Shown: positions 1-64,000 of the stretch, piece after piece
Layout: the number at the start of each line of letters is the position of its first letter
How positions within the stretch are numbered: the stretch's first letter is position 1
Origin: Anabaena sp. PCC 7108
GTDB taxonomy: Bacteria; Cyanobacteriota; Cyanobacteriia; Cyanobacteriales; Nostocaceae
Direction of reading: 5' to 3'
Assembly: GCF_000332135.1 (NCBI RefSeq)
Contig: NZ_KB235896.1
Span: 2,367,403-2,431,402 of the forward strand
Length of the DNA stretch: 64,000 bases
Program-made: the position numbers and the translations under genes
The notes under the pieces: model-generated
Seen by the model: the letters and a program-made list of their open reading frames with translations, nothing else
Database searches by the model: none
Told to the model about the DNA's origin: nothing

Positions 1-127
1 GCCTCAAAACATTGTCAGAACTGCCACACCTTGGCCGAGTAAAGGAAATAAGTACGTAGCTTTAAGTGCATTTGGTTTTGGTGGAAATAACTCTCATTTA
101 ATTCTTGAACAGGGGGAAGTCAGCTAA
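1..127 (+). CDS. hglD: C-terminal end of a ketosynthase (HglD-type), cut by window edge
   Basis: An open frame enters from the left edge (codons in phase with position 2) and ends at TAA 125-127. The last residues contain FGFGGNNSHLILE, the conserved C-terminal signature of beta-ketoacyl synthase domains. Its stop codon shares one base with the ATG of the next gene (TAATG), so the two are translationally coupled. In Anabaena-type hgl clusters the gene directly before hglC is hglD, a ketosynthase/chain-length-factor-like subunit of heterocyst glycolipid synthase; the name rests on position and this short signature only. Confidence 0.65.
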   Translation, partial: PQNIVRTATPWPSKGNKYVALSAFGFGGNNSHLILEQGEVS

Positions 128-3100
128 TGAGTATTCAAGAAAATATGACTGCAAAAATGGCAATTGTCGGCATGGATGCCTTTTTCGGTGAATGTCAAGA
201 ATTAGATGCTTTTGAGAGCAGTATTTACGACGGAAAGCAGCATTTTATTCCCCTGCCAGAAAAAAGATGGCATGGTATTAATGAGCAAGAAACATTACTG
301 CAAGAGTACGGTTTAGCAGCCGGAAAAGCTCCCCAAGGTGCATATATTAGAGACTTTGAAGTTGATACTTTAGCTTACAAAATTCCCCCTAACGAAGTTG
401 AAAAACTCAACTCGCAACAACTTTTATTATTGAAAGTGTGCGATCGCGCTCTCCAAGATGCAAAAATACCCCAAGGTGGTAATGTAGCGGTAATTATCGC
501 TGCGGACACAGAATTATCTGTACACCAACTACAACAACGTTGGAATTCAGCTTGGCAAGTTAAAGACGGTTTAAATGCTGCGGAAATTGCCTTACCTCCT
601 GAAAAAATTGCCCAACTAGAAACCATAGTTAAAGATAGTATTCACCACCAAGTTGATTTGGGTGAATATCTTAGCTATGTCGGCAATATTATGGCCAGTC
701 GCATTTCTTCATTGTGGAATTTCTCTGGTCCATCATTCACTGTTAGCTCTGTAGAAACTGCGGCTTTTAAAGCTTTAGAAATCGCACAAATGCTATTAGC
801 TACAAATGAAGTAGACGCAGTTGTTGTTGGTGCTGTTGACTTAGCCGGTGGTGTGGAAAATGTCTTACTCCGCAGTCAATTCGGAAAAGTAAATACAGGT
901 ATCAATACCTTAAGTTTTGATCAAAACGCCGACGGTTGGACTGTGGGAGAAGGTGCAGGTGCAGTTATCCTCAAACGTCATGATACAGCTTTGGAAAATA
1001 GCGATCGCATCTATGCAGTCATTGACGGTATCAGCATCGGACAATCTGCCTCAATGGCTGTAGATGAAGCAACCATCAGCCAAGTCTGCAAACAAGCTTT
1101 TCAACAAGCAGGAATCCAACCGATAGAGGTAAATTACCTGGAAGTCTGCGGTACTGGAATTCCCGCAGAAGACGAAGCCGAAATTAACGGCATCCTCCAA
1201 GCTTATCCCCCCGTCGGTAACGGTTTACACTGCGCCATTGGTAGCGTCAAAGCCAATATTGGTAACACCTTTGTCGCTTCGGGAATAGCCAGCTTAATTA
1301 AAACTGCCCTCAGTCTCTACCATAGATATATTCCCGGAACCCCCAATTGGTCTGGTGTAAAAACACCGCAAGTATGGGAAGGTAGTCCCTTTTATGTTGC
1401 TACCGAATCAAGACCTTGGTTTTCACCAAAAGAAGGTAGATGTAGAATTTCCGCTATTAATAGTATTGGCTGTGATGGCTCTTTTGCTCATGTAATTTTA
1501 TCAGAAGATACCCATCAAGAAGAACGAGTTAGCCGCTATTTAGAATCACGACCTTTTTATCTTTTCCCTATCGCTGCTGATGATTATGCCACTTTGTTTG
1601 CAGGTTTAGATAATTTGCAACAAAACATTGAAAATGCTGATCATCTTCAAGCTACTGCAAGTCAGACTTTTGTGGAATTTCAGCAGCATAAAAATGCTAA
1701 ATATGCCTTATCTATTACCGGACGCAACCACAAAGAATTACTCAAAGAAATTAACTCGGCGCGTAAAGGTGTAAATCTTGCCTTTGAAAAAGGTACAGAT
1801 TGGCAAACTCCTCTTGGTAGTTATTTTACACCAAAACCACTTGGTAAAAATGGAGAAATTGCCTATATTTATCCTGCCGCAGTTAATTCCTATGTGGGCA
1901 TGGGGCGGACTTTATTCCGTCTTTTCCCCAAATCCTTCGATGACTTAATCATCAAAAGTCTTTACAAACGTGCTGCTGATGTGGAACTACTTGTTTTTCC
2001 CAGAAGCTTGAGCAAATTGTCAACACGACAACTAGAAACTCTAGAAAAGAAATTGTTTGATGATTCTCTGGCTATGTTTGAAGCCGAAGTGCTTTTTACC
2101 AGAATGATCACGACAATTATCAGCCAAGATTTTCAAGTTAAACCTAAATATATCTTTGGGTATAGTTTAGGTGAAACAAGTATGATGGTTGCTCAAGGGG
2201 TGTGGAGCAATTTTTATGAAGTCAGTCATACTTTTAATTCCTCAGCTTTATTTGGTGATAGATTATCAGGCCCCAAAAATGCTGTGCGTGAGTATTGGGG
2301 ACTACCAAAAGCATCCTCAACTTCTGATAATAATTTCTGGAGTAACTACGTTCTCATGACCAGTCCTACCCAGGTCAAAGAATGTTTAAAAGATGAAAAT
2401 CGCGTCTACTTAACTCAGATTAATACACCAGAAGAAGTATTAATTGCTGGTGAACCTGCTGCTTGTGAGCGAGTAATTAAAAAGCTTGGTTGTAACGCTT
2501 TTCCTGCACCTTTTGATCATGTGATTCATTGTCAAACAATGCAATCAGAAGCGCAAGAATTGGAAAAACTCTACACTTTACCAGCGCAAACAATTCCCGG
2601 TATTACCTTTTATTCTGCCGCTGAGTATCAACCAACTACACTTGATAGTCAAGTAATTGCTCATAACATTGCTAAAGGATTATCTCAACAACTCGATTTT
2701 CCCCGCTTAGTTAATCGTGTCTACGCAGATGGAGCTAGAATATTTATTGAAGCAGGTGCTGGTGGTGTATGTTCTCGCTGGATAGATAAAATTCTTGGCA
2801 ACCAAGAACACCTCACAGTATCCCTAAATCGTCGCGGTATGGATGACCATACATCACTTGTCAAAGGACTAGCAAAATTGCTCAGTCATCGAGTGGATTT
2901 GAACTTAAATCAACTCTACAACTTATCCTCAAAAACTGGCAATCAAAATAGAGCAACGCTGAAAAAAATTACCCTAGGTGGTAATTCTATGACTACTGCC
3001 ATATTGAGTGACGAAAACCGCAAACTTTTCTCCCATAGCAATTCTCAAAAGCAGCAGTCAAATCTTTCTAATTACCGAGAGTATAAAATCATTAATTCTC

Positions 3101-3471
3101 TCCAGGGTAATAATCAAATTAGCCCTAGTGACATTTACCCTCAGCCGATAACACCAACTAATTCTCAGCCAGAAAGCATTGCGATGAAAACTATCATTGA
3201 TAACTGTTTTGAATCTAGAGAAGAAGTACAATCTTCTGAGTTAACTGCCACTTTACAGCCAACTACTCAACTCATTCAAGACTCTAAATCTACAATTAGC
3301 ATGAATGATTTTAAAACTCATCAGTATCAAAAACTGAGTATCAATAATTCCAAATTGACTAAAGCCCACATCAGTTTTTTAGAAGCCAGACAAGACTTCA
3401 GTAAGCAAATGAGCGAAATCATTCAACTGCAATTAACCTGCGCTCAAAACTTGCTCAACGAAGAAACTTAA
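127..3471 (+). CDS. hglC: Heterocyst glycolipid synthase subunit HglC (KS-like + acyltransferase, PfaB-like)
   Basis: This 1114-residue protein has a ketosynthase-fold region (about residues 10-460) followed by an acyltransferase domain (about 590-930) and a poorly conserved tail. The acyltransferase nucleophile motif GYSLGE places the catalytic Ser at 680. The KS region keeps the fold motifs (GPSFTV, GEGAGAVIL, CGTG, NIGN), but the active-site Cys position is Glu210 and the two His positions are Cys341 and Asn380, so it should not condense. PfaB-type proteins of polyunsaturated fatty acid synthases have the same KS-like/AT layout. It is expected to load or transfer acyl groups during synthesis of the long-chain polyol of the heterocyst envelope. 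It overlaps the upstream ketosynthase by one base and is followed by a PfaD-like reductase and HglB. Confidence 0.85.
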   Translation: MSIQENMTAKMAIVGMDAFFGECQELDAFESSIYDGKQHFIPLPEKRWHGINEQETLLQEYGLAAGKAPQGAYIRDFEVDTLAYKIPPNEVEKLNSQQLLLLKVCDRALQDAKIPQGGNVAVIIAADTELSVHQLQQRWNSAWQVKDGLNAAEIALPPEKIAQLETIVKDSIHHQVDLGEYLSYVGNIMASRISSLWNFSGPSFTVSSVETAAFKALEIAQMLLATNEVDAVVVGAVDLAGGVENVLLRSQFGKVNTGINTLSFDQNADGWTVGEGAGAVILKRHDTALENSDRIYAVIDGISIGQSASMAVDEATISQVCKQAFQQAGIQPIEVNYLEVCGTGIPAEDEAEINGILQAYPPVGNGLHCAIGSVKANIGNTFVASGIASLIKTALSLYHRYIPGTPNWSGVKTPQVWEGSPFYVATESRPWFSPKEGRCRISAINSIGCDGSFAHVILSEDTHQEERVSRYLESRPFYLFPIAADDYATLFAGLDNLQQNIENADHLQATASQTFVEFQQHKNAKYALSITGRNHKELLKEINSARKGVNLAFEKGTDWQTPLGSYFTPKPLGKNGEIAYIYPAAVNSYVGMGRTLFRLFPKSFDDLIIKSLYKRAADVELLVFPRSLSKLSTRQLETLEKKLFDDSLAMFEAEVLFTRMITTIISQDFQVKPKYIFGYSLGETSMMVAQGVWSNFYEVSHTFNSSALFGDRLSGPKNAVREYWGLPKASSTSDNNFWSNYVLMTSPTQVKECLKDENRVYLTQINTPEEVLIAGEPAACERVIKKLGCNAFPAPFDHVIHCQTMQSEAQELEKLYTLPAQTIPGITFYSAAEYQPTTLDSQVIAHNIAKGLSQQLDFPRLVNRVYADGARIFIEAGAGGVCSRWIDKILGNQEHLTVSLNRRGMDDHTSLVKGLAKLLSHRVDLNLNQLYNLSSKTGNQNRATLKKITLGGNSMTTAILSDENRKLFSHSNSQKQQSNLSNYREYKIINSLQGNNQISPSDIYPQPITPTNSQPESIAMKTIIDNCFESREEVQSSELTATLQPTTQLIQDSKSTISMNDFKTHQYQKLSINNSKLTKAHISFLEARQDFSKQMSEIIQLQLTCAQNLLNEET

Positions 3472-3592
3472 TCAAGTATTTATCATACCGAGACGCAGAA
3501 ACATCAAATCTCCTTCTCTGTGTCTCTGCGTCTTTGCGTGATCTAAATTCTTCATCTCATATCCATTGCTTAAAACTTGAGGAATAACTGCC

Positions 3593-5263
3593 GTGACAAC
3601 TGTAGAGACGGTACGAAATCAACATAATAATGGGCTAAGTTTTTTTTCTTGGTCTCAAAATCAAAAACAAATTTGGAAAGGTTCCTTAGATTGTATCTCC
3701 TTTGAGCAAAGCGCCATCAAAGATAAATTGCTGGCATCAGATAAACCTTGTTATATTATTAGAGTTGGTGGCAAAATTGGTGTTACTAACGATGGGTATT
3801 TAGTACCTGCTGATAACGGTTCGATAGGACAAGCAGAACTTTTAATCTCAGTTCCACCCATTCACCTACAACAATTTGGCGACCCCAATTTTCTCACTAC
3901 TTATGGTGTGAAATATGCCTATGTGACTGGTGCAATGGCAGGTGGTATTGCTTCCGAAGAAATGGTAATTGCACTAGGAAAAGAAAACATTTTAAGTTCT
4001 TTTGGTGCAGGTGGTTTAACACCAGACCGTTTAGAAGCAGCCATTAATCGCATTCAACAAGCCTTACCTGATAAACCTTATGCTTTTAATTTAATTCACA
4101 GTCCTAATGAACCTACTATTGAACGTCGTGCTGTAGATTTATACCTCAATTATGAAGTAAAAACTGTAGAAGCTTCAGCATTTTTAGACTTAACTCCTAA
4201 CATCGTCTATTATCGTGTATCTGGGCTAAGTTTAAATAGTTCTAATCAAGTTGAAATCAAAAATAAAGTCATTGCTAAAATTTCTCGCCGCGAAGTTGCA
4301 ACTAAATTTATGCAACCAGCACCGGCTAGAATCCTAAAAGAATTAATTCAGCAAGGACTAATAACTGAGTTACAAGCAACTCTAGCCAGCCAAGTTCCTA
4401 TGGCTGATGATATTACCGTCGAAGCTGATTCTGGTGGTCATACAGATAATCGTCCTTTAGTTTGTTTGCTACCTTCAATTATTAGTTTACGAGATCAAAT
4501 TCAAGCACAATATCATTACACAACACCCATTAGAGTGGGAGTGGCTGGAGGAATTGGCACACCAGAATCAGCCTTAGCTGGATTTATGATGGGTGCTGCT
4601 TATGTAATGACTGGTTCAATTAATCAATCTTGTCTTGAATCTGGAGCTTCTGAACATACCAAAAAGTTATTAGCTCAAGCAGAAATGGCGGATATGATTA
4701 TGGCTCCAGCCGCCGATATGTTTGAAATGGGAGTCAAATTGCAAGTTCTCAAACGTGGAACAATGTTCCCCATGCGAGCGCAGAAATTATATGAATTATA
4801 TCGCAGTTATGACTCAATTGAAGATATTCCTGTAGCGGAAAGAGAGAAATTAGAAAAACAAATCTTCCGCAAAAGTCTCGCTGAAGTTTGGGAAGGAACT
4901 GCTGCTTATTTATCCCAAAAAAATCCAGAGAAATTAGGTAAAGCCGTTAATAATCCTAAACTCAAAATGGCTTTGATTTTTCGCTGGTATTTAGGATTAT
5001 CTTCCCGTTGGTCTAGTTCTGGTGAAAAAGGTAGAGAGGTAGATTATCAAATTTGGTGCGGTCCCGCTATGGGTGGCTTTAATGACTGGGTGCGAGGTTC
5101 ATATTTAACTGAACCAAATAATCGTCATGTAGTCGATATCGCTAATCAAATTATGAAAGGGACAGCTTTTCTACACCGCGTCCAAAATTTAAAAATTCAG
5201 GGATTGCAAATACCCAATTACTACGGTCAATATCACCCAGTTCGGTCTACATTGGAGATGTAA
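3593..5263 (+). CDS. PfaD-like FMN enoyl reductase of the hgl cluster
   Basis: The protein (556 residues, GTG start preceded by TTGAGGAA) belongs to the 2-nitropropane dioxygenase/PfaD family of FMN-dependent TIM-barrel enoyl reductases. Visible family marks are the N-terminal barrel segment with [11 protein letters not shown] and the phosphate-binding stretch AGGIGTPES (residues 318-326) followed by [12 protein letters not shown]. In PUFA synthases PfaD is a free-standing enoyl reductase acting on the PKS-bound chain; here it would saturate the growing heterocyst glycolipid chain. It lies 121 bp after hglC and two bases before hglB, whose ribosome site overlaps its stop, so all belong to one operon. 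Some authors use hglA for the gene at this position; I leave the symbol open. Confidence 0.87.
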
Positions 5264-5265
5264 AG

Positions 5266-6783
5266 ATGAATTTAAAACCGTCTTATTCTGCTGAAGATAT
5301 TCAAAAATTTCTGGTGACTAATTTAGCTGAAGTAATTTCCACTTCAACTGATGAAATTGATGTTGAAGAAAATTTAGAAAATTATGGTTTGGATTCTGCC
5401 CAAGCCATGATTATTATCAGTAAATTAGAACAATTACTAGGATTTAAACCTTCTCCTGTTCTACTTTGGCATTACCCAACTATTGCTTCACTTTCCCAGC
5501 GGTTATCTGAAGAAGTACCGAATACATCTCAGGTTAAAGATTCTGAAGGTAAAACAGTTGCTAATGTCAATATTGCTCCTCCTTTCCTCGATTTAGCTGC
5601 TGAAGTTGTCCTCGACCCCACTATCCAACCGGTTGGTAATTCTCCGGTATCTATTAGCGACCCCAAAAATATCTTTTTAACTGGGGGTACGGGCTATTTA
5701 GGCGCTTTTATCATCAAAGGACTTTTGCAAGAAACTCAAGCAAATATGTATTGCTTAGTTCGTGCAACTGATGTTGTAGAAGGTAAAAGCAAATTAGAAA
5801 ATAATCTCCAACAATATGGACTTTGGGATGATAGTTATAGCTCCCGAATTATCCCAATTGTAGGTGATTTAGCACAGCCACTTTTAGGTATTGATGCAGA
5901 ACAGTTCCAAACCTTAGCAGCTAATATTGATACTATTTATCATAGTGGGGCTATGCTGAATTATGTTTATCCATATTCAGCTTTAAAAACTGCTAATGTT
6001 TTGGGAACTCAGGAAGTTTTACGCTTGGCTTGTAAAACCAAAGTAAAGCCTGTTCATTACGTTTCTAGTGTGGCTGTTTTTGAATCAACTGCTTATGCTG
6101 GCAAGGTAGTTACAGAACAACAAGACTTTAATGATTGGGAAGGCATTTTCCTCGGCTACTCACAAACTAAATGGGTATCTGAAAAGTTAGTAAAAATTGC
6201 CGGTAGTCGGGGGCTTCCTATCACTATCTACAGACCACCTTTGATTTCTGGAGATAGCACTACTGGTATTTGTAATACCCATGACTTTATCAATTTGATG
6301 ATTAAAGGCTGTCTACAAATGGGATCTTTTCCTGATGTAGATTATATGTTGGATATGTCTCCTGTTGATTATGTCAGCAAAGCTATTGTTTATTTATCAC
6401 GTCAACAAAAATCCATTGGTAAGGCTTTTCACTTACAACATCCTCAACCTGCATCTTTAGCATCTTTAGTTGATTGGGTACGCTCATTTGGTTTTTCAAT
6501 TAAGATGGTTCCCTATGAACAGTGGCAAGCTGATTTAATTAATAATGTCACTTCTGCTGATAATCCTTTGTACACCCTAAGACCATTCTTATTAGAGCGT
6601 TGGTCTGATGAACAATTGACTATTCCCGATTTGTATTTGCAAGCCAGAAGACCGATTATTAGTTGCCAAGAAACTCTAGAAGCACTAGCTGGTACTGCGA
6701 TTGTTTGTCCACCACTCGACTCACAATTATTGATGACTTACACTTCCTATTTGGTTCAAACTGGTTTCTTGAGTCTTGCTTAG
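5266..6783 (+). CDS. hglB: HglB (HetM): acyl carrier protein fused to thioester reductase
   Basis: The N-terminal 90 residues are an acyl carrier domain with the phosphopantetheine Ser44 in GLDSAQ. A linker leads to an NAD(P)H-dependent thioester reductase of extended SDR type: dinucleotide-binding TGGTGYLG from Thr139 and the catalytic pair Tyr298/Lys302 (YSQTK). The enzyme releases a carrier-bound acyl chain by reduction to aldehyde or alcohol, which fits production of the long-chain alcohol of heterocyst glycolipids. Length (505 residues) and order match HglB/HetM of Anabaena. The ATG sits two bases after the PfaD-like stop, with GGAG inside the end of that gene, indicating coupling. HetI, encoded downstream on the other strand, is the likely activator of its ACP. 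Confidence 0.92.
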
Positions 6784-6796
6784 TTATTAAGTAAAC

Positions 6797-6817
6797 AGGG
6801 TGGGCATTGCTCACCCT
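6797..6817. repeat. Small palindrome between hglB and hetN
   Basis: AGGGTGGGCA and TGCTCACCCT form an almost perfect hairpin (one G-U pair, minimal loop). The GTGGGCA/TGCCCAC type of palindrome recurs at 48252-48268. It may attenuate readthrough from hglB to hetN or simply be a dispersed element. Confidence 0.45.
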
Positions 6818-6866
6818 ACTCTGTTGAAATGCCAGTATTTCCGGCTAATTTCACAAAAATTTTGAC

Positions 6867-7658
6867 ATGAATATACAAGACAAACAAACTGCTCTGATTA
6901 CTGGGGCAGCTAGTGGAATTGGTTACGAATTAGCCTGTATTTTTGCCTCCAAAAATTACAATCTTGTTTTGGTCGATAGAAATAGACTAAAACTTGCAGA
7001 AATAGATGTTGAATTTCAACAAAAGTTCAAAGTTTTTCCTAAGATTCTTGTTAAAGATTTATCTATATCAACATCGCCAGAAGAAATTTTTACTGAGCTA
7101 CAACAAGCTGAGATCAAAGTTAATGTCCTAGTCAATAATGCTGGATTTGGTACTTATGGCTTATTCAATGAAACAAGCTTGAGTATTGAATTAGAAATGT
7201 TACAGGTAAATTTAGTTTGTCTTACCCATTTAACTAAGTTATTTCTCAAAGAGATGGTTAAACAAGGTCAGGGCAAAATATTAAATGTTTCTTCCGCTGC
7301 TGCTTTTCAACCTGGTCCTTTAATGGCGGTTTATTTTGCAACTAAAGCTTATGTTTTATCTTTTTCTGAAGCTATCGCTAATGAATTAGAAGGAACTGGT
7401 GTGACGGTGACAGTTCTTTGTCCAGGTTCAACCGTATCTGCATTTCATGAAAGAACAGGAATGGCAGATTCTAAGCTGGTTAAGGGTCAGAAAATGATGG
7501 ATGCTCAAACTGTTGCCCAGCTTGGTTATGATGCTTTAATGCGAGGTAAGACGATTGTTATTCCCGGACTTTTAAATAAAATACTGGCTAAAAGTGTCAG
7601 ATTTTTTCCTAGAAATCTGGTGACAAAAGTTGTGAGAATAATGCAGGAAGATAAGTAG
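6867..7658 (+). CDS. hetN: HetN-like short-chain dehydrogenase/reductase
   Basis: A classical SDR of 263 residues: cofactor motif TGAASGIG near the N-terminus, NNAG, Ser142-143 region VSSAAA and catalytic Tyr156/Lys160 (YFATK). Position directly after hglB and facing hetI equals hetN of Anabaena. HetN serves as ketoreductase-like protein and as a late inhibitor of heterocyst differentiation; inhibition in Anabaena PCC 7120 depends on an internal ERGSGR hexapeptide at residues 132-137. Here residues 132-137 read KQGQGK, so the SDR role is well supported but the patterning role is doubtful. The 83-bp gap from hglB contains a palindrome, so it may also have its own promoter. Confidence 0.83.
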   Translation: MNIQDKQTALITGAASGIGYELACIFASKNYNLVLVDRNRLKLAEIDVEFQQKFKVFPKILVKDLSISTSPEEIFTELQQAEIKVNVLVNNAGFGTYGLFNETSLSIELEMLQVNLVCLTHLTKLFLKEMVKQGQGKILNVSSAAAFQPGPLMAVYFATKAYVLSFSEAIANELEGTGVTVTVLCPGSTVSAFHERTGMADSKLVKGQKMMDAQTVAQLGYDALMRGKTIVIPGLLNKILAKSVRFFPRNLVTKVVRIMQEDK

Positions 7659-7691
7659 TTTAGGTGATTATCAATGGTATCTAAATTAATA

Positions 7692-7719
7692 AAGTCCTTA
7701 TACACGGACTTATTTTTTT
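7692..7719 (+). terminator. Rho-independent terminator after hetN
   Basis: AAGTCC (7692-7697) pairs with GGACTT (7706-7711) across an 8-nt loop and is followed by a run of seven T (7713-7719). It lies 34 bp after the hetN stop and closes the hgl-hetN unit. Confidence 0.7.
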
Positions 7720-8052
7720 GCTTATAATAAATCAGTATAATAACTTGCATTGCATAGCCATAGATGCGCTTTTTTCATAAACCCTAAATACAAGTACTGT
7801 ATTAAATAAGTCAATTCGCTGAAACTTTGTACTCCCATCTTTGGAATCAGAGTAAGTATCAACTATAATTAATTATCCTGATCAAAAGTATTAATTTACT
7901 GGTGCTTTCTGGCGATGCCCGTGGTATCCTTGTTGCCATCGTCTCCGGTAAGAAACAATTACATCTGGAGATAGAGCAGTTAGTAACATAGCAAACTGTA
8001 TGCTGTATTTACTATTGCAAAATGTACCTGATATAAAATTTTTTTATTAAAA
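7720..8052. other. Intergenic region upstream of the antiporter gene
   Basis: No open frame of conserved character was found. The stretch is AT-rich and presumably carries the promoter of the following antiporter gene; I could not assign -10/-35 elements with confidence. Confidence 0.4.
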
Positions 8053-10158
8053 ATGCCAGTAAATTTTCTCACAGAACCTCTCATTTCCTTTACAATTCTC
8101 CTCTTAGCTATTTTTCTTGTTCCGCCGCTATTTGAGAGATTAAAATTACCTGGATTGGTGGGTTTGCTACTAGCAGGTGTAATTCTCGGTCCTAATGGAC
8201 TCCATCTCCTCAACTCTAAATCAGAAACCATAAAACTGCTTTCAGATATCGGTAAAGTTTATTTGATGTTTGTAGCAGGTTTAGAGATTGATATTGAGCA
8301 GTTTCGCCAAACTAAAAATCGCTCAATGGGGTTTGGCTTTCTGACGTTTTTAGCACCTTTAATTGCTGGGATTATTACAGGACGTTTATTCAATTTTAGC
8401 TGGAATTCTTCTGTTCTGATTGGTTCTTTACTTGCTTCTCATACTCTTCTGGCATATCCAATTATTAGTCGTTTAGGAGTCATAGGCAATGAAGCAGTAA
8501 CTGTGACAATTGGGGCAACGATTTTTACTGATACAGGTGCTTTATTATTACTGGCAATTTGTGTGGGTATTCATGGAGGAGATTTCACAGCTTTTAAATT
8601 ATTCACTTTATTAGGTGGACTGGCAATTTATTCAGTTGTAATATTATTTGGGTTCAATCGGGTCGGAAAAGAGTTCTTCCGCCGTACTGGGGAGGAAGAA
8701 GGTAATCAATTTTTGTTTATCTTGCTGGCATTATTTTTGGCATCTGTAGGAGCGCAGGTGATTGGAGTAGAAAAAATTGTCGGTGCGTTCCTCGCAGGTT
8801 TAGCAGTCAACGGCGTTTTGGGAAATAGCCCAGTTAAAGAAAAAGTAGAGTTTGTTGGTAGTGTTCTTTTTATTCCTTGTTTCTTTGTAGACATGGGATT
8901 ATTAATTGATATACCTGCATTTATCAAAACTCTTAGTTCAATTGGTCTGACTGCGGCAATTGTAGTGGCGCTGATTAGCAGTAAATTTGTTGCGGCATTT
9001 CTAGCAAAAATATTTTATCGCTATAACAATTCAGAGATGCTGACAATGTGGTCATTATCGCTACCCCAGGTAGCAGCCACACTAGCAGCAACATTAGTTG
9101 CCTATCAATCCCTAAATCCTGCTGGTGAGAGACTAATCAGTGAGGATGTCTTAAACAGTGTCATTGTCTTGATGTTGGTTACTGCCATCATGGGTCCAAT
9201 AGTTACAGCCAGGGTGGCTAGGTTTTTACAAGTCACCCCAGCTGCGGACTGGAAAACAGACAGTCTATCGGTGTGGTGGGAATCTCAGGAGGCGGTGATT
9301 GAGCAACCAGAGAAAGCAGACAACCGTTTGCAGCAAGATTACCCGCCATTCATTGTCGTGGTTCCCATTTATAACCCGCTCACGCAACGCTATTTACTGG
9401 AAATGGCAGCACTGCTGGCGCGCCATGAATCTGGACAGATTATGCCTTTAGCCATTACTCAAGCCCATGTGAATATGGATGATCCGACATTAGTAACGGC
9501 ACTAGAAAAAAGTCAGGAAAGATTGAGGTTGGCTTTAAAAATCAGTCAAGAATTTGACGTACAAGCATCACCTACAATTCGGATTGATGATGATGTGGCT
9601 TTGGGGATTAGTCACGCTAGTCGGGAACACAATGCTAGTTTAGTGGTGATGGGTTGGGGAAATACCAGAAATTTCCGCGCTCGTTTATTCGGTAGTCTCA
9701 TTGATAAGGTTTTCTGGTCTTCTCACTGTCCGGTAGCAGTAACACGCCTGTTAAAAAGTCCTACAGAAATCAAGCGAATTCTTGTCCCCGTTGGTGACTT
9801 AACGAGGGCGACTATCGGTACTGTGAGGTTTGCCCAAATTTTAGCTGATGCCAATCAAGCTGAAGTTGTGCTTCTGCACATAAGCCAACGCCTCATACCT
9901 GCTCATCAGGTCACACATTTTACCTCTCAATTGTCTGATATTGCTAATCAAAGCAAGTTACAAGTAAATACAAATATCCTCACAATTGTTGGTGATGATA
10001 TTCCTAAAATCATTATTGAGCAATCTGAGGGATTTGACTTAGTGGTTTTGCGTTCTGTGCGCTATCGTACTGCTGGGGGATTAGCAGTTAGTGAAGTGAC
10101 AACTCAGGTAATTAATAACTTGAAATGTTCGATTGTGATGCTAGGACAGCCTCAATAA
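8053..10158 (+). CDS. CPA2-family cation:proton antiporter with two C-terminal Usp domains
   Basis: Residues 1 to about 395 form a 12-helix Na+/H+ exchanger domain, beginning with the typical GLLLAGVILGPNGL helix; the ion-site helix reads TDTGA. The cytoplasmic half carries two universal stress protein-like domains (about 430-560 and 570-700), with GWGNTRNFRARLFGSLIDKV resembling the nucleotide-loop G-x9-G segment in the first. Such proteins exchange Na+ or K+ for protons across the cytoplasmic membrane, with Usp domains probably sensing nucleotides. It lies between hetN and hetI, which are direct neighbours in Anabaena PCC 7120, so it looks like an insertion into that arrangement. Substrate ion cannot be read from sequence. 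Confidence 0.85.
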   Translation: MPVNFLTEPLISFTILLLAIFLVPPLFERLKLPGLVGLLLAGVILGPNGLHLLNSKSETIKLLSDIGKVYLMFVAGLEIDIEQFRQTKNRSMGFGFLTFLAPLIAGIITGRLFNFSWNSSVLIGSLLASHTLLAYPIISRLGVIGNEAVTVTIGATIFTDTGALLLLAICVGIHGGDFTAFKLFTLLGGLAIYSVVILFGFNRVGKEFFRRTGEEEGNQFLFILLALFLASVGAQVIGVEKIVGAFLAGLAVNGVLGNSPVKEKVEFVGSVLFIPCFFVDMGLLIDIPAFIKTLSSIGLTAAIVVALISSKFVAAFLAKIFYRYNNSEMLTMWSLSLPQVAATLAATLVAYQSLNPAGERLISEDVLNSVIVLMLVTAIMGPIVTARVARFLQVTPAADWKTDSLSVWWESQEAVIEQPEKADNRLQQDYPPFIVVVPIYNPLTQRYLLEMAALLARHESGQIMPLAITQAHVNMDDPTLVTALEKSQERLRLALKISQEFDVQASPTIRIDDDVALGISHASREHNASLVVMGWGNTRNFRARLFGSLIDKVFWSSHCPVAVTRLLKSPTEIKRILVPVGDLTRATIGTVRFAQILADANQAEVVLLHISQRLIPAHQVTHFTSQLSDIANQSKLQVNTNILTIVGDDIPKIIIEQSEGFDLVVLRSVRYRTAGGLAVSEVTTQVINNLKCSIVMLGQPQ

Positions 10159-10240
10159 TGCCCATAATTTCAGGTTTTATAACTCTTTAGGGACTTCCAA
10201 ATCAAAACAAAGGAGATAAGTAGGTGAACGGAAAAAAACC

Positions 10241-10270
10241 GTAGACGCGCAGCGGCTTCTCGAAGAGTAC
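10241..10270. repeat. Fragment of dispersed Nostocales repeat
   Basis: The stretch GTAGACGCGCAGCGGCTTCT and the bases after it match the common GTAGACGCG-CAGCGGC-TCTCG type of dispersed repeat seen in filamentous cyanobacteria. It lies in the convergent gap between the antiporter gene and hetI; no gene is visible in that gap. Confidence 0.4.
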
Positions 10271-10369
10271 TATGTAACGAAAAGTAAAATCTCCCAAAAC
10301 CTCTTCTCTGTTCCCTGTTAAGAGTTCCCTGTTCCCTTGTCATAACGACAATTTTTAACGCCAACCTAC

Positions 10370-11098
10370 TTAAATCATTTCCCAAGTACACAAATCCCCA
10401 ATAGTACCTGCAACTACAACAGCAGCAGCGAAATTATTTGCCGGTGCTAATTCTTTTAAACTCCAATTTCCTGATACAAGCAATTTTGCAGGTTCTGTAG
10501 GTGTCAAAAATATCTCAATTTGCTCTAACTGAACTAAACCATCACCGGTTGCTTTTAAATAAGCTTCTTTGCAAGTCCAGTAACGGAAAAATATCTGTTG
10601 CTGTTGATCTAAAGGTAGGGATTTAACTACTTCATATTCTTTGGGTAAAAAGAAGCGTTTGGCAAGATTTTCTAAATCTGACATAGAGCGAATATATTCT
10701 AAATCTACACCTATTGTCCGCGTATAACTTACCCCACACAGAGCTAAATTTTGAGAGTGAGACAAGTTAAAAAATAGCTTTCTTTCGGCAAATTTAGCTG
10801 CTAATAAAGGTTTTCCCCGTGGTTGATATTCAAATTCTACTTGTGAAGGCTCAATATTTAAATAACGACCTAAAATAGATCGTAAACTACTCCTTCCAGC
10901 AATGAAACGCTGACGATGTTCTGGAAAATAAAACCTTTCAGCACGAGCAATTTCATCACTAGAAAGGTTTTTCTGGAAAGATTGTATCTGTGATTCTGGC
11001 TGTTTTAAATCTATTTTCCAGATATGTACATGATCCGATGACAAAGTTAAATCTGTGGGTGCAGGTAGCCAGATATAATTAGAATCATTCACAAGCAA
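10370..11098 (-). CDS. hetI: HetI: Sfp-type 4'-phosphopantetheinyl transferase
   Basis: The 242-residue protein has the Sfp/HetI family motifs: PRGKP near 93-97, NLSHS at 111-115, GVDLE with Mg2+-binding Asp132 and Glu134, and WTCKEAYLK with Lys177 and Glu178. It transfers phosphopantetheine from CoA to the Ser of acyl carrier domains and is the broad-range activator in heterocystous cyanobacteria; likely clients here are Ser44 of HglB and the carrier protein at 19.6-20.0 kb. Orientation opposite to the hgl operon is as in Anabaena, but an antiporter gene stands between. Confidence 0.93.
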   Translation of the reverse strand: MLVNDSNYIWLPAPTDLTLSSDHVHIWKIDLKQPESQIQSFQKNLSSDEIARAERFYFPEHRQRFIAGRSSLRSILGRYLNIEPSQVEFEYQPRGKPLLAAKFAERKLFFNLSHSQNLALCGVSYTRTIGVDLEYIRSMSDLENLAKRFFLPKEYEVVKSLPLDQQQQIFFRYWTCKEAYLKATGDGLVQLEQIEIFLTPTEPAKLLVSGNWSLKELAPANNFAAAVVVAGTIGDLCTWEMI

Positions 11099-11162
11099 TT
11101 CAAAATTGAAGAAGAGACAGAGGGAAACTGAGAGGATGTTTTAAAAGTTTTTAATGTATAAA

Positions 11163-11250
11163 TAAACCCCTCTCCAAACCTCTCCCCGACGCGGGGAGAG
11201 GCTTTGAAACCCCCATTCCCTGGTAGGGAAGGGGGGCTGGGGGGTTAGGT
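11163..11250. repeat. Palindromic dispersed repeat upstream of hetI
   Basis: CCTCTCCCC (11179-11187) and GGGGAGAGG (11193-11201) form a perfect 9-bp stem; the rest is C- or G-rich and ends GGGGGGTTAGGTT. The reverse complement of this end, AACCTAACCCCCCA, occurs at 57184, and related G-rich sequence at 58730-58770. The layout is that of a non-coding MITE-like element. Confidence 0.6.
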
Positions 11251-11332
11251 TCTTGGAAATTATTGGTTTCATCTAATACTTTTCAAACAACCTCTGAGAC
11301 GTGGGGAAAGGTGATGCTGTTTTCTGGATAAA

Positions 11333-12418
11333 TTATCTGATCAGGGAAATTTTTTCAACTTGCTCAGTGCGCTTTGCTTCTATCCATTCTAAAATGCGAT
11401 TCCAAGCCCACCATTGGTCAGGATCTTGGGCTTGGTGCTGACATTTTTTGCTACTCACATAACCAACATGACCTCCATAAGATGTGAGTAATAAATCTAT
11501 GGCTGAATTTTTGGAACTGGCAACTTTTAAATCGGTAACAATGTCGGGATGAAATAATGGGTCATCAGCAGCATAAAGAATTAAGGTTGGTTTTGATAAC
11601 TGAGGTAATAGATTTAAAGCGCTGCTGGCTTCATAATAGTCTTCTACAGACGAAAAACCCAAACGTTCAATTACTAGTTCTTCGTCAAATCCCCAAATGC
11701 TGTTAGCTCGTTCAATTGCTTCTGCTTCTAAACTACCAGGGTGAGCAGCGTGTATTTTCCATGCCAGTTTTTTTAATTCCCTAGCAATGCGTGGTTCTAC
11801 GTATTTACCAAAAGGAGTTGTGACTAAATACGTGAGCGATCGCAATGAATCCAAACTTGGACAAATCACCGCCCCCCCAGCAATGTCACTCTCTTTAATT
11901 CCTAAATCCCCTGCTCTAGTCAAATCTACAGCCGCTTTCACCCCCCACAGCGCCAATTGTCCTCCTAAAGAATACCCTGTAAACCAAAACTTTTTTGGGC
12001 ATCCCATCGCCGCCGCTGCCGCCGCAATATGGACAAAATCTTCACCTTCATACAAACCATCGGAAGTTAAAGTTGGAGATAATTCTGCGGTTTTACCATG
12101 CGCTCGCCAATCAAATAAAACTACAGCGTATCCTTGCGCGTATGCTTTACGTCCCAACAGCCGCAAAAACCATTGTTGATTTAACTCTCCGGTAATGCCA
12201 TAAGTGCCAACAATTGTGCTATGGGCATTTTTGGGAATAGCAACCCATCCAAAAATTGGCACACCTTGCCCACCACTAAAGATGACTTGCTGATAAAGTG
12301 GCTCTGGATCTATAGTTGTACTTTGCCAATGACGGCTTCCCCACAAAGCAGTGTAGGCAGTCATGGCTACACCATTTTGCAGAAAATAAGGTGGATTGTA
12401 GGTAGAGTTACAAATCAT
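11333..12418 (-). CDS. YheT-family alpha/beta hydrolase
   Basis: The N-terminus NPPYFLQNGVAMT is typical of the YheT (UPF0017) family, so the ATG at 12418 is retained. The nucleophile elbow GYSLGG gives Ser150; the acid loop ADDPLF and the GGHVGY segment carry Asp and His of the triad. No signal peptide or membrane helix stands out, so it is expected in the cytoplasm. Family members are esterase-like with poorly known substrates. It is monocistronic and diverges from rpaA. Confidence 0.82.
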   Translation of the reverse strand: MICNSTYNPPYFLQNGVAMTAYTALWGSRHWQSTTIDPEPLYQQVIFSGGQGVPIFGWVAIPKNAHSTIVGTYGITGELNQQWFLRLLGRKAYAQGYAVVLFDWRAHGKTAELSPTLTSDGLYEGEDFVHIAAAAAAMGCPKKFWFTGYSLGGQLALWGVKAAVDLTRAGDLGIKESDIAGGAVICPSLDSLRSLTYLVTTPFGKYVEPRIARELKKLAWKIHAAHPGSLEAEAIERANSIWGFDEELVIERLGFSSVEDYYEASSALNLLPQLSKPTLILYAADDPLFHPDIVTDLKVASSKNSAIDLLLTSYGGHVGYVSSKKCQHQAQDPDQWWAWNRILEWIEAKRTEQVEKISLIR

Positions 12419-12573
12419 ATAAAAATTTCATCTAATTTGATCTTGATTTCTAGGTCTTTTAATCTTAATATTTATGTTAGATTTTAAATCTTTTTCATAA
12501 TTGTAATCACAATTTTTGTATATCTCAAAGGTTCTTAATTTATCCTTAAATAAGTAGTCATAATTTTTTAAGA

Positions 12574-13317
12574 ATGCCGAGGATTCTTGTCATAGACGAT
12601 GACCCAGCGATTTCAGAACTCGTTGCTGTCAACTTAGAAATGGCTGGCTACGATGTTAGTCAAGCTGAAGACGGCATTAAAGGTCAGGCACTGGCTCTCC
12701 AGCTGCAACCAGACTTGATCATGCTTGATCTCATGTTACCCAGAGTAGATGGATTTACCATTTGCCAACGCCTACGTCGGGATGACCGCACCGCTGAAAT
12801 TCCCGTCTTAATGCTGACGGCTTTGAGCCAAACTCAATATAAGGTTGAGGGTTTCAATGCGGGTGCAGATGACTACTTGACTAAGCCTTTTGAAGTTGAA
12901 GAAATGCTGGCACGAGTACGGGCTTTGTTGCGGCGTACTGACCGCATTCCCCAAGCTGCAAAGCATAGTGAAATTCTCAGCTATGGAACTCTTACCCTAG
13001 TTCCAGAAAGGTTTGAGGCTATCTGGTTTAATGAAACTGTGAAACTGACTCACTTGGAATTTGAGTTACTTCACTGCTTGCTTCAACGTCATGGCCAGAC
13101 GGTTTCTCCCAGTGAAATTTTGCGAGAAGTTTGGGGTTATGATCCTGACGATGATATCGAAACAATTCGGGTGCATATTCGCCACTTGAGGACTAAGCTC
13201 GAACCAGATCCTCGTCATCCCCACTATATCAAGACAGTATATGGTGCGGGATACTGTTTAGAGTTACCCAGTGTGCCTCCCTCTTCTGAGAGTACTGCCG
13301 CTACAGTAGTTGAGTAA
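12574..13317 (+). CDS. rpaA: RpaA: OmpR-family response regulator, circadian output and phycobilisome association
   Basis: Receiver domain (residues 1-120) with acidic pocket Asp8/9 and phospho-acceptor Asp52 in MLDLMLP, then an OmpR/PhoB winged-helix DNA-binding domain (about 135-235). The sequence is nearly that of cyanobacterial RpaA ([40 protein letters not shown]). RpaA is phosphorylated by SasA under control of the Kai clock and drives rhythmic transcription; it also affects energy transfer from phycobilisomes. The gene stands alone behind an AT-rich leader and ends in a strong hairpin. Confidence 0.93.
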
Positions 13318-13346
13318 ATTAGCGCTACATAGTGCTTTGATGTGAT

Positions 13347-13389
13347 AAATTGGCACTCTATTCTGAAGTAATTCAGGGAGTGCCAATTT
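13347..13389 (+). terminator. Strong inverted repeat after rpaA
   Basis: AAATTGGCACTC (13347-13358) is perfectly complementary to GAGTGCCAATTT (13378-13389), with a loop that itself can pair CTGAA with TTCAG. It lies 29 bp after the rpaA stop. The T-run is short, so it may protect the 3' end as much as terminate. Confidence 0.65.
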
Positions 13390-13546
13390 AATTAAGTAGT
13401 TGTGCAAAATAAATTGTACATTTAGGAGAGGGAACAGGGAACAGGGAACAGATAAGCACTATAGGGATTTTTATTTGTTCCGAAAATATTCAATTAATTT
13501 TGCTCAGGTACTTACAGTAGTAAGTTGAATACTTATCATTTAGACT

Positions 13547-13630
13547 GACGCGGAGACGCGGGGACGCGGGGAGACGCGGGGACGCGGGGACGGGGAGACA
13601 CGGGGACACGGAGACGCGGGGACGCGGAGA
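13547..13630. repeat. G-rich short tandem repeat (GACGCGGG type)
   Basis: About 84 bp are built from GACGCGGGG / GAGACGCGGGG / GACACGG units in tandem, in otherwise AT-rich sequence, in the convergent gap between rpaA and the HTTM gene. The rest of the 13318-13730 gap shows no gene, only a GGGAACAGGGAACAG duplication at about 13430-13449. Confidence 0.8.
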
Positions 13631-13730
13631 ATTTTTTTTGATAAGTGATTAGGCGGACATAATATCAATTAGTTCTTGACAGACTAGTAGGTTTTGCTGA
13701 AAAAGTTGGATGAAAGGGAACAGAAAGACT

Positions 13731-15536
13731 TTAAGAACAAGATTGTTGCCAAGTTTGTTTTTTCTCAACGGTTTGCTGTTCCCCAGGAGGAACTGTACGC
13801 TCATCCATAAAGTAAATATCTAAGTTTTTTAAATGTTGATTACCCGTGTGTTGAGTATTCCAATGACGACATAGATACTCACCATAAAAAGGATAAAGCT
13901 TTTTACCAATTGCTCGATTGAGATTAATAAAATAAGTGCGCCATTGCATATTATGGTAAATAGCACTTCTCACACCCAGACTAGGTTTATCCCAATTTAC
14001 AGGATTCCCATTTCTAAAAATATCAACTTCGCTGCCATCTTCAAGTCGTCCAGGAATTATATGCCAACCATCATCTCTGGGAGGACTTGGGGCAAAAATA
14101 CTCCATGATTGATCAAGACGTGTAACCCTACCAATAAATGCAGTTTGTTCCCAAATTTTTCGTTTGAATGAATCGGGAGAATAACTACTAAAGTTCCAAA
14201 TTAAAGTGTAGATTAGTAAGACCACAGCTAGAATATTCAAAAAGCGTGATTTACGAACTTCTAGAGGACGAAATTTCAAAGGTTTAGTAAAATTGCCAGC
14301 GAATTTGCGGTTAGTTGCGATCGCTTCATAAAATTTTGTTCCTCCTGCCATGACTGGTTTCCAACTCAAAAATGGTACTAGAAACCTAAATATTGGCGAA
14401 AGACTAACTACATAAATAATTCCTTTAAATTTGAAGTATCGGTTGCCTTGATAATCTTCAATTACCCAGGAATTATGGGTTTGCATATCCGCACAAATAT
14501 CTGGATATTCCTGTGCCATTAATAACGGAGTTCCTGGTAAAATCAACAAAGTCCGTAATATATGTACAACTTTTTTACAGAAACCACAATCAGCATCAAA
14601 GTAAATAGTTAAACCTTGACGTGCTGGATTTTGGATGCGCTTTTCCAGTACATTCCAAAAAGAACTGGGGAGGAATGCTAACCAACTAAAAATACTCAAA
14701 AATGGGAAAATACCGATATTCAAAGTTAAGGCAAATCCGGCATGAAGTCCAATAAAAGTGATAATGGCACACATCCGTAAAAGGTCGTTACGGAAAGGAA
14801 TAAATATCACCAAAGGACCAATCCATTCCAACACCAAAGTAATTTGTGTAAATACTTTTAAAATAGGTTGAAAATTTAGGAGAAAATGACCAAAAGGAGT
14901 GACGTATTGATCAAAACTCAAAGCATAATAAACGGCACTTCCATCAATCCAGACTGGGCTTTTCGTCTTAAATGCGGCTGAGAAAATATAGATAAAGCAC
15001 TGTTGACACATCAAGGCCAAAGTAGCACCAGAAAACACTCGTTCTGGTAACTGACGATGAGAAGTGTTGAACGCACTATCCAGCGAATAGCAAGCTCCCC
15101 AAGGCAGGAACATAGCCCAAAACATGAGAGCGCGAAGGACATCATCTGCGGCAAAAATCAGGGCTGGATTGCGATTGTGGAGAGAAATCAGCAATACCCA
15201 AGAAGCGATAGTTGCCACTCTAGTGCGATAACCCACTAACATGAGAATTGCGAAGAATGCTGCGATCGCAAATAATAGTATCTGAAAAATTGGTTCTCCA
15301 CTAATCGTATGTAAAGACCAATATCCAGATTTGGCAATTTCAGCCAATATAGACCGAGGAAGCACCCCTAAATCAGAATAGTGGGCGGTGAGATCCCCAA
15401 AACGTGTGCATAAATCAGTGAGAATAATTAAAGATATGCCAATTCTGAAAGCTGCAAGCGATCGCAAATCTAATCCTAAGACAGTTTCTAGATTTTTTCC
15501 CAAAAAAGTTTTTGATGTTTGTTTGTGAATAGTCAT
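13731..15536 (-). CDS. HTTM-domain membrane protein fused to a DCC/DUF393 thiol domain
   Basis: The first ~290 residues contain several hydrophobic helices and match the HTTM (horizontally transferred transmembrane, vitamin K-dependent carboxylase-like) type. A DCC/DUF393 domain follows: YFDADCGFCKK with Asp314, Cys317 and Cys320 in a thioredoxin-like CxxC arrangement. After another hydrophobic segment near 410-430 a ~170-residue soluble tail includes FAPSPPRDDGWHIIPG. Redox work on quinone or thiols at the membrane is an inference from family relations; no substrate is known to me. The downstream neighbour on the other side (120 bp upstream) encodes an NDH-2-like flavoprotein, which suggests a shared redox context. 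Confidence 0.75.
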   Translation of the reverse strand: MTIHKQTSKTFLGKNLETVLGLDLRSLAAFRIGISLIILTDLCTRFGDLTAHYSDLGVLPRSILAEIAKSGYWSLHTISGEPIFQILLFAIAAFFAILMLVGYRTRVATIASWVLLISLHNRNPALIFAADDVLRALMFWAMFLPWGACYSLDSAFNTSHRQLPERVFSGATLALMCQQCFIYIFSAAFKTKSPVWIDGSAVYYALSFDQYVTPFGHFLLNFQPILKVFTQITLVLEWIGPLVIFIPFRNDLLRMCAIITFIGLHAGFALTLNIGIFPFLSIFSWLAFLPSSFWNVLEKRIQNPARQGLTIYFDADCGFCKKVVHILRTLLILPGTPLLMAQEYPDICADMQTHNSWVIEDYQGNRYFKFKGIIYVVSLSPIFRFLVPFLSWKPVMAGGTKFYEAIATNRKFAGNFTKPLKFRPLEVRKSRFLNILAVVLLIYTLIWNFSSYSPDSFKRKIWEQTAFIGRVTRLDQSWSIFAPSPPRDDGWHIIPGRLEDGSEVDIFRNGNPVNWDKPSLGVRSAIYHNMQWRTYFINLNRAIGKKLYPFYGEYLCRHWNTQHTGNQHLKNLDIYFMDERTVPPGEQQTVEKKQTWQQSCS

Positions 15537-15656
15537 AATTTTTTTTTAATCAACCGCGAAGGCGCGAAGGACACGAAGGAAGAAGGAAAATAAGTTTTTT
15601 TATTAGGAATAAAGATAGTAGGATTTTACTCTCTGCGTTTGGATCATGAGCATAAT

Positions 15657-16904
15657 TTATCGTTGCAGTAGCTTTTTCATCCCTCTAACTATCCATCTTT
15701 TAGCTACCTCAAGTTTATGTTTGAGAGTTGGTAAACGTTGAATATAAACTCCTGTGCGAATAATTCCCGCTAGATTACCATGTAGGGTAATACCAAAGCT
15801 ATAAACTACAGCATTCTTAATACCCAGGGTTAGCATTTCTCCTAAGTGCAAATAACTAAATGACTTTAATTTACGTCCTGTAATTTTTGCCCAAATATTA
15901 CGAGCAGCACGGGGGGCTTGCTGAAAAGCAGCTTGGGCTGTAGCGGGAGATTCGTTACCTTTAATATCTCTAATTTCTGCTAAATCTCCTAAGACAAATA
16001 CATGAGGATATCCGGTTAGTTGTAAGGTTGGTTTAGCAATCAATTGTCCTTGTTGATTATGTTGACAATTTAGCTCTTTTATCCATTGAATTGATTGATT
16101 TCCTCCTGTCCATAATACTAAATCTGTTTCTATATGGCGCGTTTTATCTTGGGAGTTAATGATAATTTTATTAAAGTTAATAGCTTCAATATTAGTATTT
16201 AAATTTATCTGTACACCACGTTTTAGTAAAGCTCTGTATGATACAGTACGACTACTTTGAGAGAAAGTTTTTAGAATTTCATTACCTCTATCAATTAAGT
16301 GAATTTCTCCTCTTTTTTTTAATCTGTCTGCTAACTTACAGGCTATTTCTACGCCATTTGGACCAGCACCTGCTATAGCTATGCGAATCACAGGAATATC
16401 TGAAGCTTCTAAAAAAAGTAACCGTTTCTTTAAACATTCAGCATCGGCTAAAGTGCGAAAAGTTTGGGCGTATTCTAATGCTCCTGGAACTACATCTAAC
16501 CGCGTTTCTTTACCAACAGATAACACTAAATAATCGTAATTTACGATTTCTCCGTTCTGTAAATTTACCAATTTTTGTTCTAAATCAACTCCTTGAATTT
16601 CCGCTTGATAAAATTTGGCACTACTACCTGCTAACAACTTTTTATAAGCTGGTGCAACTTCCCAATCATGTAACTCTCCAGTCACCACTTCATAGAGTAA
16701 AGGAGTAAATACAAAATGGTCACGTTGTTCCACCAGCGTAATTTCATATTTGTATGGACATTTAGCAAACTTTCCCAATTGTAAAGCCGTATAAAGCCCA
16801 CCAAAACCACCACCCAAAATACAAATCCGCAGCGGTTTATAATTACTAACAGATGGTTTTTCAAACTGACCTTGCTGATGAAATTTATCGTCTATTTGAT
16901 ACAT
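15657..16904 (-). CDS. Type II NADH dehydrogenase-like FAD oxidoreductase
   Basis: The 415-residue protein has an N-terminal FAD-binding ILGGGFGGLYTALQL, the second dinucleotide fold IAGAGPNGVEIACKL and the C-terminal FAD motif HVFVLGDLAEI, the order of NDH-2/ferric-type quinone reductases. Such enzymes pass electrons from NAD(P)H to membrane quinone without proton pumping. The C-terminal ~50 residues are basic and amphipathic, compatible with peripheral membrane attachment. It precedes the HTTM-DCC gene on the same strand. Cyanobacteria have several paralogues, so I give no symbol. Confidence 0.82.
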   Translation of the reverse strand: MYQIDDKFHQQGQFEKPSVSNYKPLRICILGGGFGGLYTALQLGKFAKCPYKYEITLVEQRDHFVFTPLLYEVVTGELHDWEVAPAYKKLLAGSSAKFYQAEIQGVDLEQKLVNLQNGEIVNYDYLVLSVGKETRLDVVPGALEYAQTFRTLADAECLKKRLLFLEASDIPVIRIAIAGAGPNGVEIACKLADRLKKRGEIHLIDRGNEILKTFSQSSRTVSYRALLKRGVQINLNTNIEAINFNKIIINSQDKTRHIETDLVLWTGGNQSIQWIKELNCQHNQQGQLIAKPTLQLTGYPHVFVLGDLAEIRDIKGNESPATAQAAFQQAPRAARNIWAKITGRKLKSFSYLHLGEMLTLGIKNAVVYSFGITLHGNLAGIIRTGVYIQRLPTLKHKLEVAKRWIVRGMKKLLQR

Positions 16905-17101
16905 AGCTTAATAATTATTAATTAATACAATATGGCGTTTCCTAGTCTCACGAAGTACAAAATCATCTGCGTTTATCTGCGTTCATCTGTGTTCTATTCT
17001 TACCGCTTGTACCTCACTTGAATGGGAATTGCTATATTTTTCTAATACTGCACTTTCGCTTTTCTCTCTGTGTCTGAAGCTTGAGCCAAAAAATTTGTAA
17101 T

Positions 17102-18034
17102 TCAATTACGAATGATATTGACTGCTTTCAACTGCTCAACCAGTTCAGTAGTACGGATACGGCGACCGCTGGGATTAAGATGATAGTGAGTATCAGCAAA
17201 CAGACTAGAATCTGTTTTCACATTTAAGGTATTTTTGTCATAAAGTACCGGGGCAATTTTACTTAACTCCTCTGCTGTCTTGCGGATATTACCTAGAGTT
17301 TTCGAGTCAGTGCTGCCATAAATCCAGGAAAGTCCTAATACTAAAGTTGCACCCTTAGATTCAACTTCCTGTTTAAATTGCTGAATGCGCTTGAGAGAGT
17401 GGGGAGAAACACTATCATTAATCGTCAATGACCACCATTTGCTCTTAGTCCGCTGCTTCATTACGGTTGGATCACCGTTAGCTGTAATGGGATCTGAATA
17501 ATAGCCAGTTAGATGACCTTTTTCCACAACATCAAAAGATGATTTTGTCAATGCTTTGAGAGTGGGTAAACCTAACGACATCAGGTCTTGAGCTAGTTGT
17601 TTAGCGGGTATATTCCCTAATCCGGGTTTACCGATAGCCGCACCAAACTGACCAGAGCGATCGCCAAAACCGTCATCATCTAAAAGCAGTAGATACTCTG
17701 GAATCAGCACCACAATATCGCCTTTTTTAATCACATCAGAGACGCTGGCCAAAATTACATCTAAGCCCACAGGACCATCGGTGGCCATGTTGAGAGTAGG
17801 AATACCCACATCCTTTTGCATCAGTCCTGCATCTACGGTGTAGTGCGCTCCAGAACCTCCAACAATGAGAATGCGTTGGGGGGCTTGGACTTCCTTAGCT
17901 AACGCCATTTTCTGCTCATACATGATCCGCAGCCAGCTAAGTTCACCACCATAACGGGCATTGTAGAAATAGCCTACACCCCAAGTTAAACCTGCGATCG
18001 CTAACCAACTAGAGAGTCTCAAAAATTTATTCAT
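17102..18034 (-). CDS. SGNH/DltD-like protein, last gene of the FAAL-MBOAT operon
   Basis: The 310-residue protein starts with a membrane anchor (LAIAGLTWGVGYFY) and has an exported-looking domain. GGSGAHY gives a candidate nucleophile Ser61; LNMATDGP could form the second block; near the C-terminus Asp281 and His285 (DTHYHLNPSGR) match the Asp/His block of SGNH hydrolases and of DltD/AlgJ-type partners of MBOAT proteins. It starts only 3 bp after the MBOAT stop. By analogy with DltD it would complete transfer of an acyl group to an extracytoplasmic acceptor; the acceptor is unknown. Confidence 0.72.
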   Translation of the reverse strand: MNKFLRLSSWLAIAGLTWGVGYFYNARYGGELSWLRIMYEQKMALAKEVQAPQRILIVGGSGAHYTVDAGLMQKDVGIPTLNMATDGPVGLDVILASVSDVIKKGDIVVLIPEYLLLLDDDGFGDRSGQFGAAIGKPGLGNIPAKQLAQDLMSLGLPTLKALTKSSFDVVEKGHLTGYYSDPITANGDPTVMKQRTKSKWWSLTINDSVSPHSLKRIQQFKQEVESKGATLVLGLSWIYGSTDSKTLGNIRKTAEELSKIAPVLYDKNTLNVKTDSSLFADTHYHLNPSGRRIRTTELVEQLKAVNIIRN

Positions 18035-18037
18035 TAG

Positions 18038-19501
18038 CTAAAACTCAAAGTAGATGAACGGAGAAGGTGCAGTAGCAGCTAACAAGATAGTCAGAGCAAA
18101 TAGTATCCGCGACATCCACGGAGAAAGTAATATATCGTATTCACACTCCCGTTGTTGCCAAACGCCAATTTGTTCCATCAACAAAACTCCCATTGCCAGT
18201 AACAAAGCTAATGCCAGAGTTCCCCCCCCATTGGCATTCAAAAATGTGAAAGCCTCACCCAAATTGCTCAGAGAATAATTCCAGGGAGTAACGATAACTT
18301 TCAACTTTTCTAGCAACCGATAAGTATTGGTTTCCATGAAAAACAAACATCCCAGAATCACCGAGCCAAAGGTTAAAGCCCAGGAAATAAACTGAGGCAT
18401 GAGGAACTTTTGCTGAGATAGTAATTTATAAAAAGGTCGTCCGGCATAGCGTATTACTAATAGCAGTAGTCCGTGGTAAGCTCCCCAAATAATGAAGTTC
18501 CAAGCCGCTCCATGCCAAAAGCCAGATAGGGTAAATGTAATAAATAAATAAAATGGAGCCCACTTCATATTTCTACCCATTAGCGGTAGAAAAACATAAT
18601 CCCGAAACCAAGTGCTGAGAGTAACGTGCCACCTGCGCCAAAACTCGTTAATACTTTGGGAAGTATAAGGAGCAAGGAAATTAATGGTTAAGTTAATACC
18701 TAGAAATTTGGCTAAACCCAAGGCAATAAAACTATATCCACCAAAATCAAAGTAAATTTGCAGGGTAAATAAAAATGCAAAAAACCAGACTAACCAGGGA
18801 TTATCAACTTGAGCTACTTTGATGTAGGGTGAAATATTGTCAGCCAAGACAAACTTCATAAATAACCCCAAGGAAAGCCAGCGAAAACCAGCTTCAAAAT
18901 TATCAAATGTGAATTTAAAAGTGAAATTTTCAATCTGGGGAAAGAAATCAGCCCGACGTTCAATCGGACCTGCTACTACTTGGGGAAAAAATGACGCAAA
19001 GTTGACGTAATCTAATGCACTAATCGGTTGTTTCTTTTTACTGGTGTAAGAGTCAACGACAAACGCCACCATTTGGAAAGTGTAAAAGGATAATCCTGGT
19101 GGAATTGAACCTAATCCAGGAATATTCCGCGACTGCCAAGTTTCTGATAATCCTGGTATTAATAACCCTAAAACGTCCTCTATAAAGAAGTTCAGATATT
19201 TGAAATAGGCCAGGATAGCAATATCTATCACTACTACAACCGTAGCTATTGCCTTGGCTTTCCATCCTGTTTGTCGCAACATCAACCACACCATGATGTA
19301 GTTAAAGATGATTTCACAGATGAAAATGGCAAAGCTAGATTTAGAGGCGTTAAGAAACAAGAACAACGACATTGCTGCCAAACCAAAGGCATCAAAAGCA
19401 CCTTTCCAGAGGTTTAAAGACTTAGCAATATAGCGAACTGTGAAGTAAGGAATGCTGAATAGTATTAGCACCCACCAGAAGGAAAACTCTGAAAAATTCA
19501 A
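18038..19501 (-). CDS. MBOAT-family membrane O-acyltransferase (AlgI/DltB-like)
   Basis: A 487-residue polytopic membrane protein with the MBOAT signatures FFPQVVAGPIER (172-182), NEFWRRWH (His292), SGFWHG with the expected catalytic His330, and a second His343 (AYHG). The start is TTG at 19501, supported by GGAGG ten bases upstream. AlgI and DltB members move acyl groups from a cytoplasmic donor to an extracytoplasmic glycan or to a partner protein. Its partner here is probably the SGNH protein 3 bp downstream, and its donor the acyl-ACP encoded upstream. Confidence 0.88.
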   Translation of the reverse strand: MNFSEFSFWWVLILFSIPYFTVRYIAKSLNLWKGAFDAFGLAAMSLFLFLNASKSSFAIFICEIIFNYIMVWLMLRQTGWKAKAIATVVVVIDIAILAYFKYLNFFIEDVLGLLIPGLSETWQSRNIPGLGSIPPGLSFYTFQMVAFVVDSYTSKKKQPISALDYVNFASFFPQVVAGPIERRADFFPQIENFTFKFTFDNFEAGFRWLSLGLFMKFVLADNISPYIKVAQVDNPWLVWFFAFLFTLQIYFDFGGYSFIALGLAKFLGINLTINFLAPYTSQSINEFWRRWHVTLSTWFRDYVFLPLMGRNMKWAPFYLFITFTLSGFWHGAAWNFIIWGAYHGLLLLVIRYAGRPFYKLLSQQKFLMPQFISWALTFGSVILGCLFFMETNTYRLLEKLKVIVTPWNYSLSNLGEAFTFLNANGGGTLALALLLAMGVLLMEQIGVWQQRECEYDILLSPWMSRILFALTILLAATAPSPFIYFEF

Positions 19502-19598
19502 TTCACCCTGCCTCCGGTCTGTGAAATGCCTAAAATTTAGAGTAATGGGAATGGGTAATTAATAATTACTTCCTATTCCCTGTCACCTATTCTCTTCA

Positions 19599-19991
19599 TC
19601 AGCTACCACTAATTTTGTTCCAAAGACCTCCCCAGCCTTTGCCTTGGGAAACTTCTTCTTTAGGTTTGCTAACAGATGCTACTGGCTGGGAAGCCATGGC
19701 TTCAGAAGGCAATACACTCAGTTCGCTAACCAAGTAATTAGCTGCTTTTTCAATGGTGGGATAGTCCCAAAGTAAGGTGGAAGGAAGTTCTGCATCTAGC
19801 CAATCTTCCATATCACCAACGATGGTTACTGAGTCGATAGAGTCTAGACCATAGCGAGTCAAAGGTTCAGTAACTTTGATGGTTTGAGCATTAATTCCCA
19901 ATTGTTTGGCAATTTGGTTAATCAACCACCCTTGGATGGTATCAACAGCAGTAGTGGTACTAAGATTGGAGTTGGAGTGTTGAAGTTGCAT
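19599..19991 (-). CDS. Stand-alone acyl carrier protein with C-terminal tail
   Basis: I take ATG at 19991 as start because AGAGG lies nine bases before it; this gives 130 residues overlapping the end of the acyl dehydrogenase gene by 32 bp. The carrier domain (about 15-95) has phosphopantetheine Ser51 in YGLDSIDSV and the WDYPTIEKAANYL helix usual for carriers that work with FAAL enzymes. A Ser/Pro/Lys-rich tail of ~35 residues ending GKGWGGLWNKISGS follows. It should accept a fatty acid from the ligase encoded two genes upstream after activation by a HetI-type transferase. Confidence 0.87.
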   Translation of the reverse strand: MQLQHSNSNLSTTTAVDTIQGWLINQIAKQLGINAQTIKVTEPLTRYGLDSIDSVTIVGDMEDWLDAELPSTLLWDYPTIEKAANYLVSELSVLPSEAMASQPVASVSKPKEEVSQGKGWGGLWNKISGS

Positions 19992-21768
19992 TATTATTAG
20001 CCTCTTGTTGTTGAGATTTTGCAAGTTGGAAAGGAACGATGGAAAACATCCGGTCTTCGCTATACAGTCGGATCAATTCTTGGGTGATTGCCCCGTCGTC
20101 GATCCTTCTAGGTAATGCTTTCCCAGGACGAAATGTCAGCATTAGCTTACGCAAGCTAAGTGCTAACCAGTCCCCGCTGGCAAAGAAGTCTCCCAGATGG
20201 TTGCGGTTATGAAGCCACGTATGCACACAAGCAGCCGCTACGTGCATGACGCAGTATTGTTTCGCCATATCGAATAATTCTGGCGATTGCTCATGGCCAA
20301 ACTGGAAGTTGGAAGCTGTAACCTGCTGATCAAAAGCATTTAGCTCCTCCTGTACCATTTCTGTGAAGGTGATGATTTGGTACAGAATATCTGGGTCAAG
20401 GTTAGAGTCAGACTTCAAGTCTTGCAGAGATGTTAATGCCAGGTCTAACCCTTGCAGGACATCATCTCCACCTCGATTTACCAGTTCCAGTTTTTTGCCA
20501 TCAAATGCTGGTAAAGGCTGGGTTTGATCAAAAGTGATTGCCAGCCGTTTTTGTAGTGCTTCTGGATTGCGTCCAGCGTTTTTGGTGCGCGATTTAGCTA
20601 ACTGACGCAATTGCAATAGCAGAGCATGAAGATTTACGACGGTGCTGCCATCAAACATACTGATAATGGCGTTATCTCGTAAAACTTTTTGGAAAATTCC
20701 CCATTCGTGAGCTTCACGCATATAAAAACGTGAGCCGAGAACTACGGAAACGTTCTGCACCACTGTTTCCAAAGTTGTGGTGACAAAGTATTTGACGACT
20801 GCGGACCAAACACTGATTTGCTCTGGAATGGAGTTAAATCCACGGGCTACTCCAATGGTGGCACAGTCACAAATTAAAATATCTAGAAACGCATCGGTGA
20901 GAGTGCGTTTGGGTTGGGGCATATCGAAAACTGTTTTGCCATACAATTTGCGGTCTAGGGCAAATTTGAGGGTGGTACGCAATGCTGTATCTGCGGCACC
21001 TTGAGAAAAGGCTGCACATAGCGCCCTGGTAATTTGAAAGCCTTTCAGTGCTAGTTCTAATCCTAGTCCTTCTGCTCCCAACCGCATTGATTCGGGAATA
21101 AAACAGTTATCAAAGCGAATACCACTCATATCCGAACCCCGTACCCCATGAGTCAGGATTTTGGGGAGGTGGCTATAGTTAGCTGGGTCAATTTTGCTCT
21201 TTTCTACCATGAATAAGGAAAGGCTACGCGCCCCACCTGCTTCATCAGTTCTGGCTAATACGAAAGATACTCCAGAGATAGTGGCACGATTAATTGGCCA
21301 TTTTTCCCCATTCATGATGTAGCCACCAGGAACTTTCGTGGCTTGCATATCACCAGCTAATAAATCGCTACCATGTGCTTTTTCCGAATAAGCTAGGCAC
21401 ATAGCACCGTCGGCATCTTTCATGAAGCTGGAAAGAGTCTGTTTTTGTTCCTCTGTCCCTGCCATCCATGTTAAATATGACCAAAACATGGTAGTGAATG
21501 CGATCGCTGCGGTTTGATCTCGCCGAGATAAGACCCGCACAAAAGATATAAATTCATCAAAGGTTGTGAATTCGCCCCCGCACTCTGTGGGGATGTAATA
21601 GTGTTGGAGTTTCCAGTTATAGAGCCATTGGATAATTTCGTGGGGAAATTCTTCTTTTTCATCCAGGTCTATAACCTGTTTGAATGACATCATACTGTCT
21701 GGATTGCCAGGATGACCTAAATCCTGTTCTAGTCTTTGGGCAACCCAATATTGCTTTAATGGCTGCAT
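19960..21768 (-). CDS. Acyl-CoA/ACP dehydrogenase family protein
   Basis: The 602-residue protein has the acyl-CoA dehydrogenase fold: helical N-terminal domain (1-125), beta domain with CLAYSEKAHGSDL and GYIMNGEKWPI, flavin-contact region around FDRKLYG-like LDRKLYGKTVF, and a C-terminal helical domain. It is longer than classical enzymes (~380-400) by a C-terminal extension of about 200 residues. At the usual catalytic Glu position (YEGT) it has Asp373 (MFDGST). Placed between a fatty acyl-AMP ligase and an ACP, it most likely introduces a double bond into the ACP-bound acyl chain. The ACP gene start overlaps its 3' end. Confidence 0.83.
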   Translation of the reverse strand: MQPLKQYWVAQRLEQDLGHPGNPDSMMSFKQVIDLDEKEEFPHEIIQWLYNWKLQHYYIPTECGGEFTTFDEFISFVRVLSRRDQTAAIAFTTMFWSYLTWMAGTEEQKQTLSSFMKDADGAMCLAYSEKAHGSDLLAGDMQATKVPGGYIMNGEKWPINRATISGVSFVLARTDEAGGARSLSLFMVEKSKIDPANYSHLPKILTHGVRGSDMSGIRFDNCFIPESMRLGAEGLGLELALKGFQITRALCAAFSQGAADTALRTTLKFALDRKLYGKTVFDMPQPKRTLTDAFLDILICDCATIGVARGFNSIPEQISVWSAVVKYFVTTTLETVVQNVSVVLGSRFYMREAHEWGIFQKVLRDNAIISMFDGSTVVNLHALLLQLRQLAKSRTKNAGRNPEALQKRLAITFDQTQPLPAFDGKKLELVNRGGDDVLQGLDLALTSLQDLKSDSNLDPDILYQIITFTEMVQEELNAFDQQVTASNFQFGHEQSPELFDMAKQYCVMHVAAACVHTWLHNRNHLGDFFASGDWLALSLRKLMLTFRPGKALPRRIDDGAITQELIRLYSEDRMFSIVPFQLAKSQQQEANNNATSTLQLQS

Positions 21769-21778
21769 AGTGTTTTCT

Positions 21779-23584
21779 TTAGGAGGTAATTTGCACTTGA
21801 TCTAGCAAGGAATCGATTTCATCTGATAATTTACGGAAGTTGGCGTTAAATTTAGGGTTTTCACTCCAGTTAGCTAATACTCCTAATTCACCTGCGAGGA
21901 AACTGGCTTTACAAGCCCGGCGCTGAATTTTGCCACTAGAGGTTTTGAGGACATTACCCGGCTTGGCGAGAACAACCGCGTAGACTTGAAGTTCATGAAT
22001 TTCGGCGATCGCTTGCTGAATGCTGCTAATTACCTCTTCTGGGTTAAAATCTTCGGGATTGCGTTTGACTTCCTGCACTATTACCAGTCGCTCAACTGCA
22101 TCTACATCTATGGAGAAGGCTGCACCATAGTCGGGACGGAGGCAAGGATGAAGTTGCTGCACTGTCCACTCTAGGTCTTGAGGATAGTGGTTAGTACCCC
22201 GGATAATAATCAGGTCTTTAATCCGTCCAGTGATAAATAATTCACCATTTTTCATAAAACCCAGATCGCCTGTCCGTAGAAATGGTCCCTCCTTGTTATC
22301 GGCTGTATAAGCACGGAAGGTACTTTCACTTTCTTCGGGGCGATGCCAATAACCGTCTGCTACACTGGGGTCAGATACCCAAACTTCTCCGACTTCATCA
22401 AGTTGGCAACTGGTGAGTGTGTCGGGGTTAACAATTGCTACTTTGGTATCACAAACTAATTGACCACATCCAGGAATAGCCCGTACTCCTTCTCCCCAAG
22501 CTGTGGCTTCAACAATTTTGTTTCTTTCAATTTCTGATGTTTTGACTAGGCAGAGTACAGGCGGTTTTTCTCTGGGACTTGTTGATACTAAAAGTGTGTT
22601 TTCTGCTAATCCATAAGCGGGGGCGAAGGTTTCCCAACGGAATCCACAAGGAGCAAATTTTTCAAAGAACTCTTCTAACACCCTGGGATTGATTGGTTCT
22701 GCCGCATTACCTGCCGCTACCCAACTGCTGAGATTGAGGCTATCCAGTTGCACGTCGGTGACACGCCCAACACATTGCTCATAGGCAAAGTTGGGAGCTT
22801 GACTGTGTGTACCCCGATAGCGCGAAATGGCATTAAGCCAACGAAATGGTTGTTTGATAAAAGCTAGAGGGGACATTACGTAGCAAGGATGACCGTTGTA
22901 CAGTGGCACAGTTAATCCTTCTACTAGCCCGTAATCATGGAAGTAAGGCATCCAAGTGATGGAAACACTTTGTGCATCATAGCCACAGGCTTTTTGTAAA
23001 TAGCCGCAATGGTGCATGATGTTGTGATGATTGATCATCACTCCTTTGGGAGTGGAAGTAGACCCAGATGTGTATTGCAGATATGCCAGGGTCTCTGGGC
23101 TAACTTGAGGATCTTGCCACTGGTCTGCCAGTTCTAAGTCAATGTCTTCAGTGACTATCCAATTTATTTGCTGAAATTCGGGAAAATCTAATTCTGCTTC
23201 TTGTAAAATACTTAAAAACCGCTTAGTGGTTAGGGCAAAGGCAGCATTTGCATCTTTGACGATTGCCCGTAACCGAGGCAATGCTCGCTTTAGTCTTCCT
23301 GCATCGGGTGGTGGTACTGGTATCGCTATCACACCGCCATAAAGACTACCCAAAAAAGCTGCTATGACATCCAGTCCTTGAGGATAAAGCAATAATGCCC
23401 GCTCGCCTTTGCCATTGTGTTGCTGTAAAAGTGCGCCTATGGCACGGGCTTGACGGTCAAGTTCTCCGTAGGTTAACTTGGCTCCTTCTGTTTTTCCATC
23501 AATGAGAAACATATAAGCGAGCTTGTCCATCTCATGGGTAGCACGCCAGCGTAGTAGTTCGACCAAGGTAGAGATGTTTGTCAT
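21779..23584 (-). CDS. Fatty acyl-AMP ligase (FAAL)
   Basis: The adenylate-forming enzyme (601 residues from ATG 23584; a TTG two codons earlier is also open) has the P-loop TSGSTSTPKGV, the FAAL-typical WMPYFHDYGLVEG, AYGLAENTL, the FAAL insertion region, RTGDLGF and the GTNHYPQDLE and SSGKIQRR ends. FAALs activate free fatty acids as adenylates and load them on ACP rather than CoA. It is the first gene of a five-gene minus-strand operon (10 bp to the dehydrogenase). A 630-bp gap separates it from chlP and should carry the promoter. Confidence 0.9.
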   Translation of the reverse strand: MTNISTLVELLRWRATHEMDKLAYMFLIDGKTEGAKLTYGELDRQARAIGALLQQHNGKGERALLLYPQGLDVIAAFLGSLYGGVIAIPVPPPDAGRLKRALPRLRAIVKDANAAFALTTKRFLSILQEAELDFPEFQQINWIVTEDIDLELADQWQDPQVSPETLAYLQYTSGSTSTPKGVMINHHNIMHHCGYLQKACGYDAQSVSITWMPYFHDYGLVEGLTVPLYNGHPCYVMSPLAFIKQPFRWLNAISRYRGTHSQAPNFAYEQCVGRVTDVQLDSLNLSSWVAAGNAAEPINPRVLEEFFEKFAPCGFRWETFAPAYGLAENTLLVSTSPREKPPVLCLVKTSEIERNKIVEATAWGEGVRAIPGCGQLVCDTKVAIVNPDTLTSCQLDEVGEVWVSDPSVADGYWHRPEESESTFRAYTADNKEGPFLRTGDLGFMKNGELFITGRIKDLIIIRGTNHYPQDLEWTVQQLHPCLRPDYGAAFSIDVDAVERLVIVQEVKRNPEDFNPEEVISSIQQAIAEIHELQVYAVVLAKPGNVLKTSSGKIQRRACKASFLAGELGVLANWSENPKFNANFRKLSDEIDSLLDQVQITS

Positions 23585-24215
23585 TAGCAAAATTTGGGTA
23601 GCGAGGCATTAAGTCATTTCACGACTCCGCAAAAACTGGGAGGATATGAAATTTATGAACCCTTACAACATAGCTCCTGTGTATGGAGTAATACTGTATA
23701 GTTATAGTTATGTGTTTAATAAATTCGGCTCTGCGTCAATTATACTCAATACTGACATATAAAACCCCCTTACTGGAGTATTTTCTCGGTGTTTTCACTA
23801 AAAAAATAAATTTAACCTCCTCTAGTAATTTCCTATTTCAGTGTATGTCTGTGGCATAAGTATTGTTTTGAAAGGATTTATCATAATTTTGACGATGTAG
23901 AGATGAGAGACTATGATAAATTTTTCATGAAAATTATTTTATAGGTGATAAATTCCTACCTTTGTATGGTAAGTGAATTTTTGGGAACCTACCTATTTTG
24001 GTTATAGTAGCTAAAATACCCACCCTCGCTTGCGAAGATGGGTAATATTATAAAGTGCTGTTAGCTTTGTTCTGTACGAGATGCTAAGTTCTACTTTTCG
24101 GAAAAGGCTACGTAAACAGAGCTTTTACCCCTTGCTGAGTATAAACCTATCTGCTTCAAGGTTTTGAGCAATCAACGGATAAGCTTTATCTCGATCTTGC
24201 TGTCTTGAACTAAGG
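23585..24215. other. Intergenic region upstream of the FAAL operon
   Basis: No convincing gene. The AT-rich part next to 23590-23960 should hold the operon promoter (not identified). A stem-loop at 24017-24044 is annotated separately. Confidence 0.4.
24017..24044 (-). terminator. Hairpin downstream of chlP
   Basis: TACCCA (24017-24022) pairs with TGGGTA (24039-24044), and TCGC/GCGA pair inside. On the minus strand it is followed by TATTTTAG, a weak T-tract, about 170 bp after the chlP stop. Confidence 0.4.
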
Positions 24216-25436
24216 TTAGGGAGCTAGAGCGTTACCCCGAATTAAGCTACCAATGGTTTTGGCAGTAATTTTTAGTTGGGTGATAGGATTAGCTGGAACC
24301 ACGGTTTTATACAAGTAACTATCGAATGTTAGTTTTTGTACATCCATGTCACCACACATCTCTACAAATGCCTCACGGGTAGCATCGGAACGATAGAAGA
24401 CACTTTGGAGAATGTCTAATACCTTGTAGGTGAGTCCGTATTTCTTATCCCAACGCTTCAGGTAAATCTTGAGGTCGCCTTCTGTGGGAATTCGCGCACC
24501 ACTGTTGGAAGCTTCGACAATGGTTTCAGCACACATCCGCCCTGATTTAGCGGCAAAATAGATACCTTCTCCAGAAGACTTGGTAACATAACCAGCCGCA
24601 TCTCCTACTAAAGCTATACGTCCCACAACACGACGAGGACGGGGATGTTCGGGAATGGGATGCGCTTCTACTTTGATGATTTTACCGCCGGCTAATTTTT
24701 CAGAAGCACGGGCGCGGATGCCGGCTTGCAGGTTTTTGATACTGGCTTTGTTGACGTGCATTGTACCAGTACCTACTGCTACGTGGTCATACTTGGGAAA
24801 TACCCAAGCGTAAAAGTCAGTAGAAACATCATCGCCAACGTACATTTCGGCGAGGTCGTTATAGTAGTCCATTTTGTCTTGGGGTAGACGAATGCGTTCT
24901 TGGAAAGCGATCGCATAATTATAATCCCCTGCATCCATTTCCTTAGCAATGCGGGAATTTGCACCATCAGCCCCGATTACTAAATCCACTTTTAGGGTTT
25001 TGCCAATCCCCTGCGCCCCACCTTCTGTATGGTCAACATAATGAATGGTATAGGGGTCTGAGTTATTTGTGGGTATATCAAGTTTATGAACTGTGGCATT
25101 AATTAAAATTGCGCCTAATTTGGCCGCCCGGTCGCGGAGGAATCCATCCAGCACTTCCCGGCGGCACATTCCTATATATTCATCTTCATTTATTAAATTG
25201 ATATCAACCTCACGATTTGAAGGCGAAATCATTTTCATCTTCCGCACTCGACGGTCGATGATTTCTGGTGGTAGGTCAAATTCACTCACCATACAGAGGG
25301 GAATGGCTCCCCCGCATGGTTTGGCGTTATCGAGCTTGCGCTCAATTAGGTAAGTTTCAATTCCAGCTTTTGCCAATGTCTCAGCGGCAGATGAACCAGC
25401 TGGGCCTGAACCAACAACTGCAACCCGTAGTGTCAA
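24216..25436 (-). CDS. chlP: ChlP: geranylgeranyl diphosphate/geranylgeranyl-chlorophyll reductase
   Basis: The enzyme reduces the geranylgeranyl group to phytyl for chlorophyll, tocopherol and phylloquinone. It shows the FAD-binding RVAVVGSGPAGSSAAE, the CGGAIP substrate-side motif and GDAAGYVTKSSGEGIYFA. The open frame extends to ATG 25577, but a TTG at 25436 gives 406 residues, the usual ChlP length, begins just before the conserved TLRVAVVG, and has GGGAG nine bases upstream; I prefer it. It diverges from the YidD-like gene. Confidence 0.92.
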   Translation of the reverse strand: MTLRVAVVGSGPAGSSAAETLAKAGIETYLIERKLDNAKPCGGAIPLCMVSEFDLPPEIIDRRVRKMKMISPSNREVDINLINEDEYIGMCRREVLDGFLRDRAAKLGAILINATVHKLDIPTNNSDPYTIHYVDHTEGGAQGIGKTLKVDLVIGADGANSRIAKEMDAGDYNYAIAFQERIRLPQDKMDYYNDLAEMYVGDDVSTDFYAWVFPKYDHVAVGTGTMHVNKASIKNLQAGIRARASEKLAGGKIIKVEAHPIPEHPRPRRVVGRIALVGDAAGYVTKSSGEGIYFAAKSGRMCAETIVEASNSGARIPTEGDLKIYLKRWDKKYGLTYKVLDILQSVFYRSDATREAFVEMCGDMDVQKLTFDSYLYKTVVPANPITQLKITAKTIGSLIRGNALAP

Positions 25437-25648
25437 AGGTTTTCTCCCAATCTTCACATTTACCCAAAGCATCGTATCACGGTATTTTGGTTGATTTGGC
25501 GCTTTCCCTTCAGGTTTTGAGAAAAATGCAATATTCCTTAATATTTCGATATAAAAACTGAGGTTAAAAACCGTCATTAGGATTTATGACTAGATATTAG
25601 TTGATGGTAACTAGAAGAATTAACTATTTCATACAGACCTGAAAAAAT

Positions 25649-26167
25649 ATGCAAGTTTCAGTTTGGGATTCTTTTACTAGAAAAGTTGGTGTTTCCGCAA
25701 TTACTGGGTATCAACAACATATTTCCCCTTATAAAGGCTTTACGTGCGCTCACCGAGTTTTGTATGGTGGTGATTCTTGCTCTGGTTACATTAAGCGGGT
25801 AATTGCTCAGGAAGGGTTAAAAGCTGGATGTGCCAAGTCCCGTGTGAGATTTCAAAGTTGTAAACAAGCAAATAGAATTCTCAAATCCCAAGCGGAGGAA
25901 CTAGAACCACCAACAACAGATGAAGATCAGCAAAAAAAGAAACCTCAGCCAATTGCTCCCAAACCATCTTGTCAAAATAATTTTGATGCTGTGGATTTAG
26001 GAATTAATTGTGCTGAAATAAGTGGTGATTGTCCAGAAATGCTGAATCTGGTTGATTGTAGTTCTCTAGAATGTGGTGCTATGGATTGTAGTGCGGTTGA
26101 TTGCAGTTCTCTAGATTGTAGCGTTGCTGATTGTAGTTTTCTCGATTGTGGTGGTTGTAGTTGGTAA
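25649..26167 (+). CDS. YidD-like protein with cysteine-rich pentapeptide tail
   Basis: Residues 10-75 resemble the YidD/haemolytic (DUF37) domain: YQQHISPYKGFTCAH, SCSGY and a C-terminal SCKQANRIL in the positions of the family's Cys motifs. YidD is linked to membrane protein insertion with YidC. A hydrophilic Lys/Pro linker (80-115) leads to a tail of about 40 residues built of CSxLD-type pentapeptides (DCSAV, DCSSL, DCSVA, DCSFL, ending CGGCSW). The tail is not part of normal YidD. I do not know its function; metal or thiol chemistry is a guess. Confidence 0.68.
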   Translation: MQVSVWDSFTRKVGVSAITGYQQHISPYKGFTCAHRVLYGGDSCSGYIKRVIAQEGLKAGCAKSRVRFQSCKQANRILKSQAEELEPPTTDEDQQKKKPQPIAPKPSCQNNFDAVDLGINCAEISGDCPEMLNLVDCSSLECGAMDCSAVDCSSLDCSVADCSFLDCGGCSW

Positions 26168-26252
26168 TTTTCTGCAATCAATTCTGAATATGATATAAAT
26201 ATACAGTAGTCCTACCCGTAAACCGTAGATTAATAGCAGAGGTATAAAACCA

Positions 26253-27269
26253 GTGGGCATAGTAGTTGAGAATGTCTCTAAGCAATTTGGTAGTTTCCAA
26301 GCCGTTGATCAAGTGAGTTTAGAAATTAACAGTGGTTCACTGGTGGCTTTACTCGGTCCATCTGGGTCTGGTAAATCTACCCTGCTGCGGTTAATATCCG
26401 GTCTAGAAATGCCCGATAGTGGCAAAATATTATTGACTGGGAAGGATGCAACATATCAAAGTGTGCAAGAACGAAATATTGGCTTTGTATTCCAGCACTA
26501 TGCTCTATTTAAGCATTTAACTGTGCGACAAAATATCGCCTTTGGTTTAGAAATTCGTAAAGCACCGCAAAAGAAGATTAAGGGAAGGGTCGAGCAGTTA
26601 TTAGAATTGGTCCAATTAAGTGGATTAGGCGATCGCTATCCGTCACAACTTTCTGGTGGACAAAGACAACGGGTAGCCTTAGCTAGAGCATTGGCTGTAG
26701 AACCGAATGTATTATTATTAGATGAACCATTTGGCGCATTAGATGCCAAAGTCCGTAAAGATTTACGCGCTTGGTTACGTCGTCTCCATGATGAGGTTCA
26801 TGTTACCACAGTTTTCGTTACCCACGACCAAGAAGAAGCAATGGAAGTGGCAGATGAAATCGTGGTGATGAATAAAGGCAAAGTTGAACAGGTAGGGACT
26901 CCAGCGCAAATTTACGACCATCCTGCGTCAGCATTTGTGATGAGTTTTATTGGACCTGTAAATGTTTTACCCAGTTCTTCCAAGATTTTTCAAAGCAGCG
27001 GTTTCGATTCGGTTAACCCAGAAGTATTTCTGCGTCCACAAGATGTAATTGTGGAAAGAGTTGCTAACGGTACAACCGCACCTGCTAAAGTTAACCGTGT
27101 GATTCATTTGGGTTGGGAAATTCAAGTAGAATTAGCATTAGATGATGGACAAATGGTGACAGCGCATTTAACACGTGATCGCTTTGATGAGTTAAAATTA
27201 AAACCGCAAGAACGTGTGTATGTAAAACCCAAAGATGCTAAATCTTTCCCACTTTATTATTCTATTTAA
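26253..27269 (+). CDS. cysA: CysA: sulfate/thiosulfate ABC transporter ATPase
   Basis: The 338-residue ABC ATPase has Walker [10 protein letters not shown] (35-43), Q-loop FQHYALF, signature LSGGQRQRV, Walker [12 protein letters not shown] and the His-switch VTHDQ, then a TOBE-type C-terminal domain (about 240-338). The NVLPSS and FLRPQDV segments are characteristic of CysA rather than sugar or molybdate ATPases. The start is GTG 26253, preceded by AGAGG. No permease or binding protein genes adjoin, so it works with partners encoded elsewhere. Confidence 0.85.
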
Positions 27270-27453
27270 AGGAATTTCCAAACTAAATCTAGGAGCATGG
27301 TTTAGGTTGCATTAGTAAAGAATTGTCTCCCTTTTGACCTGCTCCATTTTCCCTATAGTCCCCAAGAAATAAACTATCAACCTTAGAGCTGATTATATCA
27401 AGTCTGTTTAATTGCTGATCAAAAAAACTCTCCTCATTAGCTCTAATAATAAG

Positions 27454-27506
27454 TGTTCAACCTGACAAGATATTAGGGGTTGAACATTCGATATTGGGTA
27501 ATCGAA
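27454..27506. other. Two consecutive stem-loops after cysA
   Basis: TGTTCAACC (27454-27462) pairs with GGTTGAACA (27478-27486), and TTCGAT (27487-27492) pairs with ATCGAA (27501-27506), followed by TAGTTTT. They lie in the 298-bp gap between cysA and the WD40 gene and may end cysA transcription. No other feature was seen in this gap. Confidence 0.5.
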
Positions 27507-27567
27507 TAGTTTTAATACCAATATCATAATCTATACACTGATAACATCAACCAATAAAATTGACATA

Positions 27568-29586
27568 ATGAAGTTGACAAAAATAGTAAATAGTCAACTG
27601 AAACATTCTATGGCATTTGATACTGTTGGTGCTGCTGTCGGTTTTGTTACTCATACCACGAATCGCATTATATCAGCGTTTATTAACCAAACTCTTGTTC
27701 AGGAAAATATCGTTAATTTACCTGCTAAAGTTCAAGAAGTTAGACAAGATCAGCGAGTACTTCAGGCAGAAATTGACTATTACAATCGTCGAGAAGCCAG
27801 AAAAAAAGAATTCTTACAAATTGAAAAAACAGGTTTAGATGCAGATTTACCAATTTCAGCAGATCAAGAGGTAAAGAATGCAAGATTACAGCAAATTAAG
27901 CAAGAAGAAATAGAAGATAGGAGCAAGTTAAGCGTCTTATATCTAGACTTAAGTAGAGAAGCAACTGCTAATGAAATTGGTATTAAACAGAAAGAAATTC
28001 AGGGAATTTTTGACCAGCAGAAGTGGCCGGGTGTGTTAAGTCGTGATGAAGCACAAAGAATTTTTGTAGATGAACAGAAGAAACCACGGTTATTAATGTT
28101 AGTTCCTCCTCCAGATATTAGCGATGACTTTCCTATATCATTCCGCGATAGTCTCAAAAAAGAAATCCGTAATCAATTAAAACTATTTTTAGAGAAGTAT
28201 TATCCACTTGGTAGTGATTTCTGTCCTGTAGAATTTTATGGTAAATATTTTGAGCGCTCAGTTTTTGATGCTGAAGTCAAGCAGTTAGAAACGATTTTAT
28301 CCGCCGTACCAACAGCCATTATTTACACTGATATCACGGACCATGAAGTTTACTTTAATGTGAGATTTTGGGGACTACAAGAGCCAGTATCTTTATCCTT
28401 TGAACCTTTGGACTGGGAAGAACTCAAAAGACAACTTGAGGAAGCAGGAAGTGATGAAACTAAGAGTTTGCGAACAATTCGACAGACTATTGTGATTCTG
28501 CACAAGCTATTAGCAGCATTTTTAGCAGATTGGTATTACCTGAATATCAACCCTAATTATGAACCTCAGTTATTTAACTTAAGTTCAGATTTTCCTTCAA
28601 TATGGACTGATAAAATGATGGAAAAGCTCAAATTAATTAGGCAAACATATAGAAATATTTATAACAATGAATTGAAAATATTAGCTAATTCTCAAAAAGA
28701 AAGACCAAAATTTTGGCGCTGTGTGAATACACTTTACGGACATTCAGATCATATTTTTTCTGTTGCTGTCAACCCAGATGGCAAGACTTTTGCTAGTGGA
28801 AGTGCAGATAAAAGCATTAAGGTTTGGAATATAGAAACTGGTGAAATAATTCATACTTTAACTGGGCATTCAAACTATGTTCGCTCTGTTACCTTTTCCC
28901 ATGATGGCAAGATTATTGCCAGTGGTAGCGATGACAAAACATTTAAACTATGGCATTCTCTAAAAGGTAAAACATTTATTGAGCATTCAGATGGTGTAAA
29001 TTCAGTTGCTTTTAGTCCTGATAGTCAAACTTATGCCACTGCAAGTTTAGATAAAACAGTTAAAATATGGGATTTAATCAACGAAAAGTTAATTTATAAT
29101 CTGATTGCACATGAAAATTCTATTAACTCGATTGTCTTCAGTATTGATGGTCAACATCTAATTAGTGCTGGTTGTGATCAAAGTATCAAAATATGGAATG
29201 TAAGAACAGGCATGGTAGATACTACCATTGCCGATCATTCAGAGTCTATTAACACTATAGCTGTCAGCCCTGATGGGAAAACTTTTGCCACTGGTAGTGA
29301 CAATAACACAATTAAACTTTGGTATCTGGCTACGGGAGAGCTTATTAACACATTTGCTGGTCATACCGATTGTGTAAATAGTATTGCTTTTAGCCCTGAT
29401 GGTAAGACTTTAGCGAGTTGCAGTAATGATAAAACAATTAGGCTTTGGCATCTAGAGACCAAAGAATTGATTAATACTCTTGTAGAACATTCATTAAATG
29501 TTTATTGTGTAGCATTCAGTCCAGATGGAAAGACAATAGTTAGTGGCAGTGCTGATAATACTATCAAAATTTGGCAGTATAATTAA
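27568..29586 (+). CDS. WD40 beta-propeller protein with unassigned N-terminal domain
   Basis: From about residue 390 seven WD40 repeats follow one another (GH...SVAFSPDGKTxASGSxDKTIKxW pattern), enough for one complete propeller. The N-terminal ~380 residues start with a hydrophobic/amphipathic stretch (TVGAAVGFVTHTTNRIISAF), then a charged coiled-coil segment (about 50-130) and a globular part containing RLLMLVPPPDISDDFP and AIIYTDITDHEVYFNVRFWG. I do not recognise this part; it is not a NACHT, kinase or caspase domain. The protein is probably a scaffold. The gene is monocistronic. Confidence 0.8.
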   Translation: MKLTKIVNSQLKHSMAFDTVGAAVGFVTHTTNRIISAFINQTLVQENIVNLPAKVQEVRQDQRVLQAEIDYYNRREARKKEFLQIEKTGLDADLPISADQEVKNARLQQIKQEEIEDRSKLSVLYLDLSREATANEIGIKQKEIQGIFDQQKWPGVLSRDEAQRIFVDEQKKPRLLMLVPPPDISDDFPISFRDSLKKEIRNQLKLFLEKYYPLGSDFCPVEFYGKYFERSVFDAEVKQLETILSAVPTAIIYTDITDHEVYFNVRFWGLQEPVSLSFEPLDWEELKRQLEEAGSDETKSLRTIRQTIVILHKLLAAFLADWYYLNINPNYEPQLFNLSSDFPSIWTDKMMEKLKLIRQTYRNIYNNELKILANSQKERPKFWRCVNTLYGHSDHIFSVAVNPDGKTFASGSADKSIKVWNIETGEIIHTLTGHSNYVRSVTFSHDGKIIASGSDDKTFKLWHSLKGKTFIEHSDGVNSVAFSPDSQTYATASLDKTVKIWDLINEKLIYNLIAHENSINSIVFSIDGQHLISAGCDQSIKIWNVRTGMVDTTIADHSESINTIAVSPDGKTFATGSDNNTIKLWYLATGELINTFAGHTDCVNSIAFSPDGKTLASCSNDKTIRLWHLETKELINTLVEHSLNVYCVAFSPDGKTIVSGSADNTIKIWQYN

Positions 29587-29619
29587 TATTGTCAAGTTTT
29601 GATGCTGCTAAAGCTGGAA

Positions 29620-30354
29620 TTAAAATTGCATAACTTGGATTTCATGAAGCTCGTTAATCACCACATCTGCGCCTTTAACATTACTTGAATTACCAATCCA
29701 AGTAATCCCAATACAACCAGCGGCTTTAGCATTACGTGCCATTTGCATATCACCAATGGAATCACCTACCATGAGTGTTTTACATGGGTCTACTCCCAAA
29801 AGTTGGCAAGCTTGCAAAAATAGTAATGGATCTGGTTTACTTGGGCCTTCATCAACTCCCATTTCTAGTTGAAGATAATTGCCTAACTGGTGATGAGCAA
29901 CAAATTCCCCCACATCTTGGCTTGTGGCTGCTGAGAGGATGCCAAGTTTTAGACCTGCTTCTGATAGAAACTTCAGCGCCTCTAAGCTACCTACAAACAA
30001 CGGTGAAGGAGTTTTATCAATGTATTGTTCAGCTTCGATTAAAGCTTGACGGGCGATTTTTAAAGAATCGAACCATCCTCGACCTGTTTCAGCTATATAT
30101 GCGGCGGCGGCAACTTCTGTTTCTCGGCGACTGGCTACTGCTAGTAAACCAGCGGGATCTAATGTATTGCTATTAATACCAAAAGCCATCAATAAAGGTT
30201 CCCCAATTCCGGGAATTTGTGCATCTATGATCCGTGCGCCTCTTTGTCCGAGCGATCGCAAATATGCTTGTGAGTCTTCTAAAGTACCATCTTTATCAAA
30301 TAAGATTGCTTGAATATCAGAAAACGTGATTTCTCTACATTTAATAGTTGCCAT
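29620..30354 (-). CDS. HAD-family phosphatase (phosphoglycolate phosphatase-like)
   Basis: The 244-residue protein carries HAD motif I FDKDGTL with Asp20 and Asp22, motif II near LGILSAATS, Lys in SKPDPLLF and motif IV GDSIGDMQMA. An alpha-helical cap lies between residues 30 and 110. Small-molecule phosphatase activity is expected; the exact substrate is not evident. It follows rpsA on the same strand after a strong terminator and so is separately transcribed. Confidence 0.8.
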   Translation of the reverse strand: MATIKCREITFSDIQAILFDKDGTLEDSQAYLRSLGQRGARIIDAQIPGIGEPLLMAFGINSNTLDPAGLLAVASRRETEVAAAAYIAETGRGWFDSLKIARQALIEAEQYIDKTPSPLFVGSLEALKFLSEAGLKLGILSAATSQDVGEFVAHHQLGNYLQLEMGVDEGPSKPDPLLFLQACQLLGVDPCKTLMVGDSIGDMQMARNAKAAGCIGITWIGNSSNVKGADVVINELHEIQVMQF

Positions 30355-30522
30355 GTTATAACAGGAAATAGGGAACAGCTTTAACAGTCCTTTTGTCTTT
30401 GAGTTTTATAGCAGGTGACAGAGGATAGATGACAGTATGAAAAGTCTTTTGCTATCTAGGTTTTATAATCAGTTGGTGTCCTAACCACCTTGGCAGTTGC
30501 TATAAATGGTTTCAGCATAAAA

Positions 30523-30543
30523 AAAGAGGGAAAATCCCTCTTT
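30523..30543 (-). terminator. Rho-independent terminator of rpsA
   Basis: AAAGAGGGA (30523-30531) and TCCCTCTTT (30535-30543) form a 9-bp stem with a 3-nt loop; on the minus strand it runs into TTTTTATG. It lies 50 bp after the rpsA stop. Confidence 0.85.
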
Positions 30544-30593
30544 GTTAAATGCTTTGATGCTTTAAGTTGCAAGTAATTACAACTGAAAATGCA

Positions 30594-31730
30594 TTACTCT
30601 TCAATAGCTGCTGGGATCTCTTCATCAGCTTCAGTGGCTGGTGGAATTTCTGCTATGACTTCAACGGCTTCCACTGCTTCCACTGCTTCCACTGTTTCTA
30701 CGACTTCAACTGCTTCAACTGCTTCCACTGTTTCTACAGCTTCTACAGCTTCTACAGCTTCTACAGCTTCTACAGCTTCTACAGCTTCCACAGCTTCTAC
30801 TGTTTCTACAGGTGTAGCCGTGATACCCTGTTGTTTCGCTAACATCTGTTCCCTATACTTAGCTGCCATTTCTTCGGCCTTATCATAGACCAAATCACGG
30901 TTTTTAATCATGTCACCAGGTTCAGGTTCTAACTGTTTGGTAGACAGGGAAATCCTTCCTCTTTCTGCATCTAAGTCAATGATCATCACTTTCACTTCAT
31001 CATTGACATTAAAAACGCTGTGAGGTGTGTCAATATGCTCGTGGGAAATTTCCGAAATGTGGAGTAGTCCACTAACACCACCAATGTCGATGAATGCACC
31101 GTAGGGCTTAATACCGCGAACAGTACCAATTACTACTTCACCAACTTCCAAGCGGTTCATCTTGCGCTCAACTAGCGCTCGACGATGAGAAAGAACTAAG
31201 CGATTACGTTCTTCGTCTACTTCTAGGAATTTCAATGGTAGTTCTTCCCCTACCAATTCTTCTTTAGGTTTGCGGGTACTAATATGGGAACCGGGGATAA
31301 AGCCGCGTAGTCCCTCAATTCGTACTAATGCACCCCCACGATTAGTAGCAAATACACCAGAACGGACAGTAGCATCTTCTGCCTGTAATTGGCGTACTCT
31401 TTCCCATGCCCTCATGTATTCAATACGACGAATGGAAAGGGTTAACTGACCATCTTCGTTTTCATCAGTGAGGATGAAAAATTCCCGTGTTTCATTTGAT
31501 TGTAAGACTTCTTCCGGGCTATCCACCCGGTTAATAGACATTTCCTGTATAGGTATGTATGCTGCTGTTTTAGCACCGATGTCAATCAGAGCGCCGCGCG
31601 GCTCTATACTGAAAACTGTACCTGGCACAACATCACCAGGGCTAAAGTGATAATCGTACTTATCGAGTAGAGCAGCGAAATCTTCGTGAGTAAATCCAAT
31701 TTCTGTAGCGGTTAAGTTCTGATTGACCAT
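30594..31730 (-). CDS. rpsA: 30S ribosomal protein S1
   Basis: The start is set at ATG 31730 (MVNQNLTATEIGFTHEDF, the usual cyanobacterial S1 N-terminus, with AGGA upstream); the frame is open 15 codons further. Three S1 RNA-binding domains follow (about residues 25-100, 115-180 and 195-265), as expected for the short cyanobacterial S1, ending with RISLSTKQLEPEPGDM. The last ~70 residues are a low-complexity acidic tail of VEA repeats. It binds mRNA for translation initiation. It lies downstream of psbB-psbT. Confidence 0.94.
   Translation of the reverse strand: MVNQNLTATEIGFTHEDFAALLDKYDYHFSPGDVVPGTVFSIEPRGALIDIGAKTAAYIPIQEMSINRVDSPEEVLQSNETREFFILTDENEDGQLTLSIRRIEYMRAWERVRQLQAEDATVRSGVFATNRGGALVRIEGLRGFIPGSHISTRKPKEELVGEELPLKFLEVDEERNRLVLSHRRALVERKMNRLEVGEVVIGTVRGIKPYGAFIDIGGVSGLLHISEISHEHIDTPHSVFNVNDEVKVMIIDLDAERGRISLSTKQLEPEPGDMIKNRDLVYDKAEEMAAKYREQMLAKQQGITATPVETVEAVEAVEAVEAVEAVEAVEAVETVEAVEAVEVVETVEAVEAVEAVEVIAEIPPATEADEEIPAAIEE
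30659..30810 (-). repeat. 9-nt tandem repeat encoding VEA in rpsA
   Basis: On the coding strand GCTGTAGAA (Ala-Val-Glu) units and variants (GCAGTGGAA, GTTGAAGT-type) are repeated; seven of them at 30733-30795 are nearly identical. Units are multiples of three, so copy-number change keeps the frame. Confidence 0.88.
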
Positions 31731-32130
31731 GCTGATTTGTTCCTGGTTCTGTTCTCCGTCAAGTTTTTGCCACAATTAACAATGTGTATTCGACTGTCTG
31801 CTGCTAATCAAGAAAAGCAGTTTCTTGCTTTACGGGGAGTCTAATGACTTTACCCACCACAAGCATCCATTGTCTGTCCCACAACGGGTAAGGGCTTTTT
31901 TTAAAGAAGTTTACACTTACACCTTTGTTTATCCTAGCGCAGAAGAGCTAGGTTCACACATATGAACTTCCAGATAGGATATTATATCACATATCAAAAA
32001 GTTTTTCAGTAGTTGGCGGTGGTAGCCTCATCAGTTTAGCAAAAGACACTCGCAAAATTATCCGTTGCTACCTAAACAGGCGGCAACGGATAGAATCTTT
32101 AGATTGCTTTACAAATCTGGTAATAGAAAT
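31731..32130. other. Leader region between psbT and rpsA
   Basis: No gene seen; an nrdR gene, found here in some cyanobacteria, would not fit. The region contains CCTAGC/GCTAGG (31933-31938 and 31947-31952) and TTCA/TGAA stem-loops and a TTACCC/GGGTAA long-range pairing around 31853-31890, possibly structure in the rpsA leader. Confidence 0.35.
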
Positions 32131-32235
32131 CTACTTATCTTTTCTCTCAAAGCGGGGGGGTTCGCGGAATGCGATCGCAAAAAAGAGAACGCCTATTGCC
32201 AAAGTCAAAATCAAGATGTATGCAACACTTTCCAT
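32131..32235 (-). CDS. psbT: PsbT: photosystem II reaction centre protein T
   Basis: The minus strand encodes a 34-residue peptide starting MESVAYILILTLAIGVLFFA and ending FREPPRFERKDK. This is the single-helix PSII subunit PsbT, which sits at the monomer-monomer interface of the PSII dimer. It lies 102 bp downstream of psbB in the same direction, the normal arrangement. A GCGATCGC octamer falls within its codons. Confidence 0.96.
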   Translation of the reverse strand: MESVAYILILTLAIGVLFFAIAFREPPRFERKDK

Positions 32236-32337
32236 ATTACGAGTTCCTGTTTATCCAGCCAGTAATATTAGTGTACCAAGGACTGGGATTAGGTGCTGGG
32301 TGATATCCCAAAATTCCCAATTCCCAGTCCCCAAAAA

Positions 32338-33867
32338 TTAGAGGGCTTCTTTCCGGCGGGTTGATTTATCACCCACTTTCTGGAATAGACCCCATTCTAC
32401 TTGCTCTTCTAGATCTGCTTCCACACCAGCAAACACATCTCGGTAGATTGTCCGAGAACCGTGCCACAGATGTCCAAAGAAGAACAACAGAGCAAATACG
32501 GCGTGACCAAATGTAAACCAACCTCTAGGAGATGTACGGAATACACCATCAGAGTTTAAGGTTTCCCGGTCAAATTCAAATATTTCGCCACCTTGAGCCT
32601 TACGGGCATACTTCTTCACATCAGCAGGATCTGTAAAGGTTTGACCATTCAGATTGCCACCGTAGAAGCTAACAGTAACGCCTGTTTGCTCAAAGCTGTA
32701 CTTAGATTCTGCCCGACGGAAGGGGATATCAGCGCGGATAACACCATCAGCATCAGTCAGAATTACTGGGAAGGTTTCAAAGAAGTTAGGTAGACGACGT
32801 ACTGTCAGTTCCCGACCTTCAGAATCTTTGAATACCGCGTGACCTTGCCAAGATTGGGCAATGCCATCACCCTTAACCATTGGTCCTGTGCGGAACAGAC
32901 CACCTTTGGCGGGGCTATTGCCTACGTAATCGTAGAAGGCCAGTTTTTCTGGGATTTGTGACCAAGCTTCTGTAAGGCTTGCACCTTGTGCAACACTAGT
33001 TTGCACACGGCGTTCAATTTCCTGATGGAAGTAGCCTTGATCCCATTGGTAACGGGTGGGTCCAAACAGTTCAATAGGGGTGGTAGCGTTACCGTACCAC
33101 ATAGTACCAGCAACTACGAAAGCGGCGAAGAAAACCGCTGCGATACTGCTGGAAAGTACTGTTTCAATATTCCCCATCCGTAGGGCTTTGTAGAGCCTTT
33201 CAGGGGGTCTAACTGTGAGGTGGAATAAACCCGCAATAATGCCAACAACACCCGCTGCTATGTGGTGAGCCACAACGCCACCGGGGTTATAGGGGTTAAA
33301 CCCGGCTGGTCCCCATTCTGGTGCTACTGCTTGGATGCTACCGGTGACACCAAAGGCATCAGAAACCCACATACCGGGGCCAAATAATCCAGTGAGGTGG
33401 AATGCACCGAAACCAAAACAAAGTAAACCAGATAAGAACAGGTGAATGCCAAACATTTTTGGCAAGTCTAGTGCAGGTTCGCCGGTGCGGGGATCTCTAA
33501 AGAGTTCCAAATCCCAGTAAACCCAGTGCCAAACGGCTGCCAGGAATAACAGACCGGAAAGAACGATGTGAGCCGCAGCAACGCCTTCAAATGACCAAAA
33601 ACCAGGGTCAGTTGCTTGAGCGCCAGTAACGCTCCAACCACCCCAAGATTGGGTAACACCTAACCGTGACATGAAGGGAAGAACGAACATCCCTTGCCGC
33701 CACATGGGGTTAAGAACTGGATCACTTGAATCGTAAGTGGCCAGTTCGTACAGTGCCATTGAACCTGCCCAGCCAGCAACTAGGGCTGTGTGCATTAAGT
33801 GTACAGAAATCAGCCGACCTGGATCGTTCAGGACAACTGTATGTACTCGATACCAGGGTAGTCCCAT
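32338..33867 (-). CDS. psbB: PsbB: photosystem II CP47 chlorophyll-binding protein
   Basis: A 509-residue protein beginning [19 protein letters not shown], the standard CP47 start. Six membrane helices with conserved chlorophyll-ligating His ([68 protein letters not shown]) flank the large lumenal loop. CP47 is a core antenna next to D2. Length is typical and no lesion is visible. It is followed by psbT. Confidence 0.97.
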
Positions 33868-34506
33868 TGACTACAATCCTCCTAGATGAGTTAGTTTTGT
33901 TTACTAAGCAATTTTCTGACTGAGGTTATCAGGAACGAGAATCGCGCCACAGATAACTTTCTAAGTTTTTTTATTGCCAGTGTTGATTTTGGCAATGCCG
34001 ATTCACTATCACAGTTCACTTTTTTTGTCAAGAAGTTGCTGTTTGAGTGGTTGGGCAATTGCTAATCAAAAATGAGAATGTTTTAAAAAGTGTAACTATT
34101 GATGGAACGCTTTGCAAGCGTGTCAATAGTTGTGATTACTTAGCTTGTGGCTTAAATATTGCTACTAATTCCACGGTTGCTACTGATTATAGCCTGATCT
34201 ATCTGGAAAAATGAAGTTTTTTTCATGCCACAATTCCACCATCAAACCAAATTGGGGCTTGACCAAGCGATCGCGAAGCGCAGCTGCTTTTAGCAGATAG
34301 CTTGTAGAAGAATTTCAGACTTATTTCAGACTTATTGCTGTTAAGTGTTTGAAGAGTGCTTTATATTGTCCGAAAATATTATGGTATCGTTAAAATGGTT
34401 GTGATTCTTTCAATACCTGAGTTAGTTATGTCTAATCAAGGGAAGTTTCGTTGCAAAAGACAGAAATTGTCCGTCTAATAACTAGTTAACCTCAAAAAGA
34501 ATTTTT
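33868..34506. other. Divergent intergenic region, psbB promoter side
   Basis: About 640 bp without a conserved gene. It must contain the psbB promoter (minus) and the promoter of the protease gene (plus). A GCGATCGCGAAGCGCAGC element at 34268-34285 resembles dispersed HIP1-containing repeats. Confidence 0.4.
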
Positions 34507-35340
34507 ATGCCACTAAGTACTGCTGAGATATTGATGCACACTACCGTGCGTTTAGAGTGTGAATTACAAGATGGCAACTCATGCACTGGAACAGGTTTCT
34601 TCTTTGCGTTTGCACTAGAAAATAATCAAAGTATCCCTATTATTGTTACAAATAAGCACGTAATTAATGGTAGTGTCGTGGGTTCATTTGTTCTTACAAA
34701 AAGTGACGAAAATAATGAGCCAATTTTAGGAGAAGTTGAAAAGATAGTATTAAGTAATTTTGAAAGCCTTTGGATTAAACATCCAGATAATGATGTTGAT
34801 TTAGCAGTATTTCCAATGGCTCCTTTGTTTCATGAAGCAGAAGCTAAGGGTGTAAAATTTTTCGCTCCACCTCTTGACGATTCACTAATACCTACTGATG
34901 AAACCCTAGCGGACTTATCTGGACTGGAAAATATAACTATGATTGGTTACCCAAATGGTATTTGGGATAAACACAATAATATGCCAATTATCAGGAAAGG
35001 TGTAACAGCAACAAGTCCTAAGTATAATTATAACGGTCTTCCAATTTTCGTGATAGATTGTGCCTGCTTCCCAGGCTCTAGCGGTAGTCCTGTTTTAATC
35101 TTTGATCAAGGTGCTTATATGAATGCTCGTGGAACTATGATTAGAAGCAGTGGTAGACTTATTCTATTGGGCGCTCTTTTTGCGGGTCCACAGCACGTAG
35201 CTCAGGGAGAAATTCAAACTATTAATATTCCACTAAGTCAAATACCAATAAGCTTATCAAAAATCCCGAATAACTTAGGATTCGTTGTTAAATCTCAAAA
35301 AATAAGAGATTTCAAACAACTATTAATGCAAAGATCCTAA
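34507..35340 (+). CDS. Trypsin-like serine peptidase
   Basis: The 277-residue protein has the chymotrypsin-fold triad: His51 in TNKHVI, Asp98 in DVDLAVF and Ser192 in GSSGSPV. No signal peptide is evident, so a cytoplasmic location is likely. Cytoplasmic trypsin-like domains of this kind often occur in regulatory or defence-related proteins in cyanobacteria, but here it stands alone. It lies upstream of a toxin-antitoxin-like and accessory region. Confidence 0.75.
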   Translation: MPLSTAEILMHTTVRLECELQDGNSCTGTGFFFAFALENNQSIPIIVTNKHVINGSVVGSFVLTKSDENNEPILGEVEKIVLSNFESLWIKHPDNDVDLAVFPMAPLFHEAEAKGVKFFAPPLDDSLIPTDETLADLSGLENITMIGYPNGIWDKHNNMPIIRKGVTATSPKYNYNGLPIFVIDCACFPGSSGSPVLIFDQGAYMNARGTMIRSSGRLILLGALFAGPQHVAQGEIQTINIPLSQIPISLSKIPNNLGFVVKSQKIRDFKQLLMQRS

Positions 35341-35563
35341 TACTTTACTGCACCGGAATATAGGATTATACATTTGTTCCTGACTCTAAAGTATATCGCC
35401 GACCTGTGCTGTGGGTTCGTCTGTTATGCTGCAATGCGATCGCCTCTCTTGTAGATAAGGTTGAGAAACGAACCCCAACATTCTTTCTTCCTTTTATTTT
35501 AATCCTGAAATTTATAGGCTAAAATTTAGCTAACTAATAAATAAATAGATAAAGGAATATGAA

Positions 35564-35815
35564 ATGGATGCCATGACGACTCAGCAAGCAAGTCATGACT
35601 TAGATGGTTTGATAGATCGGGTTATTGCAGACGTGGAACCAACAATTATTTGTAATAACAAAGGCAACAAGGCTATTTTGATTTCTCTAGACGAATTTTC
35701 ATCATGGCAAGAAACATTATATTTGCTGTCAAATCCTGTTAACGCCAAGCATCTTCTTACCTCAATTCAATCAGCAAAAGCAGGTGAGATTGTTGAGAGA
35801 GATTTAATTGAATAA
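35564..35815 (+). CDS. Phd/YefM-type antitoxin
   Basis: An 83-residue protein with the Phd/YefM N-terminal DNA-binding fold (MDAMTTQQASHDLDGLIDRV) and the ILISLDEFSSWQETLYLLSN segment. YefM antitoxins neutralise YoeB RNases usually encoded directly downstream. Here the next gene (58 bp on) is a Uma2 protein and no YoeB or RelE frame is visible. The antitoxin C-terminus, the toxin-binding part, appears complete. Confidence 0.8.
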   Translation: MDAMTTQQASHDLDGLIDRVIADVEPTIICNNKGNKAILISLDEFSSWQETLYLLSNPVNAKHLLTSIQSAKAGEIVERDLIE

Positions 35816-35873
35816 TAAGAGATCAAAAAACTAAGTGATAATTAAGGTAAGCTAACCCACGGGAGAAAAGGCA

Positions 35874-36443
35874 ATGACAGTAGCAATTGCTAAAAAGATG
35901 ACCTTTGAGGAATTTCTCAACTATGACGATGGTACGGATAGTTTATATGAATTGGAAAATGGAGAATTAATTCCCATGCCTTCAGAAAGTGATATAAATC
36001 AACGAATAGCAATGTTTTTGGTTGCCTATTTTTTAACTTATGGTATCCCATCTTCTCGATTGCGGATGAAGGCCGAGGTGGCTGTGAATAGCAGAAGAGT
36101 GGGTGTGCGTGTACCTGATCTGGTAGTATTTTCGGAAGAGTTAGCTGTTGCAATGGCAGGAGCTACTCGTTCACTGGTATATATGGATATGCCACCACCC
36201 TTACTGGTAGTTGAAGTGGTGAGTCCTAATCAGGCTAGTCGTGATTATCGTTACAAGAGATCCGAGTATGCGGCGCGGGGGATTGCCGAATATTGGATTG
36301 TTGATCCCATTGACAAAAAGGTGACAGTATTAGAATGGGTGGAGGGTTTTTATGAACAACAGGTATATGAAAATGATAGCTTGATTGTTTCGACCCTTTT
36401 TCCTGATCTCAAGTTGACTGCTGCTGAAGTTTTACAAGGATGA
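35874..36443 (+). CDS. Uma2-family (DUF820) putative endonuclease
   Basis: The 189-residue protein shows the Uma2 pattern: MTFEEFLNYDD start, LENGELIPMP, RVPDLVVF (Asp), LLVVEVVSP (Glu) and the closing IAEYWIVDP. The fold is PD-(D/E)xK nuclease-like. Cyanobacteria carry many copies of unknown role. It lies 58 bp after the antitoxin gene and might be cotranscribed with it. Confidence 0.85.
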   Translation: MTVAIAKKMTFEEFLNYDDGTDSLYELENGELIPMPSESDINQRIAMFLVAYFLTYGIPSSRLRMKAEVAVNSRRVGVRVPDLVVFSEELAVAMAGATRSLVYMDMPPPLLVVEVVSPNQASRDYRYKRSEYAARGIAEYWIVDPIDKKVTVLEWVEGFYEQQVYENDSLIVSTLFPDLKLTAAEVLQG

Positions 36444-36533
36444 GATGCTGTTCTTGTAAAGATAATCTGAGAAGATGTAATTAGCTAAACACATATATTA
36501 GAATAATCAATTCCTGATTTAAAAATATTAATC

Positions 36534-38189
36534 GTGATAACTTGGTTGTCCTTGTCTAAACTCCGGTGGGTTAGGGTTACAAGATTCCTATCTTTGTTCT
36601 GTTTATGTTTATTCTTGTCTGTTAGCTGCACCCCTCGCACGCAGACTACTACTCCAACAACTGGTACTGTCAATACTCCGGCTGGGGATGGACGGATTAC
36701 CATAGGTACGACATCGAAGCCCAGAACTCTTGATCCGGCTGATGCGTATGAATTGGCATCATTGGGTTTAGTATTTAATATGAGCGATCGCTTGTACACC
36801 TATGAACCAGGTAGCACAGAAATTAAGCCCCAACTGGCTACAGCATTACCTAAAGTTAGTACAGATGGTTTAACTTACACCATCCCCATCCGTCAGGGAG
36901 TGGTGTTTCATGATCAGACTCCTTTCAACGCTAAAGCAATGGAATTTAGTATCCAGCGTTTTATCGAAAATAAAGGTAAACCATCTTTCTTGCTTTCCGA
37001 TACAGTTGCTTCTGTGAAAGCCACAGGGGACTATGAATTAACAATTAAGCTTAAAAAGCCCTTTGCCGCGTTTCCCTCCCTATTAGCCTTTTCTGGGGTG
37101 TGTGCAGTTTCTCCCAAAGCTTATGAAATTGGGGCTGGGAAATTTAAGCCGAATACTTTTGTGGGGACTGGTGCTTACAAATTAGCGCAGTATGGTACTG
37201 ATTCCTTACGATTTGATGTATTTGAGCAATATTGGGGTGAAAAACCAGCCAATAAAGGTGTTAATGTCCAAATTCAGACTAGTCCAGTTAATTTGTTTAA
37301 TGCTTTCCGAACTGGTGCTGTAGATGTCGCTTACTTATCTTTGCAACCAGACCAAATTCGCAGTTTAGAGGAAGGTGCTAAAAAAGGAGATTGGCAAGCT
37401 ATTACCGCTCAAGGTAGTGTAGTTAGTTATATGGTGTTGAATCGCAATCAGAAACCTTTAGACAAACCAGAGGTTAGAAGTGCGATCGCATCATTCCTTG
37501 ATCGTCCATTATTAAATGAGCGAGTATTATTAGGTCAAGCTGATCCACTCTACAGCATGATTCCCACCACATTCAATGTTTCCCAACCATTATTTAAAGA
37601 TAAATATGGTGATGCTAACTTTGATCAAGCTAAAAAATCCTTAGTTGCGGCTGGTTTTTCTAAAGAAAATCCTGCTAAAGTTCAAGTTTGGTATCCTGCT
37701 AGTTCACCTACTCGTAGTTTAGCCGCACAGACACTAAAATCTCTGGCTGATACCAAAATGGATGGGATATTGCAATTAGAAGTTAAAACCGTAGAAGGTG
37801 CTACCTTTTATAAAGAAATTAGCAAAGGTTTATATCCCGCAGCTTTACTAGATTGGTATCCAGATTTTTTAGATCCAGATAATTACGTACAGCCATTTTT
37901 AGCTTGTGAAAAAGGTTCAGTTGCTAAAGGATGCGAAAATGGAGGCAGTCAAACCCAAGGTTCTTTTTACTATAACGAAGCTGTTAATAAACTAATTGAT
38001 CAGCAACGTAAAGAACAAAATCCAGAAACACGTAAGAAAATATTTGCTGACATTCAAACACAAGTATCTACTGATGTTCCTTACGTTCCTTTATGGCAAA
38101 ACAAAGATTATGTATTTGCTCAAAAAGGTGTCAATGATGTCAAAATTGATCCTACCCAAAACCTGATTTATAAAACAATTAAAAAGTAA
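36534..38189 (+). CDS. ABC transporter solute-binding lipoprotein, peptide/nickel family (SBP_bac_5)
   Basis: From GTG 36534 a signal peptide (FLSLFCLCLFLSVSC) ends in a lipobox, so the protein is a lipoprotein. The mature part has the family-5 marks: RTLDPADAYE, GLTYTIPIRQGVVFHDQTPFNAKAMEFS and the C-terminal YVPLWQNKDYVFA. It captures oligopeptides or similar solutes. The permease gene follows 216 bp downstream; the second permease gene is displaced to 42830-43942 on the other strand. No ATPase gene is present here. Confidence 0.87.
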   Translation: MITWLSLSKLRWVRVTRFLSLFCLCLFLSVSCTPRTQTTTPTTGTVNTPAGDGRITIGTTSKPRTLDPADAYELASLGLVFNMSDRLYTYEPGSTEIKPQLATALPKVSTDGLTYTIPIRQGVVFHDQTPFNAKAMEFSIQRFIENKGKPSFLLSDTVASVKATGDYELTIKLKKPFAAFPSLLAFSGVCAVSPKAYEIGAGKFKPNTFVGTGAYKLAQYGTDSLRFDVFEQYWGEKPANKGVNVQIQTSPVNLFNAFRTGAVDVAYLSLQPDQIRSLEEGAKKGDWQAITAQGSVVSYMVLNRNQKPLDKPEVRSAIASFLDRPLLNERVLLGQADPLYSMIPTTFNVSQPLFKDKYGDANFDQAKKSLVAAGFSKENPAKVQVWYPASSPTRSLAAQTLKSLADTKMDGILQLEVKTVEGATFYKEISKGLYPAALLDWYPDFLDPDNYVQPFLACEKGSVAKGCENGGSQTQGSFYYNEAVNKLIDQQRKEQNPETRKKIFADIQTQVSTDVPYVPLWQNKDYVFAQKGVNDVKIDPTQNLIYKTIKK

Positions 38190-38244
38190 TCACTAGGAGA
38201 CAGGTTTGATCTCGTTCCCAGACTCCGGCTGGGAATGCCATTTA

Positions 38245-38283
38245 GAGGCTCTGCCTCATGCTAATTTATGCAAGCAGAGCCTC
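38245..38283. repeat. Palindromic repeat between binding protein and permease genes
   Basis: GAGGCTCTGC (38245-38254) is perfectly complementary to GCAGAGCCTC (38274-38283). The surrounding CTCCGGCTGGGAATGCC and TTCTTGTCAGAGACAAGGAACGAG blocks are repeated in part, giving a MITE-like character. It may lower expression of the downstream permease. Confidence 0.65.
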
Positions 38284-38405
38284 AAGAATACATTCCTTGT
38301 CAGAGATAAAAAACGAGGTTAAATTTGTGACTATCTGCCTCAAGGCTGCATTTCTTGTCAGAGACAAGGAACGAGTTGAAGTTTGAATTTTGAATTAATA
38401 AAAAT

Positions 38406-39431
38406 ATGTCTCGTTCTAAAGCATTACAATATTACATCGTTTCTCGGTTGCTATTTGCACCACTGCAACTATTAACCATTATTACAATTGTCTTTCTTTT
38501 ATTAAGAGCAACCCCAGGAGATCCAGCAGATGCAATTTTGGGTGGACGTGCGCCAGAAAGTGCTAAAGAAGAATTAAGAAAACAACTTGGTTTAGATTTA
38601 CCTATTTGGTTACAATATCTCAATTATTTAGGCAATTTACTACGTTTTGATTTAGGAACTTCCTTAACCAGTCGAGGACAAAATGTTGGCGAAATCATTG
38701 GACAATATTTTCCCGCAACCGTAGAGTTAGCCATTTCTAGTATGGCTGTAGCCCTAATTGTCGGCGTTTTAGTGGGTACTATTTCCGCTTCTCGTCCCGG
38801 TACTTATTTTGATATTGGTGGGCGTTTGTTTGGTATCATTACCTATGCTTTACCAATGTTTTGGGCGGGAATGTTGTTACAGTTAATTTTCTCAGTTCAA
38901 CTAGGTTGGTTTCCTAATTCCAATCGTTTTCCCCCCAATCTTCCCGCACCTGCAACTATCACTGGTTTATATACAATTGATAGTTTATTAAGTGGTAATT
39001 TCAGCCAATTTTTCATATCTTTACATCATCTAGCTTTACCAAGTTTGACTTTAGGAATTTTACTGAGTGGAATTTTTGAGCGCATTGTGCGGGTGAATTT
39101 AAAGCAAACCTTAAAAGCAGATTATGTAGAAGCAGCTAGGGCGCGGGGAATTTCTGAAAATAAGATTTTAGTCTCTCATGCTTTAAAAAATGCCTTAATT
39201 CCTGTAATTACGGTATTAGGATTAACATTTGCTTCCCTATTAGGTGGAGCAATTTTAACAGAAGTGACGTTTTCCTGGCCGGGGTTAGCAAATAGATTAT
39301 ATCAAGCGATTTCTGACCGAGATTATCCCACAGTTCAGGGAGTGTTAGTATTTTTTGGATCAATTGTTGTGAGTGCAAGTATTTTAATAGACATTCTTAA
39401 TGCTTATGTAGATCCAAGAATTAGATATTAG
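38406..39431 (+). CDS. Peptide-type ABC transporter permease (DppB-like)
   Basis: The 341-residue membrane protein starts with a first helix (LTIITIVFLLLRATPGDPADAILGG) typical of DppB/OppB and has the cytoplasmic EAA loop EAARARGISENKILVSHALKNALIP. It forms the membrane channel with a DppC-type partner. That partner is encoded at 42830-43942 on the opposite strand, with a restriction-modification gene between. Confidence 0.88.
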   Translation: MSRSKALQYYIVSRLLFAPLQLLTIITIVFLLLRATPGDPADAILGGRAPESAKEELRKQLGLDLPIWLQYLNYLGNLLRFDLGTSLTSRGQNVGEIIGQYFPATVELAISSMAVALIVGVLVGTISASRPGTYFDIGGRLFGIITYALPMFWAGMLLQLIFSVQLGWFPNSNRFPPNLPAPATITGLYTIDSLLSGNFSQFFISLHHLALPSLTLGILLSGIFERIVRVNLKQTLKADYVEAARARGISENKILVSHALKNALIPVITVLGLTFASLLGGAILTEVTFSWPGLANRLYQAISDRDYPTVQGVLVFFGSIVVSASILIDILNAYVDPRIRY

Positions 39432-39440
39432 TTATTTTTG

Positions 39441-39531
39441 TCTGAATCAGGATTGAGAAGATTTAAGGATTAACAGGATGTTGTATTTATTAATCCTGAA
39501 AATCCTTTAATTCTGGGTATCCTGATTCAGA
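39441..39531. repeat. Long palindromic repeat, copy 1
   Basis: A ~91-bp imperfect palindrome starting TCTGAATCAGGAT and ending ATCCTGATTCAGA, with internal GGATTAACAGGAT / AATCCTGAAAATCC pairing. It is repeated almost unchanged 113 bp further. Confidence 0.8.
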
Positions 39532-39553
39532 TATTCTCATTATTATTTTCATT

Positions 39554-39646
39554 GTCTGAATCAGGATTGAGAAGATTTAAGGATTAACAGGATGTTGTAT
39601 TTATTAATCCTGAAAATCCTTTAATCCTGGATATCCTGATTCAGAC
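39554..39646. repeat. Long palindromic repeat, copy 2
   Basis: Direct copy of the 39441-39531 element with a few base changes, ending one base before the stop codon of the convergent restriction-modification gene. The two copies probably also act as a bidirectional terminator. Related elements lie at 50705-50880. Confidence 0.8.
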
Positions 39647-39647
39647 A

Positions 39648-42600
39648 TTATTCCATTTCTTTAATAATATTCATCGTTTCTACACTCACGGTACAGACTT
39701 TCATTAATAAATTTATTACCTGTTCTTTATAATCTGCAAAACAATAAGTATTGAATTTTTCTGCAATTGTGGGATCTTTTGGTTTCTTTTCTTTATATTG
39801 ATCTAATATCCATTCTAACGCGCAACGATTACCTAGCATATATTCCCAAGCTGTGAGAGGAATATTTTCTAATCTGGTGACATCATCTAAAATAATGCTA
39901 TTTTTGGTTTTATCGGCTTTTAACTTGGGTTTTGGTGTTTTTTGGCGTTCCGTGAGTGAAGTCGAACGGTTGTTTTTTATGTCTTTTAAAGGAATATCAA
40001 GACGGGTTAATTTATAGGGTGTGACTGTTTCATAATTAATATGTAATTCTATGAGTTGTTTACCCCAATTAACCCATTTTTGGAAGTCTTCATAATATGG
40101 TAAACGAGGAAATTCGCGTTTGAGGTTAAGTTCGTATTTGCTGCGATATGCTGGGTTATGTAAGACTGCGTAGGTATAATGAAAGATATCTATTTTGGTA
40201 ATTGTTGTATCTTGGTAATGGTTTTGAATTTGTTTTAATCCCCAGTCAGTAATATTATCAATGCGTTTTCCTTCTTTGTCGTAACGGTAGAGAGAAAAAC
40301 ATTGAGAATCTCCTGTTAAATGCAAATCAATAATTGTATTACTACCTAAACAATGAAATGGTTTTGTATTTCCTAACGCTGAAAATGCTATATATATATT
40401 ATCTAATATATCACTTCTATGAATTTCCAACCAATAGGAAGGCATTCTATTAAAATGTCTATCAAAATAAAAAAAGCTTTTAGTATAGGGACGATATAAA
40501 CTCTTAATAATTTGTGTTATATTAAACTCTTTATTTATTTTTCTGTCTAAATATTTTGTAATTTCTCTATCCCGTTTAATTTCATTTGTATATTGTAAAT
40601 CCTTATTTTGTAAAGTTTGTTGATAGATTTTGATAAAAAATCTAATTTTATCTGTAAGGGTGTCTTCACAAAAATCATAAACCCATTCATCTCTACCTGT
40701 TTCCATACCTCTGAAGAATAGTTTAAATACGGCTTCTTCCCCTTTACCTGCTTTCACATCTTTATTAACCAAAGGTAAAAGAGTTTCAAAATCATTATCA
40801 GATTGATTAATCCAATTATAGTTTTTATCTGGTGTAATATGTTCAAAAGGAATTTGATTAAATTTAGTTTGAGATAAGAACTTTAATTTTTCACTTGCTG
40901 TATCAAAATCTGGACGACGAATATGGAATATTTGACAATTATTAAAATCACTTTTCTGCTTTTTCACCAAAAACATAATAGCGACACCAGTTTGAATCCC
41001 AAAAACATTATGTGTAGTTCCTGAAAGTTTGGGATTTTTCCTGACATCACCATGTAAATCTATTATATAGATATAATTAAAATCATCAGTTATCGCTTTT
41101 CTAAAACCGTCGAAGGTTCTAGCATCAATAAAAGATGAATTAGTGATAAATGCAATAATCCCATTTTTACCTAGTCTATCAGCAGCCCATCTAATAAACC
41201 GAGTGTACATATCATAAACAACAATATTATTTTGAGCTTTACTATATTTAATATAAGATTCCTTAATTAACTTATCTATAGCTTTATAATAACGATTAGC
41301 ATTATTATCATTAAAGTTTTCCTGTTTTGCATTATAAGGAGGATTACCAATAATCACAGAAATAGTTTTATCATTCTGTCTTTTGATTCTTGCGGTATTC
41401 TCCACACTCGTAATAAATAAATCCAATTGCTTATCTACAAAAGGTACATTATCTAAAGTATCTACAAAACAAATATTTTCAAACTCTTCATACACCCCCA
41501 TTTTCTGCTTATAGGTAAATTCAATATTCAAATTGGCAATGTAATAAGGTAAAATTGCCACCTCATTACAATGAATTTCGTGTTTATATTTATGTTCTAA
41601 ACTATGTTGTGGTAAATAATCAATTAATTCAGTAATAAAAGTCCCCGTTCCTGTCGCAGGATCTAAAATTTCGACATCTTTATCAGCTAACAATTTACCA
41701 AAATGTTTATGTGTGAGAAAATCGACACTTTCAATCATAAACCTGACAATTTCATTAGGAGTATAAACAATTCCTAATCTATCCGCAGCTTTAGGATTAT
41801 ATGCTTTGTAGAAATTCTCATACAAGGCTTTAAGAAACTTCTGTTTTTCTTGATGATTATAAATATTTGCCGCAGTTCGTCTAATAACTGCATAATATCT
41901 TTCAATGCTTCCCAGAGTATTGCGTTTGACAGTTCCAGTAAAAAAGGTAGAAATTATTTCTTGTAATTCTCGCGCTACATTATTTTCTTGATGAAACTGT
42001 GATTCACTGAAAATATTGATAAAAATATCTTCTGTTAAAATATGCTGAATCATCATTTCCCGAATATCAAGTAAACTGATTTCTGGATTAATTGATTCTT
42101 TGCAAATTCCCCAAAACTTATCTCGCGCAGTTTGAAAAGATTTGTTATTTATTCCTTGACTATCAATCAAATCTCTGAGAGAATTTAAAATAGTAGGTAA
42201 ATCTTGTTTAAAGATTTCTATCGCTTCCCGAAAATCTCTAACTTCAGGACGAACATAATTAATAAAACTGGTAATAATTCCATCTACTGCGTCAGCATCG
42301 CGCATGGAAACGCGCTGAGTTTCCTGTCCAGATTGAATTAAAACCGCAGTTTGGGAATCTTCAAATAAAATATTACTATCTGGATAACCTTTATTTAATT
42401 TATTTTCTATTTCTTCGTCTAATTGATCATATTGATCTTTGCTTTCCCAATAACCCCAATCTAAACGTAAAGCATCTTTAATTGTCCCATCTGGATAAAC
42501 AAGTTTACCATTTGGTAGTTTATAATCTAATTCAGGAATGAGTAGAAAATCTCTGGGTTTGCAATATTCATTGAGGAGGTTTTGAAAAGCAACACGAATA

Positions 42601-42680
42601 GATGTTTCTTTGCGAGAACCACCATATTCAATAATTTTTTCTACTTCCGCTTGATATTGAGTAACCAGGAGTCTAGACAT
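39648..42680 (-). CDS. Fused restriction-modification enzyme (type IIG/ISP-like, N6-adenine methylase)
   Basis: The 1010-residue protein has a candidate PD-(D/E)xK nuclease at the N-terminus (Pro63-Asp64, then Glu79-Ser-Lys81), a helical connector (about 130-300), an N6-adenine methyltransferase core with motif I DPATGTGTF from Asp340 and motif IV NPPY (446-449), and a C-terminal part resembling the specificity domain of type ISP enzymes. There is no helicase domain, unlike LlaBIII, so it is more like a single-chain type IIG enzyme. It is AT-richer than its neighbours and splits a transporter locus, both signs of acquisition. Confidence 0.82.
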   Translation of the reverse strand: MSRLLVTQYQAEVEKIIEYGGSRKETSIRVAFQNLLNEYCKPRDFLLIPELDYKLPNGKLVYPDGTIKDALRLDWGYWESKDQYDQLDEEIENKLNKGYPDSNILFEDSQTAVLIQSGQETQRVSMRDADAVDGIITSFINYVRPEVRDFREAIEIFKQDLPTILNSLRDLIDSQGINNKSFQTARDKFWGICKESINPEISLLDIREMMIQHILTEDIFINIFSESQFHQENNVARELQEIISTFFTGTVKRNTLGSIERYYAVIRRTAANIYNHQEKQKFLKALYENFYKAYNPKAADRLGIVYTPNEIVRFMIESVDFLTHKHFGKLLADKDVEILDPATGTGTFITELIDYLPQHSLEHKYKHEIHCNEVAILPYYIANLNIEFTYKQKMGVYEEFENICFVDTLDNVPFVDKQLDLFITSVENTARIKRQNDKTISVIIGNPPYNAKQENFNDNNANRYYKAIDKLIKESYIKYSKAQNNIVVYDMYTRFIRWAADRLGKNGIIAFITNSSFIDARTFDGFRKAITDDFNYIYIIDLHGDVRKNPKLSGTTHNVFGIQTGVAIMFLVKKQKSDFNNCQIFHIRRPDFDTASEKLKFLSQTKFNQIPFEHITPDKNYNWINQSDNDFETLLPLVNKDVKAGKGEEAVFKLFFRGMETGRDEWVYDFCEDTLTDKIRFFIKIYQQTLQNKDLQYTNEIKRDREITKYLDRKINKEFNITQIIKSLYRPYTKSFFYFDRHFNRMPSYWLEIHRSDILDNIYIAFSALGNTKPFHCLGSNTIIDLHLTGDSQCFSLYRYDKEGKRIDNITDWGLKQIQNHYQDTTITKIDIFHYTYAVLHNPAYRSKYELNLKREFPRLPYYEDFQKWVNWGKQLIELHINYETVTPYKLTRLDIPLKDIKNNRSTSLTERQKTPKPKLKADKTKNSIILDDVTRLENIPLTAWEYMLGNRCALEWILDQYKEKKPKDPTIAEKFNTYCFADYKEQVINLLMKVCTVSVETMNIIKEME

Positions 42681-42709
42681 AAGTAGTAAGACTGAATAAA
42701 ATAAAAGTT

Positions 42710-42769
42710 AGTAGTAAGGGCTTTAGCCCTAACAAACCTAGAAAGAGAGCGATAAATCGCTCACTACGA
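42710..42769. repeat. Dispersed double-hairpin repeat
   Basis: AGTAGTAAGGGCTTTAGCCC (hairpin AGGGC/GCCCT) is followed by GAGCGATAAATCGCTCACTACG (hairpin GAGCGAT/ATCGCTC), the layout of a REP/MITE-like element common in Nostocales. It lies between the restriction gene and the permease gene. Confidence 0.7.
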
Positions 42770-42829
42770 TAAAAATTTTATCTGACATTTAATTCTGTCT
42801 ACCTAGTTAAAAATAACTTTATAAGAATT

Positions 42830-43942
42830 CTATCTCTGTAAACTACGAGGATCAAGGGCATCACGCAACCCATCACCTAATAAGTTAAATGCTAGAACAG
42901 TAAGAACAATCAGAACTGCTGGTGGCCAAATTAGCCAAGGTTGTAGAATTAAAATGGAAGCATTACTAGCCAAAGAAAGCATATTTCCCCAAGAAGGATC
43001 TGGTTGTTGAATCCCTAAACCAATTAAACTCAATACTGCTTCTGCACCAATAAAACTAGGAATTGATAGTGTTGCAGAGATAACTACATAACTAGCAGTT
43101 TGGGGCAAAATATGGCGGAGAATAATATAAATCGGTTTACCACCCATAGCTTGTGCAGCTTGGACAAATTCTCTTTCTTTAATTGAGAGAACTTGTCCGC
43201 GAATTACCCTTGCTAAACCTGCCCAACTAATTACAGAGGTAATTACAACAATTAGTAAAAAGCGTTGAGTACTAGTTAATTGTGGACTCAAAACTCCTGA
43301 TAATGCTACTAATAAATAAATGCTAGGAAAAGTCATTAATACTTCTGCCAAGCGCATAATAACACTATCAATTACACCACCAAAATAGCCGGAAATTCCA
43401 CCTATTAGTAAACCCAGAGGATAGGTAATAATAATACCAAAAATCCCGATAAATAAACTAATTCGCCCACCATAAAGTAGACGACTAAATTGATCTCTTC
43501 CTTGTTCATCAGTACCTAAGATATTCCATTTGGCTTCACCTTTTGAGCCAAACAAATGTAAATTTAGGGATATACCAGGGATAATTGTGACTTCATCCCA
43601 CTTGGGAGGTAAGGGCAAACTCAGTTTAAATAATTTATATTCTCGTCCAGTCACAAATAAACTCACAGGAGAAGGTTTTTTGAAGTTTAAAATGAGTTTT
43701 CTTTCCCCTGTTTCTATATTTGTATCTCCTTGAGTTGTTGGATATATGTGAGGTCCAATGAACTGTCCTGAATGAGACCAATAAATGCTGGTTGGTGGAA
43801 GTAGAGAACCATTGGGCTGTGATTCGTAAGGGTCGTAAGGGGCGATAAAATCAGCCGCGATTACTGATATATAAAATACAAGTAGTAATATTGCCCCAAA
43901 TCTCGCCAAGGGGTTTTTCTTCAGTCTTTGCCACCAATTCAT
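42830..43942 (-). CDS. Peptide-type ABC transporter permease (DppC-like)
   Basis: The 370-residue protein opens with the OppC/DppC N-terminal helix (RFGAILLLVFYISVIAADFIAPYDPY) and contains LGTDEQGRDQFSRLLYGGRISL and the EAA loop AAQAMGGKPIYIILRHILPQ. Between them is an extracytoplasmic stretch of ~90 residues (45-135), longer than in standard DppC. It should pair with the DppB-like permease encoded at 38.4 kb on the other strand. Confidence 0.87.
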   Translation of the reverse strand: MNWWQRLKKNPLARFGAILLLVFYISVIAADFIAPYDPYESQPNGSLLPPTSIYWSHSGQFIGPHIYPTTQGDTNIETGERKLILNFKKPSPVSLFVTGREYKLFKLSLPLPPKWDEVTIIPGISLNLHLFGSKGEAKWNILGTDEQGRDQFSRLLYGGRISLFIGIFGIIITYPLGLLIGGISGYFGGVIDSVIMRLAEVLMTFPSIYLLVALSGVLSPQLTSTQRFLLIVVITSVISWAGLARVIRGQVLSIKEREFVQAAQAMGGKPIYIILRHILPQTASYVVISATLSIPSFIGAEAVLSLIGLGIQQPDPSWGNMLSLASNASILILQPWLIWPPAVLIVLTVLAFNLLGDGLRDALDPRSLQR

Positions 43943-44046
43943 AGTTTTTATTTACAAGTTAACGCTGTTTGATTAAGTTGCTGTACAAAATTAATTTGCA
44001 CATTTTAAAATTCTGTATGTTTCTATAAATATCCTAAATGATTAAT

Positions 44047-44118
44047 GGTTGGGTTAAGACGCAATTTGGTGATTTGTTTGATCAGATTTATAAGTTAATT
44101 ATCGCGTCCAACCCAACC
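44047..44118. repeat. GGTTGGGTT-type inverted repeat
   Basis: GGTTGGGTT (44047-44055) plus GACGC and GCGTC plus AACCCAACC (44110-44118) form an imperfect inverted repeat in the convergent-side gap downstream of the HD gene. The same family occurs at 63333-63399. Confidence 0.6.
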
Positions 44119-44155
44119 TAGAATGTGTTCACAATTTCGGGAATAATTACTATAT

Positions 44156-45031
44156 TTAGGCGTGTAATTGCTCAACTAAATACAGCAACTCTTCATTTTG
44201 TTTTTCATGTTCAACTACAAATACATTGGAGTACAGATTGGCGATAATCTGTTTTCCTTGCTGTGTCAGGGATAGATATCGTAGTCCACCTTTGATATAT
44301 GGATAGACACCATGCCAGTAAAATTTGGCATAATTTTTCCGTAAATCTCCAGGGTTTTGATAGCCTAGGATTTTATTCATCCCAGTTTCTTCAAATTCAT
44401 AGAATAAACTGGTAATCTTTCGCAAATAACGTGGATCACTTAATTGCCCAATTAAATCAGCAGCACGTACTAGACCGGCAAAGTGGTTGGTGTCTTGATG
44501 ATCTTCTGCCGTAGGTACAGGAAACCGAGTTAATTCAATATTGGTTTTAATGGTTTCAGCATCTATTAAAGTGTGTCCACCAAACCGTTCACCAATAAAT
44601 AATTTTGCTCGATCTACATGATATGGTGTGAGACTAGCATCAGAAGCGCCGTGAGGTAAAGCAATCATATTACCATTCTGCCCCGTAGCATATAAGGATT
44701 CTGATTCTATGTCTTCGCGGCAAACTCCTTTAACATAGCCAATATCGTGACACAACAAGGAGATAATAAAGTGTAACCAGTCTTCACTGGAAACACCACC
44801 TTCGCGGATGTGTTTACCACGCAACATTTCTTGTCCAACAAGGGTGACAAGAACGGAGTGTTCGACATTGTGATACAGGGCATCGCTGTTGGCAATGTTT
44901 TCCAAAGCCATGTTACCAGCCCAAGCAATGATATCTTGATAGTCAGTTTTTAAGTTGCCGTAAGTGCGTTGATAGCCCTCTCGAATTTGATTTACAAAAG
45001 CATTAATGATAATTTCCGTTGTATTGAACAT
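44156..45031 (-). CDS. HD-domain metal-dependent phosphohydrolase-like protein
   Basis: The 291-residue protein has the HD-superfamily metal ligands: His54 and His58 (HNVEHS), His95-Asp96 (CHDIGYVKG) and a later Asp in RAADLIGQL. This matches a cyanobacterial HD metalloprotein family of unknown substrate (Npun_R2479 type). No membrane segment is seen. Nucleotide or phosphoester hydrolysis is the family expectation. Confidence 0.75.
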   Translation of the reverse strand: MFNTTEIIINAFVNQIREGYQRTYGNLKTDYQDIIAWAGNMALENIANSDALYHNVEHSVLVTLVGQEMLRGKHIREGGVSSEDWLHFIISLLCHDIGYVKGVCREDIESESLYATGQNGNMIALPHGASDASLTPYHVDRAKLFIGERFGGHTLIDAETIKTNIELTRFPVPTAEDHQDTNHFAGLVRAADLIGQLSDPRYLRKITSLFYEFEETGMNKILGYQNPGDLRKNYAKFYWHGVYPYIKGGLRYLSLTQQGKQIIANLYSNVFVVEHEKQNEELLYLVEQLHA

Positions 45032-45406
45032 ACTTGATACTCAGGGTATATATTTTGTATAATTGAGTTTACCTGTTGAAATTTCGGTCAATCTAAAGTC
45101 CTCGGTTTCACTATGGGTCAAGGTACTTGTTCCAGCCAAAATGGGGTATTATCGATAAGATGTGCGATCGCTACCTCTGCAAAGGCAAAGATTTGAAAGT
45201 TGATGAAGAGCATGGAACCAAGACCTGAGTATAGTCAAAGACTTTGGTGCTTTAAACTCCCATTGGATTAAGTGTACATTATCCTTCTCAATTTTTCCTC
45301 ATCTATCCTTTGGGAGCATAAATATATCAATAAATTAAGGTGCTGATTAGATTTTTCTTAATTATGATATAATTTTTTTAAACATGAATTCACAGAATTT
45401 CGATTT
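45032..45406. other. Intergenic region upstream of tRNA-Gly
   Basis: No conserved gene. The 3' part (ATTATGATATAATTTTTTTAAAC) contains TATGATATAAT, a plausible -10 region for the tRNA about 37 bp downstream. Confidence 0.4.
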
Positions 45407-45478
45407 GCGGGTGTAATTCAGTGGTAGAATGTCTGCTTCCCATGCAGAATGTCGTGGGTTCGAGTCCCATCGCCCGCT
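45407..45478 (+). tRNA. tRNA-Gly(CCC)
   Basis: A 72-nt cloverleaf: acceptor GCGGGTG pairs with CGCCCGC (one G-U), D-arm AATTCAGTGGTAGA, anticodon stem TCTGC/GCAGA around loop TTCCCAT (anticodon CCC), and T-arm with GTTCGAGTC. CCA is not encoded. Confidence 0.96.
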
Positions 45479-45617
45479 TTAAAGGTTTTTAGCTAATAAA
45501 TAATATTTTAGTTGTTTTCCACTATGGTGAATTTGATAGTGAATCACTGTTTATTTAGTTATGACAAAATTTCTGGTAATGGCAAGTAAATGAAGTTCAA
45601 TATGTCATTATTAGCCT

Positions 45618-46034
45618 ATGTACCATAATTTTAATTTGTTTATGTCTCCTTTTCCAAGTTTAGTGACTGTATCCGCACTTATACTTTACTTTGTTGTTAC
45701 AATTAATGTTGGTAGAGCTAGAGTCAAATATCAAGTACCCGTACCAAAAACTACAGGAAATCTAGATTTTGAAAGAGTGTTAAGAGTTCAGCAAAACACT
45801 TTAGAACAACTTGTTGTATTTTTACCTGCGTTATGGTTGTTTTCTGTCTATGTTAGTCCTATTTGGGGTTCTGTTCTTGGTGCAACTTGGATAATAGGAC
45901 GTATTGCTTATGCTTGGGGATATTATCAAGCAGCGGAAAAGCGCGTGATAGGTTTTGCTATCAGTTCTTTGAGTGGTGTAGGACTAATTTTAGGTTCACT
46001 AGTTGGGATTATTTTATCTTTGATGAAGGCATAA
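45618..46034 (+). CDS. MAPEG-family membrane protein
   Basis: A 138-residue protein with four hydrophobic helices and the MAPEG pattern NVGRARVKYQVPVPKTTGNLDFERVLRVQQNTLEQLVVFLPALWLF (shown here as family landmarks: the RVQxNTLE motif). MAPEG proteins are glutathione-dependent or eicosanoid-related membrane enzymes; bacterial roles are mostly unknown. ATG 45642 (MSPFPSLVTV) is an equally likely start, because the conserved part begins there. A strong terminator follows. Confidence 0.83.
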   Translation: MYHNFNLFMSPFPSLVTVSALILYFVVTINVGRARVKYQVPVPKTTGNLDFERVLRVQQNTLEQLVVFLPALWLFSVYVSPIWGSVLGATWIIGRIAYAWGYYQAAEKRVIGFAISSLSGVGLILGSLVGIILSLMKA

Positions 46035-46039
46035 TTGAG

Positions 46040-46074
46040 GAAGTGTGATCTTTTTTAGATGATCGCACTTCTTT
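46040..46074 (+). terminator. Rho-independent terminator after the MAPEG gene
   Basis: GAAGTGTGATC (46040-46050) and GATCGCACTTC (46061-46071) form an 11-bp stem with one G-U pair, followed by TTTAAATTATTTTTTT. Confidence 0.8.
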
Positions 46075-46174
46075 AAATTATTTTTTTATAAAAAATCATA
46101 GGTAATTGATGATAAATTTTGCGTAAACAAAATATTTGCTAAATGCGTCTCGAACAGGTTATTATAGTTTTTTT

Positions 46175-46969
46175 ATGTCTACCAAGTTAGAGGCTAAAAC
46201 TCTCATACCACTTTCTATACAAGAACGGAAAGAAATAATCTTACATCATGCATCATTAATTGATGTTACTCATATAACCGATGAAGATTTGCACGTAGCA
46301 TACAAATGCGGAAAAATTATTTCCTCAATAGCATTAGCATATTTTGATTTTCAAATTCAAAGAGACAATGATAATGACTCGATACTAGAATTAGAGACTC
46401 AATCCCAGTTAATCAGCTATAAAACAGATAAATTTGCAGATAACTTTATCAACTGGTTAAGAGCAGATTTTGAAAAGAAAAGTGCAATACTTGATCATCA
46501 TCCTAACCCGCAAAATCTCTTTGAACTTTGTGGAGCAAAATTGCTAGTAACTAGTAACTCAGTTACAAGAAGCCTTAGCACAAAAATGGGACAACTTTGG
46601 GAAGAAATAGCTGATATTAGCCCTTATGTAATTGTACCTGAATTTGAGTTTGGAATTAAAATCAAGGGAATAGATATTGTTATACTAACAGATGAAAAAA
46701 TTAAATTAGCACAGTTAAAAACTTTAAAAGGCACTTTGACTGGTTCACAAACAAATAGAGCCAAAAAAGAGTTAGGAATTCATGATTATCCCTTATTTAT
46801 AGCCGCTTTTAATTTAGGTGGATGGACATTTAATGATTCTAAAATTCCTCGTATAGCTGGTAAAGAATTTTGGAAAATAATTCATTTAGAATATGATCTC
46901 ATTGAGAACCATGTGAAAAATATGCTACAGAAAATTGATAAAGCTTTTGCAGAGTTAGCAGCAAAGTAA
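46175..46969 (+). CDS. Putative type II restriction endonuclease
   Basis: I use ATG 46175 (264 residues); a TTG 13 codons earlier is also in frame. The protein is not one I recognise by name. A nuclease-like core can be suggested: EFEFGIKIKGIDIVILTD (Asp) followed by LAQLKTLKG (Gln-x-Lys), a D-x(n)-QxK variant of the PD-(D/E)xK site. It is convergent with a cytosine-5 methyltransferase, their stops three bases apart, the usual arrangement of a type II restriction-modification pair. The assignment rests largely on this context. Confidence 0.62.
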   Translation: MSTKLEAKTLIPLSIQERKEIILHHASLIDVTHITDEDLHVAYKCGKIISSIALAYFDFQIQRDNDNDSILELETQSQLISYKTDKFADNFINWLRADFEKKSAILDHHPNPQNLFELCGAKLLVTSNSVTRSLSTKMGQLWEEIADISPYVIVPEFEFGIKIKGIDIVILTDEKIKLAQLKTLKGTLTGSQTNRAKKELGIHDYPLFIAAFNLGGWTFNDSKIPRIAGKEFWKIIHLEYDLIENHVKNMLQKIDKAFAELAAK

Positions 46970-46972
46970 ATT

Positions 46973-48148
46973 CTATAGAGAAAATAAAGAGAGTTGTTCA
47001 GCTACTGCTTTTCCTTTTGGTTGATTTCCCCGCATTAAATTAAACAGATAATCACCAAGTTCTTTAGCAAGTAGAACTGGTACTGCATTACCAATTTGTT
47101 TATATTTAGAAGTTACGGAGCCATAAAAAATCCAATCATCAGGAAAAGTTTGAATTTTTGCAGACTCACCCACTGTTAAAGGACGAAGTTCTGTAGGATG
47201 ACACATATCTGTAGCTTTTTGATGAGGACAGGTTGTGATAGTCGGTGAAGGTTTATCCCAAGATAATCTTCTGTAAAAACCAACTTTTCCCCCACCAGAA
47301 TTATAAGCACCTCCCATTGCTTCTTTTTGCAATTCTTCTGGTAAATTTCTCCAATTTTGTCCTGCTTGTAATAATCTTAAAAACTTCAGACGATTTTCTG
47401 AATAACCAATAAACTCTGGTTGAACATCAACAAAACTTATTAACGCATCTTTTAAAGTCCGCCATTTCGGTAGATTTTTACCATCTTTGCTATATTTAGC
47501 TAAAGGAAATGTAGCAGCTTCACCATCTCTAGAACCAATAAAAACTACACGTAATCTATTTTGAGGAACACCATAATCTGCCGCTTCTAAAAGGTTGTAA
47601 ACTACGTTATAGCCTAATTCCTTCATTTCTGCTAAAACTACCTTCAAAGCTGCACCAGCTATTTCATCAGGTTCTAAAAGTGGGTAATTTTTCCCCCGTT
47701 GGTTAATTGGTCTGTGACGAAGAGAAGCAGAAAGTAAACCTCTCACATTTTCCATTAAGAAAAAACGGGGTTGGACTTCTTTCACAATGCGGATAAAATC
47801 CATAAATAAACTACCGCGAGGGTCTAGAACTGAACCGCGTTTTCCTGCGGTGCTAAATGGTTGACAAGGGGGACCACCAGTTACTAAATCTACCTCACCA
47901 ACGCTTAAAGCGCGACCTAAATTTAAAACTCTTCCTCCTTCCTCAAGTAATTGCTGGGAAGAAACTTTTTCTAATTCTCTGGGGACAGCACTTTCTTGGA
48001 GATAAGGTCTATTGAGAGCAATTGTTTTTGTGGCATCGCGGTCTTTTTCTACTACACTTACTGTATGAAATCCTGCTTGTTCTAAACCTAAATCTAAACC
48101 ATAAGCACCAGTGAAAAGAGAAATAGAAATAAGTTGATTATTTATCAT
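46973..48148 (-). CDS. DNA (cytosine-5-)-methyltransferase
   Basis: The 391-residue protein has the C5-methyltransferase motifs in order: I SLFTGAYGLDLGLEQAGF, IV GGPPCQPF with catalytic Cys95, VI ENVRG, VIII QNRLRVVFIG, a target-recognition region (about 220-310), IX RPLTVGESAKIQTFP and X QIGNAVPV. It protects a specific site from the restriction enzyme encoded convergently. The recognition sequence cannot be read from the protein. Confidence 0.93.
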   Translation of the reverse strand: MINNQLISISLFTGAYGLDLGLEQAGFHTVSVVEKDRDATKTIALNRPYLQESAVPRELEKVSSQQLLEEGGRVLNLGRALSVGEVDLVTGGPPCQPFSTAGKRGSVLDPRGSLFMDFIRIVKEVQPRFFLMENVRGLLSASLRHRPINQRGKNYPLLEPDEIAGAALKVVLAEMKELGYNVVYNLLEAADYGVPQNRLRVVFIGSRDGEAATFPLAKYSKDGKNLPKWRTLKDALISFVDVQPEFIGYSENRLKFLRLLQAGQNWRNLPEELQKEAMGGAYNSGGGKVGFYRRLSWDKPSPTITTCPHQKATDMCHPTELRPLTVGESAKIQTFPDDWIFYGSVTSKYKQIGNAVPVLLAKELGDYLFNLMRGNQPKGKAVAEQLSLFSL

Positions 48149-48251
48149 TTTTATTATTATGTTTTTTAAAATCTCACATATTATGATACATCAAAAATGC
48201 TATATTTAACAAATAATCAATATAATTTATTACAAATATTTAAAATAATCA

Positions 48252-48268
48252 GGTGGGCAAAACCCACC
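48252..48268 (-). terminator. Hairpin downstream of the oxidase operon
   Basis: GGTGGG (48252-48257) pairs with CCCACC (48263-48268); on the minus strand it is followed by TGATTATTTT. It is 31 bp after the subunit III stop. Confidence 0.5.
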
Positions 48269-48298
48269 CTAAACATTATAAAGGAAAATGGCAAGCAT

Positions 48299-48901
48299 CT
48301 ACTGCCAAACGTAGATAAGCAGAAACAAAATAATCCAGATGACATCAACAAAGTGCCAAAACAACGAAGTTGAATTAACACCAAAGTGACCAGTATCGTA
48401 ATTACCGGGAATGAAAGAACGAATCAAAATAATGGACTGTAACAAAATCCCTGTGAAAACGTGCAAACCGTGAAACCCGGTTAACAGATAAAACATCCCG
48501 CCAAAAGTACCGGAAGTAAAACCGAATTCCAGTTCACTCCATTCCACAGCTTGCCCATAAAGGAAATAACTACCCATTGTCATTGTTAGTAATAGCAATA
48601 GACGATAACTATTTAAGTCATGTTTTTCCAGGGCTTTTTCAGCAAAATAAATGACAAAACTACTAGCAACCAGAATTACAGTGTTAATTGTTGGTGCTGT
48701 AATTTCTAGTCCTGAAACACCAGCAGGTAGCCAGTTAACTGTTGTGGTTTTGTAGATAATATAGCCAGCGAAAAAACTTAAGAAAATGACACTTTCAGAT
48801 AAGAGAAAGACAATAAAACCAAACATTTTATTGCCTTCTTCGTCGTGTTCATGTTCATGGCTGACATGATGCAATTCTTCAGGGTTAATAGAACTATCCA
48901 T
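48299..48901 (-). CDS. ctaE: Haem-copper oxidase subunit III (Cox3/ARTO operon)
   Basis: A 200-residue membrane protein of the CoxC/CyoC type, with five or so helices and the conserved FHGLHVFTG and FWHFVDVIWIILF. The N-terminus is His-rich (HHVSHEHEHDEEG). Subunit III stabilises the haem-copper core. It is the last gene of a minus-strand operon with subunits I and II and two DUF2231 proteins. Confidence 0.92.
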   Translation of the reverse strand: MDSSINPEELHHVSHEHEHDEEGNKMFGFIVFLLSESVIFLSFFAGYIIYKTTTVNWLPAGVSGLEITAPTINTVILVASSFVIYFAEKALEKHDLNSYRLLLLLTMTMGSYFLYGQAVEWSELEFGFTSGTFGGMFYLLTGFHGLHVFTGILLQSIILIRSFIPGNYDTGHFGVNSTSLFWHFVDVIWIILFLLIYVWQ

Positions 48902-48997
48902 TGGGGAATTTCTCCTTTTGAGTTTTAAACGCAGAGGAACGCGGAGGGAAGCGCAGAGGGGACGCAGAGGTTTTCTACGTCCTTCTTTTTCTCTGCA

Positions 48998-50674
48998 TTA
49001 TTCTGCGTTTTGTAATGTTGTGTAGTTTTCCAGGTTGGCTGTTAATGGCTCAGATTTTCCATAGCCATAAGGTGCGCTAATAATGATGGGAATTTCTTCA
49101 AAGTTTTCTACGGGAGGAGGTGAAGAAATCATCCACTCTAAACCAATCGCTCTCCAAGGATTATTAGGTGCTTTTTCACCTTGCATCCAAGAAATTAACA
49201 TATTGAAAATGAAGGGTAAGGTAGACATTCCTAAGAGAAAGCCACCAAGACTAGCGATAATATTCCAGAATTGATACTCTGGTGCATAGGAAGCAACACG
49301 GCGTACCATCCCTTGCAAACCTAATGGGTGCATGGGTAAAAAGTTGAGGTTAGTCCCGATGAATGTTAACCAGAAGTGAATTTGACCCCAACCTTCGTGG
49401 TACATTCGCCCTGTCATTTTCGGGAACCAGTGATAAATGGCTGCATATAAGCCCATTGTTACTGTTCCGTAAAGTACATAGTGGAAATGACCAACAACGA
49501 AGTAAGTGTTGTTAACGTGAACATCTACTGGTACAGAAGAAAGCATAATTCCTGTAATCCCAGCAAAGACAAACATCACCAAACCACCCAACCCAAACAG
49601 CATTGGTGTGGTTAACCGGATTTTTCCACCCCAAATTGTTGCTACCCAAGCAAATACTTTAATCCCTGTAGGAATGGATACAAACATTGTTGTCAACATG
49701 AAAATCAATCGCATCCACCCAGGAGTACCGCTGACATACATATGGTGTACCCAGACGATACCGCTAACGACGGCGATTAACATGGAGGAAACAGCGACGA
49801 CTTTGTAGCCAAATAAAGGCTTGCGAGAATAAACGGGGAATATTTCTGAGAAAATCCCGAAGATAGGCAGAATGATTACATAAACTGCTGGGTGGGAGTA
49901 AAACCAGAAATAATGCTGGAACATAACTGGGTTTCCGCCTTTGCTGGGGTCAAAAAAGGCAGTTCCAACGGTGATGTCAAATAACAGCATGACTGCACCA
50001 GCAGTTAAGGCGGGAAGTCCAAATAATTGGATGATTTGGGCGCTAAATACTGCCCACACAAATAAGGGCATTCGGAAGAAACCCATACCGGGGGCGCGCA
50101 TTTTGACAATGGTGGTGACAAAGTTCACCGCGCCCATGATGGAGGAAACACCGGAAATAGCTACCGCTAATAACCACAGAACTTGTCCGTTAATCAAGTT
50201 ACCCGTGGGGTTTTGGGTACTGACGGGGGGATATGCCCACCAACCAGATTGGGCGGGACCACCGGGAACAAAGAAGCTGGACATGAGGAGAATTCCCACC
50301 ACAGGAACCATCCAAAAGGCGACGGCGTTCAGGCGAGGGAATGCCATATCTCGCGCCCCAATCATCAAGGGTACGAGGTAGTTAGCTAGACCCACAAGTG
50401 AGGGAAATGTCCACAGGAACAGCATGACGGTTCCGTGCATGGTGAACATTCCGTTATAAACGGTACGGTCTACTAAATCAGATTCGGGGGTGACAAGTTC
50501 TCCCCGCAAGATCATGGCGAAAATACCGCCAATTAGGAAGAAGAAAAATGAGGTGACGAGGTATTGAATACCGATGACTTTGTGGTCTGTACTAAAGGTG
50601 AAGTAAGTTTTCCAGTCGTTTGGTGGTTCGTGGTGATGTGTTTCACCTGCAATGTGAATGGGGATGTTAGTCAT
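48998..50674 (-). CDS. ctaD: Haem-copper oxidase subunit I (Cox3/ARTO operon)
   Basis: The 558-residue catalytic subunit has the haem and CuB ligands in MHGTVMLFLW, HPAVYVIILP (His-Tyr pair), WVHHMY and HFHYVLYG. The low-spin and high-spin haem pockets and K-channel residues appear complete. The N-terminus carries HHHEPP. It reduces oxygen to water; in heterocysts such enzymes protect nitrogenase. The donor is inferred to be quinol because subunit II lacks CuA. Confidence 0.95.
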   Translation of the reverse strand: MTNIPIHIAGETHHHEPPNDWKTYFTFSTDHKVIGIQYLVTSFFFFLIGGIFAMILRGELVTPESDLVDRTVYNGMFTMHGTVMLFLWTFPSLVGLANYLVPLMIGARDMAFPRLNAVAFWMVPVVGILLMSSFFVPGGPAQSGWWAYPPVSTQNPTGNLINGQVLWLLAVAISGVSSIMGAVNFVTTIVKMRAPGMGFFRMPLFVWAVFSAQIIQLFGLPALTAGAVMLLFDITVGTAFFDPSKGGNPVMFQHYFWFYSHPAVYVIILPIFGIFSEIFPVYSRKPLFGYKVVAVSSMLIAVVSGIVWVHHMYVSGTPGWMRLIFMLTTMFVSIPTGIKVFAWVATIWGGKIRLTTPMLFGLGGLVMFVFAGITGIMLSSVPVDVHVNNTYFVVGHFHYVLYGTVTMGLYAAIYHWFPKMTGRMYHEGWGQIHFWLTFIGTNLNFLPMHPLGLQGMVRRVASYAPEYQFWNIIASLGGFLLGMSTLPFIFNMLISWMQGEKAPNNPWRAIGLEWMISSPPPVENFEEIPIIISAPYGYGKSEPLTANLENYTTLQNAE

Positions 50675-50704
50675 TCGATTTTAGATTATGGATTATGGAT
50701 TAAA

Positions 50705-50880
50705 TTTCTGAATCAGGATGCCCCGAATTAAAGGATTAACAAGATTTAAAAAACACACAGAAAATAAATTTCTGAATCAGGATAACCAGGATTAAAGGAT
50801 TGACAAGATTTAAAAAATACACAGAAAATAAATAAAATCTTGTACATCCTCAAATCTTTTAAATCCTGATTCTGACAATT
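50705..50880. repeat. CTGAATCAGGA-type palindromic repeats inside the oxidase operon
   Basis: TCTGAATCAGGAT occurs near 50707 and at 50771, with AATCCTGATTCTGAC in inverse orientation at 50862-50875, in the gap between subunit II and subunit I genes. It is the same family as 39441-39646. Confidence 0.7.
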
Positions 50881-50906
50881 AATCCTGTACATCCTTAAAT
50901 CCTAAT

Positions 50907-51827
50907 TTAGTCAAAGTTGACTAAGGGCGGTGCAGCAGGTTTAACAGTTTTCCAACCAGTTTTTATGCTTTGACTGGTTGTTTGCGCGTATTCATTGGCG
51001 GCTTGATTGTTGGCGGGAATAGGTATCTGGCTTGCAGCTTTTGTTAACCACTCGTGATACTGTTCTGGAGATTCAATAATCACGTTGGCTTGCATGGTTG
51101 CAAAGTATGTACCACTATATTGGGAATCCGTGAGGTGATATTTACCTGGGCGGATTGGTGTAAATTCAAAGTCGATTGTCCGACCAGGAATTATGTCTTG
51201 TTTGAGGCGAAAAGCAGGGATATAGAAGCCATGTAGCACGTCTTCTGATTGCAATGCTAAACGAATTCTGCGATCGCTTGGTAAATGCAATTCTGTACTG
51301 GTAATATTCTTCTCAGGATAGTGAAACACCCACGCCCATTGTTTAGCCAGTACGTCAATTTTTTCTACAGATTCACCCACCATTGTTGGTGCTTCTTTAT
51401 CTTCTGCATAAGCAGTTTGCATCCCAATAGGATTATGCAAATGTAACAAATGAGATGGGCCTTGAATCCCCATTTGTTCATAAACTTGGTAGCTGTAACC
51501 TGCAATCCACAATACCAACATGATCGGGATAGCTGTCCATACAACTTCTAAGGTAACGTTACCTTCAATATGTGGTCCATCACTCAAGTCGTTGCTGTTA
51601 GCACGGTGGAAAATAACGGAATACAAAACAGTACTTGTGACACCCAAAAAGATGAAAGCGCCCAATGTCACCAAAAAGCTAAATAAATCATCAATAAGAT
51701 GAGATTCAGCCGCAGCCTGAGGAGGAAGCCAAGAATAAGCTTGTTTGCCGATACCGATACTGATCAGAGTAACGGCAACTACCCCAGTCATCAAGGTTAA
51801 AATATTTAAAATCTGCCGAATTTTCAT
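50907..51827 (-). CDS. ctaC: Haem-copper oxidase subunit II lacking the CuA site (ARTO-type)
   Basis: The 306-residue protein has two N-terminal membrane helices (about 7-28 and 48-72) plus a further hydrophobic segment at 96-112, and a cupredoxin domain (155-260). His199 of the CuA region is present, but the two bridging Cys are Asp234 and Ser238 and the second His is Phe242; Met245 remains. It cannot bind CuA, so cytochrome c is not the donor; quinol oxidation as in bo3 oxidases and cyanobacterial ARTO is expected. Confidence 0.9.
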   Translation of the reverse strand: MKIRQILNILTLMTGVVAVTLISIGIGKQAYSWLPPQAAAESHLIDDLFSFLVTLGAFIFLGVTSTVLYSVIFHRANSNDLSDGPHIEGNVTLEVVWTAIPIMLVLWIAGYSYQVYEQMGIQGPSHLLHLHNPIGMQTAYAEDKEAPTMVGESVEKIDVLAKQWAWVFHYPEKNITSTELHLPSDRRIRLALQSEDVLHGFYIPAFRLKQDIIPGRTIDFEFTPIRPGKYHLTDSQYSGTYFATMQANVIIESPEQYHEWLTKAASQIPIPANNQAANEYAQTTSQSIKTGWKTVKPAAPPLVNFD

Positions 51828-51913
51828 GGTTACTCATTGGTCAGTTTTGATTGGTAATAGGTGATGGGTAATTGGTAATTGGCAACAGAAATCTATTAAT
51901 TACGAATTACGAA

Positions 51914-52522
51914 TTAATTTCCCAGTACCTTGTTAATGTCTTGTCCCATTCTCAACAAGTTATCTGCAGTGTTGTGAACGCCAAAATCAGCGGCTAATTG
52001 CGCTCCTAATGTACCGTGTAAGTACATAATAAACATGATGGAAATTCCTGCTAACAAATAACTCCAGCGCACTTGTACATCTGAGTCTTTACAGGAAATG
52101 TAGCGTTGCCATCCTCTCCAAAAAGTCATGCCAATAATCAAAGCTAGTAGTGCAACACCGCCTACGCCATGCCACATCATGGTTGCCATTGCTTGCATAC
52201 CCCAAGCACTTTTAATATCAGCAGATGGGGTTGCTAAGAACATTTCATAAAAACCCGCAGCCACTGTAAAAAAAGTGATGACAGCAGCAGCCACCATGTT
52301 GTACCAACCAACTTCAAATAATTGAGCGCGTTCTACAGAAATTGCCAAATATTTGAAAGCCCATTGATCTAATGGGAAGAGTACACCAACGATATCGAAG
52401 GTAATAGCAATGATGAATAAACCTAGTGTGAGATGTACTAAATTGGGGTGAATAGGAATGCTGTAGGGCAATCCATTTGCACCCATTTGAGCGCTAATTT
52501 GATCAATTAATTCTGAGTTCAT
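51914..52522 (-). CDS. DUF2231 membrane protein, second of pair
   Basis: I start at ATG 52522 (MNSELIDQISAQMG, 202 residues); its ATGA overlaps the stop of the preceding gene, which marks translational coupling. Four hydrophobic helices with HPNLVHLTLGLF, the DUF2231 signature His-Pro-x-x-x-His. His residues in or near helices could bind haem, by inference. It lies directly upstream of oxidase subunit II, the position of the ORFs preceding coxB3 in Anabaena. Confidence 0.8.
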   Translation of the reverse strand: MNSELIDQISAQMGANGLPYSIPIHPNLVHLTLGLFIIAITFDIVGVLFPLDQWAFKYLAISVERAQLFEVGWYNMVAAAVITFFTVAAGFYEMFLATPSADIKSAWGMQAMATMMWHGVGGVALLALIIGMTFWRGWQRYISCKDSDVQVRWSYLLAGISIMFIMYLHGTLGAQLAADFGVHNTADNLLRMGQDINKVLGN

Positions 52523-53019
52523 GGTAATATTCCATCCTTTACCGCTTCCACAACGGGAACGGTGTGTAGTCCATAAACCCACACAAGTTGATCACCGAGA
52601 TATACTTGTACTCCAACAATGATGGTTAAAAGTAGCCCAGCAGCTAGATAGTGAATTGGTAGTTTTTGTGGGTTCCGGGTGCGGAGTACATAACGCCAAG
52701 CTGTAATTGTGGCGATAATTCCCGAAAGTGACCAACCAATGAGGGTATGGTAATTTAATACTGATTTAACTAGGTTGTAAGGTTTGGCTAAACCAGCTTC
52801 AAATTGACCAAAAATAATGGCGACGAAAATGGCAATTGTCGCTACACACATATTCCACCAACTCACTTCAAATAAGCGAGTTTTACCAGTTAAATATCCA
52901 ATCAGGTCACAGAAAAAAGAAAATACTACCATCGCAATTACGAAGTGAACGACGATGGGATGAAGCGTATCTGGGTAAGGTAAATTATGGTCGTTCAACG
53001 ACGTTAAAGACTCTAACAT
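52519..53019 (-). CDS. DUF2231 membrane protein, first gene of the oxidase operon
   Basis: A 166-residue protein with four membrane helices and LHPIVVHFVIAMVVFSFFCDLIG, the DUF2231 signature. The start has AGGAGA six bases upstream. It is a paralogue of the next gene in the operon. Role unknown; association with a quinol-oxidising terminal oxidase suggests help in electron transfer, haem handling or assembly. Confidence 0.8.
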   Translation of the reverse strand: MLESLTSLNDHNLPYPDTLHPIVVHFVIAMVVFSFFCDLIGYLTGKTRLFEVSWWNMCVATIAIFVAIIFGQFEAGLAKPYNLVKSVLNYHTLIGWSLSGIIATITAWRYVLRTRNPQKLPIHYLAAGLLLTIIVGVQVYLGDQLVWVYGLHTVPVVEAVKDGILP

Positions 53020-53681
53020 TAAATTCTCCTGGACTTATGTACTACTCCTGTACCAAACTTCAATAGTTCCTAAATATCTGCTGAGAGCAAATTAATCCAA
53101 GTTTTTTGGCGCAGCCTAGTTTTAGGCATAAATTAACGGCTGAATATTGATGATTTACCGTCAATTCATTTGCTCATTACAACATTCTGCAACAGCAATT
53201 TTTGATGTAGCTAAACTAAATTGCCGTTGGGTTTTTGATTTACCAAATCTATTTTCTAGGTTAGGTAAATTTTTGTAAATAGTCAAACAAACTAAAAGTT
53301 AAACTTTTAGAATTAGTAGAGAGCAATCAAGGAAATATGCTAATTCAGCTACCTTGGCTTTCTTTAAATATTATGAAATAAAAAGCATAAGTTTTGATGT
53401 CTAGTGTTGTACATATAATAATTATTACTTTGTAATGTAAATAACAGAAATTTAGATGATTTTTATTATAGATAACCAATCTATCTGGGTAATTTAGTTT
53501 AGTTAAGAATTATTGTAAATTGGATATTATTATTATCTCTATTTTTCTGTAGCAATATTTGGCAGCTAAGTGGATAAGCTTAATTAATTAAATGTTAAAC
53601 TAACTTGTTTATACTTATTTAGTCTAATCTGTCAAATATTATGTTATACAAAATTAGATACACTTACCCTGAAGTCGAGAG
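53020..53681. other. Divergent promoter region of the oxidase operon and ABC-2 permease
   Basis: About 660 bp, strongly AT-rich, with no conserved gene. I looked for an NtcA site (GTA-N8-TAC) and did not find a convincing one. Confidence 0.4.
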
Positions 53682-54494
53682 ATGAGTTATTACCAACTAC
53701 CTATTCTGAAACGAACAGTTAAAAAAGCCCTAACATTATTTTCCGTGTATTATGCTTATATGCTAGAGTATCGCTCAGAACTAATACTATGGATTTTATC
53801 TGGTTCTTTACCAATTATTCTCATGGGTGTATGGATACAAGCAGCCCAAGGAGGTAAATTTGGTTTTACTTCTGTAGAATTTGCTCGTTATTTTTTTGCA
53901 GTTTTTCTAGTTAGACAAAGTACAGTTGTTTGGGTTATTTATGATTTTGAAAAAGAAGTAGTAGAAGGCAAACTTTCACCGCGATTATTGCAACCATTAG
54001 ATCCAGGCTTTCATCACTTTTTTACTCATGTTGCTGAAAGATTTGCTAGAATGCCTTTTGTATTTATATTAATAGGATTATTTTTCTTATTATATCCCCA
54101 AGCTGTTTGGTTGCCTAGTTTGGCTAATTTATTGCTTTTTACATTAGCTACAATTTCAGCTTTTAGCTTACGGTTTTTAATTCAATATACCTTTGCTATG
54201 TTTGCCTTCTGGACAGAAAGAGCCACCGCTATAGAAAGTTTTTGGTTTTTGTTTTTCCTATTTTTATCCGGTATGATTGCACCCTTAGAGATTTTTCCAG
54301 AAGCGGTGCGGAATGTAGTCATGTTTACACCTTTTCCCTATTTAATTAATTTTCCTGCCAGTATTTTGGTGGGGCTACCTGTGGATTTAACAAGGGGATT
54401 TTTATCAATTTTGGGTTGGTTACTAGTATTTTTGGGTGCAAATCGCTTGTTATGGCGTGCAGGCTTAAAGCGCTATTCAGGAATGGGAGCGTGA
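53682..54494 (+). CDS. ABC-2 family transporter permease
   Basis: A 270-residue protein with six hydrophobic helices, resembling the DUF990/ABC2_membrane_6 permeases (WIIYDFEKEVVEGKLSPRLLQPLDP-like cytoplasmic segment; SGMIAPLEIFPEAVR re-entrant loop; TPFPYLINFP). Such proteins usually come in pairs with an ATPase; neither lies here. Substrate export across the cytoplasmic membrane is expected. Confidence 0.82.
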   Translation: MSYYQLPILKRTVKKALTLFSVYYAYMLEYRSELILWILSGSLPIILMGVWIQAAQGGKFGFTSVEFARYFFAVFLVRQSTVVWVIYDFEKEVVEGKLSPRLLQPLDPGFHHFFTHVAERFARMPFVFILIGLFFLLYPQAVWLPSLANLLLFTLATISAFSLRFLIQYTFAMFAFWTERATAIESFWFLFFLFLSGMIAPLEIFPEAVRNVVMFTPFPYLINFPASILVGLPVDLTRGFLSILGWLLVFLGANRLLWRAGLKRYSGMGA

Positions 54495-54506
54495 ATAATT
54501 CATAAT

Positions 54507-54764
54507 TTAATGTATTTCAATAGTATGAATATTTTGTATGAGTTCTCGTAGTTCATCGAGATTATTTACAGTTAAGACATATTTATGAATAGTCCTTAAT
54601 AATTCCAAATCGGAACTTTGAGAGATTTCTGAGATTAGTTCTAAACCTTCGATGCCAAACTTTACATCTAAAGCTAATTCAATACTTGCAAGCCGTTCTT
54701 GTAACCGTCCTTCTTCTCTGCCCTTATGCAGAATTTCCTGATAAAAGAAAGATTTTTCTAACAC
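54507..54764 (-). pseudogene. C-terminal remnant of an Rpn/PD-(D/E)xK transposase-like protein
   Basis: The 85 residues (GTG start) contain KGREEGRLQERLASIELALDVKFG and a C-terminal helical part like that of the cyanobacterial Rpn (recombination-promoting nuclease) family. The ~200-residue N-terminal nuclease domain is missing. It is likely a leftover fragment, though a short functional protein cannot be excluded. Confidence 0.55.
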
Positions 54765-55453
54765 TATTTTCCTCCACCTGATAATTTATCTAACCTGTAT
54801 GAGTTTGATTGATTAAATAAGTTCCTAGAATTTGATAGTCGTTCATTAATTGGAGGTCAATAACTCAGTAATAAGAAGTAAAATGGCTACGGATATAGTA
54901 GTCCACCCCTAATTATTGAACGGATATGAATCCTTAAGTAAATGCAGCAATTCTTACTGCACATCAATATACAAGGTTTAATGTGTAACTAAATAGCTAT
55001 ATTCCATTTTAACTATGAGAGCAGTGATTTCTAAAATGCCACTATGATCAATAACACGCCAAAACATATAATTTTACTATTTAGCTAATTGCTGCATTAA
55101 ATTTACCACATCTCGTCCAGATTTACTACCTAACACTGATGAAGCATTTAATACTCTTAGCTATTTAGTAGCCTTGCAGAGTTTTTTCAGACTGTCACCT
55201 GCCATATCTAGCTATAAATCTTTAAATACGATAGGGGCATCACATTGCGATGCCCCTAAAAAGGTTATTATAAACTAAGGGTATTCAGATATAAAGTGGT
55301 TAATCGTAAAACCCTAAATTTTAACAAATAGCGATACCAACAGGGTGTTACCCTTACTTGTTGCTGTTGTGGAAAAAGTATTTGTAGAGAGGTTTCATCA
55401 AATATCTTCACAACCTAGTCTATCAGAATTTACTAAATAATACTCAGAAAAAG
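54765..55453. other. Intergenic region with a strong hairpin
   Basis: No convincing gene. TAGGGGCATC (55232-55241) and GATGCCCCTA (55249-55258) form a perfect 10-bp stem with a 7-nt loop, followed on the plus strand by AAAAAGG. It lies about 200 bp downstream of the RTX gene stop and could be its terminator or a dispersed palindrome. Around 55110-55190 frame-broken peptide-like sequence hints at gene decay. Confidence 0.5.
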
Positions 55454-56875
55454 CTACACCAGTGCAGTTGTAAAGTTATTAAGTCCTAAGTCTCCAGTTA
55501 GTCCAGTGACTTCAATGATCGCATCGGTATTGGCACTAAACCCAGCTGTAGAATTATTAATGGCGACAAAGGTACGGCTACCAAAGGCGTAATCAAGGGT
55601 GAATTGAGCAGCAGAGTTGGCTACAAAATTAGCTGCGGTTAAGACGGACGCAATGTCAAGTGAACTCAGTGTTGCAACAGTTCCCGCATCAAAAAATGAG
55701 GTGCGTGCAGTGGAAACTAGGAAGAGATCATTGCCAGTCGTAGCATCAAAGTCTGTAATCACATCAAAGCTACTGAGGAAGGAATTAGCTAAGTTACGGT
55801 AGTCAAAACGATCAACTCCCTGGCCTCCAATTAGAGTATCTTTTCCTGCGCCACTATTCAAAATGTCATCACCATTATTTCCAAAGAGTAGGTTATTTTG
55901 GCTGTCTCCGGTAATGGAGTCATTTAAATTTGTACCATTGACATCATCAAAGTTGACCACTGTGAATGGTCCAACTCCAGGAACACCATTCACAACCAAA
56001 GATTGGGTTTGCAGGTTAACAGTGATAGATGCACCAACTGCTGTAGAAGAATCAATTGTGTTATTGGTAACACTAGAATTGGCAATAATTTTCTCGATCT
56101 TGACCAGTTGATCTGTACCGAAAATACCTTTGCTGAGAACTCCTGTGGGTTTGAGAGAGATACTTGTACTCAGTTGACTATAATCAGCTGTATCGTTACC
56201 TACTCCGCCATCGATGGTATCGTTACCAGCACTGACTCCAAAGATATCATCACCATCATTCCCAAACAGTAGGTTATTTTGGCTATCTCCGGTAATGGAG
56301 TCATTTAAATTTGTTCCCTTGACATCATCAAAGTTGACCACTGTGAATGGTCCAACTCCAGGAACACCATTTACACCTAAAAATTTGCTTTGGAGATTGA
56401 CAGTGATGGAGGCACCAACTGCTGTAGAAGAATCAATTGTGTTATTGGTAACACTAGAATTGGCAATAATTTTCTCGATCTTGATCAGTTGATCTGTACC
56501 GAAAATACCTTTGTCCAGAAATCCTGTGGGTTTGAGAGAGATACTTGTATTCAGTTGACTATAATCAGCTATATCGCTACCAGATCCGCCATTAAAGGTA
56601 TCGTTACCAGCACTTCCCTTAAACAAGTCATCACCACTCCCAGCATCAAGAGTGTCATTACCATCCCCACCATCAAGAATGTCATTACCATCCCCACCAT
56701 CAATAATGTCATCTCCACTCCCACCATTAATGGTGTCATTACCATTACCAGCGATAAGGATATCATCTCCATCCCCACCATCAATAATGTCATCTCCATC
56801 AAAGCCAAAGATAATATCGTTCCCAACAGTGCCGTTAAGAATGTCGTTGATGTTGCTGCCTAATAAAAGAGCCAT
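55454..56875 (-). CDS. RTX-type calcium-binding repeat protein
   Basis: The 473-residue protein begins with about ten GGxGxDxx(I/L) nonapeptides (NDIIFGFDGDDIIDGGDGDD pattern), which form a Ca2+-loaded beta-roll. Two copies of a ~127-residue unit follow, each with ADYSQL, GIFGTDQL and NNTIDSSTAVGASITVNLQ, then a second RTX block and a C-terminal ~110 residues resembling the secretion-associated end of serralysin-like proteins. Export by a type I system without signal peptide is the family expectation. No transporter gene adjoins. Confidence 0.85.
   Translation of the reverse strand: MALLLGSNINDILNGTVGNDIIFGFDGDDIIDGGDGDDILIAGNGNDTINGGSGDDIIDGGDGNDILDGGDGNDTLDAGSGDDLFKGSAGNDTFNGGSGSDIADYSQLNTSISLKPTGFLDKGIFGTDQLIKIEKIIANSSVTNNTIDSSTAVGASITVNLQSKFLGVNGVPGVGPFTVVNFDDVKGTNLNDSITGDSQNNLLFGNDGDDIFGVSAGNDTIDGGVGNDTADYSQLSTSISLKPTGVLSKGIFGTDQLVKIEKIIANSSVTNNTIDSSTAVGASITVNLQTQSLVVNGVPGVGPFTVVNFDDVNGTNLNDSITGDSQNNLLFGNNGDDILNSGAGKDTLIGGQGVDRFDYRNLANSFLSSFDVITDFDATTGNDLFLVSTARTSFFDAGTVATLSSLDIASVLTAANFVANSAAQFTLDYAFGSRTFVAINNSTAGFSANTDAIIEVTGLTGDLGLNNFTTALV
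55863..56575 (-). repeat. 381-bp tandem duplication inside the RTX gene
   Basis: The block from about 55863 to 56210 is repeated with few changes from about 56244 to 56575; GGTTATTTTGGCT occurs at 55891 and 56272, an offset of 381 bp (127 codons). The frame is kept. Confidence 0.85.
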
Positions 56876-57240
56876 AAGTAAAATTTGTGACTGTATTTTA
56901 TATACACAAACGTGTCTGTTGTCATATTAATATCATTAATCCTTCGATGTCAAACAGGTAGTGCAAATAACGCCCGAATTTTAAAATTCAGAGTTGAGGG
57001 AGTGTGTCACAGTCATAGTCAAAAGCTTATTGAACAAGGATTTTCCTTGAAAATATCAAAGCCGTTGCATAGCTAACGCCAACAAAAAATGGAATTTTTC
57101 GACTGAGATTATTGAGAAGAGAATCAATAAAGTCTTAAATTGATGTGTATTAAGTAAGTGGGCGTTAAAAAATATAATATAAACCTAACCCCCCAACCCC
57201 CTTCAATAACAAAAGTTGTTCCTTTTCCCTCCCCGTTTAC
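56876..57240. other. Intergenic region with part of a C-rich dispersed repeat
   Basis: No gene. From 57183 the sequence AACCTAACCCCCCAACCCCC matches the inverse of the element at 11229-11249 and runs up to the end of the insertion sequence. Confidence 0.5.
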
Positions 57241-58667
57241 CTACGGTGTACACACATCCGGACCCAGAGAGAGTTTCCACCCCTGAAAGCAGGCTTCAAA
57301 TTGGCGTAGTCCGCAAACCAAAGTAGGAATTCCAGGAGGTTTTTGAGAGCGATAGCCAGAGTAACCGCCAAGTCGAGCAATAATCCAAGTTGCCCAAGAT
57401 AAAGAATTAGGTGGATAAGGATTTTGTTGCAAGGAAGTACGTCCGGAAACAGTGGGAGCAAGCATTGATAAACATTATTGTTGTTGCTCAGAAAAAGCTA
57501 ATGTTGCAGGTAATTGAGGCTGGTCTCGTCCTACAAGCATTTGTAAAATACGCACAGCGACAGATAAAGCTAAAACAGTCAGCCGTTGAATGGATAAAAT
57601 TGACTCTAATTGAGTAGATTCAATATCTAAACCCACGGTTTTCAGAGTAGTGAATAGTTGTTCAATCCGCCAGCGCCATTTATACCATTTAATCACTTGT
57701 AATGCTTGTTCTAAACAAACTATTGTATGGGTAGTAAGTAATCGCCAATGGATTGGTTTTTGATCTTTTGGAGCATTGACTTCCATAGCTTCAACTGCAT
57801 AAAGTTGTACACTTTTAGGATTATCTGCTACAGATAATTTATCTGGGCGCTGAATTTCTACTTTGGCACAACGCACTACCAGTAATGCTTCCCTGGCTTT
57901 TCTCTCGATACGTGAATCTGTTGTAACTGTAACTGTATATGTTCCTTCAATCGGCTGCTGACCAAGGTATGTATATAGTGAATCTGATTTATCCTTCAGC
58001 CGCCGATTCTGGCTGACTCTGACTAACAAATGATTACATTTATTTGGAACTCTGACAAATTCCTCAAATATGTCGCTTTCTCTATCTCCAATATGAGTAA
58101 TCATTTTCACATTAGACCGATTCAAGCAAGTTCTCGTTTCTTCGGCTGATTTGATCCACTTATATGATTCTTTCTCTTCTATCGGTAAGTTTTGGTATTT
58201 TCTTTCATCCTTATGCAAATGGTCTGGTTCTCGTGTCCATAATTGCACTGTGCTTAATCCCAATGGGAATCCATTTTCTGCATCTACTGCTAATGTTGGA
58301 TGAATATAAAATCCTACATCTGAGTTATTCCCCACTACTCCTATTCCCTCTGGCTTCAATCTCCCTACATGAGACTGTAGGTTAATTTCACTTGTATCGC
58401 TAATTGCTAATATATGTTGTGTTCCCTCCAGATGTAAGGCGCAATTTTCTCCTACACTTGCGACTAATTCCCCTATGCTCACATTTTCATTCTCTAAAAA
58501 TCGGTAATATCCAACTTGTTCTGCTCTATTTTTACTTATTTTCCGAATATTTACTGATTGTTTGTGTGCCATTGCTGCATACAATCTCGCCCCCTTTTTA
58601 CTAGCCTTGGGTCGCCGAATGTTTTTCCTTTATGCTCTTGTGCATGAATTAAAATTGGATTTTCCAC
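57241..58667 (-). pseudogene. IS4-like transposase with one frameshift and one nonsense codon
   Basis: The reading starts at GTG 58667 after GGAGGAGGAG and gives ENPILIHAQEHKGK and FGDPRLVKRG before losing frame in a run of five G (58588-58592); one more G would restore GARLYAAMAHKQS. The main frame continues to QQQ and meets TAA at 57475-57477, where CAA would be expected, then goes on CLSMLAPTVSG to TAG at 57243-57241, inside the terminal repeat. Corrected length would be 475 residues. DDE landmarks such as ISDTSEI (first Asp) and the YKWRWRIEQLFTTLK Y-(2)-R-(3)-E-(6)-K motif of IS4 enzymes remain. Confidence 0.85.
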
Positions 58668-58728
58668 CTGTTTTATCTCCTCCTCCCCTTCCCTTTATAC
58701 TTTACACCGACTTGTGTGTACACCGTAG
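57241..58728 (-). mobile_element. IS4-family-like insertion sequence with 16-bp terminal inverted repeats
   Basis: CTACGGTGTACACACA at 57241-57256 is the exact reverse complement of 58713-58728. The ends enclose 1488 bp filled by one decayed DDE transposase gene. Flanks are C-rich/G-rich halves of a dispersed repeat; I saw no clear target-site duplication. Confidence 0.85.
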
Positions 58729-58827
58729 CCCCTGTAGGGGAGGGTTAGGGAGGGGGTAGGGAAGGGGGAGTCAAAGCCTCTAGGCGATATATTCTATGGG
58801 CAGCGACTCACCATCTAGGCAGAGGGT

Positions 58828-58862
58828 TTAATATTATGTTTAATATTATGTTTAATATTATA
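58828..58862. repeat. AT-rich 12-bp tandem repeat
   Basis: TAATATTATGTT is repeated nearly three times between the insertion sequence and the kinase gene. Confidence 0.6.
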
Positions 58863-58895
58863 ATTTGCGAGTTTTAAAATATCTTTTAAGGGATT

Positions 58896-60611
58896 TCATA
58901 AATTGCTGGGTATGGTTTTGAATTTATTTATCGCCCCCAAAGAATAATCTTCTAATTTAAAATCAGCAAAAGGCTTTTTTTCTAATCTATTTCGTAAGGC
59001 TTCATCTAATATTACGCCTTCGGCTTGTTTTTTGACACCAATAATAATGATGCTGCGTTGATAAGCTGTTGAATCTTGATTTGCTTGACAATCTTTTCTT
59101 TGGAATTGTCCCAGATTTAATAAGCGATAGCCTTTGACGCTGGGTATATTACTAAATATCTTTTTTCCTAATAGTTGGATTTGCTGAGAACGTTGTAAAG
59201 CCCGACTCTGTTCGGCGGCAATATCACCTTCACAAGAGGCTGTTCCCACAGAAATAATCTCGCTAGGATTTTCCATGATTCTCTGAATACCTTCTTGTTC
59301 TAAATTTGATTTTAAGGAGTCAAGAGTAATGGTTTGATCGTTATATTTAATTTGGTATGTGCTACCTAATTGCCATTTATATTCTACTGATAAGACTGCA
59401 ATATTAAATTCAGCAACTTTTCCTTGACTATCTTTGCCTTCTTCATAGGGAAAATAATCAACTTTGCCTTTTTTGACTGGTGGTTGTCCATAATCAGGGG
59501 GAAGAACGGTGAATTTATTATTTCTGTTGGCTAGTGCTACAGACCAAAGTAATAATAAGGCAACTATTAAAGCAGATAACCATGCTAACAATGGTAATTT
59601 TTCAGGCTGCTTCTGTGGTGGGAGAACGGTATGATTAGTAGCTAATTTGTTAAGTATTTCAGTTTTAAACCCACCTACTACATTTACTGTAGCAGCAGAA
59701 CTTCCTATCATTCCTATAAGTTGATTTTCCAGTTCGGTCAATTTATCTAATATTTTTCTGGCATTTTCAGGACGTTTATTTACTTCATTGATCATTAACC
59801 AATCAATAAAGTTTAATAGTAATGGAGAAACATGAGTTGCATGATGTCGCCATTCTAAAACATCTAAGTGAGAATTATATAATTGAGTAGGTTGATATCC
59901 CGTTAATAAAAATATAAAGGTGCGTCCTAATGCAAAAAAATCTGATTGGGCTATAGCTTGTCCTCGCATTTGTTCTGGAGGACTATAACCTGATGACATA
60001 ATTGCTGTCACGCTGCCATGATTAGCCAGATAGGTTTTTGTAACTTCCCTAGCTGTACCAAAATCAATTAATACCAATTGTCCATCAGGACGAATCATGA
60101 TATTTGATGGTTTAATATCTCGATGTAGATATTGATTGTGATGAATTAATTCTAAAATTTCTGCTAACTGTTTTAACCAAGCTATGGCTTGGGCTTGAGA
60201 AATGGGACGGTTTTGTTGTTGTTTTAGCCATTGTTCTAGGTTTGGTCCCTCGATTTTTTCCATAACCATACAATGCAAGATTAAACCCATTTTGGTTTCA
60301 TAGGGAAAATAACCTTCTGTTTGGGGAATACCATAATGATTTAATTTTTCTAAAACATAGGCTTCTTGTTGAAAAAGTGATAAGGCTTTACTATCATTTG
60401 CTAATTCTTCTTTGAGAATTTTGAGAATTTTTGGTGTATCCTGTTGATAGGCTTCGTAAACTTTACCGAATCCAGTTTTATCACTTAATAAACGCAAAAC
60501 TCGATAACGTCCAATTACTTCTAATTGAGAACCACAACTTTGACAAAAACGGTTTTCATCGTTGTCTGGATGGTTGGGTTGGGGACAAATTGGATTAATA
60601 CAAAGACTCAT
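58896..60611 (-). CDS. Ser/Thr protein kinase with N-terminal zinc ribbon and extracytoplasmic tail
   Basis: Start at ATG 60611 (571 residues; an upstream TTG is in frame). A four-Cys zinc ribbon (CINPICPQP...CQSCG) precedes a Hanks-type kinase domain (about 30-290) with Asp165 in HRDIKPSN, DFGTARE and the SGYSPPEQ activation segment. One membrane helix (LLAWLSALIVALLLLWSVAL, about 345-365) leads to a ~190-residue outer domain whose RALQRSQQIQLLGKKI and AYQRSIIIIGV hints at an OmpA-C-like fold. The zinc ribbon and kinase face the cytoplasm. Its target is unknown. Confidence 0.82.
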   Translation of the reverse strand: MSLCINPICPQPNHPDNDENRFCQSCGSQLEVIGRYRVLRLLSDKTGFGKVYEAYQQDTPKILKILKEELANDSKALSLFQQEAYVLEKLNHYGIPQTEGYFPYETKMGLILHCMVMEKIEGPNLEQWLKQQQNRPISQAQAIAWLKQLAEILELIHHNQYLHRDIKPSNIMIRPDGQLVLIDFGTAREVTKTYLANHGSVTAIMSSGYSPPEQMRGQAIAQSDFFALGRTFIFLLTGYQPTQLYNSHLDVLEWRHHATHVSPLLLNFIDWLMINEVNKRPENARKILDKLTELENQLIGMIGSSAATVNVVGGFKTEILNKLATNHTVLPPQKQPEKLPLLAWLSALIVALLLLWSVALANRNNKFTVLPPDYGQPPVKKGKVDYFPYEEGKDSQGKVAEFNIAVLSVEYKWQLGSTYQIKYNDQTITLDSLKSNLEQEGIQRIMENPSEIISVGTASCEGDIAAEQSRALQRSQQIQLLGKKIFSNIPSVKGYRLLNLGQFQRKDCQANQDSTAYQRSIIIIGVKKQAEGVILDEALRNRLEKKPFADFKLEDYSLGAINKFKTIPSNL

Positions 60612-60676
60612 AAACAATTAAAAATTAAGAATTAAAAATTAAAAAAAGATTGGTAACTGATGATTAGTAATATATC

Positions 60677-61516
60677 TCATGTTTGTGCTGCTAAAAAAGT
60701 GGCAACTGTCTGATTAAATTCGTCTGGGTTACTTAAAAAAGGCCAATGATTTCCAGGAACTTGACAGAGATGTAACTTTTTTAAGTTAGTTTTGTAAGGT
60801 TGAATTTGCCAATCTTGGCGGTTTACACCTTTTTCTGGTTGTATAAAGAGGGCAGGAGTTTCCACGGGGTGAATAAAACCTGGTACGTCCATTACTGCGT
60901 CAAAAATCCCGTCACGGGCTGCAATTGTAAATTTGCTACCCCAACTACCATCGGGTTTTTGTTCAATGCTGGCTTGAAAAACTTGCTGTTGCCAAGAATT
61001 CCAATTTTGATATTGGCTGAGTTGTCTAATCTTTTGTTCGGCTTCCTCGTAACTAGCAAATGGTCCCATGCTTTTGAGGAAAGGTAAGACGCGGTACAAC
61101 AGGGGAAATGTGATTTTTAGGAAACTGGGCATTTTCCAGATAAAAATAGGATCTACTAGGGTGATACTCCGTAAGCGTGGTGGGTTTTGTCTAGCCCAAA
61201 TAGCGGCTAATTTCCCTGTCCAAGAATGACTGACGATATGAGCAGCAGACCATTCCAGTTTATCCATTAATGCTTCCAAATCAGCGATCGCACTCTCAAA
61301 AGTATAATCCCTCTCTGGCTTACTACTCTCACCATGACCCCGCATATCTGGTGCAACTATATGGTAATCTGCTGCCAAATAATCTCCCAAACTAGACCAA
61401 ACCAAAGCATTATCAGCCATACCATGTAACAACAGTAATGGTTCTTGGCCTTGATTCCACTCTAGATAAGAAAGTTGAATATCAGACGTTGATAGAGTTT
61501 GACGTACAGGCATCAT
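60677..61516 (-). CDS. Alpha/beta hydrolase
   Basis: I start at ATG 61516 (279 residues; TTG 61534 is the longer option). LLLLHGMADNALVW gives the oxyanion side, MRGHGES follows, and the nucleophile elbow reads SHSWTG with Ser98, so the first Gly of GxSxG is Ser. The catalytic acid is expected near PVETPALFIQPE and His in VPGNHWPF. Cytoplasmic; substrate unknown. Confidence 0.78.
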   Translation of the reverse strand: MMPVRQTLSTSDIQLSYLEWNQGQEPLLLLHGMADNALVWSSLGDYLAADYHIVAPDMRGHGESSKPERDYTFESAIADLEALMDKLEWSAAHIVSHSWTGKLAAIWARQNPPRLRSITLVDPIFIWKMPSFLKITFPLLYRVLPFLKSMGPFASYEEAEQKIRQLSQYQNWNSWQQQVFQASIEQKPDGSWGSKFTIAARDGIFDAVMDVPGFIHPVETPALFIQPEKGVNRQDWQIQPYKTNLKKLHLCQVPGNHWPFLSNPDEFNQTVATFLAAQT

Positions 61517-61679
61517 TTGCTTAATCTTCTCCAAGATAGGTAGCTGAAAAGCATATCAGCAAAAATTAAGTTTTAGGTTTTAGGTTTTAATTTTAATGAT
61601 TGTACTCATTAACACGAAATAATGGAGCTAATAAATGTCAAGATCAACTATAGGACTACTCTAGAATATTAAAATTACT

Positions 61680-63212
61680 ATGCCAGAAATACACCAATCC
61701 ATTGCCCAACATTACCACGAACGGACTAAATATGACCCTGAGACTCTAGCCTCTAAAGGTCAGAGGTTAGATTGGTCTAAACAGCCAGTACCGTTCAAAG
61801 AATACAAAATTGGCTCTGATTTTGACCTTAAACCCTATCTGCAAGAAAAACCGGAGACATCTGCCAATAATCCAGATTCTCAATGGTGGCAGAGGCTTTC
61901 ACAGCTACTGTTTCGCAGCTACGGACTAACAGCAAGAATGCCTTCTATGGGTAGTGCTGTATATTTGCGATCTGCACCTAGTGCAGGCGGTTTGTATCCG
62001 GCTGAGGTATATTTAGTTTCCCGTGGTACGCCTTTACTACCACCGGGACTATATAACTATCAATGTCGAACTCATTCTCTCAAACATTATTGGGAAAATG
62101 ATATTTGGCAAGCTTTACAAGCAGCTTGTTTCTGGCATCCTACTTTAGAAAATACCCAACTTGCTTTGATCACTACTGCGGTTTTTTATCGTTCAGCATG
62201 GCGTTATGAAGATAGAGCTTATCGCCGCATTTTTCTAGATACAGGACATCTTTTAGGTAACATCGAATTAGCTGCTGCTATTACTGATTATCGCCCTCAT
62301 TTAATCGGCGGTTTTATAGATGAAGCAGTTAATGACTTATTATATATTGATCCTCAACAAGAAGGTGCTACTGCTGTATTAGCATTGGCAGATTTGTTAG
62401 ATATTCAACAAAATTTACCATTGGGAAAAACTGCTTTACCTTCTCATACTGAAATCAATTATCCCTCAATTCCTGATGGGGAACTGCTGAAATATTTTCA
62501 TTTACATACCCAAATTAAACCTGATACAACTGGTAAACAAAATTTGCCCACGGGACAACAAGAAAGATCCTTGGAGGATAAATATAATTTTCCATTTTGT
62601 GAAAAAGTTTCTACTGTTACTACTTCAATTTATTGGGGTAAAAATCTTTCAGAATTAGAGAATACTATCTATAATCGACGTTCTACCCGTGCTTATAGTG
62701 GTGATGATTTAACTTTAAATGAACTCAAGGCTTTACTCGATTTTACCTACCAACCACAAAATTACATTGACCAAAGTTTAGATAATTATCCAGATTACTT
62801 TGACCTGAATTTAATTGAAACATTTATTGTAGTTTCTGGTGTAAAAGGACTAGATTCAGGTTGTTACTATTACGCACCTAAAGCCCAAGAATTAAGACAA
62901 ATTCGCTTTAAAAATTTCCGACGTGAGCTACATTTTCTCTGTTTAGGTCAAGAATTAGGACGAGATGCAGCAGTAGTGCTATTTCATACCGCTGACCTAA
63001 AATCTGCGATCGCTCAATATGGCGATCGCGTTTACCGTTATTTACACATGGATGCTGGACATCTCGGACAAAAACTCAATTTAGCTGCAATTCGCTTAAA
63101 TTTAGGTGTTAGCGGTATCGGTGGCTTCTTTGACGACCAAGTAAACGATGTTTTGGGTATTCCTGATGATGAAGCAGTTTTGTATATCACAACATTAGGA
63201 AAACCAAGATAG
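61680..63212 (+). CDS. Double-domain SagB/ThcOx-type nitroreductase-family oxidoreductase
   Basis: The 510-residue protein has two nitroreductase-fold halves. The first (about 60-260) holds RSAPSAGGLYPAEVYLVS and DTGHLLGNIELAA...GGFIDEAVNDLL; the second (about 310-510) holds RRSTRAYSGDDLTLNELKALL and DAGHLGQKLNLAA...GGFFDDQVNDVLGI. This is the SagB/ThcOx family, whose best-known members oxidise azolines to azoles in peptide natural products using FMN. No YcaO cyclodehydratase, precursor peptide or transporter is next to it, so its substrate is open. Confidence 0.82.
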   Translation: MPEIHQSIAQHYHERTKYDPETLASKGQRLDWSKQPVPFKEYKIGSDFDLKPYLQEKPETSANNPDSQWWQRLSQLLFRSYGLTARMPSMGSAVYLRSAPSAGGLYPAEVYLVSRGTPLLPPGLYNYQCRTHSLKHYWENDIWQALQAACFWHPTLENTQLALITTAVFYRSAWRYEDRAYRRIFLDTGHLLGNIELAAAITDYRPHLIGGFIDEAVNDLLYIDPQQEGATAVLALADLLDIQQNLPLGKTALPSHTEINYPSIPDGELLKYFHLHTQIKPDTTGKQNLPTGQQERSLEDKYNFPFCEKVSTVTTSIYWGKNLSELENTIYNRRSTRAYSGDDLTLNELKALLDFTYQPQNYIDQSLDNYPDYFDLNLIETFIVVSGVKGLDSGCYYYAPKAQELRQIRFKNFRRELHFLCLGQELGRDAAVVLFHTADLKSAIAQYGDRVYRYLHMDAGHLGQKLNLAAIRLNLGVSGIGGFFDDQVNDVLGIPDDEAVLYITTLGKPR

Positions 63213-63332
63213 ATTTTTGATCCTGAGTAATACTTATAGCAGAATCAAAACCATCTGATCTTAATACTTGATTTTTGGCGGCAATGTTGTACTTCTTACA
63301 AGCTGCTGTAATCAATACCTTGTGCATTTTTT

Positions 63333-63399
63333 GTAGGTTGGGTTGAAACATGAAACCCAACAAATGCGTCGGGTGGCGCTGTCGCTTAACCCAACCTAC
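63333..63399. repeat. GTAGGTTGGGTT inverted repeat element
   Basis: GTAGGTTGGGTT (63333-63344) and AACCCAACCTAC (63388-63399) are a perfect 12-bp inverted pair around a 43-bp centre, MITE-like, related to 44047-44118. It lies in the convergent gap before the phosphatase gene. Confidence 0.8.
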
Positions 63400-63455
63400 A
63401 AATCAAGACTTTTTCGATTTGGAAAAGGTCTTGGTAATATGACTGATTTCTTTAG

Positions 63456-64000
63456 TTAAACCTCTGGTTCTAAATCTAGACTATAAAGCTTTTCACCCGC
63501 TAAATTATGCAAAGTCACAGTTAAAACTTCAGTTTTACCGTCAATTTTGACAGTCCCAAAAAATTGCAACCCTGCACTTGGTGGTTGATTTTGTTTCATC
63601 TCTGCTGGAATACTTTGGAACTTTACTTGTGGACCAAAGGTATTGTCGAGTTTAGCTGGACCAAATGTGCCAGAATTGAGAGGTCCAGCCACAAATTCCC
63701 AAAAAGGTTTAAAGTCACTAAATTGAGCTTTGTTAGGATCATAATAGTGAGATGCCGCATAATGCACATCAGCAGTTAACCAAACAACATTTTGGATATT
63801 GTTGTTTTTAATAAAGCGGAATAAATCTGCTAATTCTAATTCTCTTCCCAATGGTTTTCCATCTCCATTAGCAGCATTTTCAAAGTTAGTTTGACCATCG
63901 CGCACTACTAAACCAATCGGCATATCACTAGCAATTACTTTCCAAGTAGATTTTGAGTTCTTTAATTTACTCTTTAACCAACGCAATTGAGAACTACCAA
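63456..64000 (-). CDS. PhoD-like alkaline phosphatase, N-terminal part outside window
   Basis: The reading frame is open to the right edge and continues LGSSQLRWLKSKL-like sequence, so only the last ~181 residues are here. PhoD-family marks are QLRWLKSKLKNS, WKVIASD, VVWLTADVHYAA (metal-binding Asp and His) and FVAGPLNSGTFGP. PhoD enzymes are exported Ca2+/Fe3+-dependent phosphodiesterases/monoesterases for phosphate supply. Export cannot be checked without the N-terminus. Confidence 0.85.
   Translation of the reverse strand, partial: GSSQLRWLKSKLKNSKSTWKVIASDMPIGLVVRDGQTNFENAANGDGKPLGRELELADLFRFIKNNNIQNVVWLTADVHYAASHYYDPNKAQFSDFKPFWEFVAGPLNSGTFGPAKLDNTFGPQVKFQSIPAEMKQNQPPSAGLQFFGTVKIDGKTEVLTVTLHNLAGEKLYSLDLEPEV

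Follow-up and report, generated by a model that had tools for sequence, protein, structure and literature searches.

A co-inherited cyanobacterial gene set for putative acyl activation and trans-membrane acyl transfer, with a GGCX-fold membrane protein as putative partner

Introduction

The closest described relatives of the gene set reported here are pathways in which an MBOAT acyltransferase works with an SGNH protein. In the Dlt pathway (DltA, DltC, DltB, DltX, and DltD), a ligase and a carrier feed the MBOAT protein and its SGNH partner. DltB gets its group from the carrier protein, and the characterised MBOAT-SGNH systems, to our knowledge, move small groups (acetyl, D-alanyl). In both Dlt and PatAB, the acyl group is transferred to the Tyr residue of the motif FXYXXF and then to the SGNH protein, as described in the accessible part of PMC12148441. 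According to the same text, acyl-CoA is the donor in the MBOAT-SGNH pathways outside Dlt, which lack a carrier protein, and PatA uses acetyl-CoA.

Fatty acyl-AMP ligase (FAAL) and carrier protein are also combined in lipopeptide and polyketide cassettes. Outside the acyl-transfer systems, GGCX is the vitamin K enzyme activating human clotting factors, and this carboxylase works with a quinol and oxygen. Cyanobacteria make phylloquinone, and NdbB reduces a precursor (PMC7133116, accessible part). In the accessible text of a FAAL review (PMC11837247), no MBOAT was found.

We analysed a window of 64,000 nucleotides (the whole stretch of DNA under study) from Anabaena sp. PCC 7108, which contains a gene block with similarities to these systems. 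A description of this gene set was not found in a literature search that mostly covered papers outside subscription. The set probably encodes a co-inherited pathway of acyl activation and trans-membrane acyl transfer, with a GGCX-fold partner and usually also an NDH-2-like protein.

Results

The initial annotation described a minus-strand unit of five genes, and all five ORFs were found intact on this strand. They encode the FAAL, presumed loader of the carrier (21,779–23,584); a long acyl-CoA dehydrogenase-family protein of 602 amino acids, presumed to be an acyl-ACP dehydrogenase (ACAD; 19,960–21,768); an acyl carrier protein (ACP; 19,599–19,991); a DltB-like MBOAT acyltransferase with a TTG start (18,038–19,501); and an SGNH acyltransferase-like protein with a long N-terminal helix (17,102–18,034). 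The ORF tool lists TTG at 23,590 for the FAAL start and TTG at 20,024 for ACP, for which we read ATG at 19,991. The gaps agreed with those claimed, being 10 bp for FAAL-ACAD, −32 bp for ACAD-ACP, 97 bp for ACP-MBOAT, and 3 bp for MBOAT-SGNH. As a unit, however, the five genes are too few, because two further genes of the conserved block had been missed, both on the minus strand: one for an NDH-2-like NADH:quinone oxidoreductase, a dedicated extra copy (NDH; 15,657–16,904), and one for an HTTM-type membrane protein of 601 amino acids with an inserted DCC1-like thiol-oxidoreductase domain (HTTM, the GGCX-fold protein; 13,731–15,536). The gaps SGNH-NDH (197 bp) and NDH-HTTM (120 bp) are wider. 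Five Nostocaceae genomes from the first draw, among them Anabaena sp. PCC 7108, share the order FAAL-ACAD-ACP-MBOAT-SGNH-NDH-HTTM, as does G060, which belongs to the same class and another order.

Compared with two relatives, the seven genes had dN/dS ratios between 0.05 and 0.23, the values of the second comparison being rough because dS exceeds 1.2 there. Upstream of the block, between chlP and FAAL, a terminator-like hairpin with a 12-pair stem and a T-rich tail was detected on the minus strand (24,017–24,044), and between the seven genes the scan gave no such site on this strand; as evidence for a terminator this carries little weight, because the same scan gave 13 sites against 8.9 in shuffled sequences. 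An Rfam search, and a PADLOC search with five of the proteins, gave no match.

For the acyl-activating part, Pfam cut-offs were passed by FAAL (PF00501 for the AMP-binding domain and PF23024 for the DIP2-like C-terminal domain), by ACAD (three domains), and by ACP (PF00550). The best solved matches of FAAL, aligned over the full length, were 7r7e and 3kxw, both of which we take to be FAALs, together with FadD32 and FadD23. NCBIfam models named for FAAL or fatty acyl-AMP ligase gave 314–424 bits, below their cut-offs of 600–1100, and the DltA models gave 92.7 and 86.3 bits against cut-offs of 476 and 560, so FAAL is not recognised as DltA. ACAD carries Asp373, invariant in 20 rows, at the position where its best solved match has the usual catalytic Glu. 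In ACP, Ser51 lies within the sequence YGLDSID, and 17 of 20 rows carry GW or AW in the tail.

The MBOAT protein matched PF03062 with 93.9 bits (cut-off 27), and only two solved structures were matched at E≤0.001, both of DltB type (best E 7.5e-26). The DltB equivalog TIGR04091 was the sole NCBIfam match, yet its score of 179.5 bits stayed below the cut-off of 375. The protein ends with the hexapeptide FIYFEF (18,041–18,058, minus strand), which fits the acyl-shuttle motif FXYXXF with Tyr484, and this motif closes the very C-terminus in all 20 intact rows. The initial annotation had proposed a Dlt-like logic of adenylating ligase, carrier, MBOAT, and SGNH protein; the finding of DltB as closest solved MBOAT relative, together with the C-terminal shuttle motif, agrees with this proposal.

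The SGNH protein was matched by no model of Pfam or NCBIfam, DltD included, and a PDB sequence search with its alignment gave nothing; fold comparison of the predicted model alone identified an SGNH fold. Ser61 (codon 17,852–17,854, minus strand), Asp281, and His283 form a set invariant in 21 of 21 rows. By MBOAT domain, C-terminal FXYXXF, and Ser-Asp-His partner, the two proteins qualify as an MBOAT-SGNH pair, for which acyl-Tyr and acyl-Ser intermediates are putative. Such a pair resembles PatA-PatB in its shuttle motif at the C-terminus of MBOAT and its separate SGNH protein. It differs from Dlt, as the motif is on MBOAT itself and the SGNH protein is not recognised as DltD. Further differences from Dlt are the FAAL in place of DltA, the added dehydrogenase, and the extra quinone-type genes.

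For the 601-residue membrane protein, the overall fold of the predicted model is that of the vitamin K-dependent gamma-carboxylase GGCX. This match came from fold comparison alone; PDB sequence searches with the alignment of GGCX-fold proteins and with one homolog gave nothing. Unlike GGCX and the HTTM-domain proteins, the protein carries the inserted DCC1-like domain, and its identity to GGCX is 14–16%, over an alignment that reaches no further than about GGCX residue 490. The HTTM domain PF05090 was detected in three of 22 aligned proteins, the Anabaena protein not among these, and the PF05090 search of the Anabaena sp. PCC 7108 genome gave no match; the SdpB model was detected in 15 of the 22, the Anabaena protein being under the cut-off. 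Lys190 (codon 14,967–14,969, minus strand), kept in 20 of 22 rows, is the candidate counterpart of GGCX Lys218 or Lys217: judged by simple spacing to Trp, most rows place it at Lys217, and only rows with a one-residue gap place it at Lys218. In a tentative placement, Asp stands at the position of GGCX His160, a residue of the Glu pocket (Asn159/His160). The CxxC sequence of the DCC1-like insert (Cys317-Cys320; 14,577–14,588, minus strand) has both Cys residues in 17 of 22 rows. A role of this domain in disulfide maturation of the SGNH protein is disfavoured; six SGNH proteins that were counted lack cysteine.

NDH matched PF07992, and its nearest solved chains were of NDH-2 type, followed by FSP1. 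The sequence AQxAxQ, presumably the quinone motif of NDH-2, was found in 20 of the 21 rows labelled as copies of the system, one of which (G215) comes from a genome without the acyl genes; the copy of G131 has a long branch and the variant AQATYQ. NDH thus resembles NDH-2 and FSP1 in sequence family and motif, but it is additional to a conserved housekeeping NDH-2, presumably NdbB, of which it is a paralog. In a tree of 42 rows, the system copies were separated, with two label changes, from the housekeeping copies that these genomes also have; one label change was obtained in 42% of bootstrap trees, and the system copies may have a single origin.

The distribution of the set was examined in 386 cyanobacterial genomes, one query at a time against the same genomes. 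Orthologs of ACAD, SGNH, MBOAT, and the GGCX-fold protein were found in the same 18 genomes of 12 genera, of which 17 are intact and one is decayed. Full-length ACAD orthologs (at least 58% identity) were present in 17 genomes and fragments in G383, and the searches with SGNH (at least 49%), MBOAT (at least 63%), and the GGCX-fold protein (at least 51%) gave the same genomes, G383 again with fragments. FAAL was searched in 37 genomes (the 18 carriers, G229, and 18 others); all 17 intact carriers gave orthologs of at least 60% identity, G383 gave a fragment of 68%, and identity elsewhere did not exceed 51%. That the families are linked is thereby supported by 18 of 386 genomes for four of them and by the same 18 of 37 for FAAL.

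Any ACAD match was obtained in 71 genomes; besides the carriers and a relative of 46% identity in G229, the remainder were dehydrogenase-family matches of 19–31% and one short 47% piece in G318. Several further matches were set aside. For MBOAT (E cut-off 1e-60), these had 36–43% identity and came from G027, from G358, and from an additional copy in G074. For SGNH, they were weak and partial (G326, G358, and G157), and G237 has a second full copy. HTTM-type proteins were matched in 12 further genomes (best pieces 22–45%), and second copies of 41–42% are present in G143 and G105. Between-genome identities correlated across families with r of 0.89–0.98 (13 genomes); much of this correlation would be given by common descent alone.

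In a separate draw of 177 Nostocaceae genomes, orthologs of ACAD and the GGCX-fold protein were again found in the same 18, six of them carriers from the first draw and 12 not. G507 has only ACADs of 44–48% identity, and G419, of the same genus as Anabaena sp. PCC 7108, has neither protein. Among 11 further Nostocaceae blocks, five contain all seven genes and six are FAAL-ACAD-ACP-MBOAT-SGNH-HTTM without NDH. NDH is thus missing at the block in six of 16 intact carriers of this draw, and therefore the other six genes constitute the core.

Six intact carriers from the first draw (G000, G074, G191, G231, G326, and G060) have the set in a single block, and in the other 11 of the 17, several of which are draft assemblies, it is split into two to four loci. 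The seven genomes of genus g34 have ACAD-ACP, MBOAT-SGNH-NDH, FAAL, and HTTM at separate places, according to a full map in the case of G310 and to shorter loci in the remaining genomes. G143 and G105 have ACAD-ACP-MBOAT-NDH, SGNH-HTTM, and FAAL; G131 has FAAL-ACAD-ACP-MBOAT-SGNH and NDH-HTTM; and G111 has FAAL-ACAD-ACP-MBOAT, SGNH-NDH, and HTTM. The pairings therefore differ by lineage (MBOAT-NDH, SGNH-HTTM, NDH-HTTM, MBOAT-SGNH-NDH, and SGNH-NDH). In all 17 intact carriers, the extra NDH copy adjoins some member of the set, and ACP adjoins MBOAT in 10 of them (the six one-block genomes plus G131, G111, G143, and G105). The parts ACAD-ACP and MBOAT-SGNH are physically apart in the seven genomes of one genus, but they are co-inherited all the same; the outcome named in the initial annotation as refuting its proposal, an unlinked position of the two parts, thus occurs by half. 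Decay is also shared: G383 has FAAL, ACAD, MBOAT, SGNH, NDH, and HTTM all in broken pieces, with ACP not found, and G425 has broken ACAD and GGCX-fold genes.

A recurring acceptor or substrate gene was looked for among ORFs of at least 80 amino acids in 26 regions, with overlaps removed. Outside the labelled query families, 43 ORF pairs were matched across lineages, and none accompanied the set in all lineages. Two of the matched genes deserve mention: one for an FkbM-type methyltransferase, adjacent to MBOAT in G310 and immediately following SGNH in G131, and one with an LRAT domain, close to the gene of the GGCX-fold protein in G310 and G111. Both were left out as parts of the set. A phosphopantetheinyl transferase gene is near the set in the Anabaena window, G060, and G215, and was left out because it is not in the regions of G074 and G191.

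Discussion

The combination of FAAL, ACP, and a shuttle-bearing DltB-like MBOAT suggests a carrier-fed system with a mixture of Dlt and PatA features. It is set apart from PatA-PatB, in which acetyl-CoA is used (PMC12148441, accessible part), by co-inheritance of FAAL and ACP with the Anabaena-type set. Unlike the lipopeptide and polyketide FAAL cassettes, the seven genes include no NRPS or PKS, and a trans-membrane acyltransferase is present instead.

From the genes, motifs, predicted folds, and co-inheritance, we infer the catalytic steps, their order, substrate, acceptor, and topology as follows. FAAL would adenylate a fatty acid and load it onto the stand-alone ACP, and the ACAD-family enzyme would oxidise the ACP-bound chain, probably by 2,3-desaturation. 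The DltB-like MBOAT would then take the acyl group from the carrier on the cytoplasmic side onto its own Tyr484, and the SGNH protein would accept it on Ser61 and pass it to a putative extracytoplasmic acceptor. A quinol-dependent step is plausible; in the simplest view, the NDH-2-like protein would be the maker and the GGCX-fold protein the user of quinol, both acting for the same acyl group or acceptor. Counting against this pathway are the finding of no acceptor or substrate gene common to all lineages, Asp at the place of Glu in ACAD, the lack of an ETF match in the Anabaena sp. PCC 7108 genome, the six Nostocaceae blocks without NDH, the divergent NDH copy of G131, and the position of ACAD-ACP away from MBOAT in seven genomes.

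A more specific and rather speculative version, which we consider improbable, is a cycle of vitamin K type. A quinol, phylloquinol or another, would be made by the NDH-2-like protein and then used, together with O2, by the GGCX-fold protein to deprotonate and modify the acyl chain (for example by carboxylation or isomerisation) before or after the MBOAT-SGNH transfer to the outer acceptor. Through the double bond that ACAD introduces, the chain would become acidic enough for such GGCX-like chemistry. The synthesis of phylloquinone by cyanobacteria, and the paralogy of NDH with the presumed NdbB, are compatible with this version.

Shared inheritance of the set is no proof of one reaction chain. 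FAAL-ACAD-ACP might feed another enzyme, and MBOAT-SGNH might use another donor such as acyl-CoA, the two halves serving one product through different acyl chains. This is in line with the use of acetyl-CoA by PatA, a similar MBOAT (PMC12148441, accessible part), with the different places of ACP and MBOAT in seven carriers, and with G229, in which the genes after a related FAAL-FAAL-ACAD-ACP cassette encode an aminotransferase I/II-family protein and an SDR. Complete co-occurrence argues against separate chains, as does the adjacency of the ACP and MBOAT genes in 10 of the 17 intact carriers from the first draw, and we regard such chains as unlikely.

An equally doubtful alternative assigns the NDH-2-like and GGCX-fold proteins a purely electron-transferring role: they would stand in for ETF and connect ACAD with the quinone pool, and neither would act chemically on the product. 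In agreement with this, PF01012 detected no ETF in the Anabaena sp. PCC 7108 genome, with a positive control in 10 of 14 genomes, both proteins are of quinone type as judged from their relatives, and the insert has a CxxC domain. The electron donor of NDH-2 enzymes, however, is NAD(P)H and not an acyl dehydrogenase, and NDH is absent from the block in the six Nostocaceae noted above.

A role in building a component of the heterocyst envelope, suggested in the initial annotation, fits with HetR in Anabaena sp. PCC 7108 and five other carriers; no HetR match (HetR_C) was obtained in the remaining 11 of 17 intact carriers, and this distribution led us to reject it, as a general function being very improbable. 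Least credible of all is a chance association of unrelated neighbours, to which the wide SGNH-NDH and NDH-HTTM gaps might point, as it is contradicted by one presence pattern over 386 genomes despite dispersal, by joint decay in G383, and by decay of ACAD and the GGCX-fold gene in G425.

If the proposed pathway of acyl activation and trans-membrane transfer is true, this carrier-fed version with FAAL and dehydrogenase extends the MBOAT-SGNH machinery to fatty acids. The gene set is compact and testable. With it, a bacterial GGCX-fold protein gains a firm genetic context, which bears on the role of this family outside animals and on whether quinol-driven chemistry serves lipids besides proteins.

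Neighbouring functions of the gene set

FkbM-type methyltransferase genes were found beside members of the gene set in two lineages that carry the set split over several loci. The gene adjoins MBOAT in G310 (locus L152, 9127-10098), and is located immediately downstream of SGNH in G131 (L059, 13739-14716). The likeness between the two proteins is 47%. The FkbM-type methyltransferase is a possible eighth function of the gene set. In three lineages, a gene for HetI-type phosphopantetheinyl transferase was located close to the gene set or to NDH-HTTM (window, 10370-11098; L049, 13008-13805; L162, 10029-10787). Elsewhere in the window (30594-31775), a protein judged from its sequence to resemble ribosomal protein S1 carries a long VEAVEA repeat close to the C-terminus.

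The GGCX-fold gene is separated by several kb at most from an LRAT-domain gene in both G310 (L153, 5969-6658) and G111 (L160, 17043-17726), and a HisA-type gene is likewise common to these two regions. In G111, the GGCX-fold ortholog is adjoined by a second MBOAT (36%), a family 2 glycosyltransferase and a protein matching DUF1574 below the threshold (L160, 9384-16228 altogether). A second SGNH copy was detected in G237 (L161), with a DegT-type aminotransferase among its neighbours; relatives of these neighbour genes also flank SGNH-HTTM in G143 (L155).

Decay of the gene set, and a cassette related to it

The gene set is in decay in two genomes of one genus, G383 (L062/L165) and G425. In G215, an NDH-2-like gene adjoins a shortened GGCX-fold gene (L162, 10953-13392), and ortholog searches with each of ACAD, SGNH, MBOAT and FAAL identified none in this genome. 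This pair is possibly a remnant.

In G229, a related cassette in the order FAAL-FAAL-ACAD-ACP precedes a gene of the aminotransferase I/II family and an SDR gene (L061, 4101-14110). The ACAD of this cassette is 46% alike to that of the window. The FAAL-ACAD-ACP-type cassette thus seems to be portable, and that of G229 perhaps feeds a sphingoid-base-like pathway.
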